Of a stretch of 64,000 nt of DNA, positions 1 to 64,000 are shown one piece after another. This DNA comes from Nitrospinota bacterium. GTDB lineage: Bacteria > Nitrospinota_A > UBA7883 > JACRLM01. The notes under the pieces are model-generated. The model made no database searches. It was not told the origin of the DNA and saw nothing but the letters and a program-made list of their open reading frames with translations. The position numbers and the translations under genes are program-made. Position 1 is the first letter of the stretch. Each line of letters starts with the position of its first letter. The stretch covers positions 1,985,501 through 2,049,500 of the forward strand of contig JACQXA010000004.1 in NCBI GenBank assembly GCA_016208975.1, written 5' to 3'.

Positions 1-1
1 C

Positions 2-43
2 GGAATGGGCGGCCAGGGCGACGGCGGGATGATGGGTTATTGA
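2..43 (+). CDS. C-terminal tail of an unidentified Gly/Met-rich protein (partial)
   Basis: An open frame enters from the left edge and stops at a TGA at 41-43. It encodes a short glycine- and methionine-rich tail (GMGGQGDGGMMGY). Tails like this occur at the ends of small periplasmic or metal-handling proteins, but 13 residues are too few to assign a family. It may also be chance. Confidence 0.3.
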   Translation, partial: GMGGQGDGGMMGY

Positions 44-95
44 TATCCAATAGCCGGGGGCTACCTTTCAAGGACTAGTTAGCCCTGCCACTCTT

Positions 96-464
96 TCATA
101 AAGCCCTGCATGCCGCTACAAAGGCCTTTGCATTAGAGAGCGTTTCTTCCGCCTGACTGGTTTGTACAGGAGGGGAAGGAAAATAATCGGAGAATGCCCT
201 TGCGTCGAAGGCCGCCCGGAAATATTCATGAAACCGTTTTTCTAGGCGGCCGCTCTTGATAAATGTTTCCCCGAACGCGCTGATAATGCCTTTGTGCGAA
301 GATCTCTCAATTCCTTCCATCAACAGTACGGCAGTGGCGGCATGGAACATGGCGTAATAAGCGCGGCTTACGCTGTCTGCCGGATGGTTGTTGTGGAGGT
401 TTTCTTCCGCTACGGCCAGCAGTTCGTCAGCTCTTGTAAGATGATTTTTCGTTTCCTCGCTCAC
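96..464 (-). CDS. HEPN-domain protein, putative toxin of an MNT/HEPN pair
   Basis: This 122-residue all-helical protein has the HEPN signature SRAYYAMFHAA. Arg34 and His41 form the R-x6-H arrangement associated with the RNase-type HEPN active site. HEPN proteins of this size are the toxin or effector half of MNT/HEPN modules and are inactivated by nucleotidylation from their MNT partner (family knowledge). The start codon overlaps the end of the upstream MNT gene by four bases (ATGA), so the two are almost certainly translated together. Toxicity is inferred from the family; the pair could also be a housekeeping substrate-binding HEPN/NTase unit. Confidence 0.85.
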   Translation of the reverse strand: MSEETKNHLTRADELLAVAEENLHNNHPADSVSRAYYAMFHAATAVLLMEGIERSSHKGIISAFGETFIKSGRLEKRFHEYFRAAFDARAFSDYFPSPPVQTSQAEETLSNAKAFVAACRAL

Positions 465-790
465 GCCGCTATCCCGTCTCTAAAGATGCTCCTATGGATG
501 GCGAATGGATGGTTTGCCCATTCTTCCTCGGAAATAAAGAGCGCCGATATAAGCGTGTTTTCCCTGAGACATAAGTCCGAAAGCAAACTGTTTACCCGTC
601 TGGCTTCATCAGACCGGTTCAAAGCACCAGTTAAAACGATTGCCACATCAATATCGGAATCTTCCGTAGCCTCATCCCGCGCATGGGAGCCGTAAAGATA
701 AACACCTTTCAACCGCCCACCGTACACGCTGAACAGTTTGCCGCGCAGATCCCGGACAATTCTTAATGCGTTTTCCTTGCGAACGGTCAT
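461..790 (-). CDS. mntA: MNT-type minimal nucleotidyltransferase, putative antitoxin
   Basis: This 109-residue protein carries the nucleotidyltransferase motif GS-x10-DxD: Gly34-Ser35 and then Asp46-Ile-Asp48, within YLYGSHARDEATEDSDID. That exact spacing is the signature of MntA antitoxins, which transfer AMP to the partner HEPN toxin. It sits directly upstream of the HEPN gene and shares an ATGA overlap with it, the usual antitoxin-first order. Sixty-five bases separate it from the DUF6680-like gene upstream. The gene symbol is by analogy; the substrate was not determined here. Confidence 0.85.
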   Translation of the reverse strand: MTVRKENALRIVRDLRGKLFSVYGGRLKGVYLYGSHARDEATEDSDIDVAIVLTGALNRSDEARRVNSLLSDLCLRENTLISALFISEEEWANHPFAIHRSIFRDGIAA

Positions 791-855
791 GGCGACTTTA
801 GCTTTTCCTGATATTTATTGTGAAGCTCACCATCATTGACTCGGCTTAATGTAGC

Positions 856-1416
856 TTAAACCCCGGTTTTATCTTTCCTGTTTGCAACGGAAACTGGAAT
901 GGATTTCTCTTTAATAATGGAGCCTAGCAACCCCAAAATTCCTTTTCGTATCAAATTCTTTTCGAAAGTTTCCTCGAAATGTCCTCTGGGCAAATATGCG
1001 GCTCTTTTTAAATGAACCTTATCAAATTTATATCCGAGCGTTTTCGCCATTTCATAAAGCAAATCAGATAACCTGTCTTTTGCTTCCTCTCTTTTCGTAT
1101 CCAAAAGGTTTTGAAAATTTGGCATGGATTGGTTTTGGGGGAAATTTGCATAGCAATCAAGCAATGCCTTCCATAGCTCTCTGACAGATGAATTATCGTA
1201 ATATTCGATATCAATTTTATTTAATGCTTCAACATGTTCTTGAGATAGCGGCGTTGCCCTTGTAGCCATTAAAGTGGTGAATATATCTATCTTGCGCTGT
1301 TTTTTTTCTCTCTTCCGTTGAATGATTGATTCTGCTTGTATCGCCAGAATTGGAGCGGCTATTATAGCGATAATAGTTATCCAGTCATGAGCGCTCATTT
1401 CACCGATCCATTCCAT
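856..1416 (-). CDS. DUF6680-like membrane-anchored protein of unknown function
   Basis: The 186-residue protein begins with one hydrophobic segment (about residues 9-27, WITIIAIIAAPILAIQAES). A basic stretch follows, then the block FTTLMATRATPLSQEHVEALN, which resembles the conserved N-terminal region of DUF6680 proteins. The rest is charged and probably helical. An internal Met at residue 7 is an alternative start. The gene is visibly richer in A+T than the glycosyltransferase genes upstream, which together with the adjacent MNT/HEPN pair suggests acquired DNA. No function is known; the DUF assignment is from memory of the motif. Confidence 0.6.
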   Translation of the reverse strand: MEWIGEMSAHDWITIIAIIAAPILAIQAESIIQRKREKKQRKIDIFTTLMATRATPLSQEHVEALNKIDIEYYDNSSVRELWKALLDCYANFPQNQSMPNFQNLLDTKREEAKDRLSDLLYEMAKTLGYKFDKVHLKRAAYLPRGHFEETFEKNLIRKGILGLLGSIIKEKSIPVSVANRKDKTGV

Positions 1417-1455
1417 GATAGTAAAATTTTACCTATTCTTCTTCGGGCTGTAAAT

Positions 1456-2601
1456 TCAAAACGGAAAATCCACATGATCAACGCCATGTTGTTTCATGAA
1501 ATCCTTAATAGCGTCCATGAAGCTGTTTTTGAATTCCAGCGAGGAAAACCGCTCCGACGATTTTCTGCATGCTCCTGCAATAAAAGATGAGAACTCTTCT
1601 TCGAAAGTTTCCAACGCCTCTTCAAGCCCATCCACCGTCTGCTCAAGGAAGAACACGCCGGTGGGGTTTCTGCCATCGGGATTATCCAGCGGGGTAACCG
1701 TTTCAGCCTGGCCGCCACGGCCATAGGCCACCACCGGCGCGCCGCAGGCCATGGCCTCCACGGGGATTATGCCGAAATCCTCCTCGCCGGGATACACCAG
1801 GGCTTTGGCGGCCCTATATAGTTCCCGCAGGCGTTCACGGCTGGCTCCGGATTCGAAAACTATGTTCGGCCCGGCCATTTTCCGCAGACGCGCCCCGTCT
1901 TCCCCGGAGCCCACTATCCGGAGAGGTTTTCGATTGGCGTTGAAAGCCTCGATGGCCAAATCAACTCTTTTATATGGCGCGAACGCGGAGACCATAAGGT
2001 ATTCGCCGCCCCGCTCCCCGTTTCCGGGAGTGTAAAATTCCACATCCACCGGCGGGTAAATAACATCCGCCTCGGCCCCATACCATCGTTTTATCCGTTC
2101 CCTCACATGATGGGAAATGGCCACGAATTTTTTAACGCGCCCGGCGGTTCTCACATCCCATCGGCGAAGATACGGCATCACCGAGGCTATGGCCCAAAGG
2201 GTGGGAGGGGAGAACCGGTTTGGATTGAAATATTGGGGGTACATGTCCCACGCGTAACGCATGGGGGTGAAACAGTAGCAAAGATGGGGCGCGCCGCCGG
2301 GTTTGATGCCCTTCGCCACGCAATGGCTGGAGGACAGAACCATGTCGTACCCTTCCAGCTTGAACGACTCGATAGCGGAGGGCATCAGGGGCAAATACCA
2401 CCTGTACTTTTTCTCCACGGCGGGCATGTTTTGAAGGAACGAGGTGTAAATCCGCCGGTTCTCGATGGTCTTCGACACGGAGCCTTTAACGTGAAGGAGG
2501 GTGTATAGGTCCGCCTCCGGGAACATGCGGCAGAATATCTCCAGCACGTTCTCGCCGCCGCGCATGCCGGTGAGCCAATCGTGAACCAGCGCCACTTTCA
2601 T
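1456..2601 (-). CDS. GT4-family glycosyltransferase
   Basis: This 381-residue GT-B-fold enzyme probably adds a sugar during cell-surface polysaccharide or O-antigen synthesis. The N-terminal half starts with [10 protein letters not shown] followed by GMRGGENVL, the acceptor-side glycine loop. The C-terminal half contains YLMVSAFAPYKRVDLAIEA and the E-x7-E-type nucleotide-sugar motif EEDFGIIPVEAMACGAPVVA around residues 275-295. Its start overlaps the stop of the upstream GT4 gene by four bases (ATGA), so the two act in one transcription unit. Donor and acceptor cannot be told from sequence. Confidence 0.88.
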   Translation of the reverse strand: MKVALVHDWLTGMRGGENVLEIFCRMFPEADLYTLLHVKGSVSKTIENRRIYTSFLQNMPAVEKKYRWYLPLMPSAIESFKLEGYDMVLSSSHCVAKGIKPGGAPHLCYCFTPMRYAWDMYPQYFNPNRFSPPTLWAIASVMPYLRRWDVRTAGRVKKFVAISHHVRERIKRWYGAEADVIYPPVDVEFYTPGNGERGGEYLMVSAFAPYKRVDLAIEAFNANRKPLRIVGSGEDGARLRKMAGPNIVFESGASRERLRELYRAAKALVYPGEEDFGIIPVEAMACGAPVVAYGRGGQAETVTPLDNPDGRNPTGVFFLEQTVDGLEEALETFEEEFSSFIAGACRKSSERFSSLEFKNSFMDAIKDFMKQHGVDHVDFPF

Positions 2602-3671
2602 CGTACAGCCGCCTCGTAAACTTCCAGCGTGGCCTCGGCCATTTTGCGCCAGGAGAAGATTTTCACCCGCTCATGTCCTTTCCGCGCAAGTTCCGCGCGG
2701 TAACGGTTGTCCATGGCGATCTCCCGCAGTTGATAGGCCATGGACTCATAATCGTCCGGATCCACCAGAACAGCGGCGTCCCCCACCACTTCCGGGATGG
2801 AGGAGCGGTTCGAGGCCACTACCGGCGTTCCGCAGGCCATGGCCTCCAGCGGTGGCAGGCCGAATCCTTCATGGTATGAGGGAAACAAAAGGGCCGCGGC
2901 CCCGGAATAAAGAGCGGCCATCCGGGTTTTATCCACAAAGTCCACAAACGTTACCCGCGATCCGAACTTTTCAAAAATTTTCCGCGCCTCCGGCCGCGTC
3001 CTGCCAGCGATGGCGAACCGGAACGAATTATCCAACCTGTTCAAAACTTCCGCTACGGCTTTTTGATTTTTGTGGGGCCGGTCGGAGCCTACGAAAAGGA
3101 AATAGCCTGGCTGTATGCCCATCTGGCTCAGCGTGGAAATAATCACCGGCTCCGGCGGTCTGGTAAAATCGCCTCCTCCACCGTTAGGGATAACCCGGAT
3201 TTTGTCTCCCCTCGCCTCGAACAATTCGACCAAATCCTCTTTCGTCCGTTGCGAGACGGTGATCACCGCCCGCGCCCGTTTCACCGCGGAGCCTATCATT
3301 ACGCGCGCGTAGGTTCTTGCGGCGAATCCGTAAGAAGGGTCAATGACATGGATTGCGTCGTGGACGGTGACCACGGCTGGGGTTTTCATGAAATAAGGCA
3401 GGACATAATGGGGAGCGTGGAAAATGTCCAGCCGTTGCCCGTCCGCGTTCCGGGCCAGAGTCCAATGCTCTTTTAGGGAGTATTTCGGGGCGGGCTCAAT
3501 TATTTTAGTGACGCGCTCTTCTGGATAGGCCAGCCGGTCAAAATCTTCCGGGGTCACGAACAGGACGTAATGATGGCCGCCATCAACCTCCAGAAGGTTG
3601 TCCACGAGGTTTGAAATGTGCCGTCCTATGCCGGTGTCGTATATTTTGCGGGCGTCGATTCCAATGCGCAT
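2598..3671 (-). CDS. GT4-family glycosyltransferase
   Basis: A 357-residue retaining glycosyltransferase of the GT4 family. It starts [19 protein letters not shown], with a glycine-rich loop near residue 14. Its donor-binding half carries [18 protein letters not shown] and the E-x7-E motif [20 protein letters not shown]. It is the first gene of the minus-strand group and overlaps the next GT4 gene by four bases. The pair probably makes consecutive linkages of one glycan, though no flippase or polymerase is present in the window. Confidence 0.9.
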
Positions 3672-3766
3672 CTGGTCATTTTAGTGGGCGGGGGCCGCAA
3701 GTCAACAACTTGCGCTGACTGCGCGCCCGGGGCTATTCTCTTCGGGGCTGTATAATGATGATATTG

Positions 3767-3795
3767 AAAACCTGTCCGGCGGCCGGGCAGGTTTT
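3767..3795. terminator. Hairpin with T-tract between divergent genes
   Basis: AAAACCTG (3767-3774) pairs perfectly with CAGGTTTT (3788-3795), with an inner CCGG/CCGG stem. Both sides end in A or T tracts, so it could end transcripts in either direction. It lies between divergent genes (starts at 3671 minus and 3832 plus), so it may instead be a 5' leader hairpin of the DUF2062 gene. A TATAAT-like box lies just before it at 3751-3756, without a recognisable -35 box. Confidence 0.5.
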
Positions 3796-3831
3796 ATAAA
3801 CGCCCGGGTTTGGCATGGAGAAGTTGCATTA

Positions 3832-4422
3832 ATGACATGGCGCGAGAAATGGTACGCCGCTCACGACAGGTACGAGCTTGTCAAGGCGCGGTTAAAGAAA
3901 AGGCTTCCAACCACAGGCCATGTGGAGAACAGCGCCATATTCCGCTTTTTCGGCTCCACGCTTCTGCGGCGGGACTTGTGGAGTTTCAAGCCGGAGCCGC
4001 TGGCCCGGGGCCTGGGGCTGGGGCTGTTTGTGTCGGTGTCCCCGACCATGGGATTCCAATGGGTAGTGGCGGCCCTGCTAGTCCTCATTATCCCCGGCAA
4101 CCTGCCCATAGCGCTGGCCGCCTGTCTTCTCACGAATCCGCTTACCACCCCGGCGGTGCTTTACGCTGAATATAAGATCGGAGAGTGGATACTCACATTC
4201 ATGGGGTCCGCGCCTTTGCCGCCTTTCACCATGGACATAAACATGTCCAACATCCGCGAAATAGTTTCCGACCTGGGGTTGGCTATAGTGGTTGGCTCGC
4301 TGGTATTAGGGGTCGTCCTGGGCGTGGGTGGTTATTTTGGCGTTCGCGGTTTCGTGGCCGTGGAGCGCAGGATCAAGCACTCCAAACTCCTGCACAAGCG
4401 AAAAACCAGAAAACCGGAATAA
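3832..4422 (+). CDS. DUF2062 membrane protein
   Basis: This 196-residue inner-membrane protein has the DUF2062 pattern. A soluble N-terminal stretch of about 60 residues is followed by GLGLFVSVSPTMGFQWVVAAL and a long hydrophobic region (about 60-125) with the conserved NPLTTPAVLY segment. A last membrane helix lies near residues 150-180, and the tail is basic. DUF2062 proteins are often found beside glycosyltransferases, which fits the divergent GT4 genes, but their biochemical role is unknown. The start has GGAG about 11 bases upstream. Confidence 0.85.
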   Translation: MTWREKWYAAHDRYELVKARLKKRLPTTGHVENSAIFRFFGSTLLRRDLWSFKPEPLARGLGLGLFVSVSPTMGFQWVVAALLVLIIPGNLPIALAACLLTNPLTTPAVLYAEYKIGEWILTFMGSAPLPPFTMDINMSNIREIVSDLGLAIVVGSLVLGVVLGVGGYFGVRGFVAVERRIKHSKLLHKRKTRKPE

Positions 4423-4491
4423 ACTGTTCCCGCCAGCCGCCAGCCGGTTAAAATTGTTAGTGGAAGAGATATTACCGGGAAGGGGCTTTAC

Positions 4492-7119
4492 TTGATAATC
4501 GTCACCACCCACCAGAACGCCGATTTCGACTGCGTGGCATCCATGGCCGCCGCGCTGAAACTTTACCCGGACGCGTTCGTATTCTTCCCCGGAGCCCAGG
4601 AAAAAAACGTGCGCGACTTTCTGGCCCACGCCGATTACCACCTGCCCATACTGCGCCACAAGAACCTGGACTTGAAACAGGTTAAGGTTGTGGTAATGGT
4701 GGACGCCGCCGGGCGGGTGAAGCTGGGGCCATTGGATGAGCTGGCGGAGCGGGACGATGTGGAGTTCCACATTTATGACCATCACCCATTTTCAAAACCG
4801 GACCTGCCAAACATGCGCCCCACCATCCTTGAGCGGGGCTCCACCACCACCATCATGGTGGAGATTCTCCGGAAAAGGGGCATATCAGTAACCCCCATGG
4901 AAGCCACCCTGCTGATGCTGGGGATATACGAGGACACCGGTTCCTTAAGTTTCCCCTCCACCCGGTTTGAGGATTACGAGGCCGCAGGGTGGTTGTTGAA
5001 ACAGGGGGCGGACCTGAACATGGTGTCCGACTACATGCGGCGCGAGCTTACCGCCGAGCAGGTGGACACGCTAAACAACCTTTTGAAGAACCTGGAGGCC
5101 CGGCGCATAGGCGGCCAGGCTGTGGCTGTGGCCGCCGCCAGCGTGGAACGGCACATCGGCGACATCGCCGCGCTGGCCCACAAGATAATGGACATAGAGA
5201 GCGTAAACTCCCTCTTCATCCTCGTTCAAATGGAGGGGCGCATACACCTGGTGGCCCGGAGCAGGGTGAAAGAGATTAACGCAGGGGCCGTGGCCGGGTA
5301 TCTGGGCGGCGGGGGGCATCCCACGGCGGCGTCGGCCACTATTAAGGACCTCACAATCCACCAGGCGGCGGAAAAGGTTTGGGAAGCCGTCCGGGACGCC
5401 ATGGCGCAGGCCAACTTCGCGTCGGACATGATGGTGGAGCGGGTGATAACCGTAAAAAGCGGCGACTCCATAGAGGAAGCCGGGAAACTGATGACCCGGT
5501 ACGACATTAACGGGATGCCGGTGATGGACCACAAGCGGGTGGCGGGGCTAATAACGAGACAAATCGTTGAGAAGGCCATCCACCATGGCATGGCGTCGCA
5601 TCCGGTGGAAGAGCTGATGATAACCGAGTTCGCCACCGTGCATCCGGACACCCCCGCCCACGTGGTGGAAGACATCATGCTGGGTAGCCGTCAGAAACAG
5701 GCCCCGGTTGTGGACAGGGAGAGCGGGGCGCTGGTGGGGCTGTTATGCCGCGGGCAGGTGCTGGGCAGGCTGTACGGCGAGGCGGTGAGCAACAGGGTTT
5801 ACGCCACCGGGGTGGCCCGGGCGCAACCGGCCATGCGCGACGTGAGCGGCCTTTTAAGAGACAGGATGCCAGCGCCCCTGGCGCGGCTGTTGAACGTCAT
5901 CGCCGATGTGGCCAACAAGAACAACTATGTGGCCTACCTTGCCGGGGGATGCGTGAGGGACCTGTTGTTGAGAATCCCCAATATGGACATGGACGTGGTG
6001 GTGGAAGGGGACGGCGCTGATTTCGCCAAGAAACTGGCCGCAAGGCTTTTGGGCCGTGCCCGGATCCATGAAAAGTTCAAGACCGCCGTGGTGGTCACCA
6101 GCGACGGATTGAAGATAGATGTGGCCACCGCCAGGCTGGAATATTACACCCATCCGGCGGCGCTTCCAATAGTGGAGATGAGCGCCATAAGGAACGACCT
6201 GTACCGGCGCGACTTCTCCATAAACGCCATGGCCATCAGGCTGAACGGCGCAAGGCCCAACATGTTGCTGGATTTTTTCGGCGGCCAGGCGGACTTGAAA
6301 GACAGGGTCATCCGCGTGCTCCACAATCTGAGTTTCGTGGAAGACCCCACCCGGGCCTTCCGCGCCGTGCGGTTCGAGAGCCGGTTCGGGTTCTCCATCG
6401 GCAGGCAAACCCTCACTCTGCTAAAAAACGCCGTGCGGCACGAGCTTTTTAACAGGCTTTCGGGGGCCAGGCTGTTCTCCGAGATTAAGGCCATACTCAA
6501 CGAGCGGCGCCCGGTGGGGGCGGCCCGGCGGATGAAAGAGCTTGGCCTGCTCCGTTTCATCCATCCATCCCTTACCCTAACTCCGGAATCTGAAAGGGTT
6601 TTCGACAATGTAGAAGACCTGCTCACCTGGATGGCCCTGGCGTTTCCCCGCAGGCCGGTGAGGCCTTGGTTCGCCCGGCTCCTGGCCCTGCTGGACGGGC
6701 TGGAGGAAAACCACATAATGGAGATGGTGACCAGTTTCAGGCCCGCCGCCAAGGTGTTGAAAGAGTCCATGGAGTGCCGCAGGTTCGCAAAACTCGCCTT
6801 TGACGAGCCAGACCTGTGGAAAGAGCCGCCGCCATCCACCCTCCACCGGATTTTCGGAGAGCAGAAAGAGGAGGCGTTACTGTATTTCGCGGCCAAATCC
6901 AAAGACAGCCGGGTCACTAACGCGGTCACCAGGTACATAGGGGAAATTTCCGGCATTAAACCCTTGCTTAACGGGGAAGACATTATGGCTATGGGAGTGG
7001 CGCCGTCGCGGCGGCTGGGCGAGGCGTTAAGGGATATTTACGGGGCCCAGCTGGATGGCAGGCTGTCTTCGCGGGAAGATGCCGTAAGAATGGCCAAAGA
7101 GATTTTAGGGCTTGGTTGA
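4492..7119 (+). CDS. DHH phosphoesterase - CBS - tRNA nucleotidyltransferase (CCA/A-adding) fusion
   Basis: The 875-residue protein joins three modules. The first is a DHH/DHHA1 phosphoesterase (about 1-310), with DFDCVAS near the start, the IYDHH motif near residue 100 and GGGGHPTAAS near 275. The second is a pair of CBS domains (about 315-430). The third is a class II tRNA nucleotidyltransferase/poly(A) polymerase head (about 465-610), with LAGGCVRDLLL, the catalytic DMDVV pair and YRRDFSINAMA, followed by a helical RNA-binding region. Such fusions occur in Aquificae and deltaproteobacterial groups and are usually the A-adding enzyme, with a separate CC-adding enzyme elsewhere. TTG is the start, with AGGGG seven bases upstream. 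Its 3' end overlaps the convergent ATP-grasp gene by 15 bases. Confidence 0.92.
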   Translation: MIIVTTHQNADFDCVASMAAALKLYPDAFVFFPGAQEKNVRDFLAHADYHLPILRHKNLDLKQVKVVVMVDAAGRVKLGPLDELAERDDVEFHIYDHHPFSKPDLPNMRPTILERGSTTTIMVEILRKRGISVTPMEATLLMLGIYEDTGSLSFPSTRFEDYEAAGWLLKQGADLNMVSDYMRRELTAEQVDTLNNLLKNLEARRIGGQAVAVAAASVERHIGDIAALAHKIMDIESVNSLFILVQMEGRIHLVARSRVKEINAGAVAGYLGGGGHPTAASATIKDLTIHQAAEKVWEAVRDAMAQANFASDMMVERVITVKSGDSIEEAGKLMTRYDINGMPVMDHKRVAGLITRQIVEKAIHHGMASHPVEELMITEFATVHPDTPAHVVEDIMLGSRQKQAPVVDRESGALVGLLCRGQVLGRLYGEAVSNRVYATGVARAQPAMRDVSGLLRDRMPAPLARLLNVIADVANKNNYVAYLAGGCVRDLLLRIPNMDMDVVVEGDGADFAKKLAARLLGRARIHEKFKTAVVVTSDGLKIDVATARLEYYTHPAALPIVEMSAIRNDLYRRDFSINAMAIRLNGARPNMLLDFFGGQADLKDRVIRVLHNLSFVEDPTRAFRAVRFESRFGFSIGRQTLTLLKNAVRHELFNRLSGARLFSEIKAILNERRPVGAARRMKELGLLRFIHPSLTLTPESERVFDNVEDLLTWMALAFPRRPVRPWFARLLALLDGLEENHIMEMVTSFRPAAKVLKESMECRRFAKLAFDEPDLWKEPPPSTLHRIFGEQKEEALLYFAAKSKDSRVTNAVTRYIGEISGIKPLLNGEDIMAMGVAPSRRLGEALRDIYGAQLDGRLSSREDAVRMAKEILGLG

Positions 7120-8136
7120 AGAAGGCCCCGGCAAAACGGGTTCGGCTTTTTGCTCGCTTATCTTCTTGAACCCGTTGGCCTCGAAAAGGCTCTCCTCGTA
7201 GCTCATCATCAGGAAGTTGTCCTTGAACTGGCCGATGGCCGGTTCGGGCCTTTCCCCCAACGCTTCCCGGATTATCATCTGGAAAAAATCCGCCCCGGCG
7301 GCCACCGTAAGCTGGATTGCGCCGGAGAACCTGGGGTTGATCTCGAAAAAGGTTATATTGCCGTTGTCCGACTTGCACTGCATGTTTACAGGGCCGCAGA
7401 TTTTGAGCTTTTCGCAGATTTCCTTGCACAGGTTTATTATGGCGCTGTTATTCCTTGTCCTGCCCCGGTCGGACACTCCGGAGCGGATGACTATCCGTTC
7501 CCGGGGTACTATTGACAGTATTCTTCCATCCAGCCCGGCCAGCACGTCCACGGTGAATTCCTCGCCGGAGAGGTAATTTTGCACCACGGGATCCTTTACA
7601 TAATTCACGAAAAACCGCAGTTCGGTCTCGTTGCGCACCTGATGGGCGCCAATGGAGCCCCGGCCCATCCTCGGCTTGATGAAAAGGGGATAGGACACTT
7701 TTGAATAATCCAGCTGGTCGGGCAATATGGTGTGGGCGAAGGGAAAACCGTTCTCGCTGAAAAATAGCGAGGTGTTGTATTTGTCGGTACAGATGCGCCC
7801 CACCTTTTCGTCGCACACCAGCGGTATCACGCCCGCGTCGGAAAAATCCTTCTTGCGCCTGCCGAAGGCCGGAAGCTCCTCGTCTATGGTGGGCACCACC
7901 ATGCCGATGCCCTCCTTGCGGCAGATGTCCAGTATCGTGGGGATGTAGTCACGGGAGGTGGAAAGGGGGACAATGTGGAACTTGTCGGCGAATCGCAGGC
8001 CGGGGGACAGCCGGTCCGAATCGGTCACCTGTATCTGGCCGGACACTCCAAGGGCCGACATCGCCCGTTTGAATCCCCGGATCATTGCCACCCGGCGTGA
8101 GGCGGCTGTGACAAGAATGTTAAAATCGCCAGCCAT
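7105..8136 (-). CDS. ATP-grasp enzyme, carbamoyl-phosphate-synthase-large-like
   Basis: This 343-residue ATP-grasp protein has a pre-ATP-grasp Rossmann-like N-terminus (FNILVTAASRRVAMIRGFK). A lid and ATP-binding region follows (YPLFIKPRMGRGSIGAHQV, then QNYLSGEEFTVDVL), with the metal-binding end FFEINPRFSGAIQLT. Relatives ligate amino or carboxyl groups in surface-polysaccharide or peptide pathways; the substrate is unknown. The open frame runs back to 8349, but family homology begins at the ATG at 8136, so I chose that start. A GGAGAAGG sits upstream at a rather long spacing of about 16 bases. It converges with the tRNA nucleotidyltransferase gene and overlaps its last 15 bases. Confidence 0.82.
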   Translation of the reverse strand: MAGDFNILVTAASRRVAMIRGFKRAMSALGVSGQIQVTDSDRLSPGLRFADKFHIVPLSTSRDYIPTILDICRKEGIGMVVPTIDEELPAFGRRKKDFSDAGVIPLVCDEKVGRICTDKYNTSLFFSENGFPFAHTILPDQLDYSKVSYPLFIKPRMGRGSIGAHQVRNETELRFFVNYVKDPVVQNYLSGEEFTVDVLAGLDGRILSIVPRERIVIRSGVSDRGRTRNNSAIINLCKEICEKLKICGPVNMQCKSDNGNITFFEINPRFSGAIQLTVAAGADFFQMIIREALGERPEPAIGQFKDNFLMMSYEESLFEANGFKKISEQKAEPVLPGPSSTKP

Positions 8137-8425
8137 GATTGATATCTTGAAACCTTCTCCCCCAAGTCGTTTTATACCGCCGCCGGATTCCCGTGGCGTA
8201 CGGCGGTTCATTAATCTTAATCGCAGGCTAACGCCGTTTCCATAATAAAACGCTACCCGCGTCTCAACTATGGTTATTCCGATGTTTAATGTATTATTAT
8301 TAAATATCGGAAAATATGACCGAATACTTGAACCTGCCCCAGGAAACATAGCGGGGCATTTTATTTATATAGCGTTTAAACCGCGCCTCAGGGCGCCATA
8401 AACAAAAGGAAAGGTTCCATACCTG

Positions 8426-8923
8426 ATGGCCAATTTAATTTATCAGAAGGTCGGGATTTTCATAGACGCCGAGAACGTGGAGCTTTCGGGCTACAACATA
8501 TTCGGCGGAAGGACCAACTATGCCATGCTCATAGAGGAAATGGGGAATAGGGAAGTCACCCGCATCATCTATTACAAACCCATCCATAAAACCATCAGCG
8601 AGGAGTTTAAAAAGTTCTGGACAGGACTGGGCGGCGAGATAAAACAGCCAATCAAGAACGCCGACGCCTGGCTGACCATAGACGCCGTCACCCTTTCGGA
8701 AAAGCTGGACGTGGTGATTCTGGTGGGTGGCGACAAGGACTACATGCCGCTGATATGGTACCTGAAGAACCGCGGGTGCAAGGTGGAGGTGTGGAGCTAT
8801 CCGGAGACCGCGTCGGACATGATAAAAGACGCGGCGGACCTTTTCGTGCCGCTGGACGAGCGGTTCACCATCCACGACAAGCCCCAGGGCCGGGGCGGAC
8901 GCCAGGCGAAACGGGCGGTTTAA
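8426..8923 (+). CDS. NYN-domain (LabA/DUF88-like) protein
   Basis: This 165-residue protein has the NYN fold, a PIN-like RNase family. The first acidic cluster is in VGIFIDAENVELSG (about residues 9-22). The second is VVILVGGDKDYMPLIWYLKNRG, with the conserved GDKDY Asp residues, and the third is near the end in ASDMIKDAADLFVPL. These acidic residues normally hold one metal ion for RNA cleavage. It stands alone between the ATP-grasp gene and the heme-binding gene, so its target is not suggested by context. Confidence 0.88.
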   Translation: MANLIYQKVGIFIDAENVELSGYNIFGGRTNYAMLIEEMGNREVTRIIYYKPIHKTISEEFKKFWTGLGGEIKQPIKNADAWLTIDAVTLSEKLDVVILVGGDKDYMPLIWYLKNRGCKVEVWSYPETASDMIKDAADLFVPLDERFTIHDKPQGRGGRQAKRAV

Positions 8924-8971
8924 ACAAACCGCCACCGCCACTATTATGTTTGGCGCCGCCGAGCGGATTCA

Positions 8972-9481
8972 TCAGGGGGCGGCGGTAAGGAGCTTCCTGC
9001 TTTCGGCGGCCCAGCGGAGCGTTATCGCCTTTTCCGTATCGCCCAATGGCGCGTCGGTGTGCATGATCCGGTAGCGCCACGGCGGCATAGTCCCCTCGTT
9101 CATAGCCTTCTCTATCGCCTCCAGATCCTTCAGCGGGGTGGAGTGGCTCTTGAACGGAAAATCGGCGCTCATGTCCATATGCTCGCGCGCCTTGCGGATA
9201 TCACGGTCTATAAGCCAGCCGGCGCCGGGAATTGCGTAGTACCAGGGGTAAACCGTCATCTTGGAGTGGCAATCGAAGCAATGCCTTTTGAAGATCGGCT
9301 TCACTTCCTTGATGTAGCGCTCGTTGATCACCGCAAGGCGTTCCCGGCCGCTTGGGATGGAAGCTTGCGCGGGAGGGGCCGCTTCATGACGTTCTCCGCC
9401 ATGAGCGTAAACTGACGGCGCCGGGAAAAGGAGAATGGCGGAAACCGCCAAGGCCGCCAGACAGCCGTTAAATTTCCTCAC
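8972..9481 (-). CDS. Periplasmic heme-binding domain protein (monoheme c-type)
   Basis: The 169-residue product starts with a signal peptide (about 1-26, cleavage after SVYA). It has one c-type heme site, Cys68-Phe-Asp-Cys71-His72 (HCFDCHS). The following YPWYYAIPGAGWLIDRDIRKARE and the later GTMPPWRYR are typical of the Haem_bd family (PF14376). A Met/His-rich C-terminal part (YRIMHTDAPLGD) may give the distal ligand. It probably carries electrons or senses redox state in the periplasm. It is a single gene facing the repeat-bearing gap at 9.5-9.8 kb. Confidence 0.85.
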   Translation of the reverse strand: MRKFNGCLAALAVSAILLFPAPSVYAHGGERHEAAPPAQASIPSGRERLAVINERYIKEVKPIFKRHCFDCHSKMTVYPWYYAIPGAGWLIDRDIRKAREHMDMSADFPFKSHSTPLKDLEAIEKAMNEGTMPPWRYRIMHTDAPLGDTEKAITLRWAAESRKLLTAAP

Positions 9482-9555
9482 TTTTACCTCCTGAAACCGG
9501 GCTTACAAGCGGTCATTCAATTATATGACGGAACGGGTTATAACGCATTCTAACT

Positions 9556-9747
9556 AATTTCCGGTGATGTGCCAGTTTGAATCTCAAATAACAGACAGAT
9601 CCTTCACTTCGCTTGCGCTTCGCTCAGGATGACAATGTTATCAACGGCTCTTATATTGTCATTCTGAGCGTAAGTGAAGAATCTCCCCTGCACTTTCAAA
9701 CTGAGACACTACCAATTTCCGGTGATGTGCCAGTTTGAAATTTCCGG
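9556..9747. repeat. MITE-like inverted-repeat element, copy 1, with flanking 9-bp direct repeats and a solo end
   Basis: The element core (about 9565-9713) is an imperfect inverted repeat. CAGTTTGAA, AGATCCTTCACTT and CGCTCAGGATGACAAT on the left mirror ATTGTCATTCTGAGCG, AAGTGAAGAATCT and TTCAAACTGAG on the right. It is flanked by the direct repeat AATTTCCGG (9556-9564 and 9714-9722). A lone copy of the left end (TGATGTGCCAGTTTG, 9723-9737) and a third AATTTCCGG (9739-9747) follow. Two further copies lie at about 34.2 and 55.1 kb. It fills most of the gap between the heme-binding gene and the sensor kinase, and no gene is visible inside it. Confidence 0.8.
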
Positions 9748-9822
9748 GAGCGGGATATTTAGAAATCGAACTTGTGATCCTTCCCTGACGGCCGGAATGA
9801 TATGGCGCTCAATGCCTCCAAG

Positions 9823-11322
9823 TCATTGGCCCGCCGATAACGGGTAGGCCAGCGTTACCTTTGTGCCGCGATTCTCACCGGAACTGTCTATGTTTATCGT
9901 GCCGCCGTAATGTTCGGTTATCATCCTGGCGATGGTAAGCCCCAGCCCTATACCGCCCCCCAGGTATTTATAGCGCCCGCTGGAATGATGGCGCGCGTCT
10001 TCCAGGGAGAAATAGGGCTCGAATATCTCGGTAACCTTTCCTGCGGGCAGGCCTATGCCCTCGTCTGTTATTTCCACTATGGCCCAGTCGCCCCGCATGA
10101 AAGAGCGCACCGTGATCTTTTTGCTGTCGGGGGTGTACTTTATGGCGTTGGAGATGAGTTCGTCTATCACCTTGCGGATCATCACCCCTTCGCCCCGCAC
10201 CCGGATTTCCTTGGGCAGGCCCGCCATTTCAAGCCCCAGGGAAAGCCGCCGCTGGTCCTTTTCGATCATGTGTCCGGCCATCTGCACGCTGGAGATAAGC
10301 TCGAAATACAGGAGGGCGTTTTCTTTCGGGTCTTTGGGGCTGGTCAGGCTCATTTCCGAAAGCAGGGCCGTGGCGGTGGCGATTCTTTCAAGCCGGGCGC
10401 AAGACTCGTCCAGCACGGTCCTTATCTGGCCCACCTTGTCTTTAGCCGGGATCTCGTCGTCCAGGCTGTTCAGGAATATCCGCACCAGCCCCAGCATGGT
10501 CAGCGGCGTGCGAAGCTCGTGTGATGTGATGGAGGTGAAATATTCCTTGGCTTTTATCAGGGTGGCCTCATGGGTTATGTCCCTCTTGACGGCCACGAAA
10601 TTGGCGATTTCCCCCTCCCGCCCGAAAACCGGGGAGATGGTGGCGTCCTCCTCGTATAAAGTCCCGTCCTTCTTCTTGTTTATGAACCTGGAGCGCCAGG
10701 TTCCCCCGCTCAGGATTGTCCTCCACATCTCGTCATAGAAGGCCTTGTCGTGATAACCGCTTTTCATTATCCGGGGATTCTGGCCGATTATATCGTTCCG
10801 GGAATAGCCGGTTATTTTTTCGAACGCCGGGTTTACGTATTGGATTATGCCATCGGCGTCGGTGATGATTATCATTTCCGCCGCCTGCTCTATGGCGGTG
10901 TTCAGCCTGGCCCGTTCCTGCTCGGCCGTTTTAAGGTCGGCCACGTGCAAAATGGCGTGGTCCAGTATTTCCTGGTTCAGCTCGTATTTTGTGATGTAGT
11001 CGTGGGCGCCCTCCCTCAGCGCCTCCACCGCGGCCCGCTCACCCCCCATGCCCGTGAGCAATATGAACGCCGCGCGGCTTCCGGCCTGCTTCAGGCGGCG
11101 CATCACGTCTATCCCGGTTTCGCCGCCAAGAAGGTAGTCCAGGAACACCACATCCGGATCCCCTCCCTTGATGGATTCCAACGCCTCATCTCCGGTAGCC
11201 ACGGCCATGGCTTCGATGGAGCCAACCTGGGAATCCGCAAGGTATCTTGTCAGCAGGGCCGAGTCCGCGGGGTTGTCGTCCACTATCAGCGTCTTAATGT
11301 GGATACCCAATCCGCTCTCCAT
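9823..11322 (-). CDS. REC-PAS sensor histidine kinase
   Basis: The 499-residue cytoplasmic protein has three parts. An N-terminal receiver (about 10-130) has DD near residue 16 and the phospho-acceptor in DVVFLDYLLGG. A PAS/PAC sensor follows (about 140-265; IIQYVNPAFEKITGYS). The kinase core has the phosphorylated His in SITSHELRTPLTM (about 275) and a HATPase domain with NAIKYT, ITDEGIGLP and GGGIGLGLTI. No membrane helix is seen, so it responds to another kinase through its receiver and to an internal cue through PAS. It is monocistronic; its promoter region is short and shared with the divergent riboflavin operon. Confidence 0.92.
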   Translation of the reverse strand: MESGLGIHIKTLIVDDNPADSALLTRYLADSQVGSIEAMAVATGDEALESIKGGDPDVVFLDYLLGGETGIDVMRRLKQAGSRAAFILLTGMGGERAAVEALREGAHDYITKYELNQEILDHAILHVADLKTAEQERARLNTAIEQAAEMIIITDADGIIQYVNPAFEKITGYSRNDIIGQNPRIMKSGYHDKAFYDEMWRTILSGGTWRSRFINKKKDGTLYEEDATISPVFGREGEIANFVAVKRDITHEATLIKAKEYFTSITSHELRTPLTMLGLVRIFLNSLDDEIPAKDKVGQIRTVLDESCARLERIATATALLSEMSLTSPKDPKENALLYFELISSVQMAGHMIEKDQRRLSLGLEMAGLPKEIRVRGEGVMIRKVIDELISNAIKYTPDSKKITVRSFMRGDWAIVEITDEGIGLPAGKVTEIFEPYFSLEDARHHSSGRYKYLGGGIGLGLTIARMITEHYGGTINIDSSGENRGTKVTLAYPLSAGQ

Positions 11323-11481
11323 TAAATGCGGGCCGACAATAGGCCCCGGACGTTATTTTTGAGTTACGTTATCATAGGCCCCGGGGTTCGCCAACCTCCG
11401 CTTTGAGCCCGCCAACTTGGCGTTGTGCCCCGCTGGCCTATGGGGATAATATATATATTCACGCCATTAGGTGAAATTAAT

Positions 11482-12582
11482 ATGAAAAACGAAGAGCAAG
11501 ACGAGTTTTGGATGGGCCGGGCGCTTGAACTGGCCGCCCGGGGTAAAGGCCGCACCTCGCCGAATCCGGCGGTTGGGGCGGTAATTGTCAAAAAGGGCAA
11601 GATAATAGGCGAGGGATGGCATAAGAAGGCCGGGACGGCCCATGCGGAAGTGGCGGCTATAGAATCATGCAAAGGCTCCACCAAGGGATCCACTTTGTAT
11701 GTGACGCTGGAGCCATGCAACCATCACGGGAAAACCCCTCCCTGTGTGGACGCCATCCTGAAAGCCGGGATATCCACGGTGGTCATCGGGGCCAAAGACC
11801 CATCGCCAAAACCCGGCGTGAAGGGAACGGCCCGGTTGAAAAAAGCCGGTGTGGAGGTGCGGGTGGGGGCGCTTGAGGAAGACTGCCAGCGGATGATAGA
11901 GGATTTCGCGAAGCATTCCACCACGGGGCTTCCTTTCGTAACGCTAAAATCCGCCATTACGCTGGACGGGAAAATCGCCACCAAATCGGGCGACTCCAAA
12001 TGGATAAGTTGCGAAAAGTCGCGAAAGCTTGCCCACCGAATGCGCAACGAGCGGGACGCGGTGCTGGTGGGGGCGTACACCGTTATCGCCGACGATCCCC
12101 AACTTACCGTCCGTTACGGAACCCCCCGCAGAAATCCTTTGAGGGTGGTGGTGGACGGGTCGTTGAGGATATCCCCGGAGTCCTTCGTGGTGGCCACCGC
12201 CAAAAAGACCCCAACCCTTGTGGCCGCCACAATGAAAGCCCCGTCTGAACGGGTGGAGGCTTTCACCAGTTCCGGGGTGGACGTGTTGACGGCTACTGAA
12301 CGGGGCGGCCATGTGGATTTACGCTGGCTGATGGAAGAGTTGGGCAGGAGGAACGTGATGAGCGTCCTGCTGGAAGGGGGCGGCAGGCTGGCGGGAGCGG
12401 CCATGGAACTGGGGCTGGTGGACCGCGTCATTTTCTTTGTGGCCATGAAAATAGCCGGTGGCGACAATTGCGTGGTGGCCGGGCAGGGGGTAAATAAGAT
12501 GGCCGACGCCTGGCATCTGAAAGACGTGGTTATAAACATAGTGGGCGACGACCTGATGGTGGACGCGCTGGTGGACAAATAA
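11482..12582 (+). CDS. ribD: Riboflavin biosynthesis deaminase/reductase RibD
   Basis: RibD performs two steps of riboflavin synthesis: deamination of the pyrimidine made from GTP, then side-chain reduction. The 366-residue protein has the deaminase zinc motifs HAEVAAIE and PCNHHGKTPPC (about residues 52-90). The reductase domain begins near PFVTLKSAITLDGKIA (about 150). I start at the ATG at 11482 because it follows AGGTGA by seven bases and fits the family N-terminus, although the frame is open from 11425. It is the first gene of ribD-ribE-ribBA-ribH. No FMN riboswitch is visible upstream. Confidence 0.95.
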   Translation: MKNEEQDEFWMGRALELAARGKGRTSPNPAVGAVIVKKGKIIGEGWHKKAGTAHAEVAAIESCKGSTKGSTLYVTLEPCNHHGKTPPCVDAILKAGISTVVIGAKDPSPKPGVKGTARLKKAGVEVRVGALEEDCQRMIEDFAKHSTTGLPFVTLKSAITLDGKIATKSGDSKWISCEKSRKLAHRMRNERDAVLVGAYTVIADDPQLTVRYGTPRRNPLRVVVDGSLRISPESFVVATAKKTPTLVAATMKAPSERVEAFTSSGVDVLTATERGGHVDLRWLMEELGRRNVMSVLLEGGGRLAGAAMELGLVDRVIFFVAMKIAGGDNCVVAGQGVNKMADAWHLKDVVINIVGDDLMVDALVDK

Positions 12583-13248
12583 ATGTTCACAGGCATAGTG
12601 GCAGGCACGGGCCGGATAACCTCCATAATTCGGCGGGCGGAAGATTTCAGCCTGGAGGTGGACGCGGGCGGGTTCGTGCCCGAACCTGTGATCGGCGAAT
12701 CAGTGGCCGTGGACGGGGTTTGCCTGACCGTTACATCGGCCCGGGGGCAGACCCTGTCCTTCGACGTGTCGGTGGAGACTTTGAGCAGGACCTCCCTGGG
12801 CGCCGCCAAACCGGGAAACGCCGTTAACCTGGAACGGGCCATGCGCATGGGGGACCGGCTGGGTGGGCATCTTGTTTCCGGCCATGTGGACGCCGTGGGC
12901 GCGCTGGTTTCCGCTTCGCCCTCCGGGCAGGGCTACGAGGTGGAGGTGGAGCTTCCCGCCGAAGGGATGAAATACGTAATAGAAAAAGGCTCCATAGCCA
13001 TATCGGGCATTAGCCTGACCGTGGCCCAAAAAAAGGAGCGTTCCGTGACCGTTGCGGTGATACCCCACACTTGGAGCGCAACGATACTTCCAGGCCTGCG
13101 GCCCGGGGGGCGGGTGAACATTGAATATGATATGATAGGAAAGTACGTGGAAAATTTTATGTCCGCCTTCCACGGCGCCGGAAAAAGCGGGCCCTCGGGC
13201 GGTGAAATAAGCGAGGAGTTCCTGGCCCGCCACGGGTTTTTAAAGTAG
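12583..13248 (+). CDS. ribE: Riboflavin synthase alpha chain
   Basis: Riboflavin synthase converts two molecules of dimethyl-ribityl-lumazine to riboflavin. The 221-residue protein shows the diagnostic N-terminus MFTGIV and two homologous lumazine-binding halves (about 1-97 and 98-200), each with an S-x-S/T-L-type strand such as SVDGVCLTV-like VAVDGVCLTV and IAISGISLTV. Its ATG directly abuts the ribD stop codon, showing coupled translation. The C-terminus carries a short extension beyond the usual length. Confidence 0.95.
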   Translation: MFTGIVAGTGRITSIIRRAEDFSLEVDAGGFVPEPVIGESVAVDGVCLTVTSARGQTLSFDVSVETLSRTSLGAAKPGNAVNLERAMRMGDRLGGHLVSGHVDAVGALVSASPSGQGYEVEVELPAEGMKYVIEKGSIAISGISLTVAQKKERSVTVAVIPHTWSATILPGLRPGGRVNIEYDMIGKYVENFMSAFHGAGKSGPSGGEISEEFLARHGFLK

Positions 13249-13279
13249 TAACTAGCGGCAGTCTTTACAGTAAAACACA

Positions 13280-14518
13280 ATGACAGACACATCCGGTTCC
13301 AGAAAATTCAACACCGTCGAGTCCGCCGTTGAAGACCTGCGCCAGGGGCGCATGATCATCATGATAGACGACGAGGACAGGGAAAATGAGGGAGACCTGG
13401 TTTTGGCCGCGGAGATGGTAACGCCCGAGGCCGTCAACTTCATGGCCAAAGAGGGGCGTGGGCTTATATGCCTGGCCATGACAGGCCAGCGTTGCGACGA
13501 GCTTAACCTGCCTCTGATGGTGAGGGACAACACCTCTTCATTCGGTACGGGGTTCACCGTATCCATAGAGGCCAAACGTGGGGTAACCACGGGCATATCG
13601 GCCCATGACCGGTACGTGACAATAAAAACAGCGATAGACCCCAAGACCGGCGCGGACGACCTGGCCCGGCCGGGCCACGTGTTCCCCCTTCGCGCGCGGG
13701 AGGGCGGCACGCTGGTTCGCGTGGGGCAAACCGAGGGTTCGGTGGACATGTGCAAGATCGCGGGGCTTACCCCGGCGGCGGTTATATGCGAGATCATGAA
13801 AGACGACGGCCAGATGGCCCGCGTCCCAGACCTGATAGAGTTCGCCAAAAAGCACGACCTTAAAATAATCACCGTCAAGGACATCGTGGAACACCGCATC
13901 CGCAACGAGCATTTCGTGCAACGGGCTGTGGAGACGAAGCTTCCCACCCGGCATGGCATGTTCCGCGCCATCGCTTACGACAACGTGATAAACGGCGAGG
14001 TTATACTGGCGCTGGTCATGGGGGATATTACGGTTGGCGGCCCCTGCCTTACGAGGGTGCATTCACAGTGCCTCACCGGCGACGTGTTCGGCTCCGAACG
14101 GTGCGATTGCGGCGAACAGCTGGACCAGGCCATGAGCATGATAGCTAAAGAAGGGCGTGGCGTGCTGTTGTACCTCTTCCAGGAAGGGCGCGGCATAGGG
14201 CTTGTGAACAAGCTGAAGGCTTATGCCCTGCAGGACGAGGGAAGGGACACGGTGGAGGCCAACCATCATCTGGGCTTCAAGGCCGACCTGCGGGACTACG
14301 GCCTTGGCGCGCAGGTGCTACGGGACCTGGGCGCCCACGAGCTGAGGCTTATCACCAACAATCCCCGCAAGATAGTGGGGCTGGACGGGTACGGGCTTTC
14401 GGTGGTGGAGCGGGTGCCGTTGCTGTGCGAGCCCAAGGAGAGCAACATCCGTTATCTTACGGTGAAACAGTCCAAGCTGGGGCATCTGCTGGACATAAAG
14501 AAGATCCAGGACGTGTAG
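13280..14518 (+). CDS. ribBA: Bifunctional DHBP synthase / GTP cyclohydrolase II
   Basis: This 412-residue fusion makes both precursors of lumazine. The N-terminal half (about 1-210) is 3,4-dihydroxy-2-butanone 4-phosphate synthase, with [16 protein letters not shown]. The C-terminal half is GTP cyclohydrolase II, with zinc cysteines in [19 protein letters not shown], the [10 protein letters not shown] loop and ITNNPRKI. Both active sites look intact. It lies 31 bases after ribE, in the same operon. Confidence 0.95.
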
Positions 14519-14631
14519 CGGCTGGTAGAGTAAGAATCAACTTGGCCGAGGCCGCCAGTAAAAATGGCGCTGAGGTTGAAATAGTCCGTTGGGCCGCGTA
14601 GCCTGCGCAAAGATAAAATTATAGAGGGAAT

Positions 14632-15096
14632 ATGGCTAACACAATCGAAGGCGTTCTTGAGGGTTCGGGGCTGAAAATAGGCGTAGCTGTCAGCAGGTTC
14701 AACGATTTCATCACCGGCAGGTTGCTGGAGGGGGCGTTGGACTGTTTGGTGCGGCACGGCGTGAAGGATGGGGACATCACCGTGGCCAAAACCCCGGGCG
14801 CTTTCGAGCTTCCCCTGGCCGTGAAGAAAATGGCCGCCTCGGGCAAATATAACGCAGTCATCGCCCTTGGGGCGGTCATCAGGGGCGCAACGTCCCATTA
14901 TCAACACATCTCCTCCGAGGTTACCAAAGGCGTTGCCCAGGCCATGCTGGAAACGGGCGTGCCCATCTCCTTCGGCGTGCTGACGGTGGAAACCATCGAA
15001 CAGGGTATCGAACGGGCCGGGACAAAATCCGGCAATAAAGGGTTCGAGGCGGCGCTTTCGGCCCTGGAGATGGCCAGCCTGTTGAAGAAGCTTTAG
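14632..15096 (+). CDS. ribH: 6,7-dimethyl-8-ribityllumazine synthase
   Basis: Lumazine synthase condenses the products of RibD and RibB and usually forms an icosahedral shell. The 154-residue protein has the family motifs [22 protein letters not shown] and [15 protein letters not shown], the last holding the catalytic His. It ends the riboflavin set; 113 bases separate it from ribBA with nothing obvious in them. NusB follows after only three bases, an arrangement common in bacteria. Confidence 0.95.
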
Positions 15097-15099
15097 CAA

Positions 15100-15519
15100 G
15101 TGGGCGCCCGTCACAAATCCCGCGAGGCGGCTGTCGCCATCCTGTACCAGCTGGACATGGTGCGGGAGAAGGATCCCGGCAAGGCCGTAGCGGAATATTT
15201 CGCCACCGAAAATCCTGAATCCGCCCAGATGGAGTTCGTAAGTTCCATGGTTACCGGCGTGGTCTCCCGGATTGATGAGATAGACGCGAAGATCGGGCCG
15301 TTGCTTGTGAACTGGGAGTTTGCCCGGTTAGGATATATGGAGCGGGCCATTCTTCGCCTGGGGACCTACGAAATATTGTTCGACGCCACCATCCCCGGCG
15401 CCGTAGCGGTGGACGAGGCGGTGGAACTGGCCAAAGATTTTTGCGACGCCGATTCGGCCGGTTTTATAAATGGTGTTCTCGACAAGCTAGCCAAAGAAAA
15501 ACAGCCCTCGGGCTCCTGA
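15100..15519 (+). CDS. nusB: Transcription antitermination factor NusB
   Basis: NusB (139 residues) binds NusE/S10 and boxA RNA during antitermination of rRNA operons. The N-terminal ARHKSREAAVAILYQLDM and C-terminal PGAVAVDEAVELAKDFCDADSAGFINGVLDKL are hallmark NusB sequences. GTG at 15100 is the start; the usual N-terminus begins just there. The gene lies three bases behind ribH and is probably co-transcribed with it. Confidence 0.95.
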   Translation: MGARHKSREAAVAILYQLDMVREKDPGKAVAEYFATENPESAQMEFVSSMVTGVVSRIDEIDAKIGPLLVNWEFARLGYMERAILRLGTYEILFDATIPGAVAVDEAVELAKDFCDADSAGFINGVLDKLAKEKQPSGS

Positions 15520-15588
15520 CAAGCCTTTTCCTTCGTGTCTTCCCGTCAAGAGGTATAATAAAAATCACCGATTGAAGGGTGGAAATTC

Positions 15589-17595
15589 ATGGAGCCTCCA
15601 CAAAAAAACGGCGGTTTCCGGGCGGACAAGAACAATCGCTCCGGCCCTGCCGGTTTTTCCCGCCTGAAAAACTTCCTTATCGGCCCCCCGCGGGATCTCA
15701 ACGACAGGTCGCTATACCGCCGCCTTTCGCTTATCTCGTTTCTGGCCTGGGTGGGTCTTGGCGCCGATGGCCTTTCATCCTCGGCGTATGGGCCTGAGGA
15801 GGCTTTCCGCCAGCTTGGCGCGCACACATACCTGGCTTTCGGCCTGGCCGCCATGACCGCCCTTACCGTCTTCGTGATCTCCTACGCATACAGCAGGGTG
15901 ATCGAACATTTCCCGCATGGCGGCGGCGGTTATGCCGTGGCCAGCAAACTGCTTGGCCCCCGGGCAGGCATGGTATCGGGAAGCGCATTGATTGTGGACT
16001 ACGCGCTGACGATAACCATATCCATCGCCGCCGCCGGTGACGCCATGTTCAGCCTGGCGCCTCTGCTGGCCGAATGGAAGCTTCCGGCGGAAATTCTGAT
16101 GATAGCTTTCCTGACCGTTATAAACCTGCGCGGGGTGAGGGAGTCGGCGCTCACACTGGCCCCTGTTTTCATGCTTTTTGTTATCACTCATCTCATCCTG
16201 ATTGCGGGAGGCGTCCTGATAAAGGGCCCCGAACTGCCCGACACGGTGAGCATGGCCGGGGAGGGGTTTTCCGCCGGGATTGCGGCGCTGGGATTTGGCG
16301 GCGTGGCCGCGCTTTTCCTCCACGCTTATTCGATGGGCGGGGGAACCTATACGGGTATTGAGGCGGTGTCCAACGGCCTTTCCGTCATGCGGGAACCGCG
16401 CGTCCAAACCGGCAAGCGGACCATGGTGTATATGGCGGTATCGCTGGCGTTCACCGCTTCAGGGTTGTTGCTTTGCTACATGCTATGGGGCATAGCTCCG
16501 GTAGAAGGCAAAACCATGAACGCCGCGTTAACGGAAAAGTTCGCCGCGAACATTCCATACGGGAACGTATTCGTTTTACTTACGATGGTGTCGGAGGCGG
16601 CAATCCTGGCGGTGGCGGCCCAGTCCGGTTTCGCCGATGGCCCCAGGGTGATGGCCAACATGTCGGTGGACTCGTGGATTCCCCATAGGTTCGCTACCCT
16701 TTCGGAAAGGTTGACCACCCAGAACGGAATTTTACTCATGGGAGCCGCTTCCCTTGCCGCGCTGTTCTACACCCGGGGGAATGTTGGCCTGATAGTGGTT
16801 ATGTACAGTATCAACGTGTTCCTGACATTCTCGATGACCGAGCTGTCCATGTGCCTTCACTGGATCCATAACAGGAATTCGGACTCCTTATGGCGGCGGA
16901 AAATAACCATACACATAATCGGGCTGGCGTTGTGCCTGACCATTCTGGCTATCACCGTGTATGAGAAATTTTTCGAAGGGGGGTGGATCACCCTGGTCGT
17001 CACGGGGATTGTGGTTTTACTATGCCTGCTCATCCGGGGGCATTATTCGCTGATAGGGGGGAAGCTTGTGAATTTGTATAACTCCCTGATGGAGACCCCG
17101 CTTATGGGGGGTGGCCCGCAAGAGGCTCCAGATGCCTCCAAAAGGACCGCGATAATACTGGTTTCAGGTTACGGGGGGCTTGGGCTACATACGTTCCTGA
17201 ACGTATTCAAGGAATTCCCGGGCCATTTCGAAGGGGTTGTTTTCGTCTCGGTGGCGGTGATCGACTGGCGCGAGTTCAAGGGTGAACTCATGGTTGAGCG
17301 TCTCAAGGGCAAAGTGGAGGCGGACCTGAAGAAATACGTCTGGTTTTCCCGCGGCCAGGGGATTCCGGCCACTTACCGATTCACCGTAGGCACAGACACC
17401 GTGGACGAGGCGGAGAAACTGTGCCTTCAATTGGCGGGAGAATACCCGCACTCCACCATCTTCGCCGGAAAAATAATCTTCGAGAAGGAGAGGTGGTATC
17501 ACCGCCTGCTTCACAACGAAACGGCGTTCGCCATTCAAAAACGTCTCCAGTGGGCAGGCAAGACGGTGGTTGTGGCGCCCGCCAGGGTGATGTGA
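15589..17595 (+). CDS. APC-superfamily permease with C-terminal cytosolic domain
   Basis: The 668-residue protein has about twelve membrane helices between residues 45 and 500. They start with LISFLAWVGLGADGLSSSAYGPEEAF, whose broken first helix is typical of the amino acid-polyamine-organocation superfamily. A soluble C-terminal domain (about 520-668) begins RTAIILVSGYGGLGLHTFLNVFKEF and may regulate transport. Similar large proteins are annotated as amino-acid or potassium permeases; the substrate is unknown. An unusually polar 45-residue N-terminal tail precedes the first helix. It stands alone between nusB and ilvD. Confidence 0.8.
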   Translation: MEPPQKNGGFRADKNNRSGPAGFSRLKNFLIGPPRDLNDRSLYRRLSLISFLAWVGLGADGLSSSAYGPEEAFRQLGAHTYLAFGLAAMTALTVFVISYAYSRVIEHFPHGGGGYAVASKLLGPRAGMVSGSALIVDYALTITISIAAAGDAMFSLAPLLAEWKLPAEILMIAFLTVINLRGVRESALTLAPVFMLFVITHLILIAGGVLIKGPELPDTVSMAGEGFSAGIAALGFGGVAALFLHAYSMGGGTYTGIEAVSNGLSVMREPRVQTGKRTMVYMAVSLAFTASGLLLCYMLWGIAPVEGKTMNAALTEKFAANIPYGNVFVLLTMVSEAAILAVAAQSGFADGPRVMANMSVDSWIPHRFATLSERLTTQNGILLMGAASLAALFYTRGNVGLIVVMYSINVFLTFSMTELSMCLHWIHNRNSDSLWRRKITIHIIGLALCLTILAITVYEKFFEGGWITLVVTGIVVLLCLLIRGHYSLIGGKLVNLYNSLMETPLMGGGPQEAPDASKRTAIILVSGYGGLGLHTFLNVFKEFPGHFEGVVFVSVAVIDWREFKGELMVERLKGKVEADLKKYVWFSRGQGIPATYRFTVGTDTVDEAEKLCLQLAGEYPHSTIFAGKIIFEKERWYHRLLHNETAFAIQKRLQWAGKTVVVAPARVM

Positions 17596-17753
17596 AATCA
17601 AACCCTGAGCCATATCCAATAATAACCGGATGCAACCTTTTCCCGGCCGCGCCGCTGTTGACCCCTTTAGCCCATTCAATTACCATACATTAACAAGCCG
17701 CTCTAATTGCGGATGAACGTTTATAAAACAACCATCCTCAGAGGTTATTCCGA

Positions 17754-19424
17754 ATGAGAAGTGACCGTATAAAAAAAGGCGTTGAACGGGCGCCCCACCG
17801 CTCCCTGTTGTATGCGACCGGCGTGAGCGAAAGCTCCATGAAACGCCCGTTTGTGGCCATCATCTCCAGCTTCACGGACATCATCCCCGGCCACATCGGT
17901 TTTAGGGACCTGGAGCGGGCCATAGAAAAGGGGATCCATTCCGGCGGCGGGCAGGCCTTCATGTCCTCGGTGCCGGGGGTGTGCGACGGCATAGCCATGG
18001 GGCACAAGGGGATGCATTATTCACTCCCCACCCGCGACCTCATAGCCGACCTCATAGAGTGCGTGGTGGAAGCCCACGCTTTCGACGGCATGGTGATGCT
18101 CACCAACTGCGACAAGATAACCCCCGGCATGCTCATGGCCGCCGCGCGGTTGAACATACCCACCGTGGTGGTCACCGCCGGGCCCATGATGGCGGGGGTG
18201 TACCGGCAGGAGCGCCGCTCGCTGGTGAAGGACACCTTCGAAGCCATCGGCCAGTACCAGGCTGGGAACATGTCGTTAAAGGAGCTTACCGCCCTGGAGA
18301 AAGAGGCGTGCCCCGGCCCCGGCTCCTGTTCCGGCATGTACACGGCCAACACCATGGCCTGCGTCACCGAGTCCATCGGCATGAGCCTCACCGGGTGCGC
18401 CACGGCGCTGGCGGTGAGCGGGAAGAAACGCCGGATAGCTTTCGATTCCGGCATTTTGGTTTGCGACCTTATCCGGGAGAACGTGAAACCCCGGGACATA
18501 ATGACCAAAAAGGCTTTCGAGAACGCCATAAGGGTAGACCTGGCGCTGGGGGGCTCCACCAACACAGCTTTGCACATTCCGGCCATCGCCAAAGACGCCG
18601 GGGTGGACTTGCCCCTGGAAACCTTCGACAAGCTGTCCAAAACCACCCCCCAGATTGCCAGCATCCAGCCCGGTGGCGATAACCTGCTGGAGGATCTGGA
18701 ATACGCCGGGGGCATACCCACCGTAATGCGTGAGCTTAAAACCCTGCTCCACGACCTTCCCACAGTGAACGGCCGTTCGATACACAAGATAGCCGGGGAG
18801 GCGTTCAACCAGAACCGGGAAGTGATCCGGAGCCTTTCCAACCCTTACAAGAAAGAGGGCGGGATAGCGGTGATGCGCGGCAACCTGGCGCCGGGCGGGG
18901 CCGTGGTTAAACAGGCGGCTGTCCTGCCGGAGATGATGAAGTTCAAGGGCAAGGCCATCTGCTTTGAATCGGAAGAAGATGCCATGAAGAGCATCATGGA
19001 CGGCAAGGTGAAAGCCGGCCATGTGGTGGTAGTGCGCTATGAAGGGCCCAAAGGCGGCCCCGGCATGCGGGAGATGCTGGCCCCCACGGCGGCCATCACA
19101 GGCATGGGGCTCCACAACTCCGTGGCGCTCATCACCGACGGGCGGTTCTCCGGCGGTACCCGGGGGCCGTGTATAGGGCACGTCTCCCCAGAGGCCATGG
19201 AGGGCGGCCCCATTGCGCTGGTGAAAGACGGCGATATCATAGAGGTGGACATCCCTAAACGGAAGCTCAACCTGTTAGTGTCGCAGAAGGAGTTGAAAGC
19301 CCGGGCCAAGAAGTGGAAACGGCCGGAGCCGAAAATTAAAAGCGGTTATCTGCGAAGATACGCCCAGACCGTCAACAGCGCGGCCCAGGGGGCCACGCAA
19401 AAGGACGACATATTAGGAAAATAG
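17754..19424 (+). CDS. ilvD: Dihydroxy-acid dehydratase
   Basis: IlvD dehydrates dihydroxy-isovalerate and dihydroxy-methylvalerate in valine, leucine and isoleucine synthesis. The 556-residue protein is full length. It has the iron-sulfur cysteines in [11 protein letters not shown] and [16 protein letters not shown] (about residues 122 and 195). The C-terminal [22 protein letters not shown] is also typical. No other ilv gene is nearby, and no leader-peptide attenuator is seen in the 158 bases upstream. It is followed 32 bases later by the acyl-CoA ligase. Confidence 0.96.
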
Positions 19425-19455
19425 TTATCCCCAACCCCAGACAAGGCTGAACCAT

Positions 19456-21123
19456 ATGACAACCAGGACGGATAAATATCCCGCTCCCCGGAATATAGAC
19501 ATTCCGGAGAAGCCGTTAACCAGCCTTGTTATGGCCGCAGTGGCCAAGTACCCCGAGAATGTGGCGTTAAGCTTTTTCGGTACCGCCATTACTTACCGCC
19601 AGCTGGACAGATACATCCAGCAGGCCATGAACGTCCTGCGGTCGGTGGGGGTGGAAAAGGGGGACCGGGTGGCCATAATGGCGCCCAACTCTCCCCAGGC
19701 AGTAATAGCCTACCAGGCCATACTGCGTATTGGGGCCGTGGTGTCGCAAACAAACCCCCTCTACGTAGAGCGGGAGATAAAGGAGCAGTTTAACGACGCC
19801 GGGGTTGCCGTAGTTGTCACGCTGAACCTTTTCGCTCCGAAGATAAAAGCGGTTATGGGCTCCACGGCGCTTCGCAAGGCGCTGGTGTTCCGGCTGGAGG
19901 AATTTATGCCATGGCCCATGTCGTGGCTGTTCCAGCTTAAGCTGGCGCTGGAGCGCCGGAGCGTCCCCAATGTTGTCCATCCCGATTTCCTCAATTGGGA
20001 CGAGCTTGTCCGCTCGGCCCCGGGTCAGGCGGAGCATGCTTCCGTTGACCCGCTGGACACGGCTTTGCTCCAATACACAGGCGGCACCACCGGCGCGGCC
20101 AAAGGGGTGGCCCTCACCCATCGCAACGTGTTGTCCAACGCCCTGCAATGCCGGGCATGGTTCACCGCCGCCGAGGAGGGTAAAGAGGTGTTCATGCTGG
20201 CCCTGCCCATGTTCCACGCCTTCGGCATGACGGCGGGGCTTAACCTGGGGTTTTCGCTGGCGGGCAAGATAGTGCTTGTGCCAAAGTTCGAGGCCGATAC
20301 GGTGATGAAACTCATCGAAAAACACAGGGCCACCATTTTCCCCGGAGTGCCGGCCATGTACGTGGCCATCAACAACCATCCCAAGGCGCCTAAACGGAAC
20401 ATCTCCTCCATCAAATACTGCGTTTCCGGGGCCGCCCCGCTGGCGCTGGAGGTGAAATCCAGGTTCGAGAGCCTCACCGGGGGCAAACTGGTGGAAGGGT
20501 ACGGCCTTACCGAAGCCAGTCCCTGTACCCATTGCAACCCGCTGGATTGGGCAAAACCGGGAAGCATCGGCCTGCCATTGCCCAACACCGAAAGCCTGAT
20601 AGTCAAAGGCGAGGAGGCGGAAACCGCATCCACGGGGGAAATGGGGGAGCTTATCGTGCGCGGCCCGCAGGTTATGGCCGGTTATCACAACCGGCCCAAC
20701 GAGACCGCCCGGGTGGTCAAAAGCGGCTGGCTGTTCACAGGGGACATGGGGTACATGGACGAGGAAGGTTATGTGTTCCTCATGGACAGGAAAAAAGAGA
20801 TGATCATCTCCGGCGGGTGTAACGTTTACCCCAAAGAGGTGGAAGACGTCCTGTTCTCACTGCAAGGGGTGCTGGAGGCCGCCGTGGTAGGGGTGCGCGA
20901 CAGCCAGATGGGGGAGAAGGTGGTGGCGGCGGTGGTGTTAAAACCGGGAATAAAACTGGATGAAAAAGAGGTGATAGCCCATTGCAAGCGCCTGGTGGCC
21001 TCATACAAGGCGCCCAAGAAAATCTATTTCATGGAGAGCCTGCCAAAAACCGTCATCGGCAAGGTGCTTAAAAGGGTGCTTAAAGAAGAAATCGAGAAGA
21101 TGTCTCTGCGGTTACCGCACTGA
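19456..21123 (+). CDS. Long-chain acyl-CoA ligase (FadD-like AMP-forming)
   Basis: This 555-residue ANL-superfamily enzyme activates a carboxylic acid, most likely a long-chain fatty acid, to its CoA thioester. It has the P-loop LQYTGGTTGAAKGVALTH (about 209-225), EGYGLTEASP, and the A8 hinge region GDMGYMDEEGYVFLMDRKK. The catalytic Lys near the end is in KTVIGKVLKR. The order of motifs and length fit FadD. Context (ilvD upstream, ferritin-like gene downstream) does not narrow the substrate. Confidence 0.9.
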   Translation: MTTRTDKYPAPRNIDIPEKPLTSLVMAAVAKYPENVALSFFGTAITYRQLDRYIQQAMNVLRSVGVEKGDRVAIMAPNSPQAVIAYQAILRIGAVVSQTNPLYVEREIKEQFNDAGVAVVVTLNLFAPKIKAVMGSTALRKALVFRLEEFMPWPMSWLFQLKLALERRSVPNVVHPDFLNWDELVRSAPGQAEHASVDPLDTALLQYTGGTTGAAKGVALTHRNVLSNALQCRAWFTAAEEGKEVFMLALPMFHAFGMTAGLNLGFSLAGKIVLVPKFEADTVMKLIEKHRATIFPGVPAMYVAINNHPKAPKRNISSIKYCVSGAAPLALEVKSRFESLTGGKLVEGYGLTEASPCTHCNPLDWAKPGSIGLPLPNTESLIVKGEEAETASTGEMGELIVRGPQVMAGYHNRPNETARVVKSGWLFTGDMGYMDEEGYVFLMDRKKEMIISGGCNVYPKEVEDVLFSLQGVLEAAVVGVRDSQMGEKVVAAVVLKPGIKLDEKEVIAHCKRLVASYKAPKKIYFMESLPKTVIGKVLKRVLKEEIEKMSLRLPH

Positions 21124-21292
21124 TCCTCGCCTTTTCAGCCGCGACGGAATTGTCGCGCCCTTGACCCTCGTGTCTCACACCAACGCCTTGTTCGGGACTT
21201 GTGTCCATATTAATCAATATGTTCACCCTGGCCTGATCTATGCTTCCACTTAAATTGTTAAAGCAACCCATTAAATGGGGGAGGTTTAAGTC

Positions 21293-21811
21293 ATGGTAGC
21301 CATAGAAAAAGGCGAAATGACCGCCGTAGAGGTGATCAACACCGCCATATATAACGAGAAACTGGCCGCCGAGCATTATGAGATCCTGTGTGACATGTGC
21401 TTGAGGGCGGGGAACCCTTCAGTGTCGGATTTCTTCCATCATCAGGCCAACCGGGAACGGGGCCACTATAACCGGCTCATTAAGCTTAAAAGGAAACGGG
21501 GCAAGGATAACAGCCCGGCCGTGGGCGAATACATCCGCTGGGTGTTAAGCGAGTCGGGCGCCGGGGCCAAATTCCTCCCCTCCCTGAACATGGACGAAGC
21601 TCTCAAGATGGTGGAGAGCCGGGAGAACGACGCCTGCCGGTTCTATTCGGAAGCCGCCAGGAAAACCACGGATCCGGAGCTGGCGGGAATTTTCGCCGCC
21701 CTGGCCGAGGAGGAAAGCCATCACCAGTACCTGGCCAGAAAGCTACGAACGGATTTTGAGCAGAAGGGCATCATAGACGAGATGGATTACGTGGATCTCG
21801 GTTTTGAATAA
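21293..21811 (+). CDS. Ferritin-like / rubrerythrin-type diiron protein
   Basis: A 172-residue four-helix protein with repeated E...ExxH patterns: NEKLAAEHYEILCD and ANRERGHYNRLIKL in the first half, ESRENDACRFYSEAA and LAEEESHHQYLARKL in the second. These Glu and His residues can hold a diiron centre, as in the rubrerythrin-like domain; no rubredoxin cysteines are present. Likely roles are peroxide reduction or iron handling. It has an SD-like GGGGGAGG upstream of the ATG and is followed by a strong terminator at 21915-21948, so it ends its transcript. Confidence 0.85.
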   Translation: MVAIEKGEMTAVEVINTAIYNEKLAAEHYEILCDMCLRAGNPSVSDFFHHQANRERGHYNRLIKLKRKRGKDNSPAVGEYIRWVLSESGAGAKFLPSLNMDEALKMVESRENDACRFYSEAARKTTDPELAGIFAALAEEESHHQYLARKLRTDFEQKGIIDEMDYVDLGFE

Positions 21812-21914
21812 GGGCTCTCTTTACCCCCACGGGGAAGCCTTTGGACAGGCCGCGCGCCATGATGACAGGTAACAGGATGGGTGTATGCTTCTTGTCCTCC
21901 CCTGACACCCCAAA

Positions 21915-21948
21915 GGGTGGCCGCAAATAGCGGTCACCCCTTTTTTTT
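21915..21948 (+). terminator. Rho-independent terminator after the ferritin-like gene
   Basis: GGGTGGCCGC (21915-21924) pairs with GCGGTCACCC (21930-21939), nine of ten positions, around an AAATA loop. Eight T's follow at 21941-21948. Confidence 0.9.
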
Positions 21949-22105
21949 GCCTGCGTAATACGCGCGCTGTTTGTGTTCAAGGGTGAGAAGGTATGGGCTC
22001 ATAGCGTGCCGGGTATTGAAATATAATAAAACTATGGTTCCCCTTTGGCCATTAACTGGTAGAATAACCGGGTGGTATAAACGCAGGGTGGGAGCGGGAA
22101 GCCGT

Positions 22106-24001
22106 ATGGGGTTTTCAATTCTTTCCAGTCTTCTTCCCAGGATAATCCTGCTCGCGCTCATATCAACCATCCCTTCAGCTTTCCTCATTTTCAGCGCCGC
22201 CGTGGATCAAAAGCGGGTGATGAGCGAACACATCAACCAGGAAATGGCCTCCCTCGTCAAGCTTATGGTTGTAAAGCACGAGGTGCTTATCAATAGCGTC
22301 TACGACACGCTTTTCCTCATCTCCAAGGAAATCGGCGGCCACTGGAACGACGCTGAAGCGGCGCGTTCTATCATCAGCTCCGCCATAAACCAGCATCCAT
22401 ATTTCGCCAATATCGGCGTCCTGTCGCCAGAAGGCGACCTTATGTATTCGGCGGTGAAACCAGCAGAGCGGTCCAACTTCGCCGACAGGCCCTATTTCAG
22501 GAGGGCGCTGGAGACCGGCGCGTTCTCCATCGGGGAACTCCAGGTGGGCCGGATTGTCAAAAAGCCCACCGTCAATTTCGCGTATCCGGTAAAAGGTGAT
22601 GGGGGCAAACTTAACGGTGTGGCGTTCATCGCTTTATCCGTGGAGCATATGGTGGAATTGATCAAGGAGATCAACGCCCCCTCATATACGGCCATCACGG
22701 TGCTGGACAGGCAGGGGAAAATAGTCACCCGGTGGCCCGGGCAGTCCCGCTGGGTGGGGGTTTCTACGGCGAACACCCCGCTTATGCAAAACGTTATGGC
22801 CAAAAGGAACGGGGTGGAGACCATGACTGGGGTGGACGGTGAGCCCAGGATTTATTCCTACGCCACCTTGTCCCGTCCGGGGTACGGGCCAGTATTCTTC
22901 ATGATAGCCGGAACGCCGGAGCAGGCGGCCCTGGCCGAAGTGGACCGGGCTTTTAACCGTCACATGCTTTATTTGTTCCTGGCAACCTCTCTTGCAATGT
23001 CCGGGGCGTGGGTTCTGGGCAAAAGGCTGGTCATTAACAAAATAGAAAAACTGGCGGGCGCGGCCAGGGAAATCGCGGCATCGGGAGCTATGGGGGCCAG
23101 GACCGGCCTTGAACACGGGAAAGACGAGATTGGCCAGCTGGCCCTGGCCTTCGACGAAATGGCCGAGACGCTGGAGAAAAAGGCCGTGGAGCTTGAAAAA
23201 TCCAGGGTGGAGGTCCATCGCGCCAAGGAGGAACTGGAAAGGCGGGTTGCCGAGCGCACGGTTCAGCTGGAAGAGGCCAACAAGGAACTGGAGGCGTTCA
23301 GTTATTCGGTATCCCACGATCTAAGGGCGCCTTTAAGGACGGTGGACGGTTTCAGCCTTGCGCTATATGAGGACTACCAGGGCAAACTGGATGACGCCGC
23401 CAGGGATTACCTTGGCAGGATACGCTCCGGCGCCAGGAGGATGGGCGAATTGATCGACGACATGCTCAAACTCTCCCGCATAAGCCGGACACAAGCGAAG
23501 ACGGGTTTGGTGGACTTAAGCAGGCTGGCGCTCTCGATTGTGGAAAATCTCAGGATAGCCAATCCGGACAGGGAGGTGGAGTTTGATGTCCAGGCGGGTA
23601 TGAAAGCCGAAGGGGACGAGGATCTCCTGCGCATAGCCCTGGAAAACCTGCTGGGCAACAGCTGGAAGTTCACCTCGAATGTCCCGCAAGCCAGGGTGGA
23701 GTTTAAGGCCAGGTTGGGTGAAAAGGGGGAGAGGCTCTATTACGTCCGGGACAACGGCGCCGGGTTCGATATGAAATACGCATCCAGGCTGTTCGGGGTA
23801 TTCCAGCGGCTACATGACGCCAGCGAGTTCCAGGGCACCGGAGTGGGCCTGGCCACGGTACAACGGATTATCCATAAACACGGCGGGCGGATATCCGCCG
23901 AATCGGAGCCAGGCAAAGGAGCTGTTTTCTATTTTACTTTAAGGAAACCGGGGGAGGCTGAAACCGATGTTATCGAAAACCATATTTCTGGTGGAGGATA
24001 A
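22106..24001 (+). CDS. Membrane-bound sensor histidine kinase with extracytoplasmic cache-type domain
   Basis: The 631-residue kinase has a first membrane helix (about 8-30, IILLALISTIPSAFLIFSA). A periplasmic double-cache-like region follows (about 35-285), then a second helix (YLFLATSLAMSGAWVLG), a HAMP-like linker and a coiled coil rich in Glu and Lys. The kinase core has SYSVSHDLRAPLRTVDGF (phospho-His about residue 440) and a HATPase with DNGAGFDM and GTGVGLATVQRI. The frame opens at 21971, but the ATG at 22106, shortly before the first helix and after GGGAG, is a better start. Its last 35 bases overlap the next response regulator gene, a likely direct partner. Confidence 0.88.
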   Translation: MGFSILSSLLPRIILLALISTIPSAFLIFSAAVDQKRVMSEHINQEMASLVKLMVVKHEVLINSVYDTLFLISKEIGGHWNDAEAARSIISSAINQHPYFANIGVLSPEGDLMYSAVKPAERSNFADRPYFRRALETGAFSIGELQVGRIVKKPTVNFAYPVKGDGGKLNGVAFIALSVEHMVELIKEINAPSYTAITVLDRQGKIVTRWPGQSRWVGVSTANTPLMQNVMAKRNGVETMTGVDGEPRIYSYATLSRPGYGPVFFMIAGTPEQAALAEVDRAFNRHMLYLFLATSLAMSGAWVLGKRLVINKIEKLAGAAREIAASGAMGARTGLEHGKDEIGQLALAFDEMAETLEKKAVELEKSRVEVHRAKEELERRVAERTVQLEEANKELEAFSYSVSHDLRAPLRTVDGFSLALYEDYQGKLDDAARDYLGRIRSGARRMGELIDDMLKLSRISRTQAKTGLVDLSRLALSIVENLRIANPDREVEFDVQAGMKAEGDEDLLRIALENLLGNSWKFTSNVPQARVEFKARLGEKGERLYYVRDNGAGFDMKYASRLFGVFQRLHDASEFQGTGVGLATVQRIIHKHGGRISAESEPGKGAVFYFTLRKPGEAETDVIENHISGGG

Positions 24002-24383
24002 TCCGGACGATGTGGCGCTTACCTTGAGGGCGTTTAAACAAGCCAACATCAGTAACAACATCTCCATCGCCAGGAACGGCGAGGAGGCGCTGGACATGCT
24101 GTTCGCCATGGAAAAATTGCCAGCGGTGGTCCTGCTGGACTTGAACCTGCCGAAAATGGACGGGCTGGAGGTGTTAAAGGCGCTCCGCGAAAACGAGAGG
24201 ACCAGTATGCTACCAGTGGTGATCCTCACATCATCCATGGAGGATAGGGATATTGCGGAGGGGTATGCGTTGGGCGCCAACAGTTACATCGTCAAGCCGG
24301 TGGACTTCGGCCAATTCGCCACGGCGGCCAAACAGGTGGGGTTGTACTGGCTCGTGCTGAACGAGACGCCGCCCAAACAGTAA
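23967..24383 (+). CDS. Single-domain response regulator (Rcp1-like)
   Basis: The 138-residue protein is a lone receiver domain. It has the acidic pair EDNPDD near residue 10, the phospho-acceptor Asp in VVLLDLNLPKMDGLEV, Thr/Ser in VILTSS, and Lys in YIVKPVDF. The NPDD N-terminus is typical of phytochrome-partner Rcp1 regulators. There is no output domain, so it probably shuttles phosphate between proteins. It overlaps the upstream kinase gene by 35 bases and precedes the next hybrid kinase by 15, forming a three-gene signalling unit. Confidence 0.92.
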   Translation: MLSKTIFLVEDNPDDVALTLRAFKQANISNNISIARNGEEALDMLFAMEKLPAVVLLDLNLPKMDGLEVLKALRENERTSMLPVVILTSSMEDRDIAEGYALGANSYIVKPVDFGQFATAAKQVGLYWLVLNETPPKQ

Positions 24384-24398
24384 AAAAAGGAGGGGCGC

Positions 24399-25973
24399 AT
24401 GCCCGGCAGGATAAACCTTCTATTGGTGGAAGATTCGGAAGACGACGCCTTACTTGTCAGCCGCGCCCTTACGCGAGGCGGCATGGAAGTGGAGCCAACC
24501 CGGGTTTGCACGAGGGAAGCCATGGAGTCGTGTCTGAGGGAAAAGCAGATCGACATTATCCTGTCCGATCACAAGATGCCGGATTTTGACTCCTACGGGG
24601 CTTTGGACACCCTTAAAAAAAGCGGGCTGGACATCCCCTTCATAATAGTCTCCGGAACCATTGGCGAAGACAAGGCCGTGGAGGCCATGAAAGCCGGCGC
24701 CAGCGACTACATACTTAAAGACAAGCTGGACAGGCTGGCGCCAGCCGTGGAAAGGGAGCTTAAGGAAGCGGATGGCCGCCGTTTGCGAAGAGAGGCGGAA
24801 AAAGAGAAAGAGGAGAGCGAAAAGCGGTTTCGAATGCTGGTGAACGCCGCGCCGGACGCGGTGATACTGGTGGACGGCGATGGCTGTGTCATTTTCTGGA
24901 GCGGCGTCGCGGAGGCCATGTTCGGCCACCCCGCGGCGCAGGCGTCAGGCCGGAAAATCCACGAGCTTATCCTTCCGGCCGGGCGCCCCCCGGCTTGTCT
25001 TGAGATGCTTGATAACCTCCGTCAATCATCATCAAACGTTCCTAAAACCGATACGTTTGAGATCACCGCCGCCAGGATGGACGGCAAGGAGTTTCCGGCG
25101 GAAATATCCATGTCCGCCGAACAGCTTGGAGGCCAATTGCATTTCATCGTTATTGTGCGGGACATAAGCGAGCGCAAACGGACCGAGCGGATGTTGCTCC
25201 AGTCGGAGAAAATGGCCTCCATCGGCCAGATGGCCGCCGGGCTTGTGCATGAGATCAACTCCCCCCTTACATTCGTGTATTCCAACTATGCCTATGTAAG
25301 GGAGAAGATGCTCCTGGTGTTCAAAACTCTGGAGTCAGTGACCGGAGCGTCCAAACAGCCGCTTGGAAAGCCCTCGCCCAACGCCATGGACAGCCTTGAG
25401 GCCATCGTGGGGATGAAGGACGAACTGAACTCCGCCATAGACGAGTCTATCGAAGGGGCAAGGCGGATAATGGGGATAGTAAAAGACCTGAAGAACTTCT
25501 CCCATGCCTCTGAGGACCGGTGGGAGCCAGTGGACGTTAACAGCGCGCTGGATAGCGCGTTAAACATCGCCCGTAGCGAGGTGAAATACAAAGCCCGGGT
25601 TGTGAAGGAGTATGGCGACCTCCCAATGATAGACGCCATCGGCGGCCAGCTTGGGCAGGTTTTTCTCAACCTCATCATAAACGCCGCGCAGGCCATAAAG
25701 AGCCATGGCTCCATAAAGCTGAAGACCCGCGTCCAGGACGGGGGGATTCTGGCGCAAATAAGCGATACCGGCGAGGGGATACCGGAAGAATACCTGGACA
25801 GGATTTTCGACCCGTTTTTCACCACCAAACCCACGGGGCAGGGCACCGGCCTGGGGCTTTCCATATCTTACGGGATAATTCAAAAACATAAGGGCAGGAT
25901 CACCGTGGACAGTGGCCCCGGCGAGGGGACAACATTCTCCATATGGCTTCCGGAATCCCCCAGAGGCCAATAA
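24399..25973 (+). CDS. REC-PAS hybrid histidine kinase
   Basis: This 524-residue soluble kinase begins with a receiver (about 5-125; phospho-acceptor in [15 protein letters not shown]). A coiled linker and a PAS domain follow (about 145-260; [19 protein letters not shown]). The kinase core has [21 protein letters not shown] as the phosphorylated His box (about 285) and a HATPase with [23 protein letters not shown] and [13 protein letters not shown]. The His box form is that of NtrB/ZraS-like kinases. As the last gene of the kinase / Rcp1-like / hybrid-kinase unit, it may receive phosphate from the upstream proteins through its receiver. Confidence 0.92.
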
Positions 25974-25994
25974 GCTCCCCTCAAACCGGGAGGC

Positions 25995-27431
25995 TTATTC
26001 TCCGTCCCCCTGCACCAGCCACATCAATTCCTGGATGACATCGTGCAGTTGGGCGGACTGCTCGGAAAGGGTCTGGGCCGCCGCGGCGGTTTCCTCCGAC
26101 CCGGCGGCGGTCTGCTGGGTTGTGTTATCCAACTGTCCCACCGCGATGTTGATCTGCGCTATCCTGTCGGCCTGCTCGGCGCTTTTCCTGGCGATGGTCT
26201 CCACGGTCTGCCCCACCTTCTCCGCCGAGACTGATATTCCCGATAGCGATTCGGACAGTTTCCCCACAAGATCCACCCCGTCCTTGGAGCTTTTGTCCGC
26301 CGTGGTAATGAGGCTGGAGGTGGTTTTTACCGCCTCGCCCACCCGCTGGGCCAGGCTTCGCACCTCTTCGGCCACCACGGCGAAACCCTTGCCATGCTCG
26401 CCGGCCCTGGCGGCCTCCACCGCCGCGTTCAACGCCAGCAGGTTCGTCTGGAACGCTATGTCCTCGATCACCTTCATGATGCGCGATATTTCCATGGAAC
26501 TTTTTGAAATGCCGCGCATGGCGTCCATGGCGCTCTCCATCCGCTTGCGACCCCCGGCTACCGACGAGTTTACCTCTGTCATCAGCTTTTCGGCCATGCC
26601 CGCCTCGTCGGCGTTTTCCTTGGCCGAAGAGGCCAGTTCGCTCAATGTGGCGGAAGTCTCCTCCAGCGAGGCCGCCTGCTGGGTGGCCGCCTCGGCCAGG
26701 GCGCGGGACGCCTCCGCCACCTGGGAGGACGCGCTGTCCACAGCGTTGGAATTGTCTGTCAGTTGCCCCACCACACCCGTGAGCGGCGCGGTGACGTTTT
26801 TCCTGGTGAAAACCGCAAGCAGGGCCAGCAGGGCTAAAAGCTCCACGGCGATTATGCCAGCTTGCCAGGCGATCCCGGCGGTTATCCGTTTGTCCGCCGA
26901 CTCCATGGAGATGAGCATGCTAACACCGCCGTTAACGCCCCCCAGCTGGCCTTCGTGACAGTCCAGGCAACGGATCATGCCGCCGCGGCTATCCACAATG
27001 ATAAAAGGGACCACAGCCCTTAATTGGCGATGGCCGGAGCCGTTGACGATCAAAAATTCGGGCTTGCCCGTTTCCAGCACCCTCCGTTCCACGTCATCCT
27101 GGGGCTGTTCACCCGGCAAACCTTCGCCAAACTGGTCGGTGACCGACTTGCTTCTGAAAATCCGCAACTCATCGAGCCCCTCGATGGTGCCTTTCATGAG
27201 CTTTGTGAAATACTCCCGCTCGGCGATGGTCCCCTGTACCATCATCGTGTTCAGGGAGCTTAATACTGTTTCCGATACGCCATTGGCGTAAGAGCGGGTC
27301 TGCTCGAACGCGGTGGCTTCCTGGTCCTTGATCGACCACCAGGCGTTGAAGCCGAATACGGCGATGATGGCCACCGCCAGGGAAACAATAAGCTTGGAGC
27401 CAAGGGACAGCCTGTGATACCAATCAATCAT
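25995..27431 (-). CDS. Methyl-accepting chemotaxis protein with a c-type heme motif in its sensor domain
   Basis: The 478-residue receptor has membrane helices at about 13-33 and 190-212. Between them lies a periplasmic sensor of about 155 residues containing Cys155-Leu-Asp-Cys158-His159 (IRCLDCHEG). The signalling part includes the highly conserved hairpin tip [38 protein letters not shown]. The CxxCH outside the membrane implies a covalently bound heme c, as described for Geobacter receptors with heme-containing PAS-like sensors; redox or gas sensing is inferred. It is a single gene converging on the hybrid kinase gene. Confidence 0.92.
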
Positions 27432-27712
27432 AATCCTAGCCTAGCCGCTGGTTTTAGTTGAACGAATTGTCACTGGATATGATGCCCTGGCCGCTTGATC
27501 AGTAAATCCCCCACAGCCTGATAGCGGACATTGCGTGAAGCTTATCCCAAATTTTCACGCTTGGGGAAAAAAATGCGCCGCAACCCGGTTTTTCATCAAG
27601 ATTATCCAGCGGCATGCGCCCGGGATCACGTTTTAATACCCATTCCCATAGGGCCGGTAACGGCCAATCTTCCAAGTGGAAAGCCGGGTAAAATCCAGGG
27701 GAAAAGTAGTTC

Positions 27713-27741
27713 TTGACATTAAATGAGGGTTGGGGTAAAAA
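27713..27741 (+). promoter_or_regulatory. Candidate sigma-70-type promoter for the cytochrome oxidase operon
   Basis: TTGACA at 27713-27718 is followed after 17 bases by TAAAAA at 27736-27741. It is the best match in the 594-base gap (27432-28025) between the chemoreceptor and ctaE. The rest of the gap shows no convincing gene; a 61-codon frame at 27531-27716 lacks a start context. An alternative ATG for ctaE at 27891, also with a good ribosome-binding site, lies downstream of this promoter. Confidence 0.45.
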
Positions 27742-28025
27742 CAGCTGTAATTTGGGTTGGACAAAAGTCTAGCCCGGTATTCCTGATTATTCAAAAAGAG
27801 AAATAAATCAAGCGTTTCTCGTCAAACCGTCCGTATAGTTCTTGTCGTTTTAGGGGTTTATTACTGGCGGGGTTTTGAATATCAGGAGGGATGTTTCAGA
27901 AAAAAAGCCTTTATGCGCCGTTGTTCACGGCGCGGGTTTTTGAGCAAGTTTCCGGCCACCTGGGTGTCCGGGAATTAGGTTTTTCAAACATTCTAGCAAC
28001 CATTTTTAAAGGGGGAGGGTATTGT

Positions 28026-28793
28026 ATGGCGCATAATGAAGGCCATGCGGGCCACACGGTCCACCACTGGGAAGTAAGCGCGTATCCGCTTATCCTGGTG
28101 GCCGGTATTTTCTTTGCGTTGCCGATAGCGTTCGCGCTGTTCTTCCAGTATGGAAACGGCACAATGGCCGCCGCGGCCCTTGGTATCGGCACACCGCTTC
28201 TTATCTGGGGCGTCGCCGGTTGGACCAAGGAAGGCGTGGCCAACAGGGATAAAGAGCACGGGTATGCCCTTACCGGCCTTCCCATCTTCATCGTTTCCGA
28301 GGTGCTCATATTCCTTTCGCTGTTCGCCTCTTACTGGACGCTCCGGCTTTCGGCCTCCGTATGGCCCCCCGCCGGTAGCCCCGAGATCGGCATCACGATA
28401 CCTCTGGTCATGACGGTGATACTGGTCAGCTCCTCTTTCACATATCACCTGGGCGAAATGAGGCTTGAAGAGGGTGACAACAAAGGTTTCACCAACTGGC
28501 TGATCATTTCCATCCTGCTTGGCGCGTTGTTCCTGGGTTGCACCGCGTATGAGTACAACCACCTGATCGGCGAAGGTTTCGTGTTCGGCACCAACGCCAA
28601 GAGCACGGCTTTCTTCTCCATTACCGGTTTCCACGCCTCTCACGTGCTGGTCGGCCTGGGCGCTTTCGTCGCCGTGCTGATACCCGCGCTGGGCGGCGCC
28701 ATAAGCCACACCTTCGCCAAAGGGGCCGGGATTTACTGGCACTTCGTCGATATCGTGTGGTTCTTCGTGGTGAGCCAGATTTACCTCTGGTAA
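28026..28793 (+). CDS. ctaE: Cytochrome c oxidase subunit III
   Basis: The 255-residue membrane protein has about seven helices and the COX3 hallmarks SEVLIFLSLFASYW, FFSITGFHASHVLVG and the final GIYWHFVDIVWFFVVSQIYLW. It surrounds and stabilises subunit I. I start at the ATG at 28026, preceded by GGGGGAGGG, because MAHNEGHAGHTVHHWEVS is a normal His-rich N-terminus. The frame is open from another ATG with good SD at 27891, which would add 45 unusual residues. It is the first gene of the order III-SCO-II-I-ctaA-ctaB, which is not the common order. Confidence 0.92.
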   Translation: MAHNEGHAGHTVHHWEVSAYPLILVAGIFFALPIAFALFFQYGNGTMAAAALGIGTPLLIWGVAGWTKEGVANRDKEHGYALTGLPIFIVSEVLIFLSLFASYWTLRLSASVWPPAGSPEIGITIPLVMTVILVSSSFTYHLGEMRLEEGDNKGFTNWLIISILLGALFLGCTAYEYNHLIGEGFVFGTNAKSTAFFSITGFHASHVLVGLGAFVAVLIPALGGAISHTFAKGAGIYWHFVDIVWFFVVSQIYLW

Positions 28794-28812
28794 TGTCACG
28801 GGAATAGGTGAA

Positions 28813-29658
28813 GTGAATACGCTTGGCTCACGCGCCGTCTTTATGGCGGTGGTGATTATGACAGCGGTGGCGGCTGGCGCCTCCGCCCAGAACGGGTTTC
28901 GCCCGCCTGACTCGGAATTGGATCCCGAGGTCCTCAGGGTGGACGAGAGCGTGTATCTGGGGGTGAAGCCGGCCAGGGAGACCGCCCTCGTTTTAGACGA
29001 TGGCCGGGAGGTGACTCTGGGGGATTTCCGGGGCAAGCCTCTTATTCTGGTCCTCTCCTATTTCACCTGCGACGGTTTCTGTCCGGCCTTCAACGCGGAC
29101 CTGCAAAAGGTCCTCGAGAAGGTGGAGGCTTTGAAAAACGTGAAAATCGGCGACGATTTCACGGTTCTTACGGTCTCTTTCGACAAGAACGACACGAAGG
29201 ATTCGTCGGCCATGTTCCACCGCTCCATGGGTATGTCCGGGAAGATCGGTGATAACTGGCGGATGGCCACCTTCAAGGACCCGGCGGACCTGGCGAAAAT
29301 CACGTCGGGGCTTGGGTTCAAGTTTTTCTGGTCGCCGGCGGACAGGATGTTTTTCCACCCAGGCGTTTATTACTTCATGTCGCCCGAGGGGCGGGTTGTG
29401 AGGATACTTCAGCATTCCGTAGCGGAGCCCAGAGACATGGAGCTGGCGATAATCGAGAGCAAGTTCAACAAGCTTGCCCCCTCGGAGGCCGGTAACATGG
29501 TGATGAGCATGTGCTACAGCTACAATTTCAAGGAAGGCAAGTACGGTCTGAACTACCCACTCTTCATCTCTTTCGGATCTTTGGTTACGGGAGTCACGGC
29601 GTTTTTATTCGCCGCTAATTTTCAGAGGAAAAAGGCAAAAAGAGGCAAGGAGAGCTAA
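28813..29658 (+). CDS. SCO1/SenC copper chaperone
   Basis: SCO proteins deliver copper to, or reduce, the CuA site of oxidase subunit II. The 281-residue protein has a signal sequence (about 1-24), a thioredoxin-like domain with the copper-binding CDGFCPAFN (C-x3-C), and the conserved His in FFHPGVYYF. There is an extra membrane helix near the C-terminus (about 248-270, LFISFGSLVTGVTAFLFAAN). The start is GTG at 28813. It sits between subunits III and II, and ctaC begins one base after its stop codon, so it clearly serves this oxidase. Confidence 0.92.
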   Translation: MNTLGSRAVFMAVVIMTAVAAGASAQNGFRPPDSELDPEVLRVDESVYLGVKPARETALVLDDGREVTLGDFRGKPLILVLSYFTCDGFCPAFNADLQKVLEKVEALKNVKIGDDFTVLTVSFDKNDTKDSSAMFHRSMGMSGKIGDNWRMATFKDPADLAKITSGLGFKFFWSPADRMFFHPGVYYFMSPEGRVVRILQHSVAEPRDMELAIIESKFNKLAPSEAGNMVMSMCYSYNFKEGKYGLNYPLFISFGSLVTGVTAFLFAANFQRKKAKRGKES

Positions 29659-29659
29659 T

Positions 29660-30508
29660 ATGAGGAAACTGGCGTTTACAACGGCTGGCCTTCTGGCCGC
29701 GCCGTACATGGCTTCGGCGGCCGAAGAGACTGAGGCCGTCAAGGAAGCCGTCATCAACGACCCCTCGGAGGGGTGGGAGATTCTGTGGCACCACGTGCTG
29801 ATAGACCTGACGGCTATCGGCATACTTTTCGCCCTGATTGTGGCGTTTTTCATGCTGTCTTACCGCAGGAAGAGCGAGAACGAAGAGGGCTCAAGCCCGA
29901 AACTGACGCTGGGCGGCTCGCTGGCCTGGACGCTGGTGCCTGTTTTCGTGTTCCTGGCTGACGACTTCTACCTGGCCGCCAACGGCTGGAAACTGTGGAA
30001 CGACCAGCGCCGCGTACCCGATAACGCCATGGAGGTAAAACTTACCGCCATGATGTACAACTGGGAGTTCCAGTACGACAACGGGACCCTTTCCGACCCG
30101 GACGCCGATGGCAGGCCCGTGCTGGTTGTGCCCCAGGGCAAACCCGTGGTGGCCCGGATGCATTCGGAAGACGTGGTTCACTCTTTCTTCCTTCCCAGCT
30201 ACCATATTAAGGAAGACGTGATGCCCGGCAGGATAACCTACCTGTGGTTCTACCCGAAAAATCTTGGCGAGACAGTGCTGACCTGCACCGAGTATTGCGG
30301 CGTGGGCCACTCCAGCATGTACGGCAAGGTGAAGGTTGTTCCGGCCGCCAAGTTCGAGGAGATGATGCTGGCCAAGACCGGCGCCGCTCCCGCCGCCGCT
30401 GAAGCCGCTCCGGCTGAAGCCGCTGGCGCTGAAGGGGCCGCTCCCGCTGAGGGCGCCGCTCCGGCTGAGGGTACTTCTGCCGCTCCCGCTCCGGGCGCCG
30501 GCAAATAA
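29660..30508 (+). CDS. ctaC: Cytochrome c oxidase subunit II (CuA)
   Basis: Subunit II accepts electrons from cytochrome c at the binuclear CuA site. The 282-residue protein has a signal peptide (about 1-20), two membrane helices (about 48-70 and 85-108) and a cupredoxin domain. The domain carries the ligands in DVVHSFFLP and CTEYCGVGHSSM (C-x3-C-x3-H-x2-M), all present. The last 45 residues are an Ala/Pro/Glu/Gly-rich low-complexity tail of repeated APAEGA units. No heme motif is present, so it is aa3-like rather than a fused caa3 subunit. Confidence 0.94.
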   Translation: MRKLAFTTAGLLAAPYMASAAEETEAVKEAVINDPSEGWEILWHHVLIDLTAIGILFALIVAFFMLSYRRKSENEEGSSPKLTLGGSLAWTLVPVFVFLADDFYLAANGWKLWNDQRRVPDNAMEVKLTAMMYNWEFQYDNGTLSDPDADGRPVLVVPQGKPVVARMHSEDVVHSFFLPSYHIKEDVMPGRITYLWFYPKNLGETVLTCTEYCGVGHSSMYGKVKVVPAAKFEEMMLAKTGAAPAAAEAAPAEAAGAEGAAPAEGAAPAEGTSAAPAPGAGK

Positions 30509-30537
30509 CATATCGAGGGAATTAAAGGGAGATTGAT

Positions 30538-32121
30538 ATGAAGGAATGGCTTTTTACCACCGATCATAAAAGGATCGGGGTCCTTTATCTGGTGGGGTCG
30601 ATAGCCGCCTTTGCAGTGGCGGGTATCATGGCCCTTCTGATAAGGATCGAACTGTTCACCCTTGGGCCTACGCTCACGGATGACGCTACCAACTACAACG
30701 TGTGGCTCTATTTCCACGGCGCGGCCATGATCCTCGCCTTCCTCATACCGGGGTTGACGGGTTTCCTTGCCAACTACCTTGTTCCGATAATGATCGGCGC
30801 ACACGACGTGGCTTTCCCCAGGATCAACGCCTTCTCGGTGTGGCTCTTCTGGTTCGCCATCGTGCTGGCCCTTCTTACATTCGTGATACCCGATCCGCCT
30901 GACGTTATGTGGACCGGCTATCCCCCTTACTCCGTGCAGACCTCGGGTAACACCGCGTTCTACGTGTTCACCGTGCACCTTCTGGGCTTCTCGTCCATCC
31001 TTGGCGCCGTGAACTTCCTCTGCACCGTGATCTACATGAGGGCTCCCGGCATGGGCTGGAACCAGCTCAACTTCTTCGTGTGGACCACCGTGGGCGCTTT
31101 CGTGATCCAGCTGATCTTCATCCCGGTGCTGGCCGCGGCGGTGACCCTGGTACTCTTCGACAAGTATTTCGGCACAGCGTTCTTCTCCCCGGCAAACGGC
31201 GGCGACGTTCTGCTGTACCAGAACCTGTTCTGGTTCTACTCGCATCCGGCGGTGTACGTTATTCTGCTTCCGGCTGTCGGCACTTTGATGGACATCATCT
31301 CCACCCATGCCCGTAACCCCGTCTTCAACTATAAGACTGGTGTTTACGGCGGCATTTGGGGTACCGTGGTCCTCGGCTCCGACGTGTGGGTGCACCACCT
31401 GTACACCTCGGGCATGGTGGACTGGCTCCGCATTGGCATGATGGTGACCACCCTGATCATCTCCGTGCCGGTGGGTCTGATGGTGATAAGCCTGGTGGGA
31501 ACCCTTTACAGGGGCTCCATCAAGTACACCACCCCCATGCTGTACGCCTGCTCCTGCCTGTTCCTGATCCTCATCGGCGGCCTGACCGGCATACCGCTGG
31601 CCATGACCTCCGTTACCCTGCACCTGGCTGAGACATACTTCGTTATGGCCCACTTCCATTACATAATGGGCATCATGGCGACCTTCGCCGTGTTCGCGGG
31701 CGTGTACAACTGGTTCCCGAAATTCACGGGCCGTATGTACAACGAGAGCCTTGGCAAGCTGGGCTTCCTGTTTAACTTCATCGGCGTGAACGTGACCTTC
31801 TGGCCGCTCTTCGGTATCGGTATCGAGGGTATGCCCAGGAGGTATTTCGACTACGCCATGATGCCCCAGTTCGAGGGTACCCATCAGATCTCCACGATTG
31901 GCGCGGTTCTCATAGCCGTCGGTATGGCCATAACCATCCTTAACTGGGTGATAGGCGCCATCGCCGGCCCGAAAGCCAGCGACAATCCCTGGGGTTCCAA
32001 GTCCATGGAGTGGACCCATACAACCACCCCCCCTGGGCCTGGCAACTTCCCCACTCCCCCGACCGTGTCGGAGGATTGGTCGCCTTATAACTACGGCGGT
32101 CACACCGCCAAGACCATATAA
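30538..32121 (+). CDS. ctaD: Cytochrome c oxidase subunit I, A2-type
   Basis: Subunit I holds heme a, heme a3 and CuB and reduces oxygen while pumping protons. The 527-residue protein has twelve helices and all metal ligands: NVWLYFHGAAM, HPAVY, HHLYTSGM and VMAHFHYIMG. In place of the Glu of HPEVY it has Tyr234-Ser235 and Ala238 (YSHPAVY), the pattern of A2-type oxidases, and the D-channel entry Asp is kept in GAHDVAFPRIN. Where most A-type enzymes have VPTGIK (K-channel), it has VPVGLM (residues 310-315). A strong terminator follows at 32140-32183. Confidence 0.95.
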   Translation: MKEWLFTTDHKRIGVLYLVGSIAAFAVAGIMALLIRIELFTLGPTLTDDATNYNVWLYFHGAAMILAFLIPGLTGFLANYLVPIMIGAHDVAFPRINAFSVWLFWFAIVLALLTFVIPDPPDVMWTGYPPYSVQTSGNTAFYVFTVHLLGFSSILGAVNFLCTVIYMRAPGMGWNQLNFFVWTTVGAFVIQLIFIPVLAAAVTLVLFDKYFGTAFFSPANGGDVLLYQNLFWFYSHPAVYVILLPAVGTLMDIISTHARNPVFNYKTGVYGGIWGTVVLGSDVWVHHLYTSGMVDWLRIGMMVTTLIISVPVGLMVISLVGTLYRGSIKYTTPMLYACSCLFLILIGGLTGIPLAMTSVTLHLAETYFVMAHFHYIMGIMATFAVFAGVYNWFPKFTGRMYNESLGKLGFLFNFIGVNVTFWPLFGIGIEGMPRRYFDYAMMPQFEGTHQISTIGAVLIAVGMAITILNWVIGAIAGPKASDNPWGSKSMEWTHTTTPPGPGNFPTPPTVSEDWSPYNYGGHTAKTI

Positions 32122-32139
32122 GGCGGGTCATGTTTAACG

Positions 32140-32183
32140 CGGCGGGTCCGGGCTTTTTGCGAAGCTCCGGGCCCGCCGTTTTT
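32140..32183 (+). terminator. Terminator between ctaD and ctaA
   Basis: CGGCGGGTCCGG (32140-32151) pairs with CCGGGCCCGCCG (32167-32178), with a single mismatch and a 15-base loop, followed by five T's. It probably lets the structural oxidase genes be expressed more strongly than the heme-synthesis genes downstream. Confidence 0.85.
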
Positions 32184-32212
32184 AAATTAGCATTAGTAGT
32201 AGAGGTGCTGTG

Positions 32213-33088
32213 ATGAACAAGGTATTGATCGGTCTGTCAATTTTTTTCACTTATATATTAATGGTCATGGGGAACATTGTGACCACAACCGGCTCCGGCC
32301 TCGGATGCCCGGACTGGCCGCTGTGTTACGGGACTGTCGTTCCCCCGCTGGAGATGCAACCCTGGATCGAATGGAGCCACAGGCTTCTGGGCGGAGCTAC
32401 AGGCTTCTTGATTCTGGCCTCCACAATTTTCATATGGAAAAATAGCAAGGGCGCCGAAAAATGGCTCACCGCCGGGGCGCTTGGCCTACTTGGCGTGGGC
32501 GCGGTATTTGGCGGGATAATAGTTAAACTGGAGGCTCCGTTGCTTCAGGGCGCTCTTCATGTCTTCGTTATCTCGTTCCACATCGTACTGTCCACGATTA
32601 TCTTTTCCCTCATGATCCTGGCTTTCAGGAAAGTAGGGGGCCAGGCCGCTAAACCGGGTGTTTTCTATCCGTTGATGTTCGGCCTCCTGTCGGCCCAGGT
32701 GCTGTTGGGCATTGTTGTCCGCTACAGCCAGGCCTCCATGGCCTGCCCGGATTTCCCGCTTTGCAACGGCCAGATAATACCCGAGTTCACGGAGCCCGGC
32801 ATCGCCTTGCACTTTGTCCACAGGATCATCGCATACACCATATTCGCGGTTAGCGCGGGTTACGCCGCAATGGCCCTCAAGAACGGCGTGGACACCAGGA
32901 ACGCCGTTATAACTTTCGCCCTGGTTTTTGCGCAGGCTTCTTTTGGCATCGGCTTGGTGCAGACCGGCATGTTCCTCCCCCTCATAGTCCTTCACGGGGC
33001 GGTGGGTTTCGGGTTGCTGGGCTGGATAGTTTATCTAACTGCGCCTTACCTTGTGGGTGGCGGCCAGCTTGAAGAGGCGCGGGCCTAA
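32213..33088 (+). CDS. ctaA: Heme A synthase (COX15/CtaA)
   Basis: CtaA oxidises the methyl group of heme O to give heme A. The 291-residue membrane protein has eight helices in two similar halves. Each half has a TTxGSGLGCPDWPLC-like or ACPDFPLCNG cysteine motif and a His pair (WSHRLLGG; HFVHRI). ATG at 32213, five bases after AGAGGTG, is preferred over the GTG just before it. The gene abuts ctaB. It fits the need of the adjacent aa-type oxidase for heme A. Confidence 0.93.
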   Translation: MNKVLIGLSIFFTYILMVMGNIVTTTGSGLGCPDWPLCYGTVVPPLEMQPWIEWSHRLLGGATGFLILASTIFIWKNSKGAEKWLTAGALGLLGVGAVFGGIIVKLEAPLLQGALHVFVISFHIVLSTIIFSLMILAFRKVGGQAAKPGVFYPLMFGLLSAQVLLGIVVRYSQASMACPDFPLCNGQIIPEFTEPGIALHFVHRIIAYTIFAVSAGYAAMALKNGVDTRNAVITFALVFAQASFGIGLVQTGMFLPLIVLHGAVGFGLLGWIVYLTAPYLVGGGQLEEARA

Positions 33089-33991
33089 ATGTATCAAACC
33101 ACGGCGGCTTCCGTTGAGCGTCAGGTAACCATACGGTCCGCCGTATTGGATTACCTGGTTCTCATAAAACCGGGAATAGTCGCCCTGGTTTTGGTTTCCA
33201 CTCTCGGCGGGATGTATATCGCCCAAAAGGGCCTTCCCGCCACTCCTCTCGTTTTCTGGTCACTGGTTGGCATTGCGCTTTCCACGGCCGGGGCCGCGAC
33301 GCTGAATAATTTTATAGACCGGGACATAGACACCATCATGCGGCGCACATCCGGCAGGCCGTTGCCGTCCGGGTCCATAACGCCGAAGATGGCCCTTGTT
33401 ATCGGGCTTGTCACCAGCGCGCTGTCGGTGGTCGTGTTCGCAAAATATGTGAACATGATGGCCATGTTCCTTTCAACCGCGGCCATTTTCATCTACGCCA
33501 TACCTTATACGCTGTTATCCAAACGGGTAACGCCGCTGGCCACCTTTATCGGTGGAGTGGGCGGCGCGTTGCCTCCGGTAATCGGTTACGCGGCTGTAAA
33601 GCCCGGGCTGGACGTGGTTGCGTTCACGCTGTTCCTGATTATTTTCGCGTGGCAACACCCCCATTTCTGGGCGCTGGCGCTGAAATACCGGGATGAATAC
33701 GCGTCGGCCGGGGTGCGGAACCTGCCTGTGGCCCGGGGCGTTTTAGAGACCAAAAAGCAGATACTGGTTTGGGCCTCGTTGCTGGCCATGGTGTCCACGC
33801 TTCCTTTCATCATCGGGGTGGCGGGAAAGGCTTACCTGGCGTGCGCCATGGTTTCCGGCGTGGTTTTTGTGGCGATGTCCCTATGGTTCCTAAGGTCCAG
33901 CCGCCCCGTGGCGATGTGCCTGTTCCACTACTCCATAGTGCATCTGCCCCTGTTGTTCACCGTAATGGTTGTTGATATTATAAAATCCTAG
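33089..33991 (+). CDS. ctaB: Protoheme IX farnesyltransferase (heme O synthase)
   Basis: CtaB attaches a farnesyl group to heme B. This UbiA-superfamily membrane protein (300 residues) has the two Asp motifs NNFIDRDIDTIMRRTSGRPLPSG-type (NNFIDRDID, about 68-76) and the loop around KYRDEYASAGVRNLPV. AWQHPHFWALALKYRDEY is the CtaB-specific signature. Its ATG follows the ctaA stop codon directly. Together ctaB and ctaA supply heme A for the oxidase upstream. Confidence 0.95.
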   Translation: MYQTTAASVERQVTIRSAVLDYLVLIKPGIVALVLVSTLGGMYIAQKGLPATPLVFWSLVGIALSTAGAATLNNFIDRDIDTIMRRTSGRPLPSGSITPKMALVIGLVTSALSVVVFAKYVNMMAMFLSTAAIFIYAIPYTLLSKRVTPLATFIGGVGGALPPVIGYAAVKPGLDVVAFTLFLIIFAWQHPHFWALALKYRDEYASAGVRNLPVARGVLETKKQILVWASLLAMVSTLPFIIGVAGKAYLACAMVSGVVFVAMSLWFLRSSRPVAMCLFHYSIVHLPLLFTVMVVDIIKS

Positions 33992-34007
33992 CCTATTGAA
34001 AGAAGTC

Positions 34008-34130
34008 ATGACAGATAAGGCAAAAAAGTTCTTCGTGTCCCAGCGGACGCTGGTGATATTCATAATCATCGTTATGGTAAGCATCGCTGGCACTTTTGTG
34101 TGGCGGGTAGCCTCCCACGGTTATCGCTAG
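34008..34130 (+). CDS. Small single-helix membrane protein after ctaB
   Basis: A 40-residue frame starts 16 bases after ctaB. It has a basic N-terminus (MTDKAKKFFVSQR), one membrane helix (TLVIFIIIVMVSIAGTFVW) and a short polar end. Position, strand and composition suggest a small subunit or assembly peptide of the oxidase operon. I do not recognise the family. The ribosome-binding site (GAAAG) is weak. Confidence 0.5.
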   Translation: MTDKAKKFFVSQRTLVIFIIIVMVSIAGTFVWRVASHGYR

Positions 34131-34186
34131 GCTCTTCCTGAAATATCCATTTGCGATAAAATAGCCGCCGGATTTTTATTTCGGCA

Positions 34187-34327
34187 GTGTCTCAGTTTGA
34201 AAGTACAGGGGAGATTCTTCACTTACGCTCAGAATGACAATATAAAAGCCGTTGATAACATTGTCATCCTGAGCGAAGCGCAAGCGAAGTGAAGGATCTG
34301 TCTATTGTTTGGGATTCAAACTGAGAC
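34187..34327. repeat. MITE-like inverted-repeat element, copy 2 (inverted orientation)
   Basis: This is the reverse complement of copies 1 and 3, almost base for base over about 140 positions, with ends GTGTCTCAGTTTGAA and TTCAAACTGAGAC. It covers the last 64 bases of the MBL-fold gene and supplies its TGA stop. I do not see a clear flanking direct repeat here. Confidence 0.85.
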
Positions 34328-35052
34328 TTACCGGGGAGCCTTCCGGAAACCTCGTCATGCCCAACCACGTGGTTGAGATGGGTTAAAAACCCCTGCTTCG
34401 GTTTCAGCTCTTGCAACATTTCCAACGCCTGCTCCACGGTGAAATGGGTGGGATGGCTTTTTAAGCCCAAGGCTCCAAGGATAATTGTGTCCATCCCGTA
34501 AAGCCGCTCCATGGACTCCTCCGGAATGGCGGAGCAGTCCGTAAGATATGCTGTTTTGTTGAAGATATAGCCGAATATTGGCAACTCCCCGTGCATTATC
34601 CTCACCGGCTCCACCGGCATATCCTTCACAACCACCGGGGCGTCAATGGAGTGGAGCGACAGCTTGGGTTTGCCACCGCCGGTTTCAGGAAGGCCGTCGA
34701 AGATATAGTGGAACATGGTTTGTATGTTGCGCAAAGTGCCGGAGGAGCCATAACACGGTATGCGGCCCTGGCCGATGAAATTGAAACTTCTAAGGTCATC
34801 TATGCCGTGGATATGGTCGGCGTGATGATGGGTGTAGAAGACCGCGTCCAGGCTTTTAATACCGGCGTTAAGGGCTTGAGTTCGAAAGTCCGTGGAGGTG
34901 TCCACCAGCAAGCTGGCGGAGCCGCTTTCCACCCATATGGATGAGCGGAGCCGTTTGTCCTTTATATTTGTGGACTGGCACACCGGGCAATCGCACCCTA
35001 TAAGGGGTACGCCGGTTGATGTGCCCGTGCCAAGAAACGTAAGCTTGCCCAT
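34264..35052 (-). CDS. MBL-fold metallo-hydrolase (PhnP-like), 3' end supplied by a repeat element
   Basis: This 262-residue protein resembles PhnP-type phosphodiesterases. It starts KLTFLGTGTSTGVPLIGC, followed by a CDCPVC cysteine pair (a structural zinc knuckle), then the metal motif YTHHHADHIHGID (about residues 75-87) and later His/Asp ligands near LTDCS and LTHLNH. Likely action is hydrolysis of a cyclic phosphate or similar ester. The final 21 codons (from QFESQTIDRS) lie within the repeat element, so the natural C-terminus has been replaced. The core looks complete and may still be active. Confidence 0.88.
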   Translation of the reverse strand: MGKLTFLGTGTSTGVPLIGCDCPVCQSTNIKDKRLRSSIWVESGSASLLVDTSTDFRTQALNAGIKSLDAVFYTHHHADHIHGIDDLRSFNFIGQGRIPCYGSSGTLRNIQTMFHYIFDGLPETGGGKPKLSLHSIDAPVVVKDMPVEPVRIMHGELPIFGYIFNKTAYLTDCSAIPEESMERLYGMDTIILGALGLKSHPTHFTVEQALEMLQELKPKQGFLTHLNHVVGHDEVSGRLPGKSQFESQTIDRSFTSLALRSG

Positions 35053-35128
35053 TTGGTGAGAAAAGATACCGTCATCAAGAAGAGTACCCGTTTATTTTAG
35101 CAAAAAAACACCGGCAGGGGAGGGCGCA

Positions 35129-35203
35129 ATGGAAAAGAAGCGTAAAGCCTTGTTTGGCGTGAGCAACGTGTATTATCCTTTAACTGCGAAACGTAAAAAA
35201 TAA
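35129..35203 (+). CDS. Possible 24-residue basic peptide
   Basis: A short frame (begins MEKKRKALFG, ends TAKRKK) follows a strong GGGGAGGG Shine-Dalgarno sequence by five bases and lies 49 bases before the DsrC-like gene. It could be a leader peptide or a small real protein. No family is recognised. Confidence 0.3.
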   Translation: MEKKRKALFGVSNVYYPLTAKRKK

Positions 35204-35251
35204 AAAGCCAAACTACGCCCGGCCAGCCGGGCAAAACTTATGGAGGGCGCC

Positions 35252-35599
35252 ATGGGCGGATTCCAGTTTCACGGGAAGTTTTACAGGACAGACAGCCTTG
35301 GGTACATGACGGATTTCCACGAATGGTCGGAAGATGTAGCCAGCCACATAGCCTCCATGGAGGGGGTCAAGCTGACAGAAAAGCATTGGGAAATCGTGAA
35401 TTTCGCCAGGGATTATTACAAGCAGTACAAGATCGCCCCCCAGATACGCATATTAAAGAAGGCGCTCAACGAGAAGCTGGGGGTGGAGAAGAGCGACAAC
35501 AAGTATCTTTACGACCTGTTCCCCAAAGGCCCCGCCGCCCAGGCTTGCAAGATAGGCGGATTGCCCGTCCCGCCCGGGTGTGTGGACATCAACAACTAA
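35252..35599 (+). CDS. DsrC/TusE-family sulfur-carrier protein with both redox cysteines
   Basis: The 115-residue protein has the DsrC fold sequence (DSLGYMTDFHEWSEDVA, WEIVNFARDYYKQY). Its C-terminal arm has Cys99 and Cys110, ten residues apart (CKIGGLPVPPGC). Two cysteines distinguish DsrC, the trisulfide carrier of dissimilatory sulfite reductase, from TusE, which has only the last one. The end runs four residues past the usual CV terminus. An upstream in-frame ATG at 35240 is part of the GGAGGG site for the ATG at 35252, so I choose the latter. No dsrAB genes are in the window, so it may act in thiol-disulfide regulation. Confidence 0.88.
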   Translation: MGGFQFHGKFYRTDSLGYMTDFHEWSEDVASHIASMEGVKLTEKHWEIVNFARDYYKQYKIAPQIRILKKALNEKLGVEKSDNKYLYDLFPKGPAAQACKIGGLPVPPGCVDINN

Positions 35600-35601
35600 C
35601 C

Positions 35602-36303
35602 TTACCTCGGCGGCGCGTCTATAAGGGTGAAAAAGGTTTTGGATTGGGCGGTTATAGTTACCAGATGTTCAGCCTTTATCCGCGCCTGGTCGCCAGCGGT
35701 GAAGGTTTGGCCGTTTATGGTCAATTCCCCCTCAGTGATATAAACGAACAGATGCCTGTCATTTTCCGGCCGTAATTCCACGCTCTCTCCCGCTGTAAGC
35801 CTGCCCAGGCTTATGGATGCATCAATGTTTAACGGTAATGTCCCTCCCGCGCCTCCTTCGGTAGCGAGGGGGGTGAAACAGTCATGGCCCTCCGAGCAAG
35901 GGATGTTTGCGTAACCATACCAGGGTTCCAGCCCCTTTTGCCCAGGGGTAATCCATATCTGGTAAAGATGGGTTGGAACGGAGCCCTCGTTGAATTCGGA
36001 GTGGACAATACCCGTGCCTGCGGTCATTTTTTGGACTTCGCCCGGCTTTATCACACGGCTATGACCAAGGCTGTCCTTGTGGGTAAGCTCACCCTCCAGA
36101 AGGATGGTGACAATCTCCATATCCTGATGAGGGTGCATGGGGAATCCGCCGCCGGGATTTACCACATCGTCGTTAAAAACCCGAAGCCTGCCGAACCCCA
36201 TGTTGGAAGGGTCGTAATAATGGTCGAAGGAGAATATCCAGTAAGTGGAAAGCCAGCCACCATCAAAATGGTATCTCTGGGCCGCCGGGATTTTTATAAT
36301 CAT
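35602..36303 (-). CDS. Pirin-family bicupin protein
   Basis: This 233-residue bicupin has the pirin metal ligands in FPMHPHQDMEIVT (two His) and GIVHSEFNEG (His and Glu), all present. Family members include quercetinase-like dioxygenases and redox-sensitive regulators. It ends two bases from the convergent DsrC-like gene and lies 36 bases after the NsrR-type regulator on the same strand, so both are probably one transcript under that regulator. Confidence 0.9.
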   Translation of the reverse strand: MIIKIPAAQRYHFDGGWLSTYWIFSFDHYYDPSNMGFGRLRVFNDDVVNPGGGFPMHPHQDMEIVTILLEGELTHKDSLGHSRVIKPGEVQKMTAGTGIVHSEFNEGSVPTHLYQIWITPGQKGLEPWYGYANIPCSEGHDCFTPLATEGGAGGTLPLNIDASISLGRLTAGESVELRPENDRHLFVYITEGELTINGQTFTAGDQARIKAEHLVTITAQSKTFFTLIDAPPR

Positions 36304-36339
36304 GGCTTAAACTCCTTGCTCGGCGGCTGGGTAGGGTGG

Positions 36340-36783
36340 TTATCCGCCGCTCTTGGCGTGAAGGATGTCCGAAATTTTATTCTTATCGCACAATACATCC
36401 GCCAGGGTGTATTTGTCCAAAGTGTCTAGGAAACCTTTCATGGCCTGCCCGAAAACGCCGGTGAGCTTGCATGAGCGGGTGATGGGGCAGGTGTTCCTCT
36501 CCGAACTGAAACATTCAGCCACTTCCAGCCGGTCCTCCATGTGGCGAACGATGGCGCCCACGGGGATGTCTTTCGGATCCATCCCCAGGGCCAGCCCGCC
36601 GCCCTTACCCCTCACGGTCTTGATATAACCCAACTGGGAGAGCCTGTGCACCACCTTCATCAGGTGGTTTTTGGAAATCCCGAAACTGTCGGCGATTTCT
36701 TTTATGGTCACAAGGTTGGCCCCGTTAAGGCCGAGGTATATCAGCACCCTGAAAGAATAATCGGTATGGCGGGTCAACTGCAT
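36340..36783 (-). CDS. nsrR: Rrf2-family iron-sulfur regulator, NsrR-like
   Basis: NsrR is a repressor whose iron-sulfur cluster is destroyed by nitric oxide. The 147-residue protein has the Rrf2 winged helix (IADSFGISKNHLMKVVHRL, RGKGGGLALG). Three cysteines, Cys91, Cys99 and Cys105, are in AECFSSERNTCPITRSCKL; the CPITRSCKL part matches the NsrR pattern, but the first spacing is C-x7-C, longer than in E. coli. FLDTLDKYTLADVL is also NsrR-like. It likely controls pirin and itself. RirA or another Rrf2 sensor remains possible. Confidence 0.8.
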   Translation of the reverse strand: MQLTRHTDYSFRVLIYLGLNGANLVTIKEIADSFGISKNHLMKVVHRLSQLGYIKTVRGKGGGLALGMDPKDIPVGAIVRHMEDRLEVAECFSSERNTCPITRSCKLTGVFGQAMKGFLDTLDKYTLADVLCDKNKISDILHAKSGG

Positions 36784-36838
36784 GTTACTTCATCCATGGT
36801 TGGTAAAACATAACCGCGCCATTATTATTAACGGCGCA

Positions 36839-36852
36839 AAAGATATATCTTT
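36839..36852. promoter_or_regulatory. Palindromic candidate operator upstream of nsrR
   Basis: AAAGATATATCTTT is a perfect 14-base palindrome 56 bases before the nsrR start. It resembles NsrR half-sites (AAGATGYA type). A further half-like CTATCTTTTTT lies at about 36870. An AT-rich stretch (TAATAATAAT on the minus strand) between it and the gene may hold the -10 box. Confidence 0.45.
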
Positions 36853-37135
36853 AACCACTAATATAAACCTATCTTTTTTTCGAATCAAAACAAAACATCG
36901 GCTTCCCCCTTTATTTGCCGAGTTATAGTTTGTGGAACAGGTAAAAAATCCAGGCTGGATACCGGCGCTAAATGAGCGGAAACTCCAGCCGTTTGTTTTG
37001 AGTTGAATTGTTTCTAAAGTAGGATTAATTTATCGAAAGTGGGGGCTTGGCGTACATGATGGGACGAGGAGTGGCGTATTCCATGTATATCCATGGGCGA
37101 TTTATCCTGTGCCTGTGTGTTTTCGGATACCCCGC
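36853..37135. other. Intergenic region between nsrR and the kinase gene
   Basis: Together with the operator region this gap is about 350 bases, AT-rich at the nsrR side. It contains no convincing gene. GTG codons at 37109 and 37115 extend the kinase frame slightly, without a clear ribosome-binding site. Confidence 0.5.
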
Positions 37136-39805
37136 ATGAAAACACTGGGCCGCTACCAAATCCTTGAAAAAATCGGAAGCGGAGGAATGGGTCTTGTATA
37201 TAAAGGCCTGGATCCCAAAATAAACCGCCCGGTGGCGCTGAAGATCATCCGCTCCTCCACGATGGGGCAGGAAGCCCAATCATCCCTGCATCTGGCCGAG
37301 CGGCTTTTAGTTGAGGCGCAAGCCGCCGGCCGCCTTTCGCATCCATCCATCCTGACAATATATGACGTAGGCGAGCAAAAGCTGAAGGATGGCTCACTGT
37401 GCATTTACATCGCAATGGAATTTCTGGAAGGAAAACGGCTGGACTGGCACATAAAGAACAATACTTACACATATATCTATAAGAAGCTGAACATAATCCG
37501 GGAAATCGCGGAAGGGATGGAATATGCGCACCGCCGCAACGTCATCCACCGGGACCTTAAGTCGTCCAACATAATCATTGTTGATGGGGATCACCCCAAG
37601 ATCATGGATTTCGGCCTGGCAAAGATTCCGGACTCGTCTATAACTCTCACGCTTTCCGGCACGATCATGGGCACTCCAAGTTACATGTCCACCGAACAGA
37701 TATACGGCAAGCCGGTGGACCACAAGACGGATATTTATTCCTTGACGGTCATTCTTTTCGAAATTATCAGCGGCAAGAAGCCATTTACCGGGAACAATAT
37801 CACCTCTATAATCTTCAACGCCATCAGCCAGCCCCCGCCCATGCTGAATAACCTGAATCCTGAACTGGGGGGGGCTTTGAACTCGTTCATTCAGAAAGGG
37901 CTTGCCAAGAAGCCGGAAGACCGGTTTGAGAATTTCACCGAATATCTTGAATCGCTCAACAAGATAATATTTTCATCGCAAATGGCCGAAACAATGCCCG
38001 TGGCTCCGGCGATGGAAAGCGCGCAGGCTGGAAGCCTCCCTGTAACAACGCCCCGGCTTGAAGAAACGCCGCTGAAAGCTTTCGTCAATGAAATGCACTC
38101 CGGATTAAAACATCTCCCCGACCTTGAAGAAAGCACGAAAGACCTGGCGGAAGCCGCCCCGCCGGTGAAAGGGCCGCTGGAAATAGACTCCGACCAGATC
38201 AGGCGCAAGAACGGCGACCTGGTCAAATTGAGGGTCAAATTCACAAAACTGCTTTCCAAATATACCGATATTTCGTACAGCATTGACGAAAAAGGGCTGG
38301 CCGATTGCCTGGACAAGTCGCTCACGCAAATGGGTTTTTCGCTCCACACCGGCATTTCAAGCCCCCTTGAAAGTTTTGTCAAGCAGATCAACCATGACAT
38401 TAATCGCGGCCGTCTCTTTATCCTTCTTTATAAACATAAAGAATCCGGATATGACATGGTCAAGCTTTTCAGGGAGCTTCTGAAGCTCAACCCCGAAATA
38501 GACATGGGCGGCGTCATCCCTCTTTTCCGCGGAATCGTTAAAGAGGATCAACAACAGGCCATGCTCCGGTTTCTCGGGGACGCCGGGGTAAGATTCACGA
38601 TTTTTTTCACAAAACAGGAATCGGTCGAACACAACGTGGCCGAGATCTTAAGCGGACTTGTCCAGTACAGCAATGTGATTTCCGGCCTCGGCGCGTCAAA
38701 GGAAAAAAGGGTGACCGAATCGAAAAAATACGGGATGGAGGATATAGAAATATACAAAGGCCTGCTGGAGCTGGGCGACATGCACATGAGATCCAACCAG
38801 CATGAGGAGGCCGCCAAGGTGCTCTCCGAAGCGGTCCAATTAAATCCGGATATCAATTCCCTCGTTAACCGGGGAGACGCAAAATTCAAGCGCGGCATGT
38901 ATGTTGACGCCCTGAACGACTATCGGGAAGCCAACAAGCTCAACCAGGAGGCCCCGGCGCCTTACGCGAAGATCGGTGGATGTTGCATGACTTTGGGGAG
39001 GAACGAGACAGAGAAAGGGGACGCCGCAAGGGCCCAGAGCTGGTACGAGGCAGGCATCAAACGTCTGCTGGAGTCGGAAAAACTCATAGAACAGCAGGAA
39101 ATCCGGTATGCGGATTCACCTGAGAAGCTACCGGGCAATCCCTACTTTCCCCTCCTTTCAGCAGTGCGCATGGTGGATTACGAGATGACCGGCATGGACG
39201 ATATAAAGCGGGATTTCTCAAAGCTGGCCGGGCGTCTTGCCGAAAAGACAAAGAATATACAGGTGGAAGACAAGGAAACCGATATCGAAACGCTTATGGG
39301 CAGGGCTCTGGCGCTGGCGGCCAGCGGGAACAAGGCCGAGGCGGAAAGGATATTCATAGGCGCCTTGAAGCGGAATCCGGAGCATGTGTCGCCGGATTTC
39401 AACAATTACGCGGTTCAGTTAAGAAAGGCTGGTGAGTACTCGAGGGCTTATGGCATCTACCAGGAGCTTCTGAAATATCAGATCCCGGAAAAAACCGTTG
39501 TCATCGAGAACATGAAAACGGCAGGGATGAAGCACGCTCTTCAGCTTCGGAACCTGGGGCGCTTTGAAGAAGCAAAAGCAGTGTATAAAACCATGCTTTC
39601 GCTGGACGCGGGGGAGAAGGAGTGGATGTTTTGCGAGTTGGCCTCCATCGGCCTTGAATCAGGGGATCAGCCCGGGGCATGCAAGTGGTATAACGAAGCC
39701 ATTTCACATAATCCGGATATGCTGAAGTCGGAAAAGTTCAAAAAATACCCGGAGTTGGAAAACATGTGCGGGTTGATGGTGAAAAAGCCCGCTCAAGATA
39801 ACTAA
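37136..39805 (+). CDS. Hanks-type Ser/Thr protein kinase with degenerate receiver-like region and TPR repeats
   Basis: The 889-residue protein starts with a complete kinase domain (about 5-270): GSGGMGLVYKG loop, Lys36 in VALKII, catalytic HRDLKSSN, DFGLAK and GTPSYMSTEQ where most have APE. A low-complexity linker follows. A region at about 345-540 (LLYKHKESGYDMVKLFRELLK, VIPLFRGIVKED, VRFTIFFTK) has the rhythm of a receiver fold without a clear phospho-acceptor. TPR-like repeats fill about 550-885 (LLELGDMHMRSNQHEEAAKVL, AYGIYQELLKYQ). No membrane helix is visible. I start at ATG 37136, immediately before the kinase fold. It probably phosphorylates a partner bound by the TPRs. Confidence 0.88.
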   Translation: MKTLGRYQILEKIGSGGMGLVYKGLDPKINRPVALKIIRSSTMGQEAQSSLHLAERLLVEAQAAGRLSHPSILTIYDVGEQKLKDGSLCIYIAMEFLEGKRLDWHIKNNTYTYIYKKLNIIREIAEGMEYAHRRNVIHRDLKSSNIIIVDGDHPKIMDFGLAKIPDSSITLTLSGTIMGTPSYMSTEQIYGKPVDHKTDIYSLTVILFEIISGKKPFTGNNITSIIFNAISQPPPMLNNLNPELGGALNSFIQKGLAKKPEDRFENFTEYLESLNKIIFSSQMAETMPVAPAMESAQAGSLPVTTPRLEETPLKAFVNEMHSGLKHLPDLEESTKDLAEAAPPVKGPLEIDSDQIRRKNGDLVKLRVKFTKLLSKYTDISYSIDEKGLADCLDKSLTQMGFSLHTGISSPLESFVKQINHDINRGRLFILLYKHKESGYDMVKLFRELLKLNPEIDMGGVIPLFRGIVKEDQQQAMLRFLGDAGVRFTIFFTKQESVEHNVAEILSGLVQYSNVISGLGASKEKRVTESKKYGMEDIEIYKGLLELGDMHMRSNQHEEAAKVLSEAVQLNPDINSLVNRGDAKFKRGMYVDALNDYREANKLNQEAPAPYAKIGGCCMTLGRNETEKGDAARAQSWYEAGIKRLLESEKLIEQQEIRYADSPEKLPGNPYFPLLSAVRMVDYEMTGMDDIKRDFSKLAGRLAEKTKNIQVEDKETDIETLMGRALALAASGNKAEAERIFIGALKRNPEHVSPDFNNYAVQLRKAGEYSRAYGIYQELLKYQIPEKTVVIENMKTAGMKHALQLRNLGRFEEAKAVYKTMLSLDAGEKEWMFCELASIGLESGDQPGACKWYNEAISHNPDMLKSEKFKKYPELENMCGLMVKKPAQDN

Positions 39806-39910
39806 AGAATAAGAGCCCTGAGGCGATATGCCTGTTCCGCGCTTAGCCCCCCCGAAATGCAAGGCTTACCAAGCCTCAACGATATAAAAGTTTATATGCG
39901 CGCAAATGCT

Positions 39911-39940
39911 TGGTTGCGCGACGTGAACGGTTATTATACT
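39911..39940 (+). promoter_or_regulatory. Candidate promoter of tRNA-Arg
   Basis: TATACT at 39935-39940 lies 12 bases before the tRNA, with TTG-containing -35 candidates (TGGTTG at 39911-39916, 18-base spacing). The -10 box is good and the -35 box weak. Confidence 0.45.
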
Positions 39941-39952
39941 ATTTATGTTTAC

Positions 39953-40030
39953 GCGCCCGTAGCTCAGCCCGGATAGAGCGCCAGATTGCGGTTCTGTAGG
40001 TCGCAGGTTCGAATCCTGCCGGGCGCACCA
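39953..40030 (+). tRNA. tRNA-Arg (anticodon GCG)
   Basis: A 78-base cloverleaf with encoded CCA. Acceptor GCGCCCG/CGGGCGC and T arm GCAGG/CCTGC with TTCGAAT are intact, and the D arm is GCTC/GAGC. The anticodon loop TTGCGGT gives GCG, which reads CGC and CGU. Bacteria usually use an A34 (ACG) tRNA here. The outer pair of the anticodon stem (C27-T43) is mismatched. Confidence 0.92.
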
Positions 40031-40157
40031 ACCAAACCGCCTTCAATTCCAAATTTCAAGCAGTTGCAAGTCCGATTTCCGCAATAGGCCCAAAACCCAA
40101 TGACATCTGGCCAGGGGGGGGTATGCCATTTGCCAGCTTTGTGGTATTTCTAATTAG

Positions 40158-40760
40158 ATGAAAAGGAAGGTAATCCTGGCTTCGTCCTCCCCCAGGCGGG
40201 CCGCGCTTCTAAACGACGCCGGGGTGGAGTTTGACATCGTCAAGCCGGACATCGACGAGACGCCGGATCCGGCGCTCACCCCGGAGGAGAACGCCCGGTT
40301 CATAGCCTTGCGCAAGGCCGAGGCCGTGGCCCAAACAGTGAGGGAGGGCGTTGTGCTGGCGGCGGACACAATGGTGGTGATAGACCATGAGATCATCGGC
40401 AAACCCGTGGACGCCACCGACGCCCGCAAGATGCTCCAGCGTATCGCCGGACGGGAGCATAAAGTGGTCACCGGGGTGTCAATCATCTGCGAGGGGAGCC
40501 GCCGCCGCTGGGCGCATGTTGAGGTGAGCTTCGTCCGGTTCAAACCGGTGGCCGACGGGGATATAGAAGCGTATGTGAACACCGGCGAGCCTCTGGACAA
40601 GGCTGGAGCTTACGCCATACAGGGCGGGGCCGCAGGGTGGATAGACGGATACAGCGGGAGCCTTACAAATATCATCGGCCTTCCCATGGAGCAGGTGGCC
40701 TGCGCGCTGGAGTCCATGGGGGTAAAGGTCAGCCGGGGGAGGTGGGGCGCATGCCGTTAA
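40158..40760 (+). CDS. maf: Maf-family nucleotide pyrophosphatase
   Basis: Maf proteins hydrolyse non-canonical or modified nucleoside triphosphates, such as dTTP/UTP analogues, and are linked to septum control. The 200-residue protein has the signature ILASSSPRRAALL (about 6-18), VDIDE-like PDIDETPDP, LAADTMVVID and the KPVDATDARKML segment. Length is normal. Its 3' end overlaps coaE by ten bases, so the two are translated together. Confidence 0.93.
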   Translation: MKRKVILASSSPRRAALLNDAGVEFDIVKPDIDETPDPALTPEENARFIALRKAEAVAQTVREGVVLAADTMVVIDHEIIGKPVDATDARKMLQRIAGREHKVVTGVSIICEGSRRRWAHVEVSFVRFKPVADGDIEAYVNTGEPLDKAGAYAIQGGAAGWIDGYSGSLTNIIGLPMEQVACALESMGVKVSRGRWGACR

Positions 40761-41356
40761 TCGGGTTGACCGGGGGGTACGCCTCTGGGAAAAGCTCCGT
40801 CACCGCCATGTTCCGCGAACTTGGCGCCGACGTGATAGATTGCGACATCCTGGCCCGGCAGGTGGTGGAGCCTGGCGCCGAAGGGCTGGCCCAGGTTAAA
40901 GAAAAATTCGGGCCGGGAGTTATAAGTGAAGACGGAACCCTGAACCGCGCCGCGCTTGGAGCCATAGTGTTCAACGACAGGGGAAAACTTAATGCGCTGG
41001 AGGCGGTTCTCCACCCCCACATCCGCCAAAGGCTTTTCGCGCAGTCTCAAAAACTTTTGGCCGCCGACCCCAGGAGGATCGTAATAGTGGACGCGGCCCT
41101 CCTTTTCGAGACGGAGTTGAGCCGCCATATGGATAAATGCATCGCGGTCACCTGTCTTAAAGCGCAACAGGTGGAACGGGGCGCGAAAAGGGACAAAATC
41201 AGCCCGCAGGACGCTGAAAAAAGAGTGGCCCTCCAGATGCCCATTTCGCAAAAAACGGCCCTGGCGGATTACGTGGTGGACAATTCCGGCTCCGCCGCCG
41301 CCACCCGGGCTCAGGTCGAGCAAATCTGGAACAGCCTCAAAGAAGTGGGGAAATAA
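40751..41356 (+). CDS. coaE: Dephospho-CoA kinase
   Basis: CoaE phosphorylates dephospho-CoA in the last step of CoA synthesis. The 201-residue protein starts with the P-loop LIGLTGGYASGKSSV, followed by GADVIDCDILARQVVEPG and the conserved HP of EAVLHPHIR. The ATG at 40751 follows a GGTGGGG site. The frame is open further upstream from 40637 inside maf, but family homology starts here. It shares ten bases with maf. Confidence 0.95.
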   Translation: MPLIGLTGGYASGKSSVTAMFRELGADVIDCDILARQVVEPGAEGLAQVKEKFGPGVISEDGTLNRAALGAIVFNDRGKLNALEAVLHPHIRQRLFAQSQKLLAADPRRIVIVDAALLFETELSRHMDKCIAVTCLKAQQVERGAKRDKISPQDAEKRVALQMPISQKTALADYVVDNSGSAAATRAQVEQIWNSLKEVGK

Positions 41357-41458
41357 TTCCACATATTATGTGGGGTAAATTCCACATTTATTAGTTTTCC
41401 CTCCAGTTTTAGACTCAACGTACCCGTAGCTCTGCCCCCAACATTCTTAGGATTCAAG

Positions 41459-41584
41459 ATGTTCCAGCATGGTTATGACATGGGCACGGGAATTGATTAT
41501 GTTTTTCCAGATATAGGGGTAGCCGTCTTCAAATGGTGGCGGCGTGGTAAGAAATTTTCCCGGTTTGAAAGGGCTTGGACATGA
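41459..41584 (+). CDS. Possible 41-residue protein overlapping the DUF4912 gene start
   Basis: This frame (starts MFQHGYDMGTGIDYV, contains FKWWRRGKKF) ends in a TGA that overlaps the ATG of the next gene (ATGA) and is preceded by AGGA six bases upstream. The arrangement suggests translational coupling. The frame is also open further upstream, and no family is recognised, so it could be chance. Confidence 0.3.
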   Translation: MFQHGYDMGTGIDYVFPDIGVAVFKWWRRGKKFSRFERAWT

Positions 41585-43317
41585 CGGATGAACTGACAAA
41601 CCTTACCAAGGCCGAGCTTATGGCGTTGGCGGCGAAGAAGAAACTACAGGTTTCGTCATCCATGAAGAAGGAAGAAATCATAAAAATGTTAAAACCGGCC
41701 AAGGCCGTTAAATCGGCTGTGTCCGCCAAGGCTTCAAAGCAGAAAGGCTTCTTGAGCGCCGCTGGGAAGGCCAAGAAGCAAGCCGCCAAACCGGCGGCCA
41801 AGTCCGTAAAAGCCAAGGCTGTAAAACCGGCCGTCGCCCCGGTCAGGAAAGAAGCTCCAAAAGCCGGAATCAAGGCGGCTTCCGGCAAGACAAAGGCCAA
41901 GGCTCCGGAAAAGGCGATGGCTAAAGCGGGGCAGGCCAAAGCGAAGCCTGTTGTAAGGGCCGCAAAACCGGTAAAAGCCAAACCCGCGCTGGTGGCGGTG
42001 AAGTCACTAGTCAGGAAAACACCGGTTAAAAAAGCGCCATTTGCTCCGGCTGTCCAGGCTTCCATGCCGCCGGTGGAAAAGCGGATGGAGTATAAAACGG
42101 CGGTTAACGACTCCAACACAGGGCCCACGAGATCCACTGTTTCAGCGGCGGTGATGTCCGGGGTTTCCGCGGGGCCCAAGCTCTCCCAGCCCAAACCTGC
42201 AATACAGCAGGGGGCGGGAAGGGTTCAGGAGCCCGTGGCAAAGGTGGAAACGCCAAAGCCCGCGAAAGCTCCAGCGGTTAAAGCGCCTGCGGCGAAACCG
42301 GCGGCGGCAAAACCCGCTCTGGCGAAGGCGCAGTCCAGGGAGTCCGGCAGGCAAGCGCCTCTTTCCAGGAATGTGGCCGCCCAGACCAATGGCCGGGGGT
42401 GGGACATAAAAATAGACGAAAAAAAATTTTTCATAGCCGACGAGGCCTACGACTACCCCAAGGCAGAAACGTCCAATTTGCCGTCCGAGTATGGCGATAC
42501 CAGGATAATAGCCCTGGCGCGGGACCCTTATAAGCTATACCTGTACTGGGAACTGCAGGGTGGCGCGGTGGAGCGGGCCCGGGCGGCCTTGGGCAAGGAT
42601 TGGGCGCAGGTGCGCTGGTCGTTGAGGATTTTCGATGTCAGCGGGCTTGCCGAGGGTTTTCACCGGTATTTTGACGTGGATGTGAACCCCAATTCGGGGA
42701 GCATGTATCTGGAAGTGGACCGGGCGGACTGCGAATATGTGGTCACCATGGGCCTGAAAGATGAAACCGGGCGGTTCGAGCAGGTGGCAAGCTCCAACAG
42801 GTCCCGCACACCCCGGGCCGAGGCATCCTCCTCCACCGACGCCGAATGGACTGTGCCGGACGACCTGTTCGCCCGGATCTACGGCCTTTCCGGCGGCTAC
42901 ATGGCGGGGTCTGGAAGCCTGGAGTCATCAATGTTCTCTCTGCCCGGCGTCTCGTCGCTGGCGGTTTCCAGCTGGCAATCGGTATCCAGTTTCGAGGTGT
43001 CCAGTTTTGGCGCTTCGGAGCAAATGGCCGCCCGCGCAAAGAAACGGGGCTTCTTTTTCTGGCTGGATTGCGAGCTGATAGTTTACGGCGGCACCGAGCC
43101 GGACGCGAAAGTTACCATGATGGGCAAGAAAATCAACCTCCGGCCCGATGGCACTTTTACAGCCAGGTTCTTCCTGCCTGATGGCATATTCGACATACCT
43201 GTAACCGCCGAATCATCCGATGGGGTGGAGAAACGGGAGATTTCCCCCACAGTTACCCGCGCCACCCGCCGCAAGGAGGAGTTTTTGATACCGGAAGAGG
43301 AGTGGCTTAAAAAGTAG
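41581..43317 (+). CDS. DUF4912 protein with Rho-N/SAP-like N-terminus and Lys/Ala/Pro-rich linker
   Basis: The 578-residue protein has a helical Rho-N-like motif at about 5-38 (LTKAELMALAAKKKLQVSSS). A 230-residue linker of Lys, Ala and Pro, like histone H1 tails, follows. The DUF4912 domain (about 280-420) contains RIIALARDPYKLYLYWEL and the later AEWTVPDDLFARIYGLSGG, and the protein ends in a beta-rich part. DUF4912 proteins are commonly encoded beside GH57 branching enzymes, as here, and may bind glucan; that is inference. ATG at 41581, seven bases after GAAAGGG, is preferred over the TTG at 41575. Confidence 0.85.
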   Translation: MTDELTNLTKAELMALAAKKKLQVSSSMKKEEIIKMLKPAKAVKSAVSAKASKQKGFLSAAGKAKKQAAKPAAKSVKAKAVKPAVAPVRKEAPKAGIKAASGKTKAKAPEKAMAKAGQAKAKPVVRAAKPVKAKPALVAVKSLVRKTPVKKAPFAPAVQASMPPVEKRMEYKTAVNDSNTGPTRSTVSAAVMSGVSAGPKLSQPKPAIQQGAGRVQEPVAKVETPKPAKAPAVKAPAAKPAAAKPALAKAQSRESGRQAPLSRNVAAQTNGRGWDIKIDEKKFFIADEAYDYPKAETSNLPSEYGDTRIIALARDPYKLYLYWELQGGAVERARAALGKDWAQVRWSLRIFDVSGLAEGFHRYFDVDVNPNSGSMYLEVDRADCEYVVTMGLKDETGRFEQVASSNRSRTPRAEASSSTDAEWTVPDDLFARIYGLSGGYMAGSGSLESSMFSLPGVSSLAVSSWQSVSSFEVSSFGASEQMAARAKKRGFFFWLDCELIVYGGTEPDAKVTMMGKKINLRPDGTFTARFFLPDGIFDIPVTAESSDGVEKREISPTVTRATRRKEEFLIPEEEWLKK

Positions 43318-43361
43318 GTGGTGGATTACATGAGACGCAATGCAGGAAGGCGCGGGGTGGT

Positions 43362-44951
43362 ATGATGAAAGGCTATCTGGCCCTGGTTCTGCATGCCCAT
43401 CTACCCTTTGTGCGTCATCCGGAGCATGAGGAGTTCCTGGAGGAGGACTGGCTTTTTGAAGCCATAACCGAAACCTACATATCCCTCCTGACCATTTTCG
43501 AGGGGCTGAAAAAAGACGGGGTGAGGTTCCGGGTGACCATGACCCTGTCGCCTACGCTGATATCCATGCTCCGCGACGAGCTTTTGCAGGAGCGCTACCT
43601 TAAAAGGCTCGGCAAGCTTACAGACCTGGCGGAACTGGAGATAGGACGCACCCGATTCTCCCCAAAGCTCAACGAACTGGCCGCCATGTACCGCTGGAGG
43701 TTCGAGGAGGCCCGGGAACTTTTCGAGAAAAAATACAACTGCGACCTGGTGGGGGCTTTCAAGACATTCCAGGACGAGGGGTACATAGAAATAATCACCT
43801 GCGCCGCCACCCATGGCTACCTGCCCCTGCTGGCGGTGAATGAGGCGGCTGTGAAGGCCCAGATAAAGGTGGCCTGCCAGCAATATGAAACCGTTTTCGG
43901 CAGGAAAGCCCGGGGCATCTGGCTTCCGGAATGCGGTTACCAGCCGGGGTTCGAGACGTACCTTAAGGATGAGGGCATCCTTTTCTTTTTCACTGACGCC
44001 CACGGGGTGCTTCACGCCGAGCCCCGCCCACGCTATGGTGTGTTCGCCCCCATTTACACAAAAGACGGCGTGGCGGTGTTCGGGCGGGACGTGGAATCCT
44101 CCCGGCAGGTGTGGAGCGCGCGGGACGGGTATCCCGGCGACCCGGTTTACCGGGACTTTTACCGGGACATCGGGTTCGACATGGACATCGAATATTTGAA
44201 AGATTACCTAGCGCCGGACAACCTGCGGAAAATGACCGGCATAAAATACAACCGGATCACCAGCAGGGAATCCGGCGACAAGGAGCTTTACGTTTACAAA
44301 GACGCCTTGAACCGCGCTTCGGAGCACGCCGACGATTTCGTGAGGCGCCGCATGGAGCAGATAGAGAGGCTGGAGGGGTTGATGGACAGGCCACCGCTCA
44401 TCGTGGCCCCTTACGACGCGGAGCTTTTCGGCCATTGGTGGTTCGAGGGGCCGGAATTCCTGAATTTCGTACTCCGCAAATGCGCCATGGAAAGCGACAG
44501 GCTGGAGACCATAACGCCCTACGATTACATAAGGATATTCCCGGCCAACCAGATGGCGGCCCCATCCGCCTCGTCCTGGGGGCACAAGGGTTATTCCGAA
44601 GTCTGGCTGGATGAGAGCAACGACTGGATATACCGCCATCTCCACAAAGCCGCCGACCGCATGGTGGAACTGGCCCGGGTGAAAAGGGAAGGGAACAACG
44701 GGCTCATCGAGCGGGCTTTGAACCAGGCCGCGCGGGAGCTTTTACTGGCGCAATCATCGGACTGGGCGTTCATCATGAAAACCGGCACCATGTCCCAATA
44801 CGCCGAGAAACGCACCAAAGAGCACCTGGCCCGGTTCAACCGGCTGTATGACGACGTTGTCCACGACTCGGTGGATGAAGGTTATCTCAAGGAACTGGAG
44901 GGTTCCGACAACATCTTTCCGGACATCAACTGGCGCGTTTATACGGCGTAG
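43362..44951 (+). CDS. GH57-family 1,4-alpha-glucan branching enzyme (DUF1957)
   Basis: The 529-residue enzyme moves alpha-1,4 chains to alpha-1,6 branches in glycogen. GH57 motifs are in order: LHAHLPFVRHPE (about 10-21), a GCAATHGYLP-like CAATHGYLPLL, GIWLPECGYQ with the nucleophile Glu, FFTDAHGV, and PYDAELFGHWWFEGPEF with the acid/base Asp. The C-terminal helical domain is present. Two adjacent ATGs at 43362 and 43365 cannot be separated. It lies 44 bases after the DUF4912 gene and about 2 kb before a second GH57 enzyme. Confidence 0.92.
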   Translation: MMKGYLALVLHAHLPFVRHPEHEEFLEEDWLFEAITETYISLLTIFEGLKKDGVRFRVTMTLSPTLISMLRDELLQERYLKRLGKLTDLAELEIGRTRFSPKLNELAAMYRWRFEEARELFEKKYNCDLVGAFKTFQDEGYIEIITCAATHGYLPLLAVNEAAVKAQIKVACQQYETVFGRKARGIWLPECGYQPGFETYLKDEGILFFFTDAHGVLHAEPRPRYGVFAPIYTKDGVAVFGRDVESSRQVWSARDGYPGDPVYRDFYRDIGFDMDIEYLKDYLAPDNLRKMTGIKYNRITSRESGDKELYVYKDALNRASEHADDFVRRRMEQIERLEGLMDRPPLIVAPYDAELFGHWWFEGPEFLNFVLRKCAMESDRLETITPYDYIRIFPANQMAAPSASSWGHKGYSEVWLDESNDWIYRHLHKAADRMVELARVKREGNNGLIERALNQAARELLLAQSSDWAFIMKTGTMSQYAEKRTKEHLARFNRLYDDVVHDSVDEGYLKELEGSDNIFPDINWRVYTA

Positions 44952-44955
44952 AATC

Positions 44956-45615
44956 CTATTTACCCCACACGCCCTCAAGATGATCAAAGACAGAGCCGAT
45001 AGCGATGAATCCCCCCAAGGGAATTGAGGAAGGCGTGACAAGCTCAACCACTCGGCTGAACATTCCGCCAGATGGAATAAAGACGCTATGGCTGGTGATA
45101 GCCCTGGCGCATGGGATGGCGTTTTCAATCCATTGTCTGGCTTCTTGGGCGGTGTCCCACCTGGCTCCGGCATAACCCCCTGTCCCGCTTTTCGACAGAT
45201 ACAGAAGGCTGTTTGTGTTCAACAGCCCAAGCGCCAAGCCTTTCCGGGCGACTCTGGCCATCTCCTTCACCGCTCCGGCTGGATTGGCGACAAAACAAAG
45301 GCTTGTCACCGCTACGCAATAGTCAAAAGATTTATCGCTGAATGGAAGGGCCTCGGCGGAGCCTTGGGCGAATGCGCCGCCCACTGACGATTGGGCGAAC
45401 GCGATGTGGGGCCAACTCTTGTCCAGCCCGGTCACGCGCAGGCCGGCGCTTTGGAATCTTCGCGTGAAATGGCCCGTACCACATCCTGCGTCAAGCATGG
45501 AATCGCCCGGCCTGGGGGACAATAATCGCCAGAGCGAGTGGAATTCGATGTCACTAATCCACCGTCCCCTGGGTGTGGCATACCATGCGTCGTAATCAGC
45601 AGGAGTGGCGTTCAT
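44956..45615 (-). CDS. Class I SAM-dependent methyltransferase
   Basis: The 219-residue protein has the methyltransferase motif I MLDAGCGTGHFTRRF (about 38-52) and GLDKSWPHIAFAQ, then DYCVAVTSLCFVANP as motif IV. It belongs to the UbiE/Methyltransf_11 group; the substrate is unknown. The frame opens at 45675, but the first 20 residues would then come from the tRNA-like sequence, so I start at the ATG at 45615. It converges with the branching enzyme gene four bases away and opposes the plus-strand genes around it, as an inserted gene might. Confidence 0.8.
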   Translation of the reverse strand: MNATPADYDAWYATPRGRWISDIEFHSLWRLLSPRPGDSMLDAGCGTGHFTRRFQSAGLRVTGLDKSWPHIAFAQSSVGGAFAQGSAEALPFSDKSFDYCVAVTSLCFVANPAGAVKEMARVARKGLALGLLNTNSLLYLSKSGTGGYAGARWDTAQEARQWIENAIPCARAITSHSVFIPSGGMFSRVVELVTPSSIPLGGFIAIGSVFDHLEGVWGK

Positions 45616-45636
45616 GTGTAACGTCGTGAAATGGTT

Positions 45637-45709
45637 GGCGGAGAGTGGATTAAACCCACAACCTCCATCTTGCAATGATGGGATCCGTCTTCCGGATGAA
45701 CTAACCGCC
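45637..45709 (-). pseudogene. Degenerate tRNA-like sequence (Ala TGC-like)
   Basis: Read on the minus strand, GGCGG...CCGCC closes the ends, CCATC/GATGG encloses the loop ATTGCAA (anticodon TGC), and AGGTT plus a GTGG/CCAC hairpin with TTTAAT follows. The lower acceptor pairs and the D arm do not pair correctly, and the T arm is short by a base. It looks like a decayed tRNA rather than a working one. It lies upstream of the methyltransferase start. Confidence 0.35.
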
Positions 45710-45856
45710 TGTTGTGAGAAATTTTAACATAACATGGATAATTATCATTCCCATCATGGTCATACATTCAGGCAGACCCCGGCCGTTCTTAAAAAACCGG
45801 ATGTGTGCTAAAATCTGCTTATTGAATCCCATCAACCAAGCTGGAGGCCGGCCGTC

Positions 45857-46252
45857 ATGGCGGACGAGGAAAAAAACAACGAAAAAGACATGGAGGTCCT
45901 CACCCGTGCCATCGTGGAAGCCATCACAAAGTCCCGTGACGTGCGGGACGCCATAAAGCGCCTGTCGGAAGGGGAGGAGGTCTGCTCCAAATCCTTCATG
46001 GTCCTCATGCTCAAGGTTAGGTCGCTGGCGGAGTCTATGGGGTTTGACGTGGCCGATGAATGCCGCCATGAGCCGTTGAAACCCAGAGCCACCGGAAAGC
46101 CAGCCGCGCCTCCACAGGAAGATGTGGTGAAACTCTCCGGAAGAGTGGAAGACGGCAAGGCGTTATCGGACAGCGAATCGTTGTTCCGGGACTATCTGGC
46201 GGAAAAGTTCGATCAGGACGCCTGGCTGAAGAAGCTGGGCCTTAAACTCTGA
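45857..46252 (+). CDS. Conserved-looking hypothetical protein
   Basis: This 131-residue protein is charged and mostly helical in the first 75 residues (TRAIVEAITKSRDVRDAIKRL), then has a Pro/Ala-rich hinge and a short C-terminal helix ending WLKKLGLKL. There is no signal peptide or membrane segment. A good GGAGG lies before the ATG. I do not recognise a family. It lies 31 bases before pcm on the same strand and may be in one transcript with it. Confidence 0.7.
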   Translation: MADEEKNNEKDMEVLTRAIVEAITKSRDVRDAIKRLSEGEEVCSKSFMVLMLKVRSLAESMGFDVADECRHEPLKPRATGKPAAPPQEDVVKLSGRVEDGKALSDSESLFRDYLAEKFDQDAWLKKLGLKL

Positions 46253-46283
46253 GAGTATAAACAAATAAAGCGGAGGCCGCGCC

Positions 46284-47003
46284 GTGAGACCGTGGTTGGC
46301 CGCCCTGGCTTTTTATGCGGCCATTTCGCTACCGGCTCCCGCGTGCACACAAACAATGAACAGTTCCAGCCTGGCCGGATCCAAACGGGTAATGCTGGAA
46401 ACCCACCTCCGGGGCCGTGGCATCACCAATCCCGATGTCCTGTCCGCCATGGAGGATGTTCCGCGGGAACGGTTTGTGGACAAAGCCTTCTACTACAACG
46501 CGTACGACGATAATCCCCTGCCCATTGGCCTTGGGCAAACCATAAGCCAGCCGTATATAGTTGCGCTGATGACCCAGGTTTTGCGCCCCAAACCCACAGA
46601 CAAGGTTTTGGAGGTGGGCACCGGCTCCGGATACCAGGCGGCGGTAATCTCCCGCATTGTGGAGCGGGTGTACACCATCGAGATAGTAAAACTCCTGGCC
46701 GACGAGGCCGCAAAGCGGTTTCGCGAGTTAGGGTACGACAATATAGAATCCCGGGCTGGCGACGGATATGGCGGCTGGGTAGAGCATGCCCCTTTCGACA
46801 AGATAATAGTGACCGCCGCCGCTCCCATCGTGCCCAAACCGCTGGAGGAACAGTTAGCCGAGGGGGGCCTGCTGGTGATGCCCGTGGGCGGCTCGTATGT
46901 TCAAGACCTCCTGCTGGGCGAGAAAAGGGGGGGTGTGGTAAGCTACAAAAACATCGCCGCCGTCCGGTTTGTGCCGCTGACCGGCAAGGCTGAAGAACGT
47001 TGA
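46284..47003 (+). CDS. pcm: Protein-L-isoaspartate O-methyltransferase
   Basis: Pcm methylates damaged isoaspartyl residues so that they can revert. The 239-residue protein has the family motifs GRGITNPDVLSAMEDVPRERFV, GLGQTISQPYIVALM, the SAM loop VLEVGTGSGYQAAV (about 109-122) and RAGDGYGGW. An N-terminal signal-like hydrophobic stretch (about 4-20) suggests export to the periplasm, as seen in some deltaproteobacterial homologues. The GTG start is seven bases after CGGAGG. Confidence 0.93.
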   Translation: MRPWLAALAFYAAISLPAPACTQTMNSSSLAGSKRVMLETHLRGRGITNPDVLSAMEDVPRERFVDKAFYYNAYDDNPLPIGLGQTISQPYIVALMTQVLRPKPTDKVLEVGTGSGYQAAVISRIVERVYTIEIVKLLADEAAKRFRELGYDNIESRAGDGYGGWVEHAPFDKIIVTAAAPIVPKPLEEQLAEGGLLVMPVGGSYVQDLLLGEKRGGVVSYKNIAAVRFVPLTGKAEER

Positions 47004-47043
47004 GTTTGACTGGTTCCTGTAACGTTTTTGGAGTTGGGCCGGT

Positions 47044-49464
47044 TTGAAGAAATATATTTGCGTCCACGGGCATTTTTACCAGCCGCCCAGGGAAAACCCA
47101 TGGCTTGAGATCATCGAAGTCCAGGATTCGGCCAACCCATACCACGACTGGAACGAGCGGATAAACCGGGAATGTTACGCGCCCAACACCGTGTCGCGGG
47201 TGATGGGGGCCGATGGGCGCGTGGCGGCGCTGGAAAACAATTTCGAGATGATGAGTTTCAACATAGGCCCCACCCTGTTTTCCTGGCTGGAGAAGAACGA
47301 CCCGGACACCTATCTGCGCGTTATCGACGCGGACAAGTACAGCCGCTGGGAGAACGACGGCCACGGCTCGGCCATCGCCCAGGCTTATAACCACATCATA
47401 ATGCCCCTGGCTTCCGACCGGGACAAGGAAACGCAGATAAAATGGGGCCTGGCCGATTTCATCTACCGGTTCGGCAGAAAACCGGAGGGCATGTGGCTTC
47501 CCGAGACGGCGGTGGACAAAAAAACCCTCCAGATGCTGGCCGATCACGGAATCTCGTTCACCATACTGGCCCAGTCTCAAGCCAAGGCGGTGAAAGAGAA
47601 GGGGACTACGGAGTGGCAATCCCTAAGTAGCGGCATAGACCCAAGCCGTTCCTATCTTTGCGAGCTGGACGGGGGGCGCTCCATCAACCTGTTCTTCTAC
47701 GACGGTCCCATAAGCCAGGCGGTGGCTTTCGAAGGGCTGTTAGCCAGCGGCGACAGGTTCATCGAGAGGCTCAAAACAGGTTTTTCCGACGCGCGCCAGT
47801 GGCCCCAGCTTCTCCATATCGCCACCGATGGCGAGACATACGGGCACCATCACAGGTTTGGCGAGATGGCGCTGACCTACGCGCTCAACAAGTTCAAGGA
47901 ATCGGAGGATGTGATCCTGACCAACTATGGCCAGTTCCTCTCCATCCACCCGCCCACGTTGCTGGTGGACATACACGATAATTCCTCCTGGTCGTGCGCC
48001 CACGGCGTGGAGCGGTGGAGGAGCGATTGCGGATGCAAGATCGGTAGCGGTCCGGGCTGGAACCAGAAATGGCGAGGCCCGTTGCGGCGGTCGCTGGAAA
48101 TACTGAAGGTGGAGCTGGACAGCGTTTTCGAGAACGAGGGGGAGAAGGTTTTCAAAGACCCGTGGGAGGCGCGCAACGCTTACATAGAGGTGATCCTGGA
48201 CAGGACGAGGCTTGCCCCGTTCCTGGAGGAGCATGCGCGCCGCCCGTTGCAGGGGGAGGACAGGATAAAGGCCGCCAAGCTCATGGAGTTCCAGCGGAAC
48301 GCGATGCTCATGTTCACCTCTTGCGGGTGGTTTTTTGACGATGTCTCCGGCATCGAGACCCAGCAGATTTTAAAATACGCCGCCCGGGCCATACAGCTAT
48401 GCGAGGATGTTTCAACAGCCCGTCCGGAAAAGGAATTTTTAAAAGCCCTCAAAGAGGCCAAAAGCAACATCCCGCAAAACGGCGACGCCGAGAAGATCTA
48501 TTGCAAACACGCCTTGCCCGAAAAGGCTTCCCTGGCGCGGGTGATGGCCAACTCCGCCATCGTGGCCGCGCTGAACCAGGGCGGGGCGGACGGCCTGGGC
48601 GAGTCTTACGCGGTGGTGGAGAACGACAGGGTGAGTGAAGATTATGGCGATAACACTTTGTCGCTATGCCGGGCGGAGGTCTCCTCTTCTGTGACGCTGG
48701 AGAGCGCCTCCTTCCTGGTGGCCACGTTGCGCCTTGGCGGGTCCGACGTTACCTGCTTTGTAAAGCCGGACGGCGACGAGCTTTCCTTCGGCCCGGCCGT
48801 AAACGAAATATATTCCGCATGGCGCAGAAAACCCCTCACTGAGGTGATACGAAAGCTAGACTCAAACTTCGAGGGCGGGGAGACCTTCATGCTCAAAGAC
48901 CTTTTTATCGAGCAGAGGAGAAAGACCGTGGCCGGCCTTATGTCCCATCACGTCAGCCGGTTCACGGACACGTATAAACAACTGTTCTTCGAGAACCGCA
49001 GGATGATGGACTATTTCACCGACGCGGGCGTTCCCATCCCCTCCGAACTGCGGATGGCCGCCCAGTACATCCTGGAAAAAGAGCTTCTTTCGGTGACTCG
49101 GGACCTTGAGAACGCCGACAATCTCGACAAGCTGGCGGACCTTATGTGGGACATCCAGCGGTGGGGGCTGGATGTGAATCTGAACGAGGCGCGCAAGGCG
49201 GCCGAGGCCGATTTGTGGAAGAAGATGAATGGCGTGGTGAAGGCGCATGACCTTTCCCCGGTCCCCTCGATGATTAAGACGTTGCTGAGCCTCAACGCCG
49301 CGGGCCTTCAAATAGACCTGTGGAGGATGCAAAACCTTTTCGCCGAGGTGTATTTTGAGTCGGGCCGGGCCAAGGACGACCCGTTCTATGGAAGCAGACA
49401 GCTGAAGAAGCTTGGGATATTGCTCAGCTTCTCCTACGCCGAACCCAAGACGCGGGAGGCGTAA
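47044..49464 (+). CDS. GH57-family glycoside hydrolase with DUF3536
   Basis: The 806-residue protein has an N-terminal GH57 domain (about 1-290): CVHGHFYQPPRENPW, WLPETAVDKKTL with the likely nucleophile Glu, and ATDGETYGHHHRFGEMAL. A large DUF3536 region fills the rest. Members are annotated as alpha-amylase or alpha-glucan hydrolases/transferases; the exact reaction is not known. The TTG start follows a GGAG about ten bases upstream. With the branching enzyme and DUF4912 protein it suggests a glycogen-related locus, although pcm lies between. Confidence 0.88.
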   Translation: MKKYICVHGHFYQPPRENPWLEIIEVQDSANPYHDWNERINRECYAPNTVSRVMGADGRVAALENNFEMMSFNIGPTLFSWLEKNDPDTYLRVIDADKYSRWENDGHGSAIAQAYNHIIMPLASDRDKETQIKWGLADFIYRFGRKPEGMWLPETAVDKKTLQMLADHGISFTILAQSQAKAVKEKGTTEWQSLSSGIDPSRSYLCELDGGRSINLFFYDGPISQAVAFEGLLASGDRFIERLKTGFSDARQWPQLLHIATDGETYGHHHRFGEMALTYALNKFKESEDVILTNYGQFLSIHPPTLLVDIHDNSSWSCAHGVERWRSDCGCKIGSGPGWNQKWRGPLRRSLEILKVELDSVFENEGEKVFKDPWEARNAYIEVILDRTRLAPFLEEHARRPLQGEDRIKAAKLMEFQRNAMLMFTSCGWFFDDVSGIETQQILKYAARAIQLCEDVSTARPEKEFLKALKEAKSNIPQNGDAEKIYCKHALPEKASLARVMANSAIVAALNQGGADGLGESYAVVENDRVSEDYGDNTLSLCRAEVSSSVTLESASFLVATLRLGGSDVTCFVKPDGDELSFGPAVNEIYSAWRRKPLTEVIRKLDSNFEGGETFMLKDLFIEQRRKTVAGLMSHHVSRFTDTYKQLFFENRRMMDYFTDAGVPIPSELRMAAQYILEKELLSVTRDLENADNLDKLADLMWDIQRWGLDVNLNEARKAAEADLWKKMNGVVKAHDLSPVPSMIKTLLSLNAAGLQIDLWRMQNLFAEVYFESGRAKDDPFYGSRQLKKLGILLSFSYAEPKTREA

Positions 49465-49482
49465 ACGCGGCGCCCGGCGCCA

Positions 49483-50079
49483 TTAGAAAAGCCAGCCGAA
49501 CAGGAACGCGTACTGGATGTGGTCGGCGTCCCCCTTGGAGTCGAACAGGTTCACCTCGGTGCCTTCAAGTATTCGCACGCTCCCGCCCACCTGGAAATTC
49601 TCGAAGAATATGTAATTGAGCCCCACGGCCCCGAAATAGCCCGCCCGGTTGGAATCGGTATCCGACCCGGTGGGGGTGGATGTGGATCCCCCCTCAATTT
49701 TGGCCGTGGTCCATGAAACCCCCGCGGCGAGGTACGGCTCGATATTATCCAGCCTGAAATTGGTTTTGGCCCCCACGCCCAGCTCAACAGTGGTTCCGGT
49801 TACGGCGTAAGTCCCCCCGCCGGAAGAGGCTATCGCGTCGGCGCTTTTGCGTGAAGAATGGGCGGTCACCAAGAAATGCGCGGGCCAATATTCTTTGCCG
49901 AACGCCGCTTCCATCCCAACAACGGTTTGGGACTCCACGGGCTCCCAATATTTTTGGGTGATATTTCTTTGCCCCGCGATGATGTTGAAACTTCCCGTCC
50001 AGCCGCCGTCGTTATCCGCCGCCAGGGATGGGGTGGCAAGGAACATGGCCACAGCCGTTAGAAGCGCCGCAAGTCTCAT
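49483..50079 (-). CDS. Outer-membrane beta-barrel protein
   Basis: The 198-residue protein has a clear signal peptide (about 1-20, ending SLAAD). Alternating hydrophobic strands with Gly and aromatic residues follow (GSFNIIAGQRNITQKYWEP, VELGVGAKTNFRLDNIEPYLAAGVSW, AGYFGAVGLNYIFFENFQVGGSVRI). It ends in FLFGWLF, with the terminal Phe typical of barrels recognised by BamA. It resembles OmpW/OprF-barrel-like small porins. The gene converges with the GH57 gene and follows the large kinase on the minus strand after 93 bases. Confidence 0.82.
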   Translation of the reverse strand: MRLAALLTAVAMFLATPSLAADNDGGWTGSFNIIAGQRNITQKYWEPVESQTVVGMEAAFGKEYWPAHFLVTAHSSRKSADAIASSGGGTYAVTGTTVELGVGAKTNFRLDNIEPYLAAGVSWTTAKIEGGSTSTPTGSDTDSNRAGYFGAVGLNYIFFENFQVGGSVRILEGTEVNLFDSKGDADHIQYAFLFGWLF

Positions 50080-50172
50080 GGAGTTCCCCGAAAAAGGTTT
50101 AAAAAGGGTTAGCCAAATATACCAGATTGCCGTTCATGCGGGGGCTAATTTTAGAAATCCTTTTCCCCATCT

Positions 50173-53100
50173 TTACGGTCTGGCTATCAAAAGCCTTCTG
50201 GCGCGGGGGATAAGCTCCGAAGGATCCATCTGTTTGGTTATGAAATCGTCGGCCCCCATTTTGAAAGCCTTCTCCCGGGTCTCCAGACGCGAGTCGCTGG
50301 TGATGACCATCACAGGTATTTCTTTCATGGCCGTCTTTATATGCGCCACCAGCGAAAAACCGTCCTTGCCTGGCATCGAAATGTCCGTGATAACCAGATG
50401 GGGCTTCCTTTGGCGTAACATCTCAATCGCAGTGTCCACATCCCCGGCTTCCATGATGTCCACATCCATCGCCCGCAGTTGCTCCTTGATCATAAAGCGG
50501 ATAACCGGCTCGTCATCCACGGCCAGCACCAGCGGCCGCGTTGGCGGCAGGCTGGCGAAGAATGTGGAGCCTTTCCCCAACTCCGACTCCACGCCGAGGG
50601 AACCGCCGTGGGCCCTCATAATATCGCTGGAAAGCGGCAGGCCCAGGCCCGAGCCCAGCTCTCCAGCGGTGCCCGGCTGGGAGGTTTTCTCCTCGTGGAT
50701 GAATATCCTCTGGATGTTCTCGGGGCTTATCCCGGTTCCGGTGTCTTGCACGGCCAGGGTGGACACGCTTTCTTCCGGCGCGAAGATGGTTATCCTGTCC
50801 CCCTTGCGGGAGAACTTTATGGCGTTGGACACCATGTTGTGGATCACCTCCGAGAACAGGTCCGGGTCGGCGTATATCCTGTAATCGGGCTGAACCTGGT
50901 TTACTACCGCTATGCCCTTGTTCTGCGCCAGATACGACAGACCGCCAGCCACCCTTGCGACGATGGCGAACCCGTCCAGGAATCTTGGTTTCGGGGTGAT
51001 TGTGCCTGTTTTCAAACGGCTGATGCTTAAAAGCTCCCCGATCATCCTGGTGAGGTTGCCGCCGCTTTCGATTATCTTGCCTATGATCTCCCGGTGCTCC
51101 GGATGGAGAGGCCGCTCCCTGTCCTCGTCTATAAGCTTTAACAGGCCCAGGATGGAGGCGAACGGCGACCGCAAATCATGCGCCACCAGTGAAATGAACT
51201 TGTCCTTAAGCTTAGTGGCGTCCTCGGCGTTTTCCTTGGCGGCAAGAAGCTCCTGCTCGGCCTGTTTGCGCCCGGAGATGTTGGTGGCGAAAGCCGCCTC
51301 GCCAATAACTTTTCCCTCCGCGTCCCCGAGCGTGGCCGCGTTGATGATAACGGGTATGCCCATGCCGTTTTTGGCCCGCAGGGTTACATCGAAAACCCTG
51401 TGCGTGGTGGTGTGGATAATGTCCGCATGGCTCCGGATGATTGCGGCGTTCCGCTCGTCGGCGAATTCATAGGGCTTTTTGCCGATCATTTCATCAATCG
51501 TGTAGCCCAGCATTTCCAGGAGGGACAGGTTCACCTCCACCATTTCAAATTGCGGGTTCACCATCCAGAACCCTTCGGATGTGGTGTTGATGATGTTGCG
51601 GTATTTCCTCTCGCTCTCCCTCAGCGCGTCCTCGGCCACCTTGTGTTCGGTAAGGTCCTGAAGGATCCAGATAACCCCTTTTTCCACGTTGGCCGGATCC
51701 AGCGCCCTGCCGATTAGATGGCACCAGAACAGTTCGCCGCTCTTGCGCCGCATCCTGCCCTCGGCGGAATAGGTTTCCCCCGCCTTCATCACGTCATAGG
51801 CTTCCATTCCAAGCCTTTCATGGGTTTCCTGGTCCGTGTAAATATTGCGGGTGGACTGGCCTATAATTTCATCTCTAGAGTATCCGAACATCTCCTCGAA
51901 CTTGTTGTTCACCCTCGCCCAATGCCTTTTTATGGTCCACGCTATCCCGGCGCCCGCGTTTTCCAGGATGATCGAAAGCTCGGACAGCGTGTCTGAAAGC
52001 CTTTCCTGGGTCTCTTTCAAACTGGTGATGTCCTCGAAGGTCACGAACGCCCCGGATAGCGCGGCGGAGTCTTCTTCAAAAATGGGCATGGCATGCAGTT
52101 TTATCCACTTTATCCTCCCCTCAACGGGGTTCTCTACGCCAATCAACGCATCGCGGGATTCCTTCCCGCTCAGAACCGCCCTAAGCGCAGGGTGACGGCT
52201 GGGTTCCACACGTCTCCAATGTTCATCCACGGCGGGGGTGAACGGGGCGGGAGCCTTTAGGGTGTACATCGTTTTTTCCTCGATACCCAGTATGTCCCTG
52301 GCCGCCGGGTTGGCCGAAACCACGCCGCCTCCCGAGTCCATGTAGATCACCCCTTGCGCCATGGTCTCCAGTAGTACCCTGCGGCGCTCCTCCAGCCTCC
52401 GGATCTCCTCCTCCACGGCCTTTCTTTCGGTTATGTCGTCGGCGGTGAATATCATCCCGTCGAACGCGCCATCTTTCACCATGGGCACAAGCCACCCGGA
52501 CTGCCAGGTGGCCCTCCCGGCGGGGGTGGCTATCGCCAGCGAATCGAAGAAAATGGGGGCCAGGCCGGTTTTGGTCTTTTCGTAATACTCCCGGAACGGC
52601 TTGGCCGTCTCGCTTTGAAGGGCGGAAAATACGTTTTCCCCCACTATGCTGGCCAGCGACACGCCCGCTATAACGGTCATTCCCCTGTTGGCGTAGGTGA
52701 CGGTGTCGCTGGCGTCGGTAACCAGCACCCCGCTTATCACCGATTCGAGGATGTTGGAGTAGAAGTTCTTTAAGCCCTCAATCCTTTCCTCGGCCTTAAC
52801 CCTGTCGGAAATGTCCCTTATCATGGCGAAGATGACATCCCGCCCCTTCCACGAGAACGGCCCCGCGGAAATTTCCACCGGGAAAACCTCGCCATCCTTT
52901 TTCCTGTGCCATCGAAGTGGTAGCTTTATGTCACCATCGGTGGCCGCCTGCTCCATATATTCCCGGGCTTTTCCCGGGTCGGAACTGATAGTGTCCAGCG
53001 GCATCTTTAACAGCTCTTCCATGGAGTAACCATAAAGCTTCAGGAACGACTCGTTGGCGTCCAGGAAAGATTGTTTCTCCCGGTCGAACACGCATATGGC

Positions 53101-54945
53101 GTCTATGGAGTTTGTGAATATCCGGCGGTATTTCTGTTCGCTCTCCAGAAGCTCCTTCTCTATTCTCTTGCGTTTGGAAATATCCTCCACCAGGGTTATC
53201 ACCCACTTGATGGCGCCGGTATCGTCCCTTACGGCGGTGGAGGCCACGTTCACCCACTCTATGCCTCCGCTTTTGTGGATGCACCGCTCCTCAATGGTAA
53301 AAAACTCGCGCCGGCCCTGTACCATTTCCCGGAACAAGGACAGGTTCAACTCCAGATCATGGGGATGGGTAAAATCGGCCCAGCGCAGGGAAGCCAACTC
53401 ATCTTCGCTGTAACCCACTATATGGCAGAAAGCCGGATTGGCATGTACGATCCGGCCCTTTTCGTCCCCCAAAACCACGCCGAAGGGGGATCGTTCGAAA
53501 ACCGCCCTGTACTTGGCCTCGCTAAGCTTGAGCGCCGCCGCCGTTTTGTCTATCTCCTTTCGGGCCTGTACCAGCGAAGATATGTCCCTGCCCACCCCCA
53601 CCGCGCCGGTAATCTCCCCCTTGGAGTCCAGGATAGGCGTAACGGAAGTGTGGAAATAAATGGGCGCGCCGCCAGGCCCGCTGGTGGACCATTCATACGA
53701 AGCGCTTTCGCCGGCCAACGCGCGCTGGAAAGCCCAACCATGGATGTCGCTATTGTCCTCCCCATAAATTTCCTGCGCGGTCTTTCCAATGAAATCCTCC
53801 GGAGCTACGCCCGCCGCCGCCAGGCCCTTGCCGTATAAACCTGTGTGGCGCTGTTCCTTGTCCAGCGTGAACACCATCTCGTCCATGGAATCCACCAGGG
53901 TCTTGAACCGCTCTTCGCTCTTACGCCACTCCTTGGACATCTCGGCGGCCATGGCCACTGCCCTCATGTGGGTGCTTGTTATTACCAGGGCCACAATGAA
54001 AAGAAGTAAACTCACAGTTACGCCGAACGCCAGGACGTAAAACGGCCTGTCCCAATCCACATCCCCTTTGTACGAGGGAGTTGTGAAGAACCTGAAAGTC
54101 CATGGAGTGTCCCCGATCTCCATGATTTCCAGCTTTTCGAAAAGCGGAAGTTCCGCCGTCCAGAACGAGGGCCCTGAAATGGGCGTATAGCCGCCCAAGA
54201 AATGTTCCGTGTCAGTGTTTTTCCCCTCGTATACCTCAACACCCATTCCAGGCTCTACCGTTTGGGGCACGGGCGCTATCAACTGGTTGAGGTCAATCAA
54301 CGCGATGACCAGCATTTTATGTTTTGCCTGTGCGCCCGGGTTGCTTGGGCCAGCGTCCAGCATCATGTAGATAAAGATGCGTGGCGGCCCCGAAACCCCT
54401 TCCAGGGTGTATGCCCTGGTGGCGGAGGATGTGACGATAAAACCAGTCTTTAAAACTTTATCCACAAGGGGCCCGTGAAAGGGGCTTGCGGCCAGGTCCG
54501 CCCCCTTGCTGATTGGCGCATGAGGATCCAGCAGTCTTGTGAAGGTTACGGGAACATGTATTTGCCCATTTGGCTCCGTTTCCACTTTGGCCACGGCCAG
54601 GGCGCGGAACGCTTTGTACTTGTCGAATATGGCAAAATAATTTAAGTACTCATCCCATTTTGCCGTTCCAAGGTCGTTTCCTGACGCCATCCAGTAACCA
54701 AGCATTCCGCGCATTACATACTCGTGGTCCACTATCTCCCCGAAAATGGCCTGTTTGAATAAGTCGGAGTGAAGATCAAAATGGTATTGCGCTGAACTTT
54801 GAACCTGCTGGATGGATTGCCTCCAGCTGAAGATTACGATAGCCAGGGATACCGCCAACACAATGAAAGCCGGATACAGGCTGGATTTGGAAGAGGCGGG
54901 ACGTGAACTTTTGCCGTTTCTGGGAGAATTCGCCTGCCCGTTCAT
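50173..54945 (-). CDS. Large CHASE-type, seven-PAS hybrid histidine kinase
   Basis: The 1590-residue protein has a membrane helix (about 24-42), an extracytoplasmic CHASE1-like domain (about 60-300, ARALAVAKVE-like FRALAVAKVETE) and a second helix (about 310-335). Seven PAS domains follow, each starting with a form of YRxIF/LVDS, such as EAKYRAVFERSPFGVVLGD and KYRNIINTTSEGFWMV. Next come HisKA (LVAHDLRSPFASILG), HATPase (NAIKFS, DTGTGISPE, GSGLGLPLS) and a C-terminal receiver with LVITDISMPGKDG. So many PAS units allow several cues to be combined. No regulator gene is adjacent. A repeat element lies just upstream. Confidence 0.92.
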   Translation of the reverse strand: MNGQANSPRNGKSSRPASSKSSLYPAFIVLAVSLAIVIFSWRQSIQQVQSSAQYHFDLHSDLFKQAIFGEIVDHEYVMRGMLGYWMASGNDLGTAKWDEYLNYFAIFDKYKAFRALAVAKVETEPNGQIHVPVTFTRLLDPHAPISKGADLAASPFHGPLVDKVLKTGFIVTSSATRAYTLEGVSGPPRIFIYMMLDAGPSNPGAQAKHKMLVIALIDLNQLIAPVPQTVEPGMGVEVYEGKNTDTEHFLGGYTPISGPSFWTAELPLFEKLEIMEIGDTPWTFRFFTTPSYKGDVDWDRPFYVLAFGVTVSLLLFIVALVITSTHMRAVAMAAEMSKEWRKSEERFKTLVDSMDEMVFTLDKEQRHTGLYGKGLAAAGVAPEDFIGKTAQEIYGEDNSDIHGWAFQRALAGESASYEWSTSGPGGAPIYFHTSVTPILDSKGEITGAVGVGRDISSLVQARKEIDKTAAALKLSEAKYRAVFERSPFGVVLGDEKGRIVHANPAFCHIVGYSEDELASLRWADFTHPHDLELNLSLFREMVQGRREFFTIEERCIHKSGGIEWVNVASTAVRDDTGAIKWVITLVEDISKRKRIEKELLESEQKYRRIFTNSIDAICVFDREKQSFLDANESFLKLYGYSMEELLKMPLDTISSDPGKAREYMEQAATDGDIKLPLRWHRKKDGEVFPVEISAGPFSWKGRDVIFAMIRDISDRVKAEERIEGLKNFYSNILESVISGVLVTDASDTVTYANRGMTVIAGVSLASIVGENVFSALQSETAKPFREYYEKTKTGLAPIFFDSLAIATPAGRATWQSGWLVPMVKDGAFDGMIFTADDITERKAVEEEIRRLEERRRVLLETMAQGVIYMDSGGGVVSANPAARDILGIEEKTMYTLKAPAPFTPAVDEHWRRVEPSRHPALRAVLSGKESRDALIGVENPVEGRIKWIKLHAMPIFEEDSAALSGAFVTFEDITSLKETQERLSDTLSELSIILENAGAGIAWTIKRHWARVNNKFEEMFGYSRDEIIGQSTRNIYTDQETHERLGMEAYDVMKAGETYSAEGRMRRKSGELFWCHLIGRALDPANVEKGVIWILQDLTEHKVAEDALRESERKYRNIINTTSEGFWMVNPQFEMVEVNLSLLEMLGYTIDEMIGKKPYEFADERNAAIIRSHADIIHTTTHRVFDVTLRAKNGMGIPVIINAATLGDAEGKVIGEAAFATNISGRKQAEQELLAAKENAEDATKLKDKFISLVAHDLRSPFASILGLLKLIDEDRERPLHPEHREIIGKIIESGGNLTRMIGELLSISRLKTGTITPKPRFLDGFAIVARVAGGLSYLAQNKGIAVVNQVQPDYRIYADPDLFSEVIHNMVSNAIKFSRKGDRITIFAPEESVSTLAVQDTGTGISPENIQRIFIHEEKTSQPGTAGELGSGLGLPLSSDIMRAHGGSLGVESELGKGSTFFASLPPTRPLVLAVDDEPVIRFMIKEQLRAMDVDIMEAGDVDTAIEMLRQRKPHLVITDISMPGKDGFSLVAHIKTAMKEIPVMVITSDSRLETREKAFKMGADDFITKQMDPSELIPRARRLLIARP

Positions 54946-55080
54946 AGTTTATGGTTCTCTCGATTGACCTGACTCAAAGAGCGTTCAACCTGAATCGCGG
55001 GCGCATATACCACCGCAACTGTAACCCCTGGGGAAATTATATCTTTTTCGCGGGGCGTTTGGAACAAATGGGATTATTTG

Positions 55081-55231
55081 GTGGTGTCCCAGTTTGAATC
55101 TCAAATAATAGACAGATCCTTCACTTCGCTTGCGCTTCGCTCAGGATGACAATGTTATCAGCGGCTTTTATATTGTCATTCTGAGCGTAAGTGAAGAATC
55201 TCCCCTGTACTTTCAAACCGGGACACCACCT
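55081..55231. repeat. MITE-like inverted-repeat element, copy 3, with flanking ATTATTTG repeats
   Basis: The ends GTGGTGTCCCAGTTTGAA and TTCAAACCGGGACACCAC are near-perfect inverted repeats. The interior matches copy 1 almost exactly. ATTATTTG occurs on both outer flanks (55073-55080 and 55232-55239), as expected for a target-site duplication. It fills much of the 354-base gap (54946-55299) between the large kinase and prfB; no gene is seen there. Confidence 0.88.
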
Positions 55232-55299
55232 ATTATTTGAGGTTAGGACAGGAGGTTGCTCTAAGGCCATGGCTGTGGAATTGCCATGGGCCTGCGGGT

Positions 55300-56437
55300 T
55301 TAAATATCCTCCAACTCCTCCACCGCATCTTCCCCGGCCTTGGCGGGGCCTTTTAGAAGATACCCCTCGATGAATTCATCCAGCGCCCCGTCCAGCACGG
55401 CGTTGACGTTGCCGGTTTCTATCCTCGTCCGCAGGTCTTTTACCATCTGGTATGGTTGCAGTACATAAGAGCGGATCTGGGATCCCCACTGGATGCCTTT
55501 CTTCTCGCCGGTGATGCCGTCCAGCCTCTGCCTGCGTTTTTCCTCTTCGATGGCGAACAGCTTGCCTTTTAGCACTTTCAGCGCGTAGGCCTTGTTCTTG
55601 TGCTGGCTCCGCTCGTTCTGGCAGGCCACCACGATGCCGCTGGGGATGTGGGTAATGCGCACAGCCGAGTCGGTGGTGTTTACGCTCTGCCCCCCGGCGC
55701 CGGAGGAACGGTAAACGTCCACCCTTATTTCTTCTTCCTTTATCACCACCTCGATGTCGTCTTCTATATCCGGCGTTACGGACACGGAGGTGAAAGAGGT
55801 ATGTCTGCGTTTGTTGGCGTCGAAAGGGGAGATGCGCACAAGCCTGTGCACCCCCGCCTCGGCTTTCATGTATCCATAGGCGTAGTCCCCCTGCACGATG
55901 AACGTGGCGGATTTAACGCCAGCCTCGTCTCCGGGGAGCAGGTCCACAATCTGTGTTTTGTATCCCCGCCTCTCGGCCCAGCGCAGGTACATGCGCATTA
56001 GCATCTCCGCCCAGTCCTGAGACTCGGTGCCTCCGGCGCCCGGATGGATTTCCACGATGGCGTTGTCCATGTCGTGCTCGCCGGAAAGCATTGCGGCGAT
56101 CTCCACCTTTTCGGTTTCCTTGGCCAGCAGGCTCGCGTCTTTACAGGTTTCGGCGAAAAGCTCCGGCTCGGCCTGGGGATCCACGATCTGGGCGAACTCG
56201 TCCAGGTCAGCAAGCCGTTTGGACAAAGCGTTAAACCCGTCGAGGGTCCTGATGATCGCGGCGCGCTTTTTAAGGAAAGGCTGGGCGGCTTCGGGCTTGT
56301 CCCAAAAACCGGGTGAGGCTATTTTCTTGTCGAGCGAGGCCAGTTCGGCGGTTTTGGATTCTATGTCAAAGATGACCTCGGAGCCTGGTGAGTTTGGCCC
56401 GGGTCTGTTCCAATAATGCGGAAAAATCCTCGTTCAT
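55300..56437 (-). CDS. prfB: Peptide chain release factor 2, expressed through a programmed +1 frameshift
   Basis: RF2 ends translation at UGA and UAA. The gene starts with an ATG at 56437 and reads 23 codons to an in-frame TGA at 56366-56368. It then continues in the +1 frame from GAC, giving about 378 residues. The main frame carries the GGQ loop SSGAGGQSVNTTDSAVRITH, with the catalytic Gln. The usual tripeptide determinant SPF is in VRISPFDANKR, and HPGAGGTESQDWAEML is also typical. Its ATG shares one base with the TAA of the upstream H1-tailed protein gene (TAATG), so translation is coupled. Confidence 0.93.
56365..56378 (-). promoter_or_regulatory. prfB autoregulatory frameshift site
   Basis: On the minus strand the bases GAGGT-CAT-CTT-TGA-C place a Shine-Dalgarno-like GAGGT three bases before the slippery CTT and the TGA stop. 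This matches the known bacterial RF2 site, in which low RF2 causes slippage past UGA. Confidence 0.9.
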
Positions 56438-57255
56438 TACTTCCTCTTCGATTTAGCTTTTTTAACGGCTGGCTTGGCGGCTGGTTTCCGGGCCACGGTT
56501 TTTTTCGCCGGTTTGGCTTTTTTGGCCACGGGTTTAGCTTTTGGCGCCGTCTTGGCCTTCGCCTTTTTTGCGGCTGGCTTGGCGGCTTTTTTCACTGGCT
56601 TGACAGCCTTAACCGGTTTAGAGGCGGCGGGCTTTTTAGGCTCCGGAGTAACCTTGCCGCCGGTTTTGGCCAGCGTGGCCTTTTTTATGGTTTCGTTGGC
56701 TTCCACCAAATCCAGCACGTGTTGCCTGGCGGATTTTTTGATGGATTCCTCAAGGACGTGGATCACCATTTTGCCTACTGGCGTGGCCACTCCAGGCACA
56801 TCAGGTATGGGAGCGCCCTTGGATATATAACCTTTAAGCCGCTTGGCCACCTCATCCATGGTGTACAGCTCGGAGTCTTTATATTTGTAAAGGAGCTTTA
56901 CATAATCCCGCTCCTTTAACTCCACATCCAACGATCCGTGGATGATGTTCTCCATTTTGGTTTCCGCGGGACGTTTGGGAAGCTTGTTTAAGATTTTTAT
57001 AACTTCGTTGAAGTATTTGGTTTTGCTTGCGTCCAGATTAGCCCTGGGCGGGAAAATGTCTTGGGGTATCTTGGAGCTTATCTCAAAAGCGTAGTCATTT
57101 CCATTGATGTCACAGGGGCTAACTTCGTAAGTTATACCCTTGATTAAGAAACGGTTGTCCTTTTTAGGGGTGAATTTCCCCCGGAACTCGGCGCGAACCT
57201 GCTCCAGACTTTTATTGATATGCTCAAGAAAAAGCTGGTTTTTTACCTCACCCAT
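56437..57255 (-). CDS. Hypothetical protein with histone H1-like Lys/Ala/Pro tail
   Basis: The 272-residue protein has a mixed alpha/beta N-terminal part (about 1-190), without a family I recognise. It is followed by a strongly basic tail of KKAAKPAAKKAKAK-type repeats (about 200-272) such as those in bacterial H1-like proteins. The tail suggests DNA or RNA binding. Its stop overlaps the prfB start by one base. The same kind of basic region appears in the DUF4912 protein, so the genome may carry several H1-tailed proteins. Confidence 0.75.
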   Translation of the reverse strand: MGEVKNQLFLEHINKSLEQVRAEFRGKFTPKKDNRFLIKGITYEVSPCDINGNDYAFEISSKIPQDIFPPRANLDASKTKYFNEVIKILNKLPKRPAETKMENIIHGSLDVELKERDYVKLLYKYKDSELYTMDEVAKRLKGYISKGAPIPDVPGVATPVGKMVIHVLEESIKKSARQHVLDLVEANETIKKATLAKTGGKVTPEPKKPAASKPVKAVKPVKKAAKPAAKKAKAKTAPKAKPVAKKAKPAKKTVARKPAAKPAVKKAKSKRK

Positions 57256-57462
57256 TTAATTCCGCGTAGAGTATGTTTGTGACTGTTAATAGTTGATTTT
57301 CAACAGCTATCACCTTGAAGAATAGCAGATGGCCCTACCAAGGTCAATCCTAAAACCCAGCGAAAATTCCAAATTCCGGTATAATTTAACGGTTTTTGGA
57401 AAACTTGTCGAAGGCCATAGTTAATGGCAATCATTACAATTGATTGGCTGAAAGTTAGGGGC

Positions 57463-57502
57463 AAAAAAAAGGCGGTCTCGACGAGGAGTAGTCGAGACCG
57501 CC
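57463..57502 (-). terminator. Strong intrinsic terminator of the putative ncRNA
   Basis: GGCGGTCTCGAC pairs perfectly with GTCGAGACCGCC across an eight-base loop, with a T8 tract on the minus strand side. Confidence 0.9.
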
Positions 57503-57610
57503 AGGCCTTAAGTTAGCCGAAGAAGCCACTTCCAGAGTTTATATCCCTCTGGCTACAGAGGCCCGCAAGAGGATGAGGCGTCCGTCTTACGGAGTGCCGG
57601 CTTGCCATAC
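57463..57610 (-). ncRNA. Probable structured RNA with terminator, family unknown
   Basis: On the minus strand a transcript from about 57610 would contain several small hairpins, for example TCCGT/ACGGA and CCTCTG/CAGAGG. It ends in a 12-bp perfect terminator stem (57471-57482 with 57491-57502) and eight U's at 57463-57470. A TATGCT box at 57617-57622 could be its -10. It may be a small RNA or an attenuator 208 bases before the H1-tailed gene. It does not match 6S, SRP or any riboswitch pattern I know. Confidence 0.5.
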
Positions 57611-57622
57611 AAAATTAGCATA

Positions 57623-57930
57623 AGCCGTGCCAATGTTGATTCTTGCTATGATTGCCAATAAAAACAATGAGATAAGAAAAAATGCTATTCTCCTTTTCTT
57701 GGACAAATGTCTAGATAGAGTGCGGTGAATTTATTCAATCAACTTTGGTCTTTTGTAACCAACTGAATAATAATGGGTTTGTATATGCCACGAAAACGTG
57801 GCGCCACTGCCCGGTGCGGTGAAATCGTGGCGCCAATTGGACTGAAAATCTTAAACATCAACTTTCCGGGCTTAATGTTTTGCCCTAACCCTTGGAATTT
57901 GATAAAATTCAACCCTGTTTTTCCCGCGCC
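57623..57930. other. Gap before tRNA-Thr with small repeats
   Basis: No gene is seen. CGTGGCGCCA occurs twice (57797-57806 and 57826-57835), and GCCACG-AAAA-CGTGGC (57787-57802) forms a hairpin. The rest is AT-rich with no clear promoter. Confidence 0.45.
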
Positions 57931-58005
57931 GCCGGTGTAGCTCAGTGGTAGAGCAGCTGATTCGTAATCAGCAGGCCGTGAGTTCAATCCTCACCACCGG
58001 CTCCA
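57931..58005 (+). tRNA. tRNA-Thr (anticodon CGT)
   Basis: A complete 75-base cloverleaf with encoded CCA. Acceptor GCCGGTG/CACCGGC, anticodon stem GCTGA/TCAGC with loop TTCGTAA (anticodon CGT), and T arm GTGAG/CTCAC with TTCAATC are all paired. Confidence 0.96.
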
Positions 58006-58126
58006 GTTTTTCAATTGGTTAATAGTTTATATCAATTGGATCTATGTCTGCTCTCTACGCAATCTTGTCCCAGTTATTATTTAGATTCACCCGCCAACGG
58101 ATTATTCTCACATAGGCTAGGCCATA

Positions 58127-58438
58127 TTGCCAAAGCAACCAAAACATCCTGTGCAAGTAGCTGGAGCTACCCAGCGGAAAAAAGCCTGGTTGTGCTACAT
58201 CCTGCGATGTTCGGATGGCACGCTTTACACTGGCGTCACCAACGATATTGATAAACGCCTTGTGGCCCATAACTCGGGAACGGCGGCCAAATACACCCGG
58301 TCACGCGGGCCTGTGGAGCTACTACTTGTGGAGGCCTGCCACGATAAGTCCGCCGCGTTGAAACGTGAAAGGGAGATTAAAGCGTTTTCGCGGGCGGAGA
58401 AGCTGGCGCTGATAGAGGCAAATCAGGGGGCTGTATAA
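58127..58438 (+). CDS. GIY-YIG nuclease-domain protein (UPF0213-like)
   Basis: The 103-residue protein holds one GIY-YIG domain: CYILRCSDGTLYTGVTNDIDKRL (here the G-Y pair is YIL...YTG), then HNSGTAAKYTRSRGPVELL and ALKREREIKAFSR. This is the UPF0213/YhbQ group, which has weak nuclease activity in some cases. A TTG start at 58127 gives a 16-residue basic N-terminal extension; the domain begins at about residue 20. It lies alone after tRNA-Thr and faces the ACIII operon. Confidence 0.85.
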   Translation: MPKQPKHPVQVAGATQRKKAWLCYILRCSDGTLYTGVTNDIDKRLVAHNSGTAAKYTRSRGPVELLLVEACHDKSAALKREREIKAFSRAEKLALIEANQGAV

Positions 58439-58484
58439 CACCTGTATTACATACTGGAGCCGCAAAATATGCATTCAGGTGAAT

Positions 58485-58979
58485 TCACTCCATCCCTTGT
58501 TTTGCCTGAAGTATTCGCACATAGGCCACAATATCCCACGCCTGGGCGTCTTCCAGCTCGTTGCGGTATTGAGGCATGGTAAGGTCGCTGGCCAGGATTT
58601 TCACGAAAATATCCCCATCGGTCAGGGTCATGGACCTGTCATTGGTAAGATCAGCCGGTTTGGTATCCATTTTCTTGGCGATCCTGGTATCCGCCTCTCC
58701 CGCAGGGCCGTGGCAAGGAACGCAGTATATGGCGAAAAGGCGCTTTCCCCGCCCGGCGGCGGTTTGATCCAGAGGAAACGGCGGATGCAACCTGGCCGGG
58801 TCCGCGGCGGAGTAATCAACTTTGCGTCTGGAGCCTAAAACCGGCACGGCGCCGTCCGGCGGAATGATATTGGGGGATTTCTGGATTTTCACATAAATCT
58901 GCTCATGCAGGTTTTTATCCACATTTTCACAGCCCGCAAACAGGGCCAGCGCCAGCATGACGAAGGCGGATTTCCTCAA
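58485..58979 (-). CDS. actE: ACIII subunit ActE: monoheme cytochrome c lipoprotein
   Basis: The 164-residue protein has a lipoprotein signal ending LALFAGC (Cys about 16). Its c-type cytochrome domain has the heme motif CVPCHGPAG near residue 87 and an axial Met candidate in DLTMPQYR. It starts with TTG, overlapping the actD stop by four bases. ActE is one of the cytochromes that take electrons from the complex toward an oxidase. It is the last gene of the ACIII set here. Confidence 0.88.
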   Translation of the reverse strand: MRKSAFVMLALALFAGCENVDKNLHEQIYVKIQKSPNIIPPDGAVPVLGSRRKVDYSAADPARLHPPFPLDQTAAGRGKRLFAIYCVPCHGPAGEADTRIAKKMDTKPADLTNDRSMTLTDGDIFVKILASDLTMPQYRNELEDAQAWDIVAYVRILQAKQGME

Positions 58980-59494
58980 AAGTCATCCCTCCCTCTTTTT
59001 GTTTTCACCGCGCCCAGGTCTTCCATGATTTTCTCCACCTTGTCCGCCACAGCCTCGCTTTCGCAATTTACCAGTATCCCTATCATGCTAAGGCTTATCG
59101 TCTCGTCGTAGGCCAGCTTGTTCCAGTCCGGCAGGCCCGCATACCACAGCATGCCAAAAAATGTTCCCAGCACAGCGCCAAGCAACGAAAACTCATAACA
59201 TGCGATAGCCACCGGGGGTATCGCCACAATACTTTTTCCGCTGACGTTGAGGTTCATGGCCGCCTGGGTTCCTCCGGCCACGGTTATGGCGAGCATGAAA
59301 CCCAGCACACCGCCAGCCAAAGCGAAAAGCCACATGGGCATGCGGGTCTTGTCGTGGTACAGGGCTCCATCAGGGTAAGGCGCCACGGAGAGGAGCCTTA
59401 TGTCGTCATGGGGCGTCGAAATGGCTTCCAGAGGCTTCATTATTCTGGCGGTGTCTTCCACGTTATCGAACAATCCAAGCACCGTGAAGCTCAT
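58976..59494 (-). CDS. actD: ACIII subunit ActD (DUF3341)
   Basis: The 172-residue membrane protein has a soluble N-terminal part (FTVLGLFDNVEDTARI), two helices (about 55-80 and 98-122) and the DUF3341 pattern with a long loop between them. It is a small structural subunit of alternative complex III. I use the ATG at 59494, which overlaps the actC stop (ATGA). The frame is open further upstream within actC, but that part is not homologous. Confidence 0.88.
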   Translation of the reverse strand: MSFTVLGLFDNVEDTARIMKPLEAISTPHDDIRLLSVAPYPDGALYHDKTRMPMWLFALAGGVLGFMLAITVAGGTQAAMNLNVSGKSIVAIPPVAIACYEFSLLGAVLGTFFGMLWYAGLPDWNKLAYDETISLSMIGILVNCESEAVADKVEKIMEDLGAVKTKRGRDDF

Positions 59495-60960
59495 GACTGC
59501 TCCTCCGCGTCGGCGTGGACGCGCACGTAGGTGTTGCCTATCCTCAGGTCGCCGCTGATAAATTTTCCTTCCCTGATGTCCGCCACGGTGACAACGGGCA
59601 GAAGCTTGGAGAACACCGCGTACAACAGGAAGAAAAAGGCGAAAGACCCCGCCACTATGGATTTTTCCACTATGCTGGGCAGATAGTCCGTCCACATGTA
59701 CGGGTTGTCCCGGTGGGTGAGGACAGGTACCAATATCAGGTAGCGTTCGATGTACATCCCCACGTTGATTAGCATTGTGATGATAAACAGCCAAAGTGGG
59801 CTGTTGCGCACCCTGTTGAAGGAAAGGGCGGCTATGGCGACGGCAGTGCCCCCCAGCATGATTACCATAAGATGCGGGAACCGTTCCCACTGGTATTCCC
59901 ATATGCGCCATTCGGCAGGCTTGTGGCCGTACCAGGTGGTTATAAACTCCACGAAATAGAAATAGCTCCAGATGATGGCCATGGCCAGCTCCAACTTGGC
60001 CAGGTTGCGAATATGCACAAGCCGGATTATTTCATCCAGCTTGAAAATCCACCGGAACAGTATCATCAGGGCTATCACCCCGGCCACGCCGGAATAAATT
60101 GCCCCCACCACGAAATAGGGGCCGAAGATGGTTGTGTGCCACCCGGGGGTTATGCTCATGGCGAAATCCCAGGAGACGATTGTATGCACCGACGGGGCTA
60201 TGAGCAGTATGAACACCGCCAGCAGGGTGGAGGCCCTCTCGTGGGCCATCCATTGCCGGTGGGAGCCTCTCCAGCCCAGCGCCAGCACGGTGAGATACTT
60301 CTTTCTCCAGTCGAATTGCGGGCACATGTCGCGCGCCAGGGCTATGTCCGGCAGAAGCCCCACATACAGGAATGTTACGGAGGAAACCAGATACACCGAT
60401 ATGGCCATCATGTCCCACACCAGCGGGCTTTTGAAATTGGGCCAAAGCTCACGCTGGCTGAATAACGGGAACATGTAATAAGCCCGCCACACCCTGCCCA
60501 TGTGTATCAGCGGGAACAGCGCGGCCACCATAAGGGCGAACACCGTCATGGCCTCCGCCCCGCGCAGGATAGGCCTTCGCCAGTGGGCCCGGGTTAGCCG
60601 TAGCAGGCTGGATACTATAGTGCCCGAATGGCTCAGCCCCACCCAGAACACGAACGAGGCGATATAAATGCCCCAGAATATGGGGTGCCGCAGGCCCGTC
60701 ACCCCCATGCCCTTTACAATCTGGTAACCCCAAAGCGCAATAGCCCAGGCCACCACCATACCGGCGGCGATGGTGAATATGAAATAGGCCCTGGTGGTGA
60801 AGAACATGGGGCTCAGGGAATATTGGTTGAGCCACCCCTCTGGCATGTTCAGGTCTATGTCGGCCCCGGCTTGTATGTTTTTCCGGGCCGCCAGTTCCCT
60901 CAGCTCCTCAAAGCTGGGGAGCTTGCCGCAGTTGTCTTTTTCATCCATGGGGATGGGCAT
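59491..60960 (-). CDS. actC: ACIII subunit ActC (NrfD/PsrC-type quinol-oxidising membrane subunit)
   Basis: The 489-residue protein has about ten membrane helices and the NrfD/PsrC pattern (FVFWVGLSHSGTIVSSLLRL, the conserved His/Ser pair near the quinol pocket; WFEEITTWYG-like VEFITTWYGHKPAEW). In ACIII this subunit, or its paralogue ActF, binds menaquinol. No ActF gene follows actE, at least in this window. It starts one base after the actB2 stop. Confidence 0.92.
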   Translation of the reverse strand: MPIPMDEKDNCGKLPSFEELRELAARKNIQAGADIDLNMPEGWLNQYSLSPMFFTTRAYFIFTIAAGMVVAWAIALWGYQIVKGMGVTGLRHPIFWGIYIASFVFWVGLSHSGTIVSSLLRLTRAHWRRPILRGAEAMTVFALMVAALFPLIHMGRVWRAYYMFPLFSQRELWPNFKSPLVWDMMAISVYLVSSVTFLYVGLLPDIALARDMCPQFDWRKKYLTVLALGWRGSHRQWMAHERASTLLAVFILLIAPSVHTIVSWDFAMSITPGWHTTIFGPYFVVGAIYSGVAGVIALMILFRWIFKLDEIIRLVHIRNLAKLELAMAIIWSYFYFVEFITTWYGHKPAEWRIWEYQWERFPHLMVIMLGGTAVAIAALSFNRVRNSPLWLFIITMLINVGMYIERYLILVPVLTHRDNPYMWTDYLPSIVEKSIVAGSFAFFFLLYAVFSKLLPVVTVADIREGKFISGDLRIGNTYVRVHADAEEQS

Positions 60961-60961
60961 G

Positions 60962-61681
60962 TTACGCGCCTCCCTTCAAGTAGATCACAGACGGTTCCGT
61001 GCCCAGGTCTTCAAACAGGCGGAACCGGCGCTTGCTGGCGGCAAGGGCCGCCACGCGGCTTTTAGGGTCGTTCAAATCCCCGAACACGATGGCGTTGGTG
61101 GGGCAGGTTTGGGCGCAGGCGGGCGTTACCTCGCCATCCATCACGCTACGTCCCTCATCCTTGGCGTGGTCTTTGCCACGTCGTATTCTCTGCATGCAGA
61201 AGGTGCATTTTTCCATAATACCCCGCTGGCGCACGGTGACATCCGGGTTCAACTGCTGTTCCAGCGGTTGTTCAAGCTTGTAATCGAACCAGTTGAACTT
61301 CCTCACGCCGTATGGGCAGTTGTTGCCGCAGAACCTGACGCCTATACACCGGTTGTAAACCTGCGCGTTGAGCCCTTCCGGGTTATGATACGTGGCGAAC
61401 ACGGGGCATACAGATTCGCACGGGGCGTTGGCGCAATGCTGGCAGGGCATGGGGAGGAACACCACCCGCAGGTTGGGCCATTCCCCCTCGAAATACCGTT
61501 CCACCCTCAGCCATGCCATGGTCCGTTTTTGCCGGGCCACATCCTCCCCCACCACGGGCACGTTATTTTCCGCCTGGCAGGCCATTACGCAGGCGCCGCA
61601 CCCGTTGCACCGGTCCAGGTCTATCACCATCCCCCATTTGTGGGAGTTGTCGTGGCTATAGTTGAAAGACTCTACCCTCAT
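60962..61681 (-). CDS. actB2: ACIII subunit ActB, iron-sulfur part (B2), encoded separately
   Basis: The 239-residue ferredoxin-like protein has four cysteine clusters: DLDRCNGCGACVMACQAEN, PMPCQHCANAPCESVCPV, RCIGVRFCGNNCPYGVRKF and KCTFCMQRI, with a final CAQTCPTNAIVFGD. These match the [4Fe-4S]/[3Fe-4S] domain normally fused at the end of ActB. Here the gene overlaps the ActB1 gene by about 26 bases in another frame. The ATG at 61681 follows GAGAGG by five bases; GTG at 61687 is an alternative. Confidence 0.9.
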   Translation of the reverse strand: MRVESFNYSHDNSHKWGMVIDLDRCNGCGACVMACQAENNVPVVGEDVARQKRTMAWLRVERYFEGEWPNLRVVFLPMPCQHCANAPCESVCPVFATYHNPEGLNAQVYNRCIGVRFCGNNCPYGVRKFNWFDYKLEQPLEQQLNPDVTVRQRGIMEKCTFCMQRIRRGKDHAKDEGRSVMDGEVTPACAQTCPTNAIVFGDLNDPKSRVAALAASKRRFRLFEDLGTEPSVIYLKGGA

Positions 61682-63818
61682 AATCACCTCTCGGGTTGCC
61701 CGCCATCACAAACTCGGTTTTCCTTCCGGTTTTCGTTATCTTCGCCATGACGCCCCGCCAATTTGTGTCTTCAATGAGTTTCATCGCATTGGCTCCCCTG
61801 CCGCTGGCGTGTTTGCCGAATGATTCATGACCGTATCCGAATGGAATGGCCAGCGTGTCCGGCCCCACGCCGGGGTAAAGATAGGCCGGAACCTCCAGCG
61901 CGCCGTGGGGAGTTTCTATCTTTAGAATGTCTCCGTTGGAAACGCCAAGCTCCACGGCGGTTTTGGGGTTTATCTCCACCCAATGGCCCCAGCTTATTGT
62001 GCTCATGGGTTCCGGCATTTCCTGGAGCCATTGCATGTTCGCGGCCCCCCCGGCTCCAATGGGCATGGTTTGATATGGATGCAAATGGAAAGTATGGCCG
62101 GGTTTTGCTGAAAAAACCGGAGCCTCTATCGCAATGGGGCCGCTGTTCCGTGGCGTATGGGCCTGGGCTTGCGCATGGCTATTCACCTCCGGCCACCAGC
62201 CGCCCCTTTGAAGCAGATATTCCCAGGCTTCTTTCGCAGTAAGGGTTGATGGCGCTCCAGACCATTCATGGCGTAGCTTCTCCACGATCTTCATGACCAT
62301 AGCCTCCTGGCTTTCCACCTCCACCGGCAGACCGGCCATTGCGGCGGCCCTGAGCAATGTGTCGCCGGGTTGGGCCGTTGAATAAAGCGGCCTCACCACC
62401 GGTTGCCGGGCGTTGAACACCGGAATTCCGCTTGGGGATATGGTTACCTGGGCCGACCATGATTCAAGGAAATGGTTGGAGGGCAGTACGATGTCCGCAT
62501 GGCGGGTGGTGTCGTTCAGAAAACATCCGAAAACGGCCACGAACCCTGTTTTTTCCAGCGCTCCGGAACAATTCATGCCTCCAGGCAGGTTATGGGCCGG
62601 GTTGGTGTTTAATATCATTCCCAGCGACATCTCACCCCGGGCGGCTTTGGCGATGATTTCTTTCGTCGCGGAATAATCCGTGGCATTAGAGGGAACAGCC
62701 GCGAATTCCCTCATCTTACGGTAGATGGGCGGCTCTTCCCGCCACAGGCGCCGCGCGCCGGATAGATGACTCAAAATGCTGTTTAAGAAATCCACGGCTT
62801 CAAGCCCCTGCGTTCCGTTGGAGTGGGCCGTTACGTCGTCCCCCGCGATGGCGATGGCCGGGGCGTGATTGAAAAGCTGTGACGCTATTTCCAAAATCGT
62901 TTCGGTGGGGACGCCGCTTTTTTCCGAAGCGGATTCCACCGTTAATCCATCGAGCCGTTTCATCCATGAAAGCATGGTTGAATCTGTGGCGGCGTTTTCG
63001 TTTTGCGCCAGATGTATAAGCCTTGCGGCGATACCCAGGGCAAGCGTTCCTAACGAACCGTGTTTCGCGCTCACGAACCGGTCCGCCGAGGCGGCGGTCA
63101 TGGATAACCGCGGCCCGGCGTATATCATCATCCCTCTTCTGGTGGGGTCGCCCCGGCGAAGCTGGCCATAAGCGTGGCCGAAATGCACTTGCGAGAAACC
63201 GTTTTCAAAAATATCCGCCCCAAGCAGAAGCGCGCAGGCGGCTTTGGATAGATCGAAATAAACAGGCGGGCCGTCCGCTGAAATTAGCTTGCCGCCAAGC
63301 ACGGGAACCGCAAAATCATGCGAACCCAACTGTTGCAGAACCCGCGTGGCTATCATAGCCACCACGTCCGAATGGTCATCGGCCATCACGAAGGAGCCTT
63401 TTCCCCTTGCCTTTTCCATGTTTTCCGCCAGCAACCCCAGCGCCTCATCCCATGAGATAGGCGTGAAGATGTTGGAGCCTTTGGCGCCATCGCGTTTCAA
63501 CGGGGTCTTTATTCGCTCAGGGTGGTACAGTTGCCAGACCGCCGCCTGGCCCATGGCGCAAACGCCGCCGTGGTTCACCGGGTGGGATGGATTGCCCTCG
63601 ATTTTTTTCGCGCGGCCCGACACTGTGCGGACCATGATTCCGCAACCGGAGCCGCACATCCCGCACACGGTGTAATAGTATTCCCCCTCGACGGGGTTTA
63701 TCCCTTCATCCGGCGGTGTTACGTAGGGGATGATGGATTGCGCCATCTGCCCGCACCCGCCGGTTATTCCCGCGGTGGCGATGGCCCCACCGATTTTCAG
63801 GAACGAACGTCTGTCCAT
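61656..63818 (-). CDS. actB1: ACIII subunit ActB, molybdopterin-oxidoreductase-like part (B1)
   Basis: The 720-residue protein starts with a Tat signal (DRRSFLKIGG). The Mo-bis-PGD-oxidoreductase fold follows, with TVCGMCGSGCGIMVR and GGVCAMGQ, a C-x2-C-x3-C...C set able to hold a [4Fe-4S] cluster (about 51-88). The molybdenum-ligand region is not obvious. The C-terminal third (WVEINPKTAVELGVSNGDILKIET) is the molydopterin dinucleotide-binding domain. Many ActB B1 parts have lost cofactor binding, so the cysteines are notable. It starts 12 bases after the actA stop, with GAGGA as ribosome-binding site. Confidence 0.88.
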   Translation of the reverse strand: MDRRSFLKIGGAIATAGITGGCGQMAQSIIPYVTPPDEGINPVEGEYYYTVCGMCGSGCGIMVRTVSGRAKKIEGNPSHPVNHGGVCAMGQAAVWQLYHPERIKTPLKRDGAKGSNIFTPISWDEALGLLAENMEKARGKGSFVMADDHSDVVAMIATRVLQQLGSHDFAVPVLGGKLISADGPPVYFDLSKAACALLLGADIFENGFSQVHFGHAYGQLRRGDPTRRGMMIYAGPRLSMTAASADRFVSAKHGSLGTLALGIAARLIHLAQNENAATDSTMLSWMKRLDGLTVESASEKSGVPTETILEIASQLFNHAPAIAIAGDDVTAHSNGTQGLEAVDFLNSILSHLSGARRLWREEPPIYRKMREFAAVPSNATDYSATKEIIAKAARGEMSLGMILNTNPAHNLPGGMNCSGALEKTGFVAVFGCFLNDTTRHADIVLPSNHFLESWSAQVTISPSGIPVFNARQPVVRPLYSTAQPGDTLLRAAAMAGLPVEVESQEAMVMKIVEKLRHEWSGAPSTLTAKEAWEYLLQRGGWWPEVNSHAQAQAHTPRNSGPIAIEAPVFSAKPGHTFHLHPYQTMPIGAGGAANMQWLQEMPEPMSTISWGHWVEINPKTAVELGVSNGDILKIETPHGALEVPAYLYPGVGPDTLAIPFGYGHESFGKHASGRGANAMKLIEDTNWRGVMAKITKTGRKTEFVMAGNPRGDYEGRVFQL

Positions 63819-63830
63819 AAATTCCTCATG

Positions 63831-64000
63831 TCAGGTGTGGCATGTCCAGCAATCGGTGGGGGCGTTTTTCCCCTGATGGCAATCCAGGCAGAACCCCATC
63901 TGGTGGGTTACGGCCTTGTAAGTGACCTCCATGGTCTCAACGGGGCCGTGGCACACGGCGCACTTTATATCTTTTGCGATATGCCGCTTGTGGTTGAACC
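63831..64000 (-). CDS. actA: ACIII subunit ActA: multiheme cytochrome c (C-terminal part)
   Basis: The last 55 codons of a frame running off the window edge hold three c-type heme motifs, CAVCH, CLDCH and CWTCH, and FNHKRH with possible axial His. ActA, the pentaheme cytochrome of alternative complex III, is encoded just before ActB in most operons, so this fits. Other hemes would lie outside the window. Confidence 0.85.
   Translation of the reverse strand, partial: FNHKRHIAKDIKCAVCHGPVETMEVTYKAVTHQMGFCLDCHQGKNAPTDCWTCHT

Follow-up and report, generated by a model that had tools for sequence, protein, structure and literature searches.

The Qrr small RNAs (sRNAs) are Hfq dependent. Qrr1 is controlled through two upstream activating sites (UASs) and sigma-54 (PMC10162802). 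Elsewhere, NfeR1 silences mRNAs through its CCUCCUCCC motifs (PMC10746234), and in RepG the seed is a C/U-rich terminator loop (PMC8295292). Here, we describe an sRNA of the phylum Nitrospinota that constitutes a new, previously unlisted family of a known kind. The phylum includes important marine nitrite oxidizers, and searches of the open-access literature, a scope outside which most subscription papers fall, found no sRNA described from it. The promoter, activator sites and seeds of the family are defined and open to direct testing, and any base-pairing sRNA of this lineage would have to act without Hfq.

A probable small RNA gene found in one order

The window (the whole stretch of DNA analyzed, 64 kb) supports a stand-alone, single-copy sRNA gene on the minus strand at 57463..57606, with a predicted transcript of ~144 nt. 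Its assignment draws on 11 homologues found by covariance model and on the position of its promoter, and both ends are predicted: the 5' end was set 12 nt downstream of the GC of the -12 element, and the 3' end at the T-run. The interval 57463-57622 proposed in an earlier note on this DNA thus holds the likely transcript, read from 57606 to 57463, but the control region reaches to ~57835, outside it. The same note had described a 12-bp perfect stem followed by T8 on the minus strand, and this is exact: the intrinsic terminator hairpin (57471..57502, minus) has 12 bp with 9 GC pairs and the loop TACTCCTC (UACUCCUC in the feature list), and its T8 tail occupies 57463..57470 (minus). A conserved GGNTAACTNARGGC box at 57505..57518 (minus), present in most members, lies directly before the terminator.

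Across 11 genomes, 8 of the 12 terminator pairs have changed on both sides with pairing retained, and 96% of cells in the terminator alignment are paired; shuffles give 84%, and sliding the alignment leaves no more than 52%. Conserved pairing among relatives, one of the points on which the earlier note had staked its proposal, is therefore present. The stretch as a whole folds at -73.1 kcal/mol, compared to -50.5 +/- 3.9 kcal/mol in shuffles (z = -5.75), with most of the excess stability supplied by the terminator. The 5' part alone reaches z = -1.4 in the window, and consensus folding of the homologues yielded the terminator but no shared 5' structure. Over the 11 homologues the sequence of the 5' part varies, and its fold is modestly more stable than that of shuffles (mean z = -2.3); the 5' hairpin discussed below is predicted from single-sequence folds.

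No Rfam family accounts for this RNA. Searching the 64-kb window with Rfam 15 at the gathering threshold returned tRNAs alone, and permissive thresholds again left the sRNA without a family match. The best permissive score was for ar7 (RF02342), which has a similar hairpin layout and a GC-rich terminator, but the sRNA scores 20.5 bits (E = 0.087) where the gathering score is 60. Searching relatives at the DNA level gave partial matches to the terminator region alone in two genomes, both with the same promoter, and a covariance model built on the RNA's final 61 nt (the 3' end) was therefore used instead. With this model, 11 of the order's 12 genomes (Nitrospinota) showed one copy each, and the other 12 genomes of the phylum examined showed none. 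The order member without the sRNA, G006, has a 1.7-Mb genome that is 99% complete. Elsewhere in the window, the terminator part of the model also matched positions 32141-32183 (plus strand) weakly (16.7 bits, E = 0.1); a further terminator-like hairpin is the probable cause.

When 84,980 species genomes were scanned with a pattern strict enough to miss some known members, the matches were metagenome-assembled genomes deposited as Nitrospinota, as Nitrospinaceae and, in one case, as Nitrospirae, the last being the same contig as G005. The sole non-Nitrospinota match, in Pseudonocardia (L043), had no covariance-model match and was taken as chance. An independent small RNA, one of two possibilities raised by the earlier note, is thus favored by a conserved dedicated promoter, enhancer-like sites, a covarying terminator, single copy number and order-wide conservation. 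Promoter and conservation are strongly supported by the sequence comparisons; we infer that the gene is transcribed.

Sigma-54 promoter and enhancer-like sites

A sigma-54 -24/-12 promoter, TTGGCACG-GCTTA-TGCT, lies at 57617..57633 (minus) and occupies the same place in all 11 homologues. This perfect element is expected by chance 0.02 times per 64-kb window, and the pattern without its leading T occurs at five sites in 2.97 Mb, the sRNA promoter being one of them. The looser form matches 6 times in total on the two strands of the window and is expected ~0.025 times per 530-nt stretch (with the window as background); each of the 11 copies has exactly one match, placed 150-182 nt ahead of the 3' end of the RNA. 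Because the RNA 5' end was itself predicted from the promoter, the exact distance between promoter and start is not independent. The possible -10 box suggested earlier did not hold up, as a sigma-70 scan gave no site able to start the sRNA. The gene rpoN was found in 22 of 24 genomes and in 10 of the 11 sRNA carriers, including the window's own genome; it was not detected in the carrier G002 (87% complete). We regard control by a sigma-54 promoter as very likely.

Further upstream, a proximal enhancer-like palindrome (TGGCGCCACGTTTTCGTGGCA; 57786..57806, minus), paired in 11 of 11 copies, is accompanied by a distal UAS-like site (TGGCGCCACGATTTCACCGCA; 57815..57835, minus) 29 bp away. Every copy (11/11) has two such sites (consensus GCYACG-N4-CGTRGC), spaced 29 +/- 1 bp from each other and lying ~190-230 bp ahead of the predicted sRNA start. 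The combined pattern occurs twice in the window against an expectation of 0.01, and the exact palindrome of the proximal site, GCYACGNNNNCGTRGC, occurs nowhere else in the genome. With one mismatch allowed, the genome holds 41 UAS-like sites compared to 13 for a reversed-pattern control, an excess that may in part be compositional. A wider UAS regulon may exist but could not be called, the single one-mismatch site inspected (C1:89491) falling inside a coding gene. The layout is that of enhancer sites for a sigma-54 activator, and an enhancer-binding protein (EBP) would be expected to bind there.

The window's genome contains 19 matches to the sigma-54 activator domain, and no EBP gene is adjacent to the sRNA. 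Several EBPs of G000, most clearly L051, L057, L061 and L072, have reciprocal best hits in G005 and no ortholog-like hit in the sRNA-less G006. In 10 of the 11 sRNA carriers, but not in G006, the L072 receiver domain has close relatives; these also occur in 7 of the 12 sRNA-less genomes outside the order, so that L072 is only a lead as the activator. The locus L120:3657-7848 (G000 C4:1132656-1136847) encodes an HDOD protein, a GAF-PAS histidine kinase and an NtrC-type activator in a row, an order apparently identical in G005 (L124). The NtrC-type activator of this row is a candidate activator of the sRNA.

Exposed loops and a proposed mechanism

Two loops of the predicted RNA carry C/U-rich motifs complementary to Shine-Dalgarno (SD) sequences (GGAG/GAGG). 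Seed 1 is the CCUCA of the 5' hairpin's apical loop (57574..57578, minus; unpaired probability 0.92), with CCUC present in 10 of 11 homologues. In six relatives the loop reads CCUCCUCA, largely unpaired, whereas several members have no more than CCUC and G002 has CCUU, which is short. Seed 2 is the CUCCUC of the terminator loop (57483..57490, minus), present in 11 of 11 homologues. Overall, CCTC/CTCC was counted 72 times compared to 20.2 +/- 4.4 in shuffles, a figure that includes terminator stems and that common descent and the CCTCG within those stems both inflate; the loop copies are mostly unpaired. The loop of a terminator is normally free to drift. Since CUCCUC has stayed constant inside a covarying stem, the terminator may well also serve in targeting.

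Hfq (PF17209), the one RNA chaperone searched for, was found in none of the 11 sRNA carriers. Among the 24 genomes of the phylum it was detected once, in the most distant one (G023). The lack of Hfq in any carrier, together with the anti-SD loops, leads us to propose an Hfq-independent translation repressor under sigma-54 control. An EBP bound at the two sites ~190-230 bp upstream would activate sigma-54 RNA polymerase. Once this activator is switched on, the ~144-nt RNA would be made, ending in the strong intrinsic terminator and exposing its C/U-rich seeds in the 5' hairpin loop (CCUC, or CCUCCUCA in the six relatives) and the terminator loop (CUCCUC). These seeds could then pair with GGAG/GAGG SD sequences of target mRNAs, blocking ribosome binding and thereby repressing the targets without Hfq. 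Potential targets would be common, since by a crude count 24 of 41 long open reading frames (ORFs) in the window have a start candidate preceded by an SD core.

We consider it probable that EBP-driven sigma-54 transcription yields a trans-acting, Hfq-independent sRNA repressing mRNAs at their ribosome binding sites. We give the anti-SD pairing somewhat better than an even chance; its effect would be repression. In a bolder version, the only clear genomic sites of one EBP would serve to drive a single sRNA, and this sRNA would lower the translation of many mRNAs by means of its two anti-SD loops, which would act redundantly and include that of the terminator, all without Hfq; this is speculative and we rate it as rather unlikely.

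Neighboring genes and alternative explanations

The downstream neighbor of the sRNA, outside its unit, encodes an H1-tailed protein (56437..57255, minus). The first 200 amino acids of this protein are conserved at 46-63% identity, most genomes of the order encode it beside prfB, and it has no Pfam match. The earlier note placed the terminator 208 bases before a gene coupled to prfB; the spacing from the T-run to the H1-tailed ORF is exactly 208 nt, and coupling is plausible because the ORF's TAA and the prfB ATG share one base (TAATG). At the start of prfB (window 56437-56350, minus), the ORF MNEDFSALLEQTRAKLTRLRGHL ends at CTT TGA C, a canonical +1 programmed frameshift, which is why the listed prfB ORF begins at an internal TTG. 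CTT TGA C is the classical self-regulating +1 frameshift site of RF2.

Given this arrangement, the sRNA might be the 5' part of a long transcript, a leader whose regulated terminator tunes RF2, as the earlier note had offered in proposing an attenuator for release factor expression. The same-strand position upstream of H1 in nine genomes (the window's and eight by homology) and the overlap of the H1 stop with the prfB start fit such a leader. Linkage to prfB does not extend to all members, however: G003 and G005 keep the sRNA, sigma-54 promoter and UASs with neither H1 nor prfB adjacent, a different gene on the same strand coming after the sRNA in G003 and a short stretch without H1 or prfB running from the sRNA to the contig end in G005. 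On this evidence, the sRNA has no obligatory link to prfB. Moreover, the terminator is strong in every member, no conserved alternative fold was found, the 208-nt spacer holds sigma-70-like sites of the H1-prfB pair's own, and prfB has its own frameshift control. We consider an attenuator highly improbable.

The upstream palindromes could instead be repressor operators, or sites for a regulator of the divergent tRNA-Thr(CGU) gene (57931..58005, plus), which flanks the sRNA on its other side in most relatives as well. They lie ~95-145 bp from that gene; yet their distance to the sigma-54 promoter and their 29-bp pairing are nearly fixed in 11 of 11 copies, as expected of EBP sites, and they are kept in G001, in whose contig no tRNA was found, which makes operators improbable. 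About as doubtful is a sigma-54-dependent RNA that titrates a protein instead of pairing with mRNA. CsrB-type RNAs titrate CsrA. The strong multi-hairpin structure and the conserved box before the terminator could likewise bind a protein, and known sigma-54 RNAs include the sponge CrcZ, which titrates Hfq (PMC4063720). Against titration, no Hfq was found in the carrier genomes, the motif that recurs is C/U-rich, neither GGA nor CA-rich, and there is just one conserved box. Finally, short ORFs of up to 36 codons in some members might make the RNA a small mRNA for a short peptide, but no ORF is common to the homologues in position or length and some run off the 3' end, leaving this the least credible of the alternatives.

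Comparison with known small RNAs

A base-pairing sRNA made from a sigma-54 promoter, the explanation preferred here, has several partial counterparts. Like NfeR1/alpha-r14 of Sinorhizobium (PMC10746234), the Nitrospinota sRNA is trans-encoded, with several hairpins and exposed anti-SD motifs, and redundant seeds and a block of translation initiation are proposed for it as well. NfeR1-type sRNAs have three hairpins each exposing the CCUCCUCCC motif, whereas the Nitrospinota sRNA lacks that motif and carries CCUC(CUC) in its 5' loop and CUCCUC in its terminator loop. NfeR1 is also activated by LsrB and repressed by NtrC, in contrast to the sigma-54 promoter found here, and the likeness need not mean a family relationship. 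The Qrr sRNAs of Vibrio (PMC10162802) share the sigma-54 promoter, the two upstream activator sites and the stand-alone gene; their LuxO site, however, has the sequence TTGCAWWWTGCAA and falls between -175 and -60, compared to GCYACG-N4-CGTRGC at approximately -190 to -230 in Nitrospinota, and the Nitrospinota sRNA gave no Rfam match to Qrr.

Pxr of Myxococcus (PMC5568312) is likewise a multi-stem-loop sRNA of a lineage-restricted family with an apparent sigma-54 promoter, but pxr adjoins the EBP gene nla19, whereas the Nitrospinota sRNA has no such neighbor. With RepG of Helicobacter, the likeness is in the use of a C/U-rich terminator loop for targeting. We know of no sigma-54 promoter for RepG. 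Its target is a G-repeat in the tlpB leader (PMC8295292), unlike the SD sequences proposed here. CJnc230/FlmE of Campylobacter (PMC11187230) is an RpoN-dependent sRNA with a putative anti-SD stretch, but it is processed from the flgE mRNA and presents CCUU in a single-stranded linker, whereas the Nitrospinota sRNA has a dedicated promoter and would present its seeds in loops.
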